Source: a virus. Taken from it: a stretch of 28,448 nt of DNA. Below the pieces are notes generated by a model. That model had not been told where the DNA came from, made no database searches, and saw nothing but the letters and a program-made list of their open reading frames with translations. The stretch is from IMG/VR virus record IMGVR_UViG_3300034983_000041, positions 1-28,448 of that record, one strand, 5' to 3'. Position numbers and translations under genes: made by a program. Of this stretch, positions 1 to 28,448 are shown piece after piece. Position 1 is the stretch's first letter. Each line of letters starts with the position of its first letter.

Positions 1-1
1 G

Positions 2-898
2 GCTGTAGCAAAATACTTACCCGAAAAGGTTTACAGGTTTAACTCTGCCGTAGAATCGTTTTATAGGTCAGCACATTATTTTGACAAGGTTGGAAAGGGT
101 TTCCCGGTCGAACAGGCAATAGCTTCTGTAAACGAATTTCTATTTAATTACTCTAATATGAGTACAACACAGAGGGCAATATTTAGAAGAATTGATCCGT
201 TCTGGAACTGGCATAAAAACATAATAAGACTTGCAGTATCTTATCCAATAAAATATCCACAGAGGTTTATGTTTCTTGAATTTGCTAACAAAATTGGGAC
301 AGAGGCTTATGATGATAAACTTCGTGCGGCAGGGGTAAATCCTGATGACGTACCAGAATATTATAAGCACATGATACTGCTGCCCTGGAAAGATGAAAAT
401 GGAGAAGACTTTTATATCTCACTTCGTGGAATGGACCCGCTTGCCGATGTGAGTTCAGTAGGAATTCAAAGTCTGCACCCTATTTTAAAAACTTATATTG
501 AGTGGCAAACTGGACTCAAATCTTACACTATGAAGCCTTTTACATCTCCTTATTCAGTTTATGGCAAGTACGAAAAGGTGACTCCGCCAATGTGGAGAAT
601 GATACTTAATAACTTTCCGCAATTCAGGGTTATTGAAGATGTAATAAGACCTTATGCTATTTACGATACTGGAGAGCCTATGGTTAATAAGTGGGGAGAG
701 CCAGTTTATGATAAAAATAGATTACTTTCTGTGCTTTCAATAATGGGATTTAAAGTTACTCCAAGAGATATAGATGAGATATATAGGAATATAAGAGAAG
801 AAGAACAGGCAAAAAGAAAAAGACAGTCAAGTTATGAGAGGTCGCTTGAAAGTTTTAAGCAAAAGCACCCTGAAAAGTGGTATAATACAAACAAATGA
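2..898 (+). CDS. C-terminal part of a large phage virion protein (LPD38-like), cut by the left edge
   Basis: The reading frame is open from base 2, so this is the last 298 codons of a longer gene; an internal ATG at 158 is not a convincing start. The segment around residues 45-75 has an aromatic pattern (RAIFRRIDPFWNW then a hydrophobic helix) that I recognise from the large polyvalent protein associated domain LPD38, found near the C-terminus of very large podovirus internal or injected virion proteins. The last 50 residues are charged and helical. The next gene starts inside its stop codon (ATGA). The position, just before lysis genes and at the end of a structural block, fits an internal virion or ejection protein. 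Family assignment is from memory of the motif, moderate certainty. Confidence 0.6.
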   Translation, partial: AVAKYLPEKVYRFNSAVESFYRSAHYFDKVGKGFPVEQAIASVNEFLFNYSNMSTTQRAIFRRIDPFWNWHKNIIRLAVSYPIKYPQRFMFLEFANKIGTEAYDDKLRAAGVNPDDVPEYYKHMILLPWKDENGEDFYISLRGMDPLADVSSVGIQSLHPILKTYIEWQTGLKSYTMKPFTSPYSVYGKYEKVTPPMWRMILNNFPQFRVIEDVIRPYAIYDTGEPMVNKWGEPVYDKNRLLSVLSIMGFKVTPRDIDEIYRNIREEEQAKRKRQSSYERSLESFKQKHPEKWYNTNK

Positions 899-1170
899 AA
901 ACTTACAAAAAAGTCCTGATAGCAATAGGTGCTTTAGTATTAGATTTTTTAATAACATACTATGGCGTAAGACTCGCTATTTATTTAGAATGGACTCCAG
1001 GAGGATTTGTAGATATATGGACAGTAATACTGCTTATGATATTTGGAACTCCTTTTGCATTAGCAGCGGTAATTTTTATAGCATTTATGCTTTTTAAAAT
1101 AGTTCGCAATATATACATTCATATAAAATATGGACTTGAACATACAGACCAGGATAATGACGGTCTTTAA
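895..1170 (+). CDS. Small membrane protein, 91 aa
   Basis: Two or three hydrophobic helices are visible, roughly residues 7-30 and 41-70, followed by a basic stretch and an acidic tail (TDQDNDGL). The ATG overlaps the TGA of the preceding virion gene (ATGA), so translation is probably coupled. It is the last gene before an intrinsic terminator at 1201-1226. I do not recognise a family. A role in virion assembly or the membrane stage of DNA entry is possible from position only; a further holin is an alternative because lysis genes follow. Confidence 0.6.
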   Translation: MKTYKKVLIAIGALVLDFLITYYGVRLAIYLEWTPGGFVDIWTVILLMIFGTPFALAAVIFIAFMLFKIVRNIYIHIKYGLEHTDQDNDGL

Positions 1171-1200
1171 GTAGAAATAATTAAAATTTAATATAGGTAT

Positions 1201-1226
1201 AGCTCTCTTTTAGAGGGCTTTTTTAT
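1201..1226 (+). terminator. Intrinsic terminator ending the virion module
   Basis: An 8-bp stem, AGCTCTCT (1201-1208) with AGAGGGCT (1212-1219), closes a 3-nt loop with one G-T wobble and is followed directly by a run of T to 1225. It separates the virion genes on the left from the lysis genes on the right. Confidence 0.8.
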
Positions 1227-1243
1227 TTGGGGAAGGGGAGCAT

Positions 1244-1537
1244 ATGGCAGAAAAAAATAACTCATTAAAGCACATAGACATGCTGATTATGGAAAAGAAA
1301 AAATGCATAAAGGATAAAGATGTATGCGAATATATTGAACTTTGCTTTATACGCTCAACTATGGTTGCTGAAAATATTGCAGTAGCGGTTAAGGAATCTT
1401 TTGACCAAGTAACGACAGAATACAGCAAAAGATTTGAAGTATTGACACAGGAATATAGTAAAAGGTTTGAAGCAATAGCAAATGAACTTCAAGGATTAAG
1501 AAAGGATTTAGGCTATGAAAATGGAAAAGACAATTAA
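1244..1537 (+). CDS. Hypothetical coiled-coil protein, 97 aa
   Basis: A purine-rich ribosome site (GGGGAG) lies just before the ATG. The protein is helical and highly charged with no signal peptide or membrane segment. An 11-residue element (EYSKRFEVLTQ then EYSKRFEAIAN) is repeated in tandem at about residues 65-86, suggesting a heptad-type coiled coil. Two Cys residues sit near residues 25-40. It is the first gene after the terminator at 1201 and overlaps the start of the membrane-anchored protein at 1515, so the two are probably made together. No family recognised; a cytoplasmic regulator of the holin-like partner is possible but unproven. Confidence 0.6.
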   Translation: MAEKNNSLKHIDMLIMEKKKCIKDKDVCEYIELCFIRSTMVAENIAVAVKESFDQVTTEYSKRFEVLTQEYSKRFEAIANELQGLRKDLGYENGKDN

Positions 1538-1760
1538 AATTCCTAACTTAGTTAAAATGCATGATTTAGAGATAGGGGAGATTAAGGAAACCCTATATGG
1601 AGATGAAAAGTCAAATGAGATAGGAGTCTGCAAAAAAGTAAATCAGATGTATAGAAGCTGGATCATATCTACCGTAATTTTAAAGTACGTATTTCCGATA
1701 ATCTCGGCAATAATAATCCTACTTCTTTCGATAATTATTAATAAAATTTTTGGAGCTTAA
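1515..1760 (+). CDS. Holin-like or hemolysin XhlA-like protein, 81 aa
   Basis: The first 47 residues are charged and helical; one long hydrophobic segment follows (about residues 50-77, rich in Ile and Val) ending in a short NKIFGA tail. This soluble helix plus single C-terminal membrane anchor is the layout of XhlA-type proteins, which work with holins and endolysins in Gram-positive phages. It overlaps the preceding coiled-coil gene by 23 bases, and its stop abuts the ATG of the glycosidase lysin at 1761. Assignment rests on topology and position, not a sequence motif. Confidence 0.55.
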   Translation: MKMEKTIKIPNLVKMHDLEIGEIKETLYGDEKSNEIGVCKKVNQMYRSWIISTVILKYVFPIISAIIILLLSIIINKIFGA

Positions 1761-2882
1761 ATGAGTATAAGAACAATAGACTCTTGTGCCTTGTCTGTAA
1801 ACATGGTATCTAAAGAATTATTTGGTGCTGAAACAAGGCTTTTTATAGGTGGTAAACAGTCTAAATGGGACGAGGTCTCTAAGTATTGCCTGACAAATAA
1901 TAAATATCTTATAGTTACTCCCTGTATAAATCGTAATGATGGAAGTGGGCATTATCCAAGTGATACTGAATGGATAGCATTTATTGATAGTATGTGCCAG
2001 AAATTAAGAAACTGGGGAGCAAATAGGAATAACTGCCGAATTAGTTTAGTAAATGAGCCAATGAAATTCTGCACTCGTGAACAGTATAAACACTTGATTG
2101 ACTTAGCTTATCCTATAGTACATGGACATGGTTTCTTATGTGGAGCTGGAAATGAAGAATTTTTGACTGCACAGGCTAAAGGGAATATGTACCAGTATAT
2201 TTTAGCTAACTGTAAGTTTGATATTTTAGATGTACATATTCAGGGTTCATGTGATAACAAAGAAAAAACAGAGTTCTGGTGCAATAAAGCAAGGTCATGG
2301 ACAACAAAACAGATAGACTGTCCAGAGGCTTTTTATGCTGATATTGCTAAACCCGAAGGCTGGAGTCTACTGAAAACACAACTTAACTGCGCTGAAAATA
2401 TATTAGGCTGCCAGAACTTTGGTAATGTATTTAATAACCTTGATACTACGATGTTTCCATTTAACACATCTGGCTGGCATAAATTATGCTTTAAGATAAA
2501 TGGTGTATTTAGAAATGAAACAACTAAAAAATACTGGAATGAATGGGTAAAAATAGCAGGTTCTAAAGCACCGATACCGAATATAATTGAGGGAGAGGAA
2601 GATATGAAATTAGATACGATTTATAAAGAAGGCTCTAAGGGGATAGGGGTTAAGTTTATACAGAAAGTTTTAAATGAAGATATTAAACCAGAGCCTCTGC
2701 TTAAAGTAGATGGTATATGGGGAATTAAAACAAATGCTGTTGTACTGAAATATCAGGAAAAATATAATCTGTCTCAATACGGCGGAGCTATTGGACCAAA
2801 TACTATGCAGGACATGATAAAACAATACCCTGATATCTGGGATAACATTCAATATTTATGGGCTATAGGAGTGAGAGCATGA
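1761..2882 (+). CDS. Endolysin-like protein: clan GH-A-like glycosidase with peptidoglycan-binding domain
   Basis: Two parts are visible. Residues 1-275 look like a TIM-barrel glycosidase: the strand-end motif SLVNEP puts Asn98-Glu99 where clan GH-A enzymes carry the acid/base residue, and VHIQG (His159) and PEAFYAD (Glu189) are candidates for later active-site strands, Glu189 for the nucleophile. Residues 287-352 read as a PG_binding_1 domain (KGIGVKFIQKVL, VDGIWGIKT, YQEKYNL). No signal peptide, so a holin or similar would be needed for export. It starts directly after the stop of the holin-like gene, with GGAG upstream. It probably cleaves a glycan in the host wall, but the bond is not determinable here. 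A virion-associated enzyme is the alternative. Confidence 0.7.
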   Translation: MSIRTIDSCALSVNMVSKELFGAETRLFIGGKQSKWDEVSKYCLTNNKYLIVTPCINRNDGSGHYPSDTEWIAFIDSMCQKLRNWGANRNNCRISLVNEPMKFCTREQYKHLIDLAYPIVHGHGFLCGAGNEEFLTAQAKGNMYQYILANCKFDILDVHIQGSCDNKEKTEFWCNKARSWTTKQIDCPEAFYADIAKPEGWSLLKTQLNCAENILGCQNFGNVFNNLDTTMFPFNTSGWHKLCFKINGVFRNETTKKYWNEWVKIAGSKAPIPNIIEGEEDMKLDTIYKEGSKGIGVKFIQKVLNEDIKPEPLLKVDGIWGIKTNAVVLKYQEKYNLSQYGGAIGPNTMQDMIKQYPDIWDNIQYLWAIGVRA

Positions 2883-2894
2883 ATAATAATTGAA

Positions 2895-3317
2895 TAGTGG
2901 AGTTAAGTTAAGTTAAGTAAAGTTAAGGTTTAGATTAAAGTAAAGTGAGGTGATATTAATGAATAAAAAGTTAAGTGAAGAAAATCCACCTAAATGCGAA
3001 TGTAACTTCTGTGGTGCAGAATATACTTATGAAAATAGCAATGACCCAAATGTTATCGGCAGAGATACAACAAAACACTCGGATTGGTGTATAAAGATAG
3101 CAAGAAGAATTTACGATAGATTCAATGCAACATTTAGAGAAATTTACAATGTAATTGAGTTAAGTTTAGATGACAAAAGAGCAGAAACAGCAAAGGATTT
3201 AATTGGTAATACCATTATGGAAACCAGGAATGATTGCACCAATATTGTAGTAAATTATTTTGTTAAAAATGGAGTCGAATCGGTTAGCAAACTTTAATTA
3301 GTGGCTTAACTCCACTA
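2895..3317 (+). repeat. 13-bp perfect inverted repeat flanking the small Cys-rich gene
   Basis: TAGTGGAGTTAAG at 2895-2907 recurs as its exact reverse complement at 3305-3317. The pair encloses only the gene at 2959-3297. The right copy also forms its own hairpin (TAGTGG 3299-3304 with CCACTA 3312-3317, 7-nt loop). Between the left copy and the gene, a GTTAA pentamer repeats at about 2902-2927. Confidence 0.6.
2959..3297 (+). CDS. Hypothetical Cys-rich protein, 112 aa
   Basis: I chose the ATG at 2959 because GAGGTGAT (2947-2954), an excellent anti-Shine-Dalgarno match, lies just upstream of it; the in-frame GTG at 2950 is inside that site. The N-terminal 45 residues carry CECNFC and later a HSDWC, a possible zinc-binding C-x-C-x2-C...H-x3-C arrangement. 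The rest is helical and polar. No family recognised. It lies between two lysin genes and is framed by an inverted repeat, unlike its neighbours, so it may be a later insertion. Confidence 0.6.
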   Translation: MNKKLSEENPPKCECNFCGAEYTYENSNDPNVIGRDTTKHSDWCIKIARRIYDRFNATFREIYNVIELSLDDKRAETAKDLIGNTIMETRNDCTNIVVNYFVKNGVESVSKL

Positions 3318-3344
3318 CTGAATTATTACAGACATATATGGCTT

Positions 3345-4241
3345 ATGAATAAACAAGAAGTAATAAATAGATTAAAACCTATAATTGATAGAATAGGATA
3401 TAAAAATAAGTGGCTGCTGCATAAAAAATCTCTTGCTATGGCTCAGATAATTATTGAATCTAATTGGCTTCGTTCATCTCCAAAAAATAACTGTCTTGGT
3501 ATCAAGTGGACATCAAAATATCCCGAAAGCCGTAAGCAAATGCTATGGACGAAAGAGTGGGTAAATGGAAAATACGTTTCAGTCCTTGCACCGTTTTTAA
3601 CTTTTCAGTCTATTGAGCAGTGTATAGAAGAAGGCTACATAAGAATACTATCTCTTGACCGTTATAAAGAGACAAGGGAGGCAATAGACTGGTGGGACGC
3701 TACTAACCAGATAAGAATTGATGGTTATGCAACCTCGCCAGTATATAGTGATACTCTAAGAAATCTAATCCTAAAAGAACAGCTTTATAAGATTGACTGG
3801 ATCCGCCCTTATGATTGGCAACTCGAACTTAACTTCTTATGGGGTGAGACTTTTAGTCCAGTAAGATTTAAAGGAAAAACCTATACCAGAGTAATAGAAT
3901 CACCATTAGAGTATTGGCCTAATATAATTGATTTAGCTACCCAATTACAGATTGGCCGGGATTTTATAGGTCAGCCTTTTGTTATAACTCCCAGAGGTGC
4001 ATGGGGGAGAATTACCGAATATAACTATCAGTGCGGTGGCGCAAAAGCCAGCCAACATTTAGAATGGAACGCAGGAGATATTTATACTCCTAAAAAACTA
4101 ACTACTTATGAATTCTACAAAATTATGAATGAAAAGACAGATTGCTCTGGTTATGGAATTGGGAGTAATTTTCTGCATATAGATAGAAGAAAAGACAAGG
4201 ATAGAAAATTAATTAAACCGCCAAAGGTTTGGTATTACTAA
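3345..4241 (+). CDS. Bifunctional endolysin: glucosaminidase plus M15 peptidase
   Basis: Residues 1-150 match the N-acetylglucosaminidase/FlgJ type: helix with MAQIIIESNW (catalytic Glu38 candidate), then NNCLGIKW and the W/F-rich FLTFQSIEQCIEEG segment. Residues 180-290 match peptidase M15_3, the zinc D-Ala or L,D-type peptidase of phage lysins: GGAKASQHLEWNAGDI gives His228 and Asp235, and FLHIDRR gives His278 and Asp280 as metal and catalytic residues. The protein can therefore cut both glycan and peptide bonds. No signal peptide; it would rely on the holin at 4400. The normal Gly after QHL is Glu-Trp here (HLEWNAGD), a small departure from the usual motif. Confidence 0.82.
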   Translation: MNKQEVINRLKPIIDRIGYKNKWLLHKKSLAMAQIIIESNWLRSSPKNNCLGIKWTSKYPESRKQMLWTKEWVNGKYVSVLAPFLTFQSIEQCIEEGYIRILSLDRYKETREAIDWWDATNQIRIDGYATSPVYSDTLRNLILKEQLYKIDWIRPYDWQLELNFLWGETFSPVRFKGKTYTRVIESPLEYWPNIIDLATQLQIGRDFIGQPFVITPRGAWGRITEYNYQCGGAKASQHLEWNAGDIYTPKKLTTYEFYKIMNEKTDCSGYGIGSNFLHIDRRKDKDRKLIKPPKVWYY

Positions 4242-4399
4242 TCAGCCAGATAGAAACCGCTAACTATGGAGGCGGTGTATGAAGATGGCGGGCAGTCAAT
4301 GGGTAGAGTGCCATAGCCTCAAAGACCTTATTTTGACTTGCTAATGGGCGGGGGTATAAACTACCCCTAACCCTGACTTTTTTATAAGGGGGTGAAATT
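4242..4399 (+). promoter_or_regulatory. Structured leader region upstream of the holin gene
   Basis: 158 bases without a convincing gene. It holds several stems: ACCGC 4256-4260 with GCGGT 4272-4276, and GGGGTA 4351-4356 with TACCCC 4362-4367. CCCCT at 4364-4368 can instead pair with AGGGG at 4387-4391, which is part of the holin ribosome site. A 21-codon ORF at 4279-4344 has a fair ribosome site but no other support. Regulation of holin translation is inference. Confidence 0.4.
4333..4360 (+). promoter_or_regulatory. Candidate promoter for the holin gene
   Basis: TTGACT (4333-4338), a 16-bp spacer and TATAAA (4355-4360) fit a sigma-70-type promoter; the start would be near 4367, about 33 bases before the holin ATG. 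The spacer is unusually G-rich for this genome, which lowers confidence. Confidence 0.45.
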
Positions 4400-4633
4400 A
4401 TGCTTATAGATTTTTTAGATATTGCAATTCTTACAGTTATAACTCTGGCAATAGTCAACGCTATAAAATCAGCAGTAGGAGATAAAATAAAAAGTAACTG
4501 GTATATACTTATATCAGCAGGTATCGGTGCAGTGATTTATGCCATAGGTCTTTATGCTCCTGACGCTGTTAAAGGTTTTATTGCAGTTGGTCTAATAGCC
4601 AGCGGGTTGTATGATATAACAAAGAAAACTTAA
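4400..4633 (+). CDS. Holin-like membrane protein, 77 aa
   Basis: Very hydrophobic with three likely membrane helices (about residues 5-22, 32-52 and 56-71), separated by a short polar loop (GDKIKSN) and ending in a charged tail (DITKKT). Size, topology and position directly after the glucosaminidase/M15 endolysin fit a phage holin. The ribosome site AAGGGGGTGA lies 5 bases upstream and can be masked by CCCCT at 4364-4368. A terminator at 4666-4717 follows, so this is the last gene of the lysis transcript. No specific holin family assigned. Confidence 0.7.
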   Translation: MLIDFLDIAILTVITLAIVNAIKSAVGDKIKSNWYILISAGIGAVIYAIGLYAPDAVKGFIAVGLIASGLYDITKKT

Positions 4634-4665
4634 ATAACCCCAACAAGGATAGTCTCCTTGCGATG

Positions 4666-4717
4666 AAGGCAGTGACATTTTTGTTATTAATTAGCGGATC
4701 TGTTACTGCCTTTTTTT
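4666..4717 (+). terminator. Intrinsic terminator at the end of the lysis module
   Basis: GGCAGTGACA (4668-4677) pairs with TGTTACTGCC (4701-4710) over 10 bp with one wobble; seven T follow. A smaller hairpin, CAAGGA 4644-4649 with TCCTTG 4655-4660, precedes it. It lies between the + strand lysis genes and the convergent minus-strand gene. Confidence 0.8.
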
Positions 4718-4719
4718 AT

Positions 4720-5127
4720 TTATCGAAGTTTATCAGGCTTTCCATATCCATAATGGAGATATTGCTGAACCTCTGATAAATTTAACCTCTGCCAGAATAT
4801 AGTTAGAACTAATATTAGACCTAAAATAGAAAAACACCATAGAATTAAAGAGATTCTTGCGGTTATCATTGAATACCTATAACCATTGTTAAGACCTATT
4901 AATGTTAATATAAAAAAAGCAAGAATACCGCCAAATATTATATTTGCTAAAAAACTTGTTATTAAATCACCCTCATAATATATAAAGCCAATAGAATGTT
5001 GGTAAAATGTGTCAATAAAATCTATAAAACAAATTAACCAGTAGATTCCAGAAGCAATAGCATTTATCCAAATTAAAATTTTTATTCCTACTAATTGTTT
5101 AGATGCTTCAATTTTTAAATTATTCAT
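4720..5127 (-). CDS. Four-helix membrane protein beside the repressor, 135 aa
   Basis: Four hydrophobic segments are evident (about residues 13-36, 56-81, 86-94 merging into 94-112), with short polar loops and a Tyr/Lys-rich C-terminal tail. It is one of only two minus-strand genes and lies downstream of the repressor in the same direction, where temperate phages often keep genes expressed in the lysogen. A superinfection-exclusion or lysogenic-conversion role is therefore plausible, but no motif supports it. The start ATG is preceded by a weak GAGAAA-type site. Confidence 0.6.
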   Translation of the reverse strand: MNNLKIEASKQLVGIKILIWINAIASGIYWLICFIDFIDTFYQHSIGFIYYEGDLITSFLANIIFGGILAFFILTLIGLNNGYRYSMITARISLILWCFSILGLILVLTIFWQRLNLSEVQQYLHYGYGKPDKLR

Positions 5128-5219
5128 TTGAATTTCTCATAATCATATTTAAAATTTTTTATGCTTTTTTAATCTTTTATATTTATCTAATTTAACTACA
5201 TTAGAACTATTATAGTTTT

Positions 5220-5606
5220 TTACAGATTTTTTTTTGACTCGACTTCTGGTTCTTCAAGTTCTTCTTCAATTTCTTCTATCGGTCTACCGTATTCAACTTC
5301 TACTTTTTTAAATTTCTTGGATTGTCTTAAACAATAATCCAGAAATCTTCTTTCATTTTCTATAAATTCTAATAATTCCTGCAGTCTATATTCGTAAAAG
5401 TAACTTGGTTTCACTTTAAATATTTTAGCAAGTTCTATTAAAATCTTTTTTGGTACAGGTGATTTTCTACGTCTATTAGGCAAGTTCCAAGCATAACTAT
5501 CTGTAATGTCTAATTCTCTTGCTATTTTACCATAAGAAATATCTGGAGAATTTTCCTTCAGTTGTAAAAAGGCATCACCAAAATTTTTATATGTTTTATT
5601 TTTCAT
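5220..5606 (-). CDS. Xre-family transcriptional repressor, CI-like, 128 aa
   Basis: Residues 8-72 form an HTH_3/Xre domain: ISYGKIARELDITDSYAWNL contains the helix-turn-helix, followed by the RRRKSPVPKKILIELAKIF segment and KPSYFYEYRL, typical of lambda-repressor-like folds. The C-terminal part is a charged helix and a very acidic tail; there is no S24 peptidase domain, so induction would not occur by RecA-stimulated self-cleavage. It is transcribed leftward from a promoter at 5645-5672, opposite the Cro-like gene, with operator-like palindromes between. This is the expected place for the lysogeny repressor. Confidence 0.75.
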   Translation of the reverse strand: MKNKTYKNFGDAFLQLKENSPDISYGKIARELDITDSYAWNLPNRRRKSPVPKKILIELAKIFKVKPSYFYEYRLQELLEFIENERRFLDYCLRQSKKFKKVEVEYGRPIEEIEEELEEPEVESKKNL

Positions 5607-5644
5607 AACTTATAATCCTGTAATTTTAATAATTTTTATTTTAT

Positions 5645-5672
5645 ATTATACCACTATATTAATATTTTTCAA
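5645..5672 (-). promoter_or_regulatory. Leftward promoter for the repressor
   Basis: Read on the minus strand: TTGAAA (5672-5667), a 16-bp spacer and TATAAT (5650-5645). The predicted start is near 5638, about 32 bases before the repressor ATG. The -35 box lies inside the palindrome at 5666-5684, so a bound regulator would cover it. Confidence 0.6.
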
Positions 5673-5830
5673 AATTTGTGAAAATAATAGAACAAAAGTA
5701 TTGACTTTTAATTTTTAATGCTTATAATCATAATTGTAATGATTGAAAATTTTGTAAGAATAGAAAGCTCCGATAATATATAAACAGGAAATTTACCTCT
5801 CTAAACTTACAAAATTTACAAAATCTGCAA
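5666..5830. promoter_or_regulatory. Operator-like palindromes in the lysis-lysogeny switch
   Basis: Four related AT-rich sites are visible: TTTTCA-N7-TGAAAA at 5666-5684; AATCAT-N7-ATGATT at 5726-5744, covering the rightward -10 box; GAAAATTTTGTAAG at 5745-5758; and its near reverse complement CTTACAAAATTTAC at 5806-5819, followed by a weaker copy at 5816-5830. The shared core is ACAAAATTT. These are natural targets for the two Xre proteins, but binding is inferred. Confidence 0.5.
5701..5728 (+). promoter_or_regulatory. Rightward early promoter
   Basis: TTGACT (5701-5706), a 16-bp spacer and a perfect TATAAT (5723-5728). Transcription would start near 5735, leaving a leader of about 114 bases before the Cro-like gene. 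The -10 box overlaps the palindrome at 5726-5744, as expected of a repressor-controlled early promoter. Confidence 0.7.
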
Positions 5831-5848
5831 TTTTATTTTAATTAAATT

Positions 5849-6082
5849 ATGAATAAATTAGGCGATATAATAAAAGAAAAGGGTTTAAAAAAGGGTTACA
5901 TAGCAAAAAAGATAAGTGTTAGCACACCTACATTACAGCGCTACATAGAAGGGGTTAATTATCCAGGTACAGACACTGCAAAAAAATTATCGGAACTTTT
6001 GGGTTATAGCATAGAGGAAATTTTTTTTGCTAAAAATACTATCAATGTTGTAAATGAAAAAAGTTTAAGTGATGTAAAATGA
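5849..6082 (+). CDS. Small Xre-family regulator, Cro-like, 77 aa
   Basis: An HTH_3 fold fills residues 4-60: GYIAKKISVSTPTLQRYIEG is the helix-turn-helix, followed by TDTAKKLSELLGYSIEEIFF. Position, as the first gene of the rightward transcript and divergent from the repressor, fits a Cro-type regulator. There is no recognisable ribosome site before the ATG, only an AT-rich tract, so translation may be weak or start differently. The next gene begins inside its stop region (4-base overlap). Confidence 0.75.
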   Translation: MNKLGDIIKEKGLKKGYIAKKISVSTPTLQRYIEGVNYPGTDTAKKLSELLGYSIEEIFFAKNTINVVNEKSLSDVK

Positions 6083-6507
6083 AAGTAGTATGCGATAACT
6101 GTAAAAAAGAATTTGAATGGACACGTTCAATATATTGGTTAAGAAATAATAAGCATTTCTTTTGCGATAGGGATTGTTATTACGAATGGAGAAAAGACTA
6201 TCACAATAACCACAACTGGAAGGGTGGTAAAGTTCACATGCTTGGATATGAATTTACATTTGTCAAAGATCATCCTTATGCTAATCCGATCGGTTATGTA
6301 AAAACAGCCAGGCTTGTAATGGAAAATTATTTAGGAAGATATCTTGACCCTGAAGAAGTAGTACATCATATAGACGGAGATGTAACAAATAACGATATAG
6401 AAAACTTAATGTTATTTTCAAATAAATCAGAACACCAGAAACATCATTGGCGAATTAAGAAGTTAGGGAAACAATTACAACCAAGCTTTAATTTTAAAGT
6501 ACTTTAA
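6079..6507 (+). CDS. HNH endonuclease with N-terminal zinc ribbon
   Basis: The N-terminal 35 residues carry a CxxC...CxxxC zinc site (Cys5, Cys8, Cys29, Cys33). Residues 90-123 are a clear HNH_3-type nuclease: VVHHIDGDVTNNDIENLMLF provides His96-His97 and the Asn positions, and SEHQKHH the final His residues. Such genes are common free-standing homing endonucleases in phages, but some assist packaging or act as accessory nucleases. It overlaps the Cro-like gene by 4 bases. Being lodged between two Xre regulators in the switch region suggests insertion as a selfish element; that is inference. Confidence 0.82.
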   Translation: MKVVCDNCKKEFEWTRSIYWLRNNKHFFCDRDCYYEWRKDYHNNHNWKGGKVHMLGYEFTFVKDHPYANPIGYVKTARLVMENYLGRYLDPEEVVHHIDGDVTNNDIENLMLFSNKSEHQKHHWRIKKLGKQLQPSFNFKVL

Positions 6508-6531
6508 AGCGTAAATTTTGAGAGAAAAACT

Positions 6532-6765
6532 ATGAATAGTACATCAGGAGACAAAACAATAAGATACTACAGAAAGAAGATAGATATAAACCAATCAGAT
6601 TTGGCTAAAACACTGGGAATTACTGTTACCGATATGTCTTTTATAGAAAATAAAAAGCTCTATCCCACACCAGAGCTTGCAGAGCTTATATCGCAAATCC
6701 TAAAAGTGCCCATTGGAGCACTGTGGAAAGAAAGCGAACTTAATTTAATTTTAGATAGGAGGTAA
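6532..6765 (+). CDS. Second small Xre-family regulator, 77 aa
   Basis: Residues 8-65 form an HTH_3 domain: INQSDLAKTLGITVTDMSFI is the helix-turn-helix, followed by the conserved P-x-PELAELISQILKVPIGALW segment. It is transcribed rightward with the early genes, downstream of the HNH gene. It may be a second early regulator acting at the same operators, or control a different promoter; the sequence does not say which. Start at 6532 is preceded by GAGAGAAAAACT, a weak ribosome site. Confidence 0.7.
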   Translation: MNSTSGDKTIRYYRKKIDINQSDLAKTLGITVTDMSFIENKKLYPTPELAELISQILKVPIGALWKESELNLILDRR

Positions 6766-6767
6766 AA

Positions 6768-6962
6768 ATGAAAACTAAATCTAATAGAGAAATAAAGTTA
6801 CAGGCTAATCTAAAAGCATTGGTTCAACGCTTATTAATATCAGGCTTTCCCTATGAAAGTGATTTAGATAGATATGAAAAATTATTAAGGAAAATGTATG
6901 AACTAAAAATAGAACCAGAAATTTTACTCAAGAAAACTGAAAAAAACAACAATGAAAACTAA
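6768..6962 (+). CDS. Hypothetical helical protein, 64 aa
   Basis: A strong ribosome site (TAGGAGG) overlaps the previous stop and sets the ATG at 6768. The protein is basic and helical with a Lys/Asn-rich tail (KKTEKNNNEN). No domain recognised. It overlaps the next tiny ORF by 11 bases, consistent with an early phage operon. Confidence 0.55.
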   Translation: MKTKSNREIKLQANLKALVQRLLISGFPYESDLDRYEKLLRKMYELKIEPEILLKKTEKNNNEN

Positions 6963-7089
6963 GCTCAAACAATTTATCTCAATACTCCTAATGTCAATCT
7001 GTAGCCTACTCTACAAGGAAACTGATATCCATATATCGGTAGATACTAATTATTTAAAAATTGTAAAGATAACTTTTAGGGGGAAGTAA
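6952..7089 (+). CDS. Small protein with N-terminal hydrophobic segment, 45 aa
   Basis: Starts with a short basic stretch (MKTKLKQ), then a hydrophobic helix (FISILLMSICSLLY), then a polar tail. It resembles a signal-anchor, and CSLLY could hint at a lipoprotein, though the Cys context is poor. It overlaps the previous gene by 11 bases and its stop shares a base with the next ATG (TAATG), so it sits in a coupled chain. No family recognised. Confidence 0.45.
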   Translation: MKTKLKQFISILLMSICSLLYKETDIHISVDTNYLKIVKITFRGK

Positions 7090-7184
7090 TGGACAAACAA
7101 AAACATTCTGAAAATTTTTACTTTCTGATGATAATAGGTATTTGTATAGCAGGAATAATACTAATACTTTTAATGGTGAGGTAA
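7089..7184 (+). CDS. Single-pass membrane microprotein, 31 aa
   Basis: A good ribosome site (AGGGGGAAG) precedes the ATG, which overlaps the previous stop as TAATG. After a 12-residue polar start the protein is one continuous membrane helix (FLMIIGICIAGIILILLMV) ending in Arg. Function unknown. Confidence 0.5.
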   Translation: MDKQKHSENFYFLMIIGICIAGIILILLMVR

Positions 7185-7283
7185 ATGGTATTAAAAGAAA
7201 TACAATCCAAAATAGATGAATTTTATAAAAAGGAAGAACGAAAAGAAAAGAAGAAAGCTAATGCAAACAAAAACAAAAAATAA
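7185..7283 (+). CDS. Lys-rich microprotein, 32 aa
   Basis: Its ATG directly abuts the previous stop. GGTGAG lies a few bases upstream. The product is a strongly basic helix with 14 Lys/Arg. It overlaps the start of the next gene. Low complexity makes it less certain than its neighbours; the ribosome spacing and abutting start are the main support. Confidence 0.4.
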   Translation: MVLKEIQSKIDEFYKKEERKEKKKANANKNKK

Positions 7284-7533
7284 TTTCATCTGGTGCTATA
7301 GAAAGGATTGCTGCTACTGGCTGGCTGCCTCCGAAGATAGTGAGGGCGAGTTTGGTTTTTGCAAAAAGGAAGAAATAATAATTGATAGAAATGGTAAATG
7401 TAAAAGTATGAAATTGGAAGAAGATAAAAGTTCTGAAATGTTAAGGGAAACACAGGATTATATTGATAGTGTTAAATATGTAGGTGGATTTGATAAGGAT
7501 TATCCAGTAGATGAAGATGATGGAGATTATTAA
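7261..7533 (+). CDS. Hypothetical Cys-rich protein, 90 aa
   Basis: I prefer the ATG at 7261 over the in-frame ATG at 7216, because the extra N-terminal residues are only Lys/Arg-rich and overlap the preceding microprotein. The N-terminal half has CYRKDCCYW, GFCKK and GKCKS, a five-Cys pattern seen in small phage proteins that may bind zinc; the C-terminus is acidic (YPVDEDDGDY). No family named. It precedes the recombination block and is probably co-transcribed with it. Confidence 0.6.
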   Translation: MQTKTKNNFIWCYRKDCCYWLAASEDSEGEFGFCKKEEIIIDRNGKCKSMKLEEDKSSEMLRETQDYIDSVKYVGGFDKDYPVDEDDGDY

Positions 7534-7554
7534 TTAAATTTAAGGAGATAAATT

Positions 7555-8370
7555 ATGGAAGAAGAAAAAAATAATGAAGAAAATCTGCCAGTAGGCATAG
7601 GTGCGGATAATTTAATCCAGATGGCAGAATTTGCAGAAAAAAGAATTAACGCAATAAAGAGAATAAAGATGGCAGCCTTAAAGGTTACATCTATTCATGA
7701 CTGGGTAGATCAGAGCGGCCGGCCATACTTGCAAGTTTCAGGATCGGAAAAAGTTGCAAGGCTTTTTGGTATATCCTGGAGAATTGATGAACCTCAAAAA
7801 ATCACGTCTGAAGACGGTCATTTTTCCTATACTTATAAGGGATACTTCACTTTGGGTTCAGCTTCAATAGAATTTGAAGGTTCAAGAGGTTCAAAAGATG
7901 TTTTCTTCTCAAAATCCCATGAGACAGATATACCACCATCAGAAATCGACGAAAATGATGTTAAAAAAGCAGCTCTTACAAATCTACTTGGTAATGGAAT
8001 TACCAGGATTTTGGGAATTAGAAATCTCACCTGGGAAGATTTAGAGACGGCCGAAATTGATAGAAATAAAGTAGTAAAAATAACCTATGGAAAACCCGAA
8101 ATGACAGAAGACGCACAGGAATTAAGAGGAAAAATAGAAGAAATGCTTATCGATATGTCTAACTTAAGCAAAGTTGAATTTGCAAGGCTGCTTAATGAAT
8201 TTACATCTTTTACAGCTAAAGACGGCAAAGTAGTAAGAGGGAAAAGCAAGCTGGAAGACATAAGCGAAAAATCTATACCAGTTGTTTATGGCAAAGTTAA
8301 GAAAGCATATGAAGAATTTGATAAGGAAAGGAAATCCAATGGAACAGAACAAGGAAAACTTATACAGTAG
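7555..8370 (+). CDS. Putative phage recombination protein (single-strand-annealing type)
   Basis: The N-terminal half has a conserved-looking block (IHDWVDQSGRPYLQVSGSEK then VARLFGISW, about residues 47-76) and KGYFTLGSASIEFEGSRGSKD, a pattern I recall from phage proteins encoded just before an exonuclease. I cannot place it firmly in the RecT, ERF or Sak families. The genetic position, immediately before a Cas4-like nuclease and an SbcC-like ATPase, is where phages keep their annealing protein. The C-terminal third is helical and charged. A clear ribosome site (AAGGAG) precedes the ATG. The nuclease gene starts inside its 3' end. Confidence 0.5.
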   Translation: MEEEKNNEENLPVGIGADNLIQMAEFAEKRINAIKRIKMAALKVTSIHDWVDQSGRPYLQVSGSEKVARLFGISWRIDEPQKITSEDGHFSYTYKGYFTLGSASIEFEGSRGSKDVFFSKSHETDIPPSEIDENDVKKAALTNLLGNGITRILGIRNLTWEDLETAEIDRNKVVKITYGKPEMTEDAQELRGKIEEMLIDMSNLSKVEFARLLNEFTSFTAKDGKVVRGKSKLEDISEKSIPVVYGKVKKAYEEFDKERKSNGTEQGKLIQ

Positions 8371-9298
8371 CGAAGAAATCGTTGAAAAAATAAAAGATGG
8401 AAAGCGAAAGAAAATAAAACAGTATCCTCAACATGTTTGCCGTGCAAGTGAGATTGGACACCCTTGCGAAAGATATCTTGTGTTTTCAATAACCCGGTGG
8501 GAAGACAAGAAACCTCATGGAGCAGAGACTGAATTTATGTTCGAAGGTGGAAGACTTGTTGAGGATCTCGCCATAAAGGATTTTGAGGATGCAGGTTTTA
8601 TTGTTTATCGGCCGGAACCTGATAAAGCAATTATGGCAGCCAAACCTACTATTACAGGCCATATCGATATCAGGGTAAATTTCGGTAATGGAAAAGTTTA
8701 CACAGGCGAAATTAAGGGACTCAATATGTATGACTGGAACAGCCTGAACTCTCTTCAGGATTTCTTCGATTCTAAAAAAGTTTGGATAAGGAAATATCCA
8801 GCGCAACTTATGACCTATCTTCATATAAAGGGTGAAGAAGAAGGATTTTTCTATCTAAAATCGATTCCAAAATTTCAGCCTAAGCTAATCTGGATCAAGC
8901 TTGATCATAATTATATGGATTCCATATTGAAAAAAACTGAAAGGATAGAAAAATATGTAGCAGAAGGGATACTACCATCACCAATAAATAATCCGGGAGT
9001 TTGCCAATACTGCGGTTTTCTTCATATATGCCTTCCGGAGATCAAGCAAAAAGAACTTGAGTTTATTGATGATCCTGATTTTGAAACCAAATTAAAAAGA
9101 AGAGACGAGCTCTCGTCTTTGAGAAGTGAATACGAGCAACTGGACAAGGAGATCAAGAATTACTGCAAAGGTAGGGACCGCCTTATGGTAGGAGATTTTC
9201 TTATAACAGGCGCTGAGGTAAACCGTAAAGGCTTTATTGTTGCAGATACAACTTATTGGAAAACTACAATATCAAAATTAACAGTAGAAAGGAAGTAG
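8339..9298 (+). CDS. Cas4/RecB-like PD-(D/E)XK nuclease with four-Cys cluster
   Basis: The ATG at 8339 has AAGGAAAGG upstream, so I start here and not at the in-frame ATG at 8282, which is deep inside the previous gene. Catalytic residues of the PD-(D/E)XK fold are visible: TGHID (Asp110), GEIKG (Glu124, Lys126) and QLMTY (Gln156, Tyr160). Cys43, with Cys222, Cys225 and Cys231 (VCQYCGFLHIC), form the split four-Cys site that holds an Fe-S cluster in Cas4 and AddB-type exonucleases. A coiled segment follows (residues 245-290). It probably resects DNA ends for the annealing protein upstream. No CRISPR array accompanies it. Confidence 0.8.
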   Translation: MEQNKENLYSSEEIVEKIKDGKRKKIKQYPQHVCRASEIGHPCERYLVFSITRWEDKKPHGAETEFMFEGGRLVEDLAIKDFEDAGFIVYRPEPDKAIMAAKPTITGHIDIRVNFGNGKVYTGEIKGLNMYDWNSLNSLQDFFDSKKVWIRKYPAQLMTYLHIKGEEEGFFYLKSIPKFQPKLIWIKLDHNYMDSILKKTERIEKYVAEGILPSPINNPGVCQYCGFLHICLPEIKQKELEFIDDPDFETKLKRRDELSSLRSEYEQLDKEIKNYCKGRDRLMVGDFLITGAEVNRKGFIVADTTYWKTTISKLTVERK

Positions 9299-9302
9299 AA
9301 AT

Positions 9303-10715
9303 ATGAAGATATCAAGACTTGAAATTAGAAATGCATTGGGCATTAAAGAATTCGAGATCTCGCCCGACAAGATAACAATTATTCAGGGGAAAAATGAGTC
9401 CGGTAAAACATCGATTCTGGAGAGCATAGAAAGAGCTTTATATAACCGGAACCGTAGGGTCGATTTTGTGCGAAAAGGTGAGAAGGAAGCTGCATTATAT
9501 GTTGAGTTAGATAACGGGACAAAAATAGATAAGAAAGTTACATCGACCGGGGACACCAGAAGTAAGGTTATCCAGGAAGGGGTAATACTCGCAAAGCCAG
9601 AAAGTATGTTGAAATCCCTGGTAGGGGAATTTGCTTTTAACCCGATTGACTTTCTTAGAAAGACTGACAAAGAACAGAGCGAAATCCTTCTCTCATTAAT
9701 ACCCATGAGAATTACAGAAGAAGATTTAAAAAAATGGACTGGAGAAGTCCCATTGGTTAATTTGGATAATCACGCCATAAAGAATCTGGAATACCTGGCT
9801 GAAGAATATTTTTATGATAAAAGGACTACAGCAAATGCGGAGCTCAAAGATGTCAAGAATCAGATAGAGTCCTTAAGGGCCCAGTTGCCTGACAATTACA
9901 AGCCGGAGGAATGGGAAAAAGTGGATCTTTATTCCCTACATGAGAAAGTCCGAGAGGCCCGGGATCATAATTCCAATATCGTTGATGCCAAACTTTTTGT
10001 CGATGAATTTGAAGAAAGACAGAAAGACATTAACCGAAAATATGATATTGATAAAAAAAATAGAATTGACCTGGACGGGGCAAGAGTGCAGGAAATAAAT
10101 GACGAAATAATCCGGCTGAAAAACGAACTTGCGACAATAAAAGGCCAGCAGGAAGAAGCTATAAGACAAATTGAAAAAGAAAGGGAAGCAGAACTTCTGG
10201 CCCGGGTAAACATGAAAACCGAAAAAGAAGAATTCTTAAAAAATAATAAACAGATAGAAGATTTGGAACTTCTATCCGAAGCTAAAAAAGCCGAAGAGAT
10301 GAAAGGATACCTGAGCTTAGCAGAAAACCTGAAGAAGTTAGAAAAGGAAGAGATAACAAAAGAAGCTGAAGCTAAAAGGCTTGACACGGTTGTGGAGCTC
10401 TTAAGGGGAAAACCAGCTGAACTTCTTTCTAAAGTAAAACTCCCGATCAAGGGCTTAGGTATAAACGATAAAATGCAGGTTACAATTGATGATCTCCCAA
10501 TAGCGAATCTTTCGACATCGAGACAAATAGCACTTGCAATCGAAATAGCCAGGGCAACATCCGGGGAGCTCAAACTTATTTGCATAGATAGATTTGAAAC
10601 CCTTGATGAAGAACATAGAAAAATATTACTTGATGAGATTTCAAAGGACGGCTTCCAATATTTCATTTCAGAAGTCACTGAGGGAGAATTAAAAGTTTCA
10701 AAATTGGCATCGTAA
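9303..10715 (+). CDS. SMC/SbcC-like AAA ATPase, 470 aa
   Basis: The N-terminus has a P-loop, GKNESGKTS (residues 29-37). Residues 165-370 are highly charged coiled coil. The C-terminal lobe carries an SMC-type signature (NLSTSRQIALAIEIA, about residues 404-418) and a Walker B stretch (LKLICIDRFETLDEE, about residues 427-441), completing an ABC-type head like SbcC, RecN or RecF. It is much shorter than SbcC, and the coil lacks an evident Cys-hook (CxxC). With the preceding Cas4-like nuclease it probably forms a DNA-end-processing pair. GGAAG lies upstream of the ATG. Confidence 0.8.
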   Translation: MKISRLEIRNALGIKEFEISPDKITIIQGKNESGKTSILESIERALYNRNRRVDFVRKGEKEAALYVELDNGTKIDKKVTSTGDTRSKVIQEGVILAKPESMLKSLVGEFAFNPIDFLRKTDKEQSEILLSLIPMRITEEDLKKWTGEVPLVNLDNHAIKNLEYLAEEYFYDKRTTANAELKDVKNQIESLRAQLPDNYKPEEWEKVDLYSLHEKVREARDHNSNIVDAKLFVDEFEERQKDINRKYDIDKKNRIDLDGARVQEINDEIIRLKNELATIKGQQEEAIRQIEKEREAELLARVNMKTEKEEFLKNNKQIEDLELLSEAKKAEEMKGYLSLAENLKKLEKEEITKEAEAKRLDTVVELLRGKPAELLSKVKLPIKGLGINDKMQVTIDDLPIANLSTSRQIALAIEIARATSGELKLICIDRFETLDEEHRKILLDEISKDGFQYFISEVTEGELKVSKLAS

Positions 10716-10724
10716 TAATAAAAA

Positions 10725-10796
10725 TGGGGAATCCATAATCCAAAAGGTTGCCTGCTGAGATTTTGATGTGACGGCAATTTTCAGTAGGCTTCCCCA
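10725..10796 (+). ncRNA. Candidate structured RNA between recombination and accessory genes
   Basis: A closed two-stem fold is directly visible. The outer stem TGGGGAA (10725-10731) pairs perfectly with TTCCCCA (10790-10796). Inside it, GCCTGCTGA (10750-10758) pairs with TCAGTAGGC (10781-10789), one wobble, extended by GATT/AATT with one bulged base. An 18-base segment on the 5' side (with AATCC-AAAA-GGTT) makes an asymmetric junction, while the two 3' strands are contiguous. No T-run follows, so it is not an ordinary terminator. It could be an sRNA, a cis-regulatory leader of the gene at 10846, or a processing site. Confidence 0.5.
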
Positions 10797-10845
10797 GATA
10801 AAATATTATGAATAATTAACATTACAATTAATTTAAGGAGATAAA

Positions 10846-11082
10846 ATGAGATTAGAATTAAGAATTGATTATGAAGGGAATCCATATATTGAGTGTTTTG
10901 AAAGTGGAGAAGAATTAGAAGACGACCTAATGGAAATTTTTATTCGCAAGGCAAAGAAAGAGGGTTTAATTATTGTCAATGAAAATAGTATAACAACCAT
11001 AGGTAATTATATCTCTATTCGTCTTGCTAAAAGCAGCAACAAACCGATTAATTTAGAAACCGTAAAACCCAAAGTTGGATGA
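10846..11082 (+). CDS. Hypothetical protein, 78 aa
   Basis: Strong ribosome site (TTAAGGAGATAAA) before the ATG, nearly identical to that of the gene at 7555. The protein is acidic in the middle (ESGEELEDDLMEIF) and basic at the end, with a beta-alpha look. No family recognised. It is the first gene after the folded RNA candidate and may be controlled by it. Confidence 0.6.
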   Translation: MRLELRIDYEGNPYIECFESGEELEDDLMEIFIRKAKKEGLIIVNENSITTIGNYISIRLAKSSNKPINLETVKPKVG

Positions 11083-11109
11083 GTGATTAATTTTGAGTGA
11101 GGTTGGTTA

Positions 11110-11193
11110 ATGTCTTATCAAATATACATCTATATTTTATTAGTAATAGCAGTAATAGTTTTTTTGACAATTATTTATAGGAGGATTAAATGA
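11110..11193 (+). CDS. Single-pass membrane microprotein, 27 aa
   Basis: A short polar start then one membrane helix (ILLVIAVIVFLTIIY) and a basic RRIK end. GAGG precedes the ATG at a suitable distance and the stop overlaps the next ATG (ATGA), so it is probably translated and coupled with the 3D-domain gene. Function unknown. Confidence 0.5.
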   Translation: MSYQIYIYILLVIAVIVFLTIIYRRIK

Positions 11194-11735
11194 ACCATAG
11201 AAAATTTATAATACTTATCTTAATAGCAATAATATCAATACTTACATTAACTCTGCTTGTAAGAGAAAATCAGCACCAAAATATCATAGCCGATTATTAT
11301 AATAGGGAGATAGTTAAAGAAGAAGCAAGGCTGGATAACCTAAATAGTTTTACTGAAAATTATAATGAGCTATATGTTTCCTATAATGAACTTTATAGTA
11401 GGTATGAAGAACTGCATAGAAATTTAACAGCAAATAATTGGCTGGAATATGAAATCACTGGATATAGTGCCAACGACCCAGAGCAGGGCACTAACAATGT
11501 AACAGCCACTACCTTTAACCTAGATTATACAAGAGTTAAGAATTTACCAATATGTGCTACTGACCCTGATATAATTCCGCTCTACAGCATAATAGAAATT
11601 AAAGGGCTTGGTGCTTATATAAGTTTGGACATAGGTGGAATGATAAGAGGAAACCGTATAGATATTCTCTTTGATAGTAAACATGAAGCGTTGAGTTTTG
11701 GAAGGCAAATATTATTGGCAAGGGTGATTAAATGA
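11190..11735 (+). CDS. Membrane-anchored 3D-domain protein (putative cell-wall enzyme)
   Basis: An N-terminal signal anchor (residues 5-25) and a coiled-coil segment (30-80) lead to a C-terminal 3D domain (PF06725-type, double-psi beta barrel as in MltA-like lytic transglycosylases). Visible motifs: CATDPDIIPLYSIIEIKGLG, LDIGGMIRGNRIDILFD and FGRQILLARV. The three Asp positions that name the family are in DPD, LDIGG and IDILFD; the usual DTGG is DIGG here. The ribosome site AGGAGG is strong. Encoded far from the lysis cassette and tethered to the membrane, it may remodel peptidoglycan early in infection or in the lysogen. Confidence 0.75.
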   Translation: MNHRKFIILILIAIISILTLTLLVRENQHQNIIADYYNREIVKEEARLDNLNSFTENYNELYVSYNELYSRYEELHRNLTANNWLEYEITGYSANDPEQGTNNVTATTFNLDYTRVKNLPICATDPDIIPLYSIIEIKGLGAYISLDIGGMIRGNRIDILFDSKHEALSFGRQILLARVIK

Positions 11736-11800
11736 AATCTCTATTATCAAAACTAATAAATTATATAAAGCATTGCATAGGATATAGGTGGAGATGGTGA
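11732..11800 (+). CDS. Possible microprotein, 22 aa
   Basis: ATG overlaps the stop of the 3D-domain gene (ATGA), and the frame runs 22 codons into the start of the methyltransferase gene. The upstream AGGGTGATTAA provides a moderate ribosome site. It could serve mainly to couple translation of the two larger genes. No sequence feature of note. Confidence 0.3.
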   Translation: MKSLLSKLINYIKHCIGYRWRW

Positions 11801-12489
11801 TAAAACCATATTATGAAGAACCAAACATAACAATATATTGTGGGGATTGTTTGGAAGTGATGGGAAGTATTAAAAATAATAATATAAATCTTATTATAAC
11901 AGACCCACCGTATTCTGTAGGTACAACAAGCACGGGCACAAAGGGTGATTGGTTAGATAACAATTTAATAAGACCCTTTTTTGAAATATTTTTTGACCAT
12001 ATCAAAAGAGTGTTAATGGAAAATGGCGAATTTTATATAAATACTGATTGGAGAACATATCCATTTTTGTATCCAATAATTATTCAAAAAATGCGTATCT
12101 CTAACTGTATTGTTTGGGATTATGAATGGATAAAAGCTGGTTCGCATTATAGATTTTCCCATGAGTTTATAATTTATGGTCAAAAATCTGAATCTCAAAA
12201 AAGAAAATTTAGTGCTTCGGAAAGAGATGTATGGAGAATATCACCTATGAATTTTACAATTAAAAATAAAAATCATCAGGCAGAAAAACCAATAGAACTT
12301 ATCAATAAGATGATTATTAATTCAAGCAGGGAAGGCGACATAATCCTTGACCCCTTTCTCGGTTCTGGCACAACGGCAAGAGCCTGTAAGGATTTAGGGC
12401 GTAAATGTATAGGTATAGAAATTTCAAAAAAATATTGTGATATAGCAATTAAAAGATTAGGACAAGAGGTATTAGATTTATATGAATAA
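11788..12489 (+). CDS. DNA methyltransferase, N6-adenine or N4-cytosine type (beta class)
   Basis: Motif IV, DPPY (residues 39-42), precedes motif I, DPFLGSGTT (187-195), which is the beta-class order of the N6_N4_Mtase family (PF01555). HQAEKP (162-167) fits motif X, and the segment between is the target-recognition region. The start is ambiguous: GTG at 11788, ATG at 11794 and GTG at 11797 share one ribosome-site region. No restriction endonuclease is adjacent, so this looks like an orphan enzyme that would protect phage DNA or change its regulation. DPPY in place of NPPY leaves adenine or cytosine undecided. Confidence 0.85.
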   Translation: MEMVIKPYYEEPNITIYCGDCLEVMGSIKNNNINLIITDPPYSVGTTSTGTKGDWLDNNLIRPFFEIFFDHIKRVLMENGEFYINTDWRTYPFLYPIIIQKMRISNCIVWDYEWIKAGSHYRFSHEFIIYGQKSESQKRKFSASERDVWRISPMNFTIKNKNHQAEKPIELINKMIINSSREGDIILDPFLGSGTTARACKDLGRKCIGIEISKKYCDIAIKRLGQEVLDLYE

Positions 12490-12539
12490 CCAATATCAAT
12501 TTTATAAAGTATATATACATTATAAAACGAAGGTGAAAA

Positions 12540-12719
12540 ATGGACGCTAATAGGTTAAAACAAATTTACAAACTACATGGAGCGGATAGACTAATAGAAA
12601 ACATACTCCGCAACAATGACGTAATAGAAGGATTACAAAAAAGACTTGAAGGATTGCAGTATCTGGGTAGGTTTAATCTTAATGGTAGGGATTATAGTTT
12701 TTATGTGAGGCAAGAATGA
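12540..12719 (+). CDS. Hypothetical small protein, 59 aa
   Basis: Ribosome site GAAGGTGA sits 6 bases before the ATG, and the stop overlaps the ATG of the radical SAM gene (ATGA). The product is a helical, slightly basic protein ending in a short beta-like segment (FNLNGRDYSFYV). It is lodged between the methyltransferase and radical SAM genes and probably made together with them. No family recognised. Confidence 0.55.
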   Translation: MDANRLKQIYKLHGADRLIENILRNNDVIEGLQKRLEGLQYLGRFNLNGRDYSFYVRQE

Positions 12720-13582
12720 AGGTTTTAATTATAAATATAGATAGTAAGAGAATGCCAAATTATGCTCTAAAAAAGATTGAGAAATATCATCTCGACAAAG
12801 GTAATGAGGTAATATGGGATATGCCCTTATATATTGGATATGTAGATAAAATATATGTTTCATGTATTTTTGAGAAAAATAAAAACAAGTGTTTTGATTA
12901 TGAAAATTATGATAATTGTTTTATTGGCGGTAGTGGTTATGATATTATAGAAAAACTCCCAGAAGAAATAGAAAGAGTTAAGCCTCGCATTAATTTGGGT
13001 TTTACCACTCGTGGCTGTATAAGAAATTGCCCATTTTGTATTGTTCCGCAAAAAGAGGGAAAAATTAGAATTGTCGGTGATCTGTTGGATTTATGGGACG
13101 GTAAAAGTAAGGATATAATTTTACTCGATAATAATATATTAGCATTACCAAAACATTTTAAATTAATCTGCAGGCAGGCAAGAGAAAATAATATCAGGTT
13201 GGATTTTAATCAAGGATTGGACTGTAGGCTTTTAAATCAAGGAATAATAGATGATATAAAATCAATCAGACATCAAGAATTACATTTTGCATGGGATAAT
13301 ATTGGAGATTATCAAGAGGTAAGAGAAGCCATAGATTTACTACAAAAAAATAATATTAACCGTTGTACCTGGTTAATGCTTACTGGATTTAATTCTACGT
13401 TGGAAGAAGATATCTTAAGGGCAAAATACTTACGGGATAGAAATCAAAATGCTTATGTTATGAGATATAACAATTCCAAATGCAAAGATTTAATACCACT
13501 TAGCAGGTGGGTAAATAATAGATCATGGTTTCACTCAATTACCTGGGAAGAATTTTTAAAAAGGAATTATGTAAATGTTTAG
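12716..13582 (+). CDS. Radical SAM protein with B12-binding-like N-terminal domain
   Basis: The CxxxCxxC cluster motif is complete: CIRNCPFC (Cys101, Cys105, Cys108), preceded by NLGFTTRG. Residues 1-90 resemble the Rossmann-like cobalamin-binding domain often found N-terminal to such cores (MKVLIINID, KIYVSCIF, CFIGGSGYD), although the DxHxxG cobalamin motif is not seen. Later segments (ILLDNNILA, LDFNQGLDCRLL, WLMLTGFN, YVMRYNN) continue the barrel. I recall similar proteins in environmental phages, with no known reaction. It is coupled to the preceding small gene and lies next to a DNA methyltransferase, so nucleic-acid or nucleotide modification is a reasonable guess only. Confidence 0.8.
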   Translation: MKVLIINIDSKRMPNYALKKIEKYHLDKGNEVIWDMPLYIGYVDKIYVSCIFEKNKNKCFDYENYDNCFIGGSGYDIIEKLPEEIERVKPRINLGFTTRGCIRNCPFCIVPQKEGKIRIVGDLLDLWDGKSKDIILLDNNILALPKHFKLICRQARENNIRLDFNQGLDCRLLNQGIIDDIKSIRHQELHFAWDNIGDYQEVREAIDLLQKNNINRCTWLMLTGFNSTLEEDILRAKYLRDRNQNAYVMRYNNSKCKDLIPLSRWVNNRSWFHSITWEEFLKRNYVNV

Positions 13583-13601
13583 GATATAGGAGGCGATGGT
13601 G

Positions 13602-13892
13602 ATGACAATGAATAATAAAAAAAGTCAAGGTGAAATACACCCAATAAAATATAAATTCTGGTGCATTCTTAGAGAAATTATATTTAATTTGTTTTTATGG
13701 ATAAGAAATATATATACCAGAATAGATAAGATCCATTATGATTATTGGACACACGGCAAAACATTAAAAGAATATAAATCCGAAGCAATATTGAAACAAA
13801 AAAAGTGCCATAATTACCAAACGGGTGATTGTAATTTAAGCTTTAAATATTGTATAAATTGCGATGATTACTGGAATAACGATGGTGAATAA
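13602..13892 (+). CDS. Hypothetical protein with C-terminal Cys cluster, 96 aa
   Basis: AGGAGG at 13588-13593 is 8 bases before ATG 13602; the in-frame ATG at 13596 is too close to it, so I start at 13602. A hydrophobic and aromatic N-terminal half (FWCILREIIFNLFLWI) could be a membrane-associated helix. The C-terminal 30 residues carry KKCHNYQTGDCNLSFKYCIN, a probable metal site. No family recognised. Confidence 0.55.
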   Translation: MTMNNKKSQGEIHPIKYKFWCILREIIFNLFLWIRNIYTRIDKIHYDYWTHGKTLKEYKSEAILKQKKCHNYQTGDCNLSFKYCINCDDYWNNDGE

Positions 13893-13986
13893 ATTACCCT
13901 TTATAATTTTTATAATATTAATTGCAATTATAAGTTATTTATATTGTGAGATAAGGAGATTAAATGTCGAGAAGAAATTGGATTAA
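13882..13986 (+). CDS. Possible single-pass membrane microprotein, 34 aa
   Basis: A frame of 34 codons overlaps the end of the preceding gene and the start of the replication initiator. It holds one strong membrane helix (FIIFIILIAIISYLY) followed by a basic end. The upstream ribosome site is weak (GGA). Its similarity in layout to the microproteins at 7089 and 11110 supports it, but it could be chance in AT-rich DNA. Confidence 0.35.
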   Translation: MVNKLPFIIFIILIAIISYLYCEIRRLNVEKKLD

Positions 13987-14701
13987 GATTTACCCAGAAG
14001 GGTTTTTACGTAGAACCCTTTATAAGGAAATACCCAAACCAGCGGAAAGGTGGGCTTGGATTGGATTGTTATGTTTGGCTGGGGATAATGCTTTTGACGG
14101 CAAAGTTTGTATAACTGAAACAATGGGATACACAGATGAACAGATAGCAGCACAGCTCTGTATGGAAGTAGATACCTTTAAGAGTGCTAAAAAGAAGATG
14201 ATTAAATTTGAGAAAATAGCAGTAGATAAAAATAATATTATACAAATTTTAGGTTGGAAAACATACCAATCAGAATATAGCAGGCAAAGGGATTATCAAG
14301 CTGAAAGAAGAAAGAAACTTACAACGCAAACTTACAACGCAAACTTACGCATAGATAAAGATATAGATATAGATATAGATAAAGATATATATAAAGATAA
14401 AGATAATAATACATATAGCCCTGACCTTAAAGATAAGTCAGGGCAGAAACCTAAAATTAATTTTAATTTCTCTACTTCTATTTGGGAAAACATAACAGAT
14501 AATAATAAAAAGATATGGATTGAAGCATACCCAGCTTGTGATATTGAGCAAGAATTAAAAAAAATGAAAGCCTGGATTATATCAGCTGGGGCTAAGGGAC
14601 ATAAAAAAGATTGGCTACGGTTTATAAATAGCTGGCTATCAAGGGCGCAGGATAGAAGTGGAAATGTAAATAAAAAAACAAGCGACTGGAGGCGTACATA
14701 A
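13964..14701 (+). CDS. Replication initiator, DnaD-like phage replisome organizer
   Basis: The N-terminal 110 residues match the phage replisome organizer pattern: RNWIKIYPEGFLR, then helices typical of the winged-helix domain (ITETMGYTDEQIAAQL, VDTFKSAKKKM, ILGWKTYQSEYSRQR). A low-complexity linker follows (LRIDKDIDIDIDKDIYKDKD), encoded by the AT-rich tract of the apparent origin. The C-terminal 80 residues end in KKDWLRFINSWLSRA, a common end of these initiators. It should bind the origin and recruit the helicase loader encoded next. The ribosome site AAGGAG is strong; the stop overlaps the loader start (TAATG). Confidence 0.75.
   Translation: MSRRNWIKIYPEGFLRRTLYKEIPKPAERWAWIGLLCLAGDNAFDGKVCITETMGYTDEQIAAQLCMEVDTFKSAKKKMIKFEKIAVDKNNIIQILGWKTYQSEYSRQRDYQAERRKKLTTQTYNANLRIDKDIDIDIDKDIYKDKDNNTYSPDLKDKSGQKPKINFNFSTSIWENITDNNKKIWIEAYPACDIEQELKKMKAWIISAGAKGHKKDWLRFINSWLSRAQDRSGNVNKKTSDWRRT
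14315..14444. other. Putative replication origin inside the initiator gene
   Basis: AAACTTACAACGC occurs twice in direct tandem (14315-14327 and 14328-14340), with a shortened third copy, AAACTTACGC, at 14341-14350. About 65 bases of nearly pure A/T with GATATA-type repeats follow (14351-14417). Then a perfect 8-bp hairpin, GCCCTGAC (14418-14425) with GTCAGGGC (14437-14444). Iterons, an unwinding tract and an initiator gene in one place match the arrangement of the lambda origin inside gene O. Activity is inferred. Confidence 0.6.
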
Positions 14702-15105
14702 TGGTAAATAGGAAAATATTTGATGATGGCTTAGAAGAAATTGAAAACGCATTTGACGGATTTTTAATGACTAAGACAAAAGCTGATATCTGGTATAAAT
14801 ATTGCAAGGATTTAACCGACAACAAATTTTTATATAGGATAGCTAATTGCATAAAAGGGTGTAGAAAAATACCTGCTCTTGCCGATATCCTGGACTGGAG
14901 AAATTACTACGTAAATGAAAAAGAAGAAGCTGACATAAGAGCTAAAAAAGATGAGATAAAAAATGAAGCAATAAAAAAGATGGAAATGAAGTTTAGAAAA
15001 GAAACTGATTACAGCACCATACCAGAAGAAGCTAAAAAAATTATGGCTAAGATAAACCCCAAATATAGGTATAAATTAAAAAGGAGCGTGATAGATAATG
15101 AGTAA
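14701..15105 (+). CDS. Putative replicative helicase loader (gp39P-like)
   Basis: The first 65 residues resemble the N-terminal helical domain of loaders such as SPP1 gp39P (Inhibitor_G39P type): DIWYKYCKDLTDNKFLYRIA then KIPALADILDWRN, ending in a highly charged helix (90-134). Size (134 aa) is close to that family. Its start overlaps the initiator stop (TAATG), the usual organizer-loader order in Gram-positive phages. No helicase gene is seen downstream, so the host DnaB-type helicase is probably recruited. Confidence 0.65.
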   Translation: MVNRKIFDDGLEEIENAFDGFLMTKTKADIWYKYCKDLTDNKFLYRIANCIKGCRKIPALADILDWRNYYVNEKEEADIRAKKDEIKNEAIKKMEMKFRKETDYSTIPEEAKKIMAKINPKYRYKLKRSVIDNE

Positions 15106-15220
15106 AGAGAGATTTAGATATTTTTTCCTGTATTTTCTAATATATTTTGCAATGCTTATTTGTCTGGCATTATCAGTCTTTTGCTTTTTTGCACTTCCAT
15201 ACATTATTTTACGTTATTAA
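15098..15220 (+). CDS. Membrane microprotein, 40 aa
   Basis: After MSKERFRY the product is almost entirely hydrophobic and aromatic (two short helices or one long one, residues 9-38), ending in LRY. AAGGAG lies 11 bases before the ATG, rather far. It overlaps the loader gene by 8 bases. Function unknown. Confidence 0.4.
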   Translation: MSKERFRYFFLYFLIYFAMLICLALSVFCFFALPYIILRY

Positions 15221-15231
15221 AGGAGTAAATT

Positions 15232-15582
15232 ATGATAAGAGTATATGTAGCAGGTAAATATAATGATAATAATATTATAAGCGTACTTGAAAATATGCGA
15301 TTAGGTATACGCGCCTGTACAGAGTTAATACTTAAAGGGTATGCCCCGTTTTGTCCGTGGGTGGATTTTCACTACTCTTTAATGTTAAGGGAGGGTGAAT
15401 TGCTCGGCAAGGAAATATATCATGCCCACTCCCTAAAATGGCTTGAGGTTTCTGATTGTGTTTTGGCGCTACCTAATTATAGAAATTCTGATGGTGCATT
15501 AAACGAAATTAAGAGAGCCGAATATTTAGGAATACCAGTGTATTATTCGGTTGAGGAATTATTAAAAGAAAGCAAGGAGTAA
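15232..15582 (+). CDS. Nucleoside 2-deoxyribosyltransferase-like protein (DUF4406/DUF1937 type)
   Basis: The Rossmann-like pattern is clear: MIRVYVAGKYND at the N-terminus, GYAPFCPWVDFHYS, the S-x-W-x-E-x-SD block (HSLKWLEVSDCVLALPNYRN), SDGALNEIKRAEYLGIPVYY at the end. The family is related to nucleoside 2-deoxyribosyltransferases, which move deoxyribose between bases; the glutamate in GALNE is the likely catalytic counterpart. Phages may use it in nucleotide salvage or modified-base supply. The ribosome site is AAGGAG. Confidence 0.7.
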   Translation: MIRVYVAGKYNDNNIISVLENMRLGIRACTELILKGYAPFCPWVDFHYSLMLREGELLGKEIYHAHSLKWLEVSDCVLALPNYRNSDGALNEIKRAEYLGIPVYYSVEELLKESKE

Positions 15583-15585
15583 ATT

Positions 15586-15789
15586 ATGAATAATAAAACA
15601 GACAGTATTAAATATGGATATCTTAATGAAGAAGAAACCGACAATTTTGAACCCGATAGAAACCCCACTAAACATTGTCCAATTCTAACAGGAACTGGAA
15701 TTAATTCACTTTGTGTAAAAAATAGCTGTGCCTGGTATGATGACAAAAATAATCAATGTATTTTAATTACCATAGGGAGTAAATTATGA
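15586..15789 (+). CDS. Hypothetical Cys-containing protein, 67 aa
   Basis: The core HCPILTGTGINSLCVKNSCA followed by WYDDKNNQCILI has four Cys that could hold a metal; small phage proteins with the same C-x-W pattern are common but unnamed. Ribosome site AAGGAGT. The stop overlaps the ATG of a 9-codon ORF. It follows the deoxyribosyltransferase-like gene with the same leader sequence. Confidence 0.6.
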   Translation: MNNKTDSIKYGYLNEEETDNFEPDRNPTKHCPILTGTGINSLCVKNSCAWYDDKNNQCILITIGSKL

Positions 15790-15815
15790 GATTAGAGATT
15801 AAAGGAGTTAATTAA
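15786..15815 (+). CDS. Possible 9-codon leader peptide
   Basis: ATGA overlap with the previous stop and a GGGAGTAAATT ribosome site identical to those at 15232 and 15586 favour translation of MRLEIKGVN. It ends 2 bases before the next gene and contains that gene's ribosome site (AAAGGAG), so it would couple translation. Very short; only the ribosome site supports it. Confidence 0.3.
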   Translation: MRLEIKGVN

Positions 15816-15817
15816 AA

Positions 15818-16204
15818 ATGAAAAATCATTACATTGAAACGATAGAAAAATTGAGGCAAGAAAAGAATAGATTACAGCAAGAAAATCAAGAACTTAAGAA
15901 GCAACTATCCAGTTTTGAAGAATGGGTAAGGGTAAAAGGAATTATACCAACCAAAGAGAGGATTGTTGAGGTATTAAAGCAATATCAAATAAGAGAAATA
16001 GAAAAATTTACCAAAGAAAATAAAGGCAAAGAAAGGTGTGTATGGGATAGAACGCCTGAGCAAATTGCCTCTGAAATTTTGGGAGATGATATAGAAACAG
16101 AAAGTCCAGTAATGCCTCCCAAAAGAGAATATGAGGTTAATGTGGTAATAGACAAAATAGAAAAAGGTAAACCGTCTAAAGTAGGAGATGGTAAGAATGA
16201 ATAA
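15818..16204 (+). CDS. Coiled-coil hypothetical protein, 128 aa
   Basis: Residues 5-35 are a leucine/isoleucine heptad coiled coil (IEKLRQEKNRLQQENQELKK). The middle is polar, with a single Cys-Val-Trp segment, and the end is Lys-rich and mobile-looking. It resembles small phage proteins that dimerise through a coil; no function can be assigned. Ribosome site AAAGGAG is good. Confidence 0.6.
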   Translation: MKNHYIETIEKLRQEKNRLQQENQELKKQLSSFEEWVRVKGIIPTKERIVEVLKQYQIREIEKFTKENKGKERCVWDRTPEQIASEILGDDIETESPVMPPKREYEVNVVIDKIEKGKPSKVGDGKNE

Positions 16205-16439
16205 ATTTGAATATGTTATAACTCTATTAAAAAACGAACTTAAGGAGTATTACATAAGTTCAGACATGAAGAAAGAATTGAGAGAAGCAATTAGGATTTT
16301 AAAGAAAGAAAATAAAAAAGGGAAAGTTATATTTAAAGCAAAACTAAAAAAGGGAGAAAATCTATCTAAGGTAATAGAACAGGTTTTATATCCAAAATAT
16401 ATTGGTAAGGAAATTATAATAAGGAGAGAGGTAAAATAA
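16197..16439 (+). CDS. Hypothetical basic protein, 80 aa
   Basis: I chose ATG 16197 because AGGAG at 16183-16187 directly touches the in-frame ATG at 16188, leaving no spacing. The N-terminal half is a charged helix, the second half beta-like (KGKVIFKAKLKKGENLSKV). Ends with a TAATG overlap to the next gene. No family recognised. Confidence 0.5.
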   Translation: MNKFEYVITLLKNELKEYYISSDMKKELREAIRILKKENKKGKVIFKAKLKKGENLSKVIEQVLYPKYIGKEIIIRREVK

Positions 16440-16675
16440 TGAATTACATTATAAGTGAGGAAGAATTAACAAGTGCTTATGATTGGTATTATAAAAGGGG
16501 ACGCACTTTTAATATTATAAAATTCCTCAAATCCAAAACCCCCGTAGAAGCTATTGCAAGTGGAAAGGTCGATTGCCTTGAACCTCCTTATTATGTTGGC
16601 TACGATATTGTGAACCATAAATTGAGAAATTACGAAGGCAAAAAAGTAAAATTATGGGTAGAGGAGGGAGAATAA
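16439..16675 (+). CDS. Hypothetical protein, 78 aa
   Basis: The start overlaps the preceding stop (TAATG) with GGAGAGAGG upstream. The sequence has an aromatic N-terminal helix (SAYDWYYKRG), a central CLEPPYYVGYDI segment and an acidic end. No domain recognised. Confidence 0.55.
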   Translation: MNYIISEEELTSAYDWYYKRGRTFNIIKFLKSKTPVEAIASGKVDCLEPPYYVGYDIVNHKLRNYEGKKVKLWVEEGE

Positions 16676-16699
16676 TGATAATGTTTTATGAGGGTAAAA

Positions 16700-17101
16700 A
16701 TGAAAACACAGGAAGAGTATAGCAAAATAGGCAAAGCCTCAAAACGTAAAGGTAATAAATTTGAGTATGACTTAATGAGATATTTCTTATCAGGTGGCTT
16801 TGATACTGATAAGGTTTCGGGTAGTGGTGCTTCCACGCACAAAAAGGGAGACGTAAAACTAAGGGCTGGATATTTCCACTTTAATTTTGATGCAAAGCAT
16901 TATACCAAAATTGGTATATTCCGCTGGTGGAATAAGCATAAGAAAGATGTAGAAAAAACATTTATTCCCGGGATTATTTCGAAAGAGGATTATTCGGACA
17001 TTCTGGTATCAATCAAATTAGAGGACTTTAAGGATATATGCACTGACTTAGAGGAGCTAAAAAAAATAAAGGAAAATGAAATTCAAAACCGAAAAAACTG
17101 A
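16700..17101 (+). CDS. Holliday-junction-resolvase-like PD-(D/E)XK nuclease
   Basis: The N-terminal motif GKASKRKGNKFEYDLMRYF with DKVSGSGAS and KKGDVKL, then FHFNFDAKHY, follows the archaeal Hjc-type resolvase layout: basic helix with Glu, Ser-Gly-Ser, Asp, then an (D/E)-x-K pair, here DAK in place of the usual ExK. GAGGG lies 6 bases before ATG 16700, preferred over the in-frame ATG at 16688. It would resolve branched DNA from replication or recombination before packaging, which fits its place just before the terminase block. Confidence 0.65.
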   Translation: MKTQEEYSKIGKASKRKGNKFEYDLMRYFLSGGFDTDKVSGSGASTHKKGDVKLRAGYFHFNFDAKHYTKIGIFRWWNKHKKDVEKTFIPGIISKEDYSDILVSIKLEDFKDICTDLEELKKIKENEIQNRKN

Positions 17102-17264
17102 ATATAAATTTATAAGTTTTTTAAACGAGAAGTCTTTAACTGTGTTAAATGAAATAGCAAAGCTGAGTAGAGTTAAATATACAAAGTCTCGTATCAAGAA
17201 GCCGATAGAGGAGAAGATTGATTACGACAAGTTAATGCGGCAGCCAAGTAGGAGTAGGATTTAA
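17076..17264 (+). CDS. Hypothetical basic protein, 62 aa
   Basis: Overlaps the resolvase-like gene by 26 bases, with AAGG a few bases before the ATG. Lys/Arg-rich throughout and ending PSRSRI. No family recognised; nucleic-acid binding is possible from charge only. Confidence 0.5.
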   Translation: MKFKTEKTEYKFISFLNEKSLTVLNEIAKLSRVKYTKSRIKKPIEEKIDYDKLMRQPSRSRI

Positions 17265-17279
17265 AGAAAGGAGAAATAA

Positions 17280-17474
17280 TTGCATAGTTGGAAGTATAAG
17301 AAAATTAAAAACGAGCAGAGAAAAGCCAAGAGAAGGGGAAAACAAAGAGCGGTAAGAAGTGGGCTTTATATTAATCAAACAAAAGAGATAAAAACTGTAG
17401 GGTACAAAGATTCAGAATTCTTCAAAAGAATGAAAAAGTTAATATGGCGAAATGTTTTTAGGAGCAGGATTTGA
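17280..17474 (+). CDS. Hypothetical highly basic protein with TTG start, 64 aa
   Basis: No ATG is available near the 5' end, but AAAGGAG is placed correctly for the TTG at 17280. The N-terminal half is extremely basic (NEQRKAKRRGKQRAVRSG), suggesting nucleic-acid binding. It ends in FRSRI, like the preceding protein, and the next gene starts inside its stop (TTGA). Confidence 0.5.
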   Translation: MHSWKYKKIKNEQRKAKRRGKQRAVRSGLYINQTKEIKTVGYKDSEFFKRMKKLIWRNVFRSRI

Positions 17475-17719
17475 GGAGAAGACAAAAATCAAGAGATGAA
17501 CTTTTTATTGAATCTGTCACTAAAACTTATATGGAATTTTGTGATTATATAGAAAATCCTGGTAAGTATGGTTATATGGCTGTTCTTTGTAAATTAAAAC
17601 CGCAGGCAAAGGAACTTATAAAAGCCAGACTTCTTGATATAAAAATAAAAGCTGAAGAGGATATAAGGAAGGCACGAAATAGTATGAGGGCGGCAATGGG
17701 ATATTATGATGACACTTGA
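17471..17719 (+). CDS. Hypothetical helical protein with TTG start, last early gene, 82 aa
   Basis: The TTG overlaps the preceding TGA, with AGGAG 6 bases upstream. The protein is all-helical and charged, with Cys residues near 24 and 40. Gram-positive phages often encode their late transcription activator (ArpU, LtrC or RinA type) at this place, just before the terminase, but I cannot see a diagnostic motif. The late promoter overlaps its final codons. Regulatory role is a hypothesis from position. Confidence 0.5.
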   Translation: MRRRQKSRDELFIESVTKTYMEFCDYIENPGKYGYMAVLCKLKPQAKELIKARLLDIKIKAEEDIRKARNSMRAAMGYYDDT

Positions 17720-17744
17720 CAAATTCTATTTAAAAGCTTATATT
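17716..17744 (+). promoter_or_regulatory. Strong late promoter upstream of the packaging genes
   Basis: TTGACA (17716-17721), exactly consensus, a 17-bp spacer and TATATT (17739-17744). The -35 box overlaps the stop of the last early gene. Transcription would begin near 17751, only about 25 bases before the terminator hairpin. Confidence 0.7.
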
Positions 17745-17773
17745 TCTTACCCAGAATAGAAGAATTATCTAAC

Positions 17774-17797
17774 GAGTCCGACAAGGGCTCTTTTTTT
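17774..17797 (+). terminator. Intrinsic terminator immediately after the late promoter
   Basis: GAGTCC (17774-17779) pairs with GGGCTC (17785-17790), one wobble, loop GACAA, and seven T follow. It would stop the early transcript and most transcripts from the promoter at 17716, unless antiterminated. Confidence 0.75.
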
Positions 17798-17810
17798 ATG
17801 GTCAAAATCA

Positions 17811-17987
17811 ATGGAAAAAATAATCTTTAATGCTTCACTTCCTCCTATTCAAAGTGCAATAAACTTAGACGGCCAGGGAGATGGAGCAAGAATAAAATTA
17901 GATATTCCGAGAAGTGATATAGAAGCTGTGTTAAAACTTCAGGGATTATCAGGCCAGGTTTTTAGGGTAACAATTGAGAGTGATTAA
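17811..17987 (+). CDS. Small conserved-looking phage protein, 58 aa
   Basis: The protein (LPPIQSAINLDGQGDGARIK, then LDIPRSDIEAVLKLQGLSGQ and FRVTIE) follows a pattern I recall from small proteins of many phages, containing a beta-alpha-beta fold with a final VTIE strand. No ribosome site is obvious, only ATGGTCAAAATCA upstream. It is the first gene after the late promoter and terminator. Function unknown. Confidence 0.55.
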   Translation: MEKIIFNASLPPIQSAINLDGQGDGARIKLDIPRSDIEAVLKLQGLSGQVFRVTIESD

Positions 17988-17988
17988 A

Positions 17989-18384
17989 ATGGATAAAAAT
18001 TCTGAAAATACAGAAGAAATTCAGAAAATAGATAAAAGAAAATCAATGCCCCAGATTTTTAAAAAAGGTCAATCGGGTAATCCTAAAGGTAAACCAAAAG
18101 GCGCATTAAATGAAGTAACTAAATTTAAAAAAGCGATAGAACTTTTCGAAAGAGAACAGGGTAAAGATATTTATAAAATTATTTTGGAAAAAGCTAATAG
18201 GTATCCACAAGTATTAATTGCAATCTTTAAAGCACTTATACCACAGCAAACCGAATCAAACGTAAATATAAAGCATGAAAGTCCATATGCAAACCTATCT
18301 GACCAGGAGTTGATAGAAAAAGCAAATGACATTATTAACCGAGCAAGATCGCAGCCAATTAGAAGAGATATTAACCGAGCGTGA
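17989..18384 (+). CDS. Putative terminase small subunit (DUF5681-type), 131 aa
   Basis: The motif FKKGQSGNPKGKPKGALNEV (about residues 23-43) is the DUF5681 signature, found in phage proteins placed just before the large terminase. Helices follow, and the C-terminal half is charged. It starts at ATG 17989, 1 base after the preceding stop. The large subunit gene starts inside its last 59 bases. The role in recognising phage DNA for packaging is inferred from position and family. Confidence 0.65.
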   Translation: MDKNSENTEEIQKIDKRKSMPQIFKKGQSGNPKGKPKGALNEVTKFKKAIELFEREQGKDIYKIILEKANRYPQVLIAIFKALIPQQTESNVNIKHESPYANLSDQELIEKANDIINRARSQPIRRDINRA

Positions 18385-19792
18385 AAAAAAGGAGGCCGAG
18401 AGGTCTCTTTTTTATTTTGCAAAGTATATTTTAGGATTCAGCAAGTTTGATGAGAGCGTACACACGGAATGGGAATATTTTTTAAAAGGTGGTAAAAAGT
18501 TAAAGCTTGTAATAGTTCCAAGAGACCATTTTAAGAGTACTTTTTTTACAATATCTCATCCTTTGCAGGAACTTTGCAAAGATAAAACAAAGAGATTTTT
18601 AATTGCCAATGCAGTGTTTGACAACTCAAAAGCTTTTTTGACATCGATTAAAAATCAGATTGAAAGAAATCAAAGACTTAAATGGTGGGATTTAGAACCA
18701 GGCGAACCCTGGAGCACTGAAGAACTTGCAGTTAAAAGGGAAACACTTAACAAAGAGCCGTCAATTTCAATCGCTGGTATAGGCTCTCAACTTCCAAGCC
18801 TGCACTATGATGAGATAATCTGGGATGACCTTGTAAATGACAAGAATATCACGTCAAAGGAATATATTGACAAGGTAATCGAATGGTGGGCGCACACACT
18901 CTCACTGCTTGAGCCGGGCGGACTCGGAATTATGGTAGGCACATTCTGGCACTATTTGGACTTGTACCAGCACGTGATAGCTAATCTCAGAGATGATTTT
19001 GACATTTTTGTGCGGAGTGCGATAAAAGATGATGGAACGCCTTACTTTGCTTCAAGATTTTCACTTGAGGAGCTGGCAAAGCTGAGAAGGCTTAAAGGGA
19101 ATTACATGTTTTCACTCCAGTATCTCAATAAGCTTACAAACCCAGAAGATGCCATTTTTAAATTTGAAGATATTCTAAAGTATCAGGATTTGCCGATGCC
19201 TGTAAGATATTTTATGACGATTGATCCAGCACTATCAGAAGACCCGACAGCAGACTACAGCGTAATTATGACCTGTGCGGTTGACGCAGATAACAACCTT
19301 TATGTTGTGGATTATTTCAGGGACCGGGTTAATCCAAGAGTCTTAATTGATAAGATTTTTGACAAAGCAATCGAGCATAAGCCGGTAAAGATAGGTATTG
19401 AGACGATAGCATTTCAGAGGATTTTATCATTTTGGTTAGAAGACCAGATGAGGGATAGGAATATATTCTTACCGATTGAAGAGCTTCAAACCTCAAATAA
19501 GATTAAGCCTGACAGGATTTTAGCCTTGCAACCGAGATTTAGCGCTAAGACAGTATACATAAAACCCTATATGGCAGAACTTGAAGATGAGCTAATAAGA
19601 TTTAGATATCCCGATATGAACCAGGAGCATGACGACTTAATAGACGCACTGGCCTATCAACTTGAGATTGTCTATAAACCGACAAGGACATTTAAAAAAG
19701 ACATTGTCTATATGTCCCCGGCTTGGTATGAGGAGAAGTTTGGAAGTAAACCTGAAGAATCAAATATTGCCAATCCACATGTTTACAAGTGA
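18326..19792 (+). CDS. Terminase large subunit
   Basis: ATPase: VPRDHFKST (residues 64-72) is a Walker A variant and EIIWDD (163-168) the Walker B plus catalytic acid. Nuclease: IDPALSEDPTADYS (Asp300), GIETIAF (Glu359) and EHDDLIDAL (Asp436, Asp437, Asp440) supply the RNase-H-like acidic cluster. Length (488 aa) is normal. It drives DNA into the procapsid and cuts the concatemer. The start overlaps the small subunit gene and lacks an obvious ribosome site, so translation is probably coupled. Confidence 0.9.
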   Translation: MTLLTEQDRSQLEEILTEREKKEAERSLFYFAKYILGFSKFDESVHTEWEYFLKGGKKLKLVIVPRDHFKSTFFTISHPLQELCKDKTKRFLIANAVFDNSKAFLTSIKNQIERNQRLKWWDLEPGEPWSTEELAVKRETLNKEPSISIAGIGSQLPSLHYDEIIWDDLVNDKNITSKEYIDKVIEWWAHTLSLLEPGGLGIMVGTFWHYLDLYQHVIANLRDDFDIFVRSAIKDDGTPYFASRFSLEELAKLRRLKGNYMFSLQYLNKLTNPEDAIFKFEDILKYQDLPMPVRYFMTIDPALSEDPTADYSVIMTCAVDADNNLYVVDYFRDRVNPRVLIDKIFDKAIEHKPVKIGIETIAFQRILSFWLEDQMRDRNIFLPIEELQTSNKIKPDRILALQPRFSAKTVYIKPYMAELEDELIRFRYPDMNQEHDDLIDALAYQLEIVYKPTRTFKKDIVYMSPAWYEEKFGSKPEESNIANPHVYK

Positions 19793-19798
19793 TTTTAT

Positions 19799-20056
19799 AT
19801 GAAAAAACAACTTGCAATAATATATTGGACTGACGCAGCTATAGAGAGTATAGGCTCAATTTCTGAAAAAGATTTAAAAGATGTTGGACTTATAGATGGT
19901 ATAGCTGTCGGTGTGATTGTCAAAGAAGACAAGAAAAGCATAACCCTTGCCCTTGACTGGTTTTATGAACAAAACAGTTATCGTCAAGTATCTACTTATC
20001 CAAAGAGTGGGATACATAAGATTATTCGTAAAAATATTAAAGGACTGGTCAAATGA
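19799..20056 (+). CDS. Hypothetical protein between terminase and portal genes, 85 aa
   Basis: A soluble beta-alpha protein with a hydrophobic core (GLIDGIAVGVIVKEDKKSIT) and a basic C-terminus. It overlaps the next gene by 4 bases. Located in the packaging block, so it may be a head-assembly accessory factor; no family recognised. Confidence 0.6.
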   Translation: MKKQLAIIYWTDAAIESIGSISEKDLKDVGLIDGIAVGVIVKEDKKSITLALDWFYEQNSYRQVSTYPKSGIHKIIRKNIKGLVK

Positions 20057-20283
20057 TATATTACTACAGATGTGAAAAGTGCAAGACATTATTTGAAGAA
20101 GCCTCCCGACTGGGGGAAACACTAAAGGCGTGTCCCTGCTGCGGAGCTACTGCTACTCGCGAGTTTCATGCTTGCACAAATATATATGTTCCGTCTTACT
20201 TTCACACGTCAAGAAGCGATATCTTTACTGATAAGGAATGGCAGGAATTAAAAAAAGACCCGAATGTAGAGAGGGCTAAATAA
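20053..20283 (+). CDS. FmdB-like zinc-ribbon protein, 76 aa
   Basis: YYYRCEKCKTLFEE and CPCCGATATREF give a CxxC...CxxC zinc ribbon like FmdB-type regulators, with a C-terminal helix (DKEWQELKKDPNVERAK). Such small ribbons are common just before portal genes; their role is unknown. Start overlaps the previous gene (ATGA) and its stop overlaps the portal start (TAATG). Confidence 0.65.
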   Translation: MIYYYRCEKCKTLFEEASRLGETLKACPCCGATATREFHACTNIYVPSYFHTSRSDIFTDKEWQELKKDPNVERAK

Positions 20284-21920
20284 TGGAAAAATCAAAAGCA
20301 TTACAAAATAAATTACAGGCTGCAATAAATAGCCAAAAGCTAAGAATGAATGAAGCTACTGACTACGTGAATTTTCTTAAAGGCAAACAGTATCCTAAGA
20401 CTCCTAAAAAAGATGAGGCAACGTTTAACATCTGTCATTCAACTGTTCAGGCAATACTTAATTCGGTACTCCGGGGTAATTCTTTTATCTATGTAGACCC
20501 GGACTCGGGAAGTCCTGAAGCTGTAAACCATTACCAGTTGGTAGAAAAAGTTATAAATTACTGGTGGAAAAAACTTAAAGTAAAATACCAGTTAGAACTT
20601 TCTACAATTGATTATGCAGCTTTAGGTCTCGGAGTATCTTACACCGACTGGGACTTTCAGACAGACGAAGAAGGCAGGATTGTAAAAGACAGTCCCTTTG
20701 TGCTTCATATCCCTTATGAGGACTTCTTGATTGATCCCGAGGCAAGAATTGAGGAGATCTACGAAGCAAAGTATATGATAAGAAAATTCATAAAGTCCAC
20801 TAAAGAACTTAAGAAAGACTCAAGGTACAAACATACGAAGAACATAAAGGGAGATGTTAAGCTGTCAAATGATATCTACAAAAGCACTGATGATTCAATT
20901 GAAAGAAGCACTTTATATCAAATTTGGGTACTTGATGAGGAGAGTAGCTATGTAATGCGTCAGGACTCGGAAGATATCCTAAGGGAGGTAGAAAATAAGT
21001 TTGGTCGTGAGTATCCCTTTACCTTACTTCAGAACTACAAAATGCCTGGTGAACTCTTTCCATTCGGGGAAGTAAAGATACTGTACGAGCCGCAAAAGAT
21101 TTTAAATCGTATCTTCACCCTTATCCTTACCCATGCCAAAAGAGTTTCAACAAGGCAATATACTGCAAATGACATGATAAAAATTGAGGAGACAAGAAAG
21201 TTAAAGGACGCACAGGACGGGGAAGTTTTACGTATTGAGGGAAACTCAAAGGCGAATGATGTCATATCTCCTATTCAGGACGCTCCACTGTCTGGAGATG
21301 TCTACAGGGCTTATGAGCTTATAAATAGTGCAATAGTCCAGCTTACATCAATTTCCGAATACAGGAGAGCAATTATGCCTCAGCAGCAGAGAAAAGCGAC
21401 TGAAGCCAGTTTCATCGAGCAGGGAACAGAACTTTCCGTATCCGCTAAAGGAGAAGATGTAGCCGAACATTGTGAGGAGATTGCAAGGAAACTATTTAAA
21501 CTGCTTACCAATGAGAACAACATAAACATGCAGCAGATTACATATAAAGATGAAAAGACTGGCAAGTGGCTCTCGTCCGAGTACAATAACGAGTCGTTTC
21601 CTGGAGAGTATTCTTTCAGGTGGGAATCCGGGGTACAGGGTCCAATAAATGCCAGTACAAGGCAACAAAAAGCGCTGGCCTTACTTGATACACTCGCAAA
21701 TATTACAAGACTTAACCCGCAGGTTACCCAGAGAATTAACTGGACTGAACTCTTGAGGTCAACCTTAACAAGCTTTGAGATAAAGAACTTAGAAGAGATT
21801 TTAACTCCTGAGGAAATACCGCAAGAGATGGAGAATATGGAAGGTCAGCCTATGGAACAGGGTCAGGTATCTCCTGAGATGGTAGCAAATATTGCAAGTA
21901 AGCTCAGAGGAGGTTATTAA
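20283..21920 (+). CDS. Portal protein, 545 aa
   Basis: Size, position and segments fit a podovirus-type portal: NEATDYVNFLKGKQYPKT and EATFNICHSTVQAILNSVLR near the N-terminus, a charged wing with PFVLHIPYEDFLIDPEARIE, a long clip/stem region (REYPFTLLQNYKMPGELFPF and VSTRQYTANDMI) and the C-terminal helices with PQQQRKATEASFIEQGTELS. Residues 505-545 are Glu/Gln/Met-rich. It forms the dodecameric DNA entry ring. The stop overlaps the next gene (TAATG). Confidence 0.8.
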   Translation: MEKSKALQNKLQAAINSQKLRMNEATDYVNFLKGKQYPKTPKKDEATFNICHSTVQAILNSVLRGNSFIYVDPDSGSPEAVNHYQLVEKVINYWWKKLKVKYQLELSTIDYAALGLGVSYTDWDFQTDEEGRIVKDSPFVLHIPYEDFLIDPEARIEEIYEAKYMIRKFIKSTKELKKDSRYKHTKNIKGDVKLSNDIYKSTDDSIERSTLYQIWVLDEESSYVMRQDSEDILREVENKFGREYPFTLLQNYKMPGELFPFGEVKILYEPQKILNRIFTLILTHAKRVSTRQYTANDMIKIEETRKLKDAQDGEVLRIEGNSKANDVISPIQDAPLSGDVYRAYELINSAIVQLTSISEYRRAIMPQQQRKATEASFIEQGTELSVSAKGEDVAEHCEEIARKLFKLLTNENNINMQQITYKDEKTGKWLSSEYNNESFPGEYSFRWESGVQGPINASTRQQKALALLDTLANITRLNPQVTQRINWTELLRSTLTSFEIKNLEEILTPEEIPQEMENMEGQPMEQGQVSPEMVANIASKLRGGY

Positions 21921-22096
21921 TGCCGGCTGAAATGGAACGTGCATTAAGAGCACGGGCTAATAAACATAAGAATTGGTCGCAAAAAAGGAAAGATAAGTAT
22001 GTTTATGGGACCATGCTCAAGTCAGGTGCATGGAAGCCATCGAGATGGGCAGAGAAAGCTTGGGATAACTACAGAAAGAAAAAGAAAAAGAAATAA
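21920..22096 (+). CDS. Small basic protein after the portal gene, 58 aa
   Basis: ATG shares a base with the portal stop and has AGAGGAGG upstream. The product is rich in Lys, Arg and Trp, ends in a run of Lys (KKKKKK), and has a YVYGTMLKSGAWKPS core. Small basic ORFs of this kind after portal genes are common in phages. A terminator follows at 22122. Function unknown; DNA contact is plausible from charge. Confidence 0.6.
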   Translation: MPAEMERALRARANKHKNWSQKRKDKYVYGTMLKSGAWKPSRWAEKAWDNYRKKKKKK

Positions 22097-22121
22097 CAGC
22101 GACTGAATCGCTTTTACATAT

Positions 22122-22151
22122 ACCCACTTGAGATATCAGGTGGGTTTTTTT
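22122..22151 (+). terminator. Intrinsic terminator after the portal module
   Basis: ACCCACTTGA (22122-22131) pairs with TCAGGTGGGT (22136-22145) over 10 bp with one wobble, 4-nt loop GATA, then six further T to 22151. It lies inside the late operon. Confidence 0.85.
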
Positions 22152-22181
22152 ATGAAAACAAATTAACCCGGGAGGTTAAAG

Positions 22182-22886
22182 ATGGACGAGTTAGATACTC
22201 AATTAGCAGAAGATTTAAAAGCACAAAAAGATGGCCAGGAGCCAGAAGCAGGGCAAGAACCTGCAAAACAAACAGAGCCAACAGAACCAATAGAGGAGAC
22301 AAAGCCACCAGAACCTAAGACATTTGATGAGAACTATGTCAGGGGACTTAGGGCTGAGAATGCACGCTACAGAAGGCAACTAAGGGAAACTGAAGCCTCA
22401 ATACCAAATATAGTTCAAAGCGAGATTCAGAGAGTTCTTTATCCACAGGGTCAGCAAGGACAGGGTTATCCTCAGGCAGGACAACCGCAGGAGTATTACG
22501 ATCCGAGAGTAGACGACATGCTGCTGGCAAAAAAAATGGGTGAAATTAAGGCAGATCCTTATTTCGGCGAGTTATTTGCAGAAGTAGACGAGGAAGGCAG
22601 AACCTTCGAAGAAAGAGTTCTTGAAACAGCAGTAGAGAAGCAATGGCCAATAGCAGAGCTTGATGCTCTGGTATTTAAGATGGAAAAAGAAAAACTATTC
22701 GGACGGGTAAAACAAAAAGGAATTGATGAGGCATATAAAAGCATGTCCACTAAGGCGCAAGGCTCGGCAGAAAAAAACGTATCTTCAGGTAAGAGCGTTG
22801 AAGAAGGCGAAGTTGAAACTATTGATGACGCAGTTAAAAAAGCAATGAAAGAACACGGAGTCACAAGTTTATCAGAACTCAGGTAG
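22182..22886 (+). CDS. Scaffolding protein, 234 aa
   Basis: Position directly before the capsid gene and composition identify it: a very acidic, Pro-rich N-terminus (EPEAGQEPAKQTEPTEPIEE), a coiled segment (ENYVRGLRAENARYRRQLRE), a Gln/Gly/Tyr-rich hinge (QGQQGQGYPQAGQPQEYY) and a helical C-terminal half. Scaffolds have low sequence conservation, so evidence is mostly context. Ribosome site GGGAGG is strong. It would guide procapsid assembly and be removed later. Confidence 0.75.
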   Translation: MDELDTQLAEDLKAQKDGQEPEAGQEPAKQTEPTEPIEETKPPEPKTFDENYVRGLRAENARYRRQLRETEASIPNIVQSEIQRVLYPQGQQGQGYPQAGQPQEYYDPRVDDMLLAKKMGEIKADPYFGELFAEVDEEGRTFEERVLETAVEKQWPIAELDALVFKMEKEKLFGRVKQKGIDEAYKSMSTKAQGSAEKNVSSGKSVEEGEVETIDDAVKKAMKEHGVTSLSELR

Positions 22887-22912
22887 TTTGGCTGTAGAGC
22901 AGCAAAGATAAA

Positions 22913-22969
22913 ATCCTCCGAGTAAATTCAAAAGTAAAAGATAAAACTTACACAAATTAATAGGAGGAT
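22913..22969 (+). promoter_or_regulatory. Possible ribosome-site sequestering stem before the capsid gene
   Basis: ATCCTCC (22913-22919) is an exact complement of GGAGGAT (22963-22969), the ribosome site of the major capsid gene. Pairing would mask translation start. A small hairpin, GCTG with CAGC (22891-22904), lies just upstream. C-rich anti-ribosome-site sequence is unusual in this AT-rich DNA, but chance is not excluded. Confidence 0.4.
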
Positions 22970-22972
22970 AAA

Positions 22973-23896
22973 ATGGCACTTACATATTCAAACATAACCG
23001 CTTCAACTCTAAAACACTATGAGAAAAAACTCTATGATAATGTATTTCGCGCATATCCTTTGCTCGAGAGAATGCTATCAAAAGGGCAGGTAAAAGAGTT
23101 TGAAAGCGGAGAAAAAATCTTCATACCAATAGAATATGGAGAGAACTCAAACATTGGATGGATAAAAAAGAATGGAACTATTCCGCTTAATGAAGATGAG
23201 ATAATAACCGCTGCTGAAGATGACTGGAGAATACTTGCAGGGTCAGTAAAATTTAATGACCTTGACAATGTTCTTAATCGTGGAGAAGCACAAATTGTTG
23301 ACCTCATGAAAACTAAAATTAAGAACTTGGAAAAGGGCATGAAGAAAAATCTGGCAACCTGTCTTCATACAGCACAAACAGGAGACGCCATGAACGGACT
23401 TCCTGATATTGTCTCTACTTCTACAACCCTGCACGGTATAGCAGTAGCTGACTTTGCAGGCTGGATTGCAAGTTATGCAAATAACACTGCTGAACCTCTG
23501 GCAATAATTGACATGACTACAGCCTATAACACCTGTTCTGACGGAGCTGACCATGTTGACCTTATTGACAGTTCCCAGACACTGTTTGAAAAGTACGAAT
23601 CCCTTGTCGCACCACAACTTAGATTTTCTGATTCAAAAACAGCAGACGCAGGATTTGAAAACCTGAAATTTAAGGGTGCAATACTGGTACTTGATAAACT
23701 TTGTACATCAGACAGGCAGTATTATCTAAATACCGATTACCTGTATCTTGCATGTGTAAAGGATAGAAAGTTCCATGCATTTCCAGCAGTACCAGCAACT
23801 AATCAGATAGAAGAAGCTGTAAAGGTTGTATTTTACGGAAACCTGATGACTTCAAACAGAAGGATGCAGGGTATGCTTGACGGAAGAACAGCATAA
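22973..23896 (+). CDS. Major capsid protein (HK97-fold type), 307 aa
   Basis: The N-terminal arm and E-loop region (VFRAYPLLERMLSKGQVKEF then IPIEYGENSNIG), the axial/periphery region (KNLEKGMKKNLATCLHTAQT; GLPDIVSTSTTLHG) and the final SDRQYYLNTDYLYLACVKDR and RRMQGMLDG match podovirus/HK97-like capsid proteins in order and length. The strong TAGGAGG site, downstream of the scaffold, fits high expression. It forms the head shell with the scaffold and portal. Confidence 0.85.
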   Translation: MALTYSNITASTLKHYEKKLYDNVFRAYPLLERMLSKGQVKEFESGEKIFIPIEYGENSNIGWIKKNGTIPLNEDEIITAAEDDWRILAGSVKFNDLDNVLNRGEAQIVDLMKTKIKNLEKGMKKNLATCLHTAQTGDAMNGLPDIVSTSTTLHGIAVADFAGWIASYANNTAEPLAIIDMTTAYNTCSDGADHVDLIDSSQTLFEKYESLVAPQLRFSDSKTADAGFENLKFKGAILVLDKLCTSDRQYYLNTDYLYLACVKDRKFHAFPAVPATNQIEEAVKVVFYGNLMTSNRRMQGMLDGRTA

Positions 23897-23911
23897 GAAT
23901 AATAAAACTTT

Positions 23912-23937
23912 GAGAGGGTAGGGAAACCTACCTTCTC
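23912..23937 (+). terminator. Hairpin after the capsid gene, possible partial terminator
   Basis: GAGAGGGTAGG (23912-23922) pairs with CCTACCTTCTC (23927-23937), an 11-bp stem closed by a GAAA tetraloop. Only a weak T-tract (TTATTT) follows, so it may attenuate transcription or protect the capsid mRNA 3' end. Confidence 0.55.
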
Positions 23938-23954
23938 TTATTTAGGAGGTTAAA

Positions 23955-24434
23955 ATGGCAGAATATGGAATTAAACAAATGTGGCCGGATGAAGTAACAG
24001 ACTATTCCGCTACAGCCAAGAATGGTATAGGAGTATTACGTTTTGAGGGTGATAAAGTATACAGGTATATTAAAACTCATAGCGACCTGACAGGGGACGC
24101 ACTGGCAGTAAGAAATGTTGTAAGCCTTATTACAGAAGCTACGGCTAATACACCTGATTGGATAGTTACCAATAAGTCGGCCGGTGTTGTTACTGGCGCT
24201 GGGGTGGCTGTATCTGTAATACCTGAAAGTTATTATGGTTGGATCCAGGTAGGCGGAATTGCTAACGTAGTAGGAGACGGTTCTGTTGCTTTTGGCGAGG
24301 CAGTTGTGCCTAATGGTGATGGAACTGTTGACACTATGGCAGCAGGTGAAGAGCATGAAGTAATTGGTTTCGCAGTAACAGACGATGTTGCTACTACTTA
24401 TTATGTTGATATTAAACTTAAAGGTTTAATCTAA
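23955..24434 (+). CDS. Putative head decoration protein, 159 aa
   Basis: Beta-rich, Gly/Ala/Val-rich sequence with a YYGWIQVGGIANVVGDGSVA segment followed by EEHEVIGFAVTDD, as in decoration or stabilising proteins encoded just after the capsid gene. The N-terminal 30 residues are more polar. Ribosome site AGGAGG is strong. A terminator follows. No specific family is asserted. Confidence 0.6.
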   Translation: MAEYGIKQMWPDEVTDYSATAKNGIGVLRFEGDKVYRYIKTHSDLTGDALAVRNVVSLITEATANTPDWIVTNKSAGVVTGAGVAVSVIPESYYGWIQVGGIANVVGDGSVAFGEAVVPNGDGTVDTMAAGEEHEVIGFAVTDDVATTYYVDIKLKGLI

Positions 24435-24441
24435 AAAATAC

Positions 24442-24472
24442 GGCAGGTGAAATTCCTGCCATTTTATTTTTT
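24442..24472 (+). terminator. Intrinsic terminator after the decoration gene
   Basis: GGCAGG (24442-24447) with CCTGCC (24455-24460), 7-nt loop, then ATTTTATTTTTT. The third hairpin-plus-T structure inside the late operon. Confidence 0.75.
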
Positions 24473-24495
24473 AAAAATGAATAAAGGAGAGGAGT

Positions 24496-24753
24496 ATGGC
24501 AGCAGATCAGACATATGCAGTTATAAAAGATATTTCCATAGGCGACTTAAAGATGGTCATAGGAACTTATGCCAATGCAAGCGGTAGCACTGGCGGAGCT
24601 ATAGCAACAGGACTAAATGAAGTGTTTAGCTTCAATTCCAACTGCATGACTTCACAGGCTACAACAGTAAACAAGTGCGTGATTTCAGGCGGTACAGTTA
24701 CCATGACAGTAGTTGATGATGAGGACGGCCAATGGAAAGCAATAGGAGTATAA
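24496..24753 (+). CDS. Small structural protein, first copy of a tandem pair, 85 aa
   Basis: Beta-rich (TGGAIATGLNEVFSF, VISGGTVTMTVV, GQWKAIGV) and aligned over nearly its whole length with the next gene: about 50 of 79 positions identical by eye. No obvious Cys or metal site shared. Located among head genes, so likely a minor virion or spike-base component. GGAGAGG precedes the ATG. Confidence 0.6.
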   Translation: MAADQTYAVIKDISIGDLKMVIGTYANASGSTGGAIATGLNEVFSFNSNCMTSQATTVNKCVISGGTVTMTVVDDEDGQWKAIGV

Positions 24754-24772
24754 AATTTTAAGGAGGTAAAAA

Positions 24773-25024
24773 ATGGCATTCACATATGCAATAAAAAAAG
24801 ACACTGTAATAGGAGACCTGAGGGCAGTTTATGGTACTTATGAAAGTGCTGACAGTAGTACAGGCGGAGCAATAGTTACTGGACTTAACGAGGTTCTGTA
24901 CTTCAATACTGACTGCGAGGCTTCACAGGCAGGCACAGTAAATCTCGTGGCAATTTCTGGGGGTACTGTAACTATAACTACGGTAGCAAATGAAACTGGC
25001 AAATGGGAAGCGATAGGAGTGTGA
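24773..25024 (+). CDS. Small structural protein, second copy of a tandem pair, 83 aa
   Basis: Paralog of the preceding gene: the shared core STGGAI-TGLNEV and the ending ISGGTVTITT...GKWEAIGV are collinear with it. Ribosome site AAGGAGG. The pair probably arose by tandem duplication. Role as above, not further resolved. Confidence 0.6.
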   Translation: MAFTYAIKKDTVIGDLRAVYGTYESADSSTGGAIVTGLNEVLYFNTDCEASQAGTVNLVAISGGTVTITTVANETGKWEAIGV

Positions 25025-25028
25025 CAAA

Positions 25029-25304
25029 ATGGCACAGGGAAAATCAACAGTAATTGCCGCTTCTGCCGCCATAAGTGCTAAAGCTGGTCGAGTACTTGGA
25101 GTAGGTATAACGGCTGGTGCTGACGCTGCTTCGGTTAAGATTATGGACGGTGGGGCTTCAGGAACACAAAAAACAGCAACACTTAACGCAGCTATAGGGG
25201 TAAGCCAGTACCAGTCATTTCCTAATGGTATCCAGTGTTCAACATCAATCTATGCAACCATAACAGGTACGACACCAGAGGTTATGGTTATATATGAGGA
25301 TTAA
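25029..25304 (+). CDS. Small Gly/Ala-rich virion protein, 91 aa
   Basis: Beta-sandwich-like, Gly/Ala/Ser-rich (GRVLGVGITAGADAASVKIM and ASGTQKTATLNAAIGVSQYQ), ending with ATITGTTPEVMVIYED. It is common for such short proteins to sit between capsid and spike genes, acting as head or spike accessories. No sequence signature gives a function. Confidence 0.55.
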   Translation: MAQGKSTVIAASAAISAKAGRVLGVGITAGADAASVKIMDGGASGTQKTATLNAAIGVSQYQSFPNGIQCSTSIYATITGTTPEVMVIYED

Positions 25305-25314
25305 GGTGATATAA

Positions 25315-25659
25315 ATGGCAAGTCAATATGAAGATGATGGAAAAAATGTAATGTTAGACGCTCTTGGAGACGTGGCGGTTTATGCAAGCCTGCATATAGT
25401 AAACGGTACAGAAGTAAGCGGTGGTACGCCTGCTTATGCAAGAAAGGCTATAACCTACGCAGCAGCTTCGGGAGGTTCGATGGCAGCAAATGGAACACTT
25501 CCCGTATTTGACGTACCAGCCTGCACAGTTGCTTTTGTAGGGCTTTATTCTGCTTCAACAGGTGGAACAAAATATGCAACTATTGAAGTAACAAACGAAG
25601 TATTTGCAGCTCAAGGAACTTATACGGTTTCAGCAGGTACACTTGATTTGAATGGTTAA
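25315..25659 (+). CDS. Small fibre- or baseplate-associated protein, 114 aa
   Basis: The pattern VYASLHIVNGTEVSGGTPAY, ARKAITYAAASGGS, TVAFVGLYSASTGGT and TYTVSAGTLDLNG resembles a family of phage proteins encoded next to fibre genes. Ribosome site AAGGTGAT. Exact role unknown. Confidence 0.55.
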   Translation: MASQYEDDGKNVMLDALGDVAVYASLHIVNGTEVSGGTPAYARKAITYAAASGGSMAANGTLPVFDVPACTVAFVGLYSASTGGTKYATIEVTNEVFAAQGTYTVSAGTLDLNG

Positions 25660-25668
25660 GGAGCATAA

Positions 25669-27519
25669 ATGGCAATAGTTAAAGGCACAAATTGCGGTTT
25701 TGTTACCGAAGCTCCATCCGCTGACCCAGCAGGTTCGGCTGGCGGTTGTGATGCATGGCGTGACGCCCAGAAAGATACTACTCCAGCAGGAGTAAGTGTA
25801 GTAACTGAAATAGGTGTATGGATAGATAATGCTACACAAGAAGCCAACATGGAGTTTGGTATTTATACCCACGATGCAGTAAATGACGAACCTGATGACT
25901 TAATTGCAAAAGGTAACATAGCAAAAGGTACTGATGCAGGTTGGAAAAAGGCAACAGGACTTTCAATACCAGTTGACCCTGAAACTATTTACTGGATAGC
26001 TTTTCAACTGGACGATACTGCTACTGGGACAAACTTTAATAGGGATGATGACGCTGGGGAAAGATTATTCTGCCATAACGGAGGTCAGACGGAACTTCCA
26101 TCAAATTGGGGGACTACGTCCAATAAACTCAATAGACGTGGTGCTATATATGCAGTAGTAGAAAGTGGTGGAGAAGAACATTCTGGTTCATTTGCATTAT
26201 CAGGTGGTGGTGTAGTTTCGGCTACGGGCAAAAAGGGTGGTATTAGTTCTATTTCTTTATCTGGAAGTGGGGTACTTTCAGCTACAAGCAGTAAAGGAGC
26301 TTTAAGTTCAACAAAATGGTCTGGGCTTGGTATGGATATGTTTACTGTATGGGACGATGAGGATATGGATACTGAACTTGATATACTTTCAGCTAATGGA
26401 TTTGAATATCTAAGATTAGACCTACCAGACTGGGACGATGATGAATGGTTAGCAGAATCTAAAGAAGGAGTTATAGCAGCTGTTGGCAAGGGATTTAAAG
26501 TTATATGGGGAGTATCAGCTTTTTCTGCTGGAACACTGACAACATCAAATTGGAGTGATTTTTCCGATGCTGTTTTAGCTGCTGCATTGTGGGCGCAAAA
26601 TAATGGGGTATATGAATTTCAAATTGGAAATGAAGTAAATAATGCTATTGATGGCATTACGATATTAGATTCAGATATACCTGGGCTTATGAGGACTATT
26701 GCTACTTCTGCACAAGCTATTTTTACCAATGGAAACATTAGTTATTCAATTGGTCCGTGGGAATTAAATAATGTATGGGATGGGGAATCCCGTGGTGATA
26801 TAGATATAATTGCCATGAATGTATATAGGGGAACTCCTGAAAGTACTGATTGGGAAGATGATATAGATTTACTAATAAGTAATTGGGGATTAGAACACTG
26901 CTATATCACAGAATTTAATCTTAACCCTACATCTATAGCTACTTATTCAGCAGATACAGACGTGCAGGCTCAAGCTACATCTGAAATGATTGAATACTTT
27001 AAGACTGCTGGCATAACAAGGGCACATTATTTCTACTGGAAAGCCGATGCAATGGGAGTAAGAAATGCTGATGGCTCATATAAAGAAAAAATATGGAATA
27101 TACTTCTTACTTCTGGTGCGCCTTTCATTAGTGGTAATGGGAATCTTTCAGTTACTGGAATAAAAGGTGCATTAGGAATACCTGCATTAAGTGATAATGG
27201 AATCCTTACATTTACAGGTAGTAAACAGGGCTTTGGTTCATTTTTATTATCCGATACTGGAAGCCAAGAGTTTTTGGGTAGTAAAGGCGGAATTGGAGTT
27301 TTTATCCTTTCAGATAGTGGGGAATTGGTTTTTACTGGTTTAAAAGGTGCTATAGATAGTTTCTTACTATCAGGCGGTGGTAATTTATTATTTATCGGTA
27401 ATAGAGAAAGATTTGGTGCTTTTATTCTATCTGGAGGTGGCAATCAGACCTTTACAGGTTACAGGGTAGAAATAAGAAAAATTTTAAGGTTAGGCTATCA
27501 CAGGAGTTTAAGATTGTGA
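25669..27519 (+). CDS. Spike-like protein: glycosidase (clan GH-A type) inserted in a 20-residue repeat array
   Basis: Residues 1-170 form a beta-rich domain with ETIYWIAF. From 175 a repeat of 20 residues with core LSG-x-G-x-L-x-x-TG-x-KG begins: units at 175-194 and 195-214, then a third stops after TKWSGLG (221). A TIM-barrel glycosidase follows at about 222-484, with QIGNE (Glu322, acid/base) and YITEFN (Glu415, nucleophile), as in clan GH-A. The array resumes at 485 and runs through six more units to about 600. It is probably the receptor-binding or depolymerising spike. Which glycan it attacks is unknown. RBS AAGGAG. Confidence 0.7.
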   Translation: MAIVKGTNCGFVTEAPSADPAGSAGGCDAWRDAQKDTTPAGVSVVTEIGVWIDNATQEANMEFGIYTHDAVNDEPDDLIAKGNIAKGTDAGWKKATGLSIPVDPETIYWIAFQLDDTATGTNFNRDDDAGERLFCHNGGQTELPSNWGTTSNKLNRRGAIYAVVESGGEEHSGSFALSGGGVVSATGKKGGISSISLSGSGVLSATSSKGALSSTKWSGLGMDMFTVWDDEDMDTELDILSANGFEYLRLDLPDWDDDEWLAESKEGVIAAVGKGFKVIWGVSAFSAGTLTTSNWSDFSDAVLAAALWAQNNGVYEFQIGNEVNNAIDGITILDSDIPGLMRTIATSAQAIFTNGNISYSIGPWELNNVWDGESRGDIDIIAMNVYRGTPESTDWEDDIDLLISNWGLEHCYITEFNLNPTSIATYSADTDVQAQATSEMIEYFKTAGITRAHYFYWKADAMGVRNADGSYKEKIWNILLTSGAPFISGNGNLSVTGIKGALGIPALSDNGILTFTGSKQGFGSFLLSDTGSQEFLGSKGGIGVFILSDSGELVFTGLKGAIDSFLLSGGGNLLFIGNRERFGAFILSGGGNQTFTGYRVEIRKILRLGYHRSLRL

Positions 27520-27527
27520 GGTAAGTT

Positions 27528-28403
27528 ATGGCATACGATACTTATGTAAATATAAAAACAGAGGTAATGAGTAAGATAGGAATATTTGACAGTGATGTTG
27601 AAGACGTAGTAAAACAGGCTCTAAATGACGTCCTGCAGGAAATTTGCCAGTCTCATAACTTCTCGTGGCTTTATGGCAGTACGTCTTTTATAACGACAGT
27701 TCCGTATGAAACAGGAACTATTACCGCAACCGAAGGAAGTGCGGTAGTAACAGGTTACGGTACTATCTTTACAGAAGCAATGGTGGGAAGAAAACTAACC
27801 TGCGAGGATGCTACTTACACGATATCCGCTTATGTATCCGGGACCGAACTCACTCTTTCAACAAACTATGCTGGTACTGGTGGAAGTGGACTTTCTTACA
27901 GGATATATCAGGACGAATACAGCCTTGCCGCAGATGTCGAGGATATCCTGTCAGTATGGCAGGAAAACAGTCCGGGCAAACTTGTAAAAGTCGGTATTGA
28001 AGTCATGGACTATTACTATCCGCAGAGAAGTGCGTTTGGTTATCCCGTAGCATATTCAATCGTGGGATATGACAGCACGGGTTATATTAAAATTGCACTC
28101 TACCCAATTCCAAGTCAGGCAAGAAATATTTACTATCGCTACAAAAAAAGAGTAACTGAAATGTCTGCTGATGACTCTACTCCGATTGTTCCTTTAAGGT
28201 ACAGGTGGGTACTTGCAAAAGGCGCACTTTATATTGTGGCAAAATATTTAGATATGCCTGACATCGGGGGAGACTTCGAGCGTGAATACAGGCAGGGGAT
28301 AGCGGAAATAATTTCAGCGGATAGAAAGATAGACGAAAGAATAGTAAAAGGTTCAGGAGCAGAACAGGAAGAAGCGGAACTCGTAATTTTAGATTTTCCT
28401 TAA
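27528..28403 (+). CDS. Head-to-tail adaptor protein (SU10-adaptor-like), 291 aa
   Basis: The N-terminal helices (DTYVNIKTEVMSKIGIFDSD, VVKQALNDVLQEICQSHNFS) and C-terminal helices (RYRWVLAKGALYIVAKYLDM, DFEREYRQGIAEIISADRKI) form the adaptor core, interrupted by a beta domain (GTITATEGSAVVTGYGTIFT...VGRKLTCED) typical of SU10-type podovirus adaptors. It would sit under the portal. Ribosome site GAGGTAAG. Confidence 0.7.
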   Translation: MAYDTYVNIKTEVMSKIGIFDSDVEDVVKQALNDVLQEICQSHNFSWLYGSTSFITTVPYETGTITATEGSAVVTGYGTIFTEAMVGRKLTCEDATYTISAYVSGTELTLSTNYAGTGGSGLSYRIYQDEYSLAADVEDILSVWQENSPGKLVKVGIEVMDYYYPQRSAFGYPVAYSIVGYDSTGYIKIALYPIPSQARNIYYRYKKRVTEMSADDSTPIVPLRYRWVLAKGALYIVAKYLDMPDIGGDFEREYRQGIAEIISADRKIDERIVKGSGAEQEEAELVILDFP

Positions 28404-28424
28404 GTATAAGAAAAGGGGTGATTA

Positions 28425-28448
28425 AATGTGTGCATTTCCTACAAGTAT
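28425..28448 (+). CDS. Start of a further gene, cut by the right edge
   Basis: A good ribosome site (AAGGGGTGATTAA) precedes an ATG at 28425 and the first eight codons (MCAFPTS...) are visible. It is probably the next tail component, but too little is present to say. Confidence 0.5.

Follow-up and report, generated by a model that had tools for sequence, protein, structure and literature searches.

A candidate replication origin within the replisome organizer gene of an uncultured phage, with a layout that recurs in related phages

The replication origin of phage lambda lies inside its initiator gene O, where four iterons of ~18-20 bp are followed by an A+T-rich region; a helicase-loader gene comes directly after O. 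In the phages TP901-1 and Tuc2009, the replisome organizers ORF13 and ORF16, respectively, each bind direct repeats that lie in the gene encoding them, and these repeats serve as ori (PMC8965321). The Tuc2009 rep gene is accordingly annotated 'contains origin of replication'. Here, we describe a linear IMG/VR virus sequence of 28,448 bases, the whole of which we call the window, with a comparable arrangement in its replication initiator gene. Based on comparison with relatives and analogy to described origins, positions 14315-14411, perhaps extending to 14444, would constitute a theta-type replication origin within the gene of its own initiator, working by iteron binding and tract melting (probability about 0.86). 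The features discussed below are the following.

13964-14701, + strand: replisome organizer (replication initiator) gene, 245 aa, with matches to PF09681 and phrog_4880
14021-14329, + strand: N-terminal domain (residues 20-122), winged-helix-like and presumed to bind the iterons (AlphaFold2, Foldseek)
14315-14327, + strand: iteron 1, AAACTTACAACGC, exact copy, frame offset 0
14328-14340, + strand: iteron 2, AAACTTACAACGC, exact copy, frame offset 1
14341-14350, + strand: iteron 3, shortened, AAACTTACGC, frame offset 2
14351-14411, + strand: C-free A/T-rich hexamer tract (GATATA/GATAAA) that codes for a D-K-I linker, presumed DNA unwinding element
14418-14444, no strand assigned: hairpin with perfect 8-bp arms (14418-14425 and 14437-14444) and an 11-nt loop, optional third element
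14474-14668, + strand: helical C-terminal domain (residues 171-235), kin to the Ruminococcus phage phiRgIBDN1 replisome organizer
14701-15105, + strand: downstream ORF, 134 aa, overlapping the initiator stop codon; helicase-loader candidate by position alone

The 13964-14701 protein matches PF09681 (Phage_rep_org_N; E=5.6e-10), which is its sole Pfam match even at E<=10, and phrog_4880 'replisome organizer' (E=2.1e-12). In an AlphaFold2 model calculated from an alignment of 50 family members, the N-terminal domain has the order H-H-E-H-H-E-E, with block-mean pLDDT values of 78-97 over residues 21-120. Linker residues 124-158 and 160-171 fall below a pLDDT of 50 and are predicted to be disordered, and the C-terminal domain is helical with moderate model confidence. 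Foldseek searches of the PDB matched mostly winged-helix regulators, none at E<0.001; Foldseek also matched viral replication proteins at E ~1e-4, including the Streptococcus phage Abc2 replisome organiser. These structure matches are consistent with a DNA-binding N-terminus but are not decisive. The iterons encode residues 118-129, the tract residues 130-150, and the hairpin residues 152-161, which, set against the model, places the tract and hairpin wholly and the iterons partly within the stretch that has no predicted fold. The DNA elements thus coincide with the predicted disordered linker.

Toward its C-terminus, the protein resembles the phiRgIBDN1 replisome organizer, which matches residues 108-231 in BLASTP (E=6e-14) and shows 44% identity over residues 165-231 in tblastn. 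The model of the downstream ORF (14701-15105) is all-helical with low confidence (pLDDT 54), and family-profile searches with this ORF gave no matches. Its identification as a G39P-type loader was unsupported, as the searches returned weak matches only, to an unrelated ribonuclease. A radical SAM gene (phrog_9298) is located at 12716-13582, just upstream of the replication initiator.

The first-pass annotation had described 13-bp tandem iterons, two exact and one shortened, followed by a tract and then a hairpin, all inside the linker of the replisome organizer. We found the iterons at 14315-14350, and the coordinates confirm this order. The array amounts to 2.6 copies of 13 bp, with each copy in a different reading frame, and its third member consists of AAACTTAC (14341-14348) followed by GC, equivalent to the unit minus AAC. 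A 21-base self-match at lag 13 is the sole such run with at least two C in the window, and the longest lag-13 self-match among 100 simulated second-order Markov sequences of 28,448 bases was 13. A search for further iterons elsewhere in the window yielded one site with one mismatch, at 5933, which is below the chance mean.

The adjoining tract had been characterized as approximately 65 bp and A/T-only-like. The A/T-rich tract is indeed present, but it spans 61 nt with 36 A, 17 T, 8 G, and 0 C (87% A+T), making it C-free rather than A/T-only. Tandem-repeat rows (TRF) cover 14351-14405. A C-free run of this length occurred in 6 of 50 codon shuffles, so that, given the protein and its codons, the run alone is mildly unusual and not extreme. 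The DnaA-trio unwinding element is a run of [T/A]A[G/A] trinucleotides; we rejected this reading of the tract, in which the longest run is 2 against a shuffle mean of 2.9.

The third element is a perfect hairpin in which, as predicted, all 8 of 8 positions pair. Folded as DNA, it has an energy of -9.6 kcal/mol (z = -6.7), and no other inverted repeat in the window combines arms of 8 or more, 4 or more G/C, and a loop no longer than 12. Across the family surveyed below, G/C-containing hairpins are most frequent immediately after the tract, 135-255 nt past the conserved W-x-x-[HY]-Q motif (13 versus 2.9 in codon shuffles). Two of these 13 hairpins are iterons, and the hairpin count further downstream is approximately at background. 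A post-tract hairpin is present in a minority of the family. Hairpins directly behind the tract are seen in the r1t ORF11 linker (L262) and in L014, L165, L170, L216, L225, and L266. In the phages of lactic acid bacteria, including r1t, the hairpin encodes SGxPD, and its arms change in pairs at synonymous sites (GTCAGG/CCTGAC, GTCGGG/CCCGAC, and GTCTGG/CCAGAC); in L266 (GTCGAG/CTCGAC), pairing is kept although the amino acids have changed. All pairs are kept across the 7 distinct hairpin sequences, a degree of covariation reached in 1 of 500 shuffles, in a sample that is small and, L266 excepted, was chosen by protein motif. The arms of the window's hairpin differ from those of the lactic-acid-bacteria hairpins, and the likeness is one of position that does not imply homology of the two. 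The role of the hairpin is a matter of guesswork: it may be a site for priming or loading, or a signal within the transcript.

Protein searches of viral and genome collections retrieved one close relative only, L002. Its first 130 residues are 71% identical to those of the window protein, and the C-terminal halves of the two proteins show no similarity. At the matching place, L002 carries the iterons AAAGTTACAACGC, GAAGTTACAACGG, AAAGTTATAACGC, and AGAGTTACC, one more than the window, followed by a GATAGA hexamer tract. Comparison of the iterons in close relatives had been proposed as a check on the origin, and in this one relative, the repeats and tract are neither lost nor shuffled but align in register with those of the window. 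Their retention next to an unrelated C-terminus indicates that both belong with the N-terminal domain. The hairpin is absent from L002 and is therefore not a constant feature. An exact scan of viral contigs for TTACAACG N5 TTACAACG returned ten stretches; nine are in unrelated genes or non-coding DNA and were dismissed as chance, the exception (L011) being L002's own contig. Scans of genome contigs for the window protein found no relative, and a host is thus not assignable.

We next to this comparison surveyed 243 genes (L002 to L259, phage records, and the window), which fall into 96 distinct linker clusters that are not fully independent because the phages share ancestry. Repeats followed by an A/T-rich tract are found in nearly all 96 clusters, with tract units such as GATATA, GATAAA, GAAGAA, and similar hexamers. 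Repeats were counted in the first 240 nt past the W-x-x-[HY]-Q motif and compared to shuffles that keep the protein and codon usage. The 96 clusters contain 810 C-containing 7-mer repeat pairs, whereas the shuffles average 176 and reach at most 235. Of 284 repeat runs, 119 have a spacing not divisible by 3, and the spacings concentrate at 10-13, 21-24, and 33 bases, close to one, two, and three turns of the helix. A stricter test based on one 6-mer per cluster was significant in 29 of 96 clusters. In 84 of 96 clusters, the linker holds the gene's longest C-free run, compared with an expectation of 29%, and copies of the repeated word lie upstream of the tract in 69 of the 75 clusters having at least 3 copies of one word. 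The arrangement is thus conserved in the family and constrained at the DNA level.

Four genes (L167, L218, L224, and L241) contain a reversed tract, in which the coding strand carries TCTTATTCTTTATCTAATAAT and the usual AGATAAAGAATAAGA motif is on the other strand. This other strand reads AGATAAAGAATAAGAG, with G spacings of 3 and 6 unchanged. The reversed tracts encode Ser, Tyr, Leu, and Asn where the usual ones encode Asp, Lys, and Ile, and a tract that is turned around and encodes other residues is hard to explain by selection on the protein linker. In a partial rank correlation over 92 clusters, iteron similarity rises with similarity of the N-termini after controlling for the C-termini (0.16, a value reached by 1 of 300 permutations) but shows no relation to similarity of the C-termini after controlling for the N-termini (0.00; 149 of 300 permutations). 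This weak effect is in the expected direction, perhaps suggesting that the iterons change with the DNA-binding domain. No pairs with a similar C-terminus and a dissimilar N-terminus met the thresholds.

Two members of the set differ in layout. L217 (1501-2244) has the gene with neither iterons nor tract, and there are no tandem repeats in the 3.4 kb around it; the arrangement is therefore not obligatory, and the L217 origin may be elsewhere. L201 has a wider linker because an HNH-endonuclease-like segment (CVYCGRNANTVDHIIPISKGG; 1890-2160) has been added in frame after the DNA-binding domain and ahead of the iterons. We initially listed L201 as a relative lacking iterons and dropped this classification, as iterons and tract are found past the insert.

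Repeats and linker could in principle be accounted for in other ways. If the linker were low-complexity at the protein level, charged and flexible, the DNA pattern would be a by-product of AT-rich codon usage. The predicted disorder fits this explanation, as does the unexceptional length of the window's C-free run, but neither iteron copies in three frames, nor a repeat excess over protein-preserving shuffles, nor opposite-orientation tracts encoding other residues would be expected from it. We regard it as largely refuted and the least probable of the alternatives; the earlier proposal that DNA function explains the DKDIDIDIDKD linker is instead supported by the codon-shuffle tests and by the relatives with reversed tracts. 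The repeats might also be operator sites through which the protein represses its own transcription from inside the gene, with no origin function. In iteron plasmids, initiator-bound iterons often double in autoregulation, and several iteron classes in the relatives are palindromic. However, the repeats lie 350 nt inside the gene, promoter-like sites around them are not enriched (13 versus 11.3 in shuffles), and a melting-type tract beside them has no role in repression. Because the intragenic repeats of TP901-1, Tuc2009, and SPP1 are published as origins, among other points, we consider a purely regulatory function very improbable.

For the hairpin, the alternative is a transcription terminator or attenuator that is not part of the origin. 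Hairpins can act within a transcript, this one gives a terminator-like match on the minus strand (14444-14418), and in relatives the hairpin travels with the C-terminal part of the gene. The minus-strand site nevertheless ends in TATATGTATT, with no clean T run, and the coding strand has no terminator-like site at the hairpin. Since a post-tract hairpin also recurs in other initiator genes and covaries, we judge a transcriptional role unlikely, although it carries appreciably more weight than the two alternatives for the repeats.

An origin within the initiator gene, as claimed by the first-pass annotation, is strongly supported by comparison with relatives and with published intragenic origins. 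In the proposed mechanism, the winged-helix-like N-terminus of the 13964-14701 protein would bind the tandem 13-bp iterons as a multimer, and the C-free A/T-rich tract beside them would melt. The helical C-terminal domain, together with a loader, would then bring in the replicative helicase, and the protein linker sequence would mostly reflect the DNA elements that have to be encoded there. The binding and melting steps, the recruitment of the helicase, and the use of the site as an origin are inferred from characterised relatives. Cumulative GC skew, suggested earlier as a check, rises almost throughout the window, dips only at ~4.5-6 kb, and does not turn at 14.3 kb; it thus gives no independent support. 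Since the record represents only part of a genome, replication might start at some other place in that genome. A search of the window for DnaA boxes found one TTATCCACA at 22439, which is at chance level, and an Rfam search matched nothing.

Other features of the window include an AGTTA pentamer array (2901-2946) between an endolysin-like gene that ends at 2882 and an ORF at 2950. Two endolysin-like genes are located near each other (1761-2882 and 3345-4241), the second of which joins glucosaminidase and M15 peptidase domains. Direct repeats of AAATTTACA (5803-5824) lie upstream of an HTH_3 gene at 5849, with a divergent gene (5220-5606) on their other side, and are candidate operators. With the AAA gene at 9303-10715 as bait, no related modules were found.

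A broader and more tentative interpretation, which we hold to be somewhat doubtful, is that the PF09681-type linker is a cassette of exchangeable modules shaped mainly by DNA: iterons that track the domain, a C-free tract in either orientation, and an optional covarying hairpin as a third functional element. A strand-asymmetric tract used in either orientation would then be a sequence-specific single-strand element and not merely A+T-rich DNA, and the hairpin would, for example, help to prime synthesis or to load the helicase. Sequence-specific roles of this sort are suggested by the reversed tracts and by the covariation of the hairpin; these two findings and the generality of the layout may be worth specialist follow-up. 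For the uncultured phage lineage studied here, the analysis provides a precise, testable candidate origin. It also suggests that for many phages the origin could be located by searching the linker of the initiator gene for a C-free tract and repeats that shift frame.

Comparison with described systems helps to place this candidate. The label 'lambda-like' holds as an analogy of layout, but the initiator families are unrelated (the window gene belongs to PF09681 and matches no lambda O family), and its 13-bp iterons, in 2.6 copies, are fewer and shorter than lambda's four. With origins of the TP901-1/Tuc2009/r1t kind, the window shares a replisome-organizer gene, tandem direct repeats within it, and an adjoining A+T-rich region. 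Tuc2009 Rep (ORF16) has CAACC repeats and then a C-free AGGATAG/AGTATAG tract in its linker, and TP901-1 likewise has a direct-repeat origin within its replisome-organizer gene, although without an obvious GAT-hexamer tract. Both differ from the window in domains (Rep_Org_C PF06926; HTH_36 plus DnaB_2) and in iteron sequence and spacing. The closest three-part match is r1t ORF11, with GGAACC repeats at ~11 bp, a AGATAAGAATAGATTAG tract, and a GTCAGGTAAACCTGAC hairpin, all in the linker and arranged in this order, as in the window; its N- and C-terminal domains are different (C-terminus PF09524), as are its iteron sequence and period (11 versus 13 bp). SPP1 oriL in gene 38, compared by published description, also combines direct repeats with an AT-rich DUE inside the gene of the origin-binding protein, but SPP1 has a second origin, oriR.

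PF09681 organizers of Bacillota phages, such as Streptococcus phage Javan240, share the window's N-terminal family and have iterons followed by a GATATA/GATAAA tract in the linker. Most of their iterons are the palindromes GTAACGTTAC or GTCACGTGAC, at 11-12 bp, and their C-terminal domains are different, whereas the window and L002 form a divergent PF09681 subfamily with TTACAACGC at 13 bp. The N-terminal half of the phiRgIBDN1 protein matches Tuc2009 Rep (49%) and has the same kind of repeats, so by sequence similarity this protein links the Tuc2009 Rep group, through its N-terminal half, and the window protein, through its C-terminal half. The best reading is that the true kin of the candidate origin are the TP901-1/Tuc2009/r1t/SPP1-type origins and not lambda. 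Origins arranged in this way inside the initiator gene have been described before in dairy and Bacillus phages; the window is a new case, and the survey indicates, at the level of sequence, that this layout recurs across many related phages.
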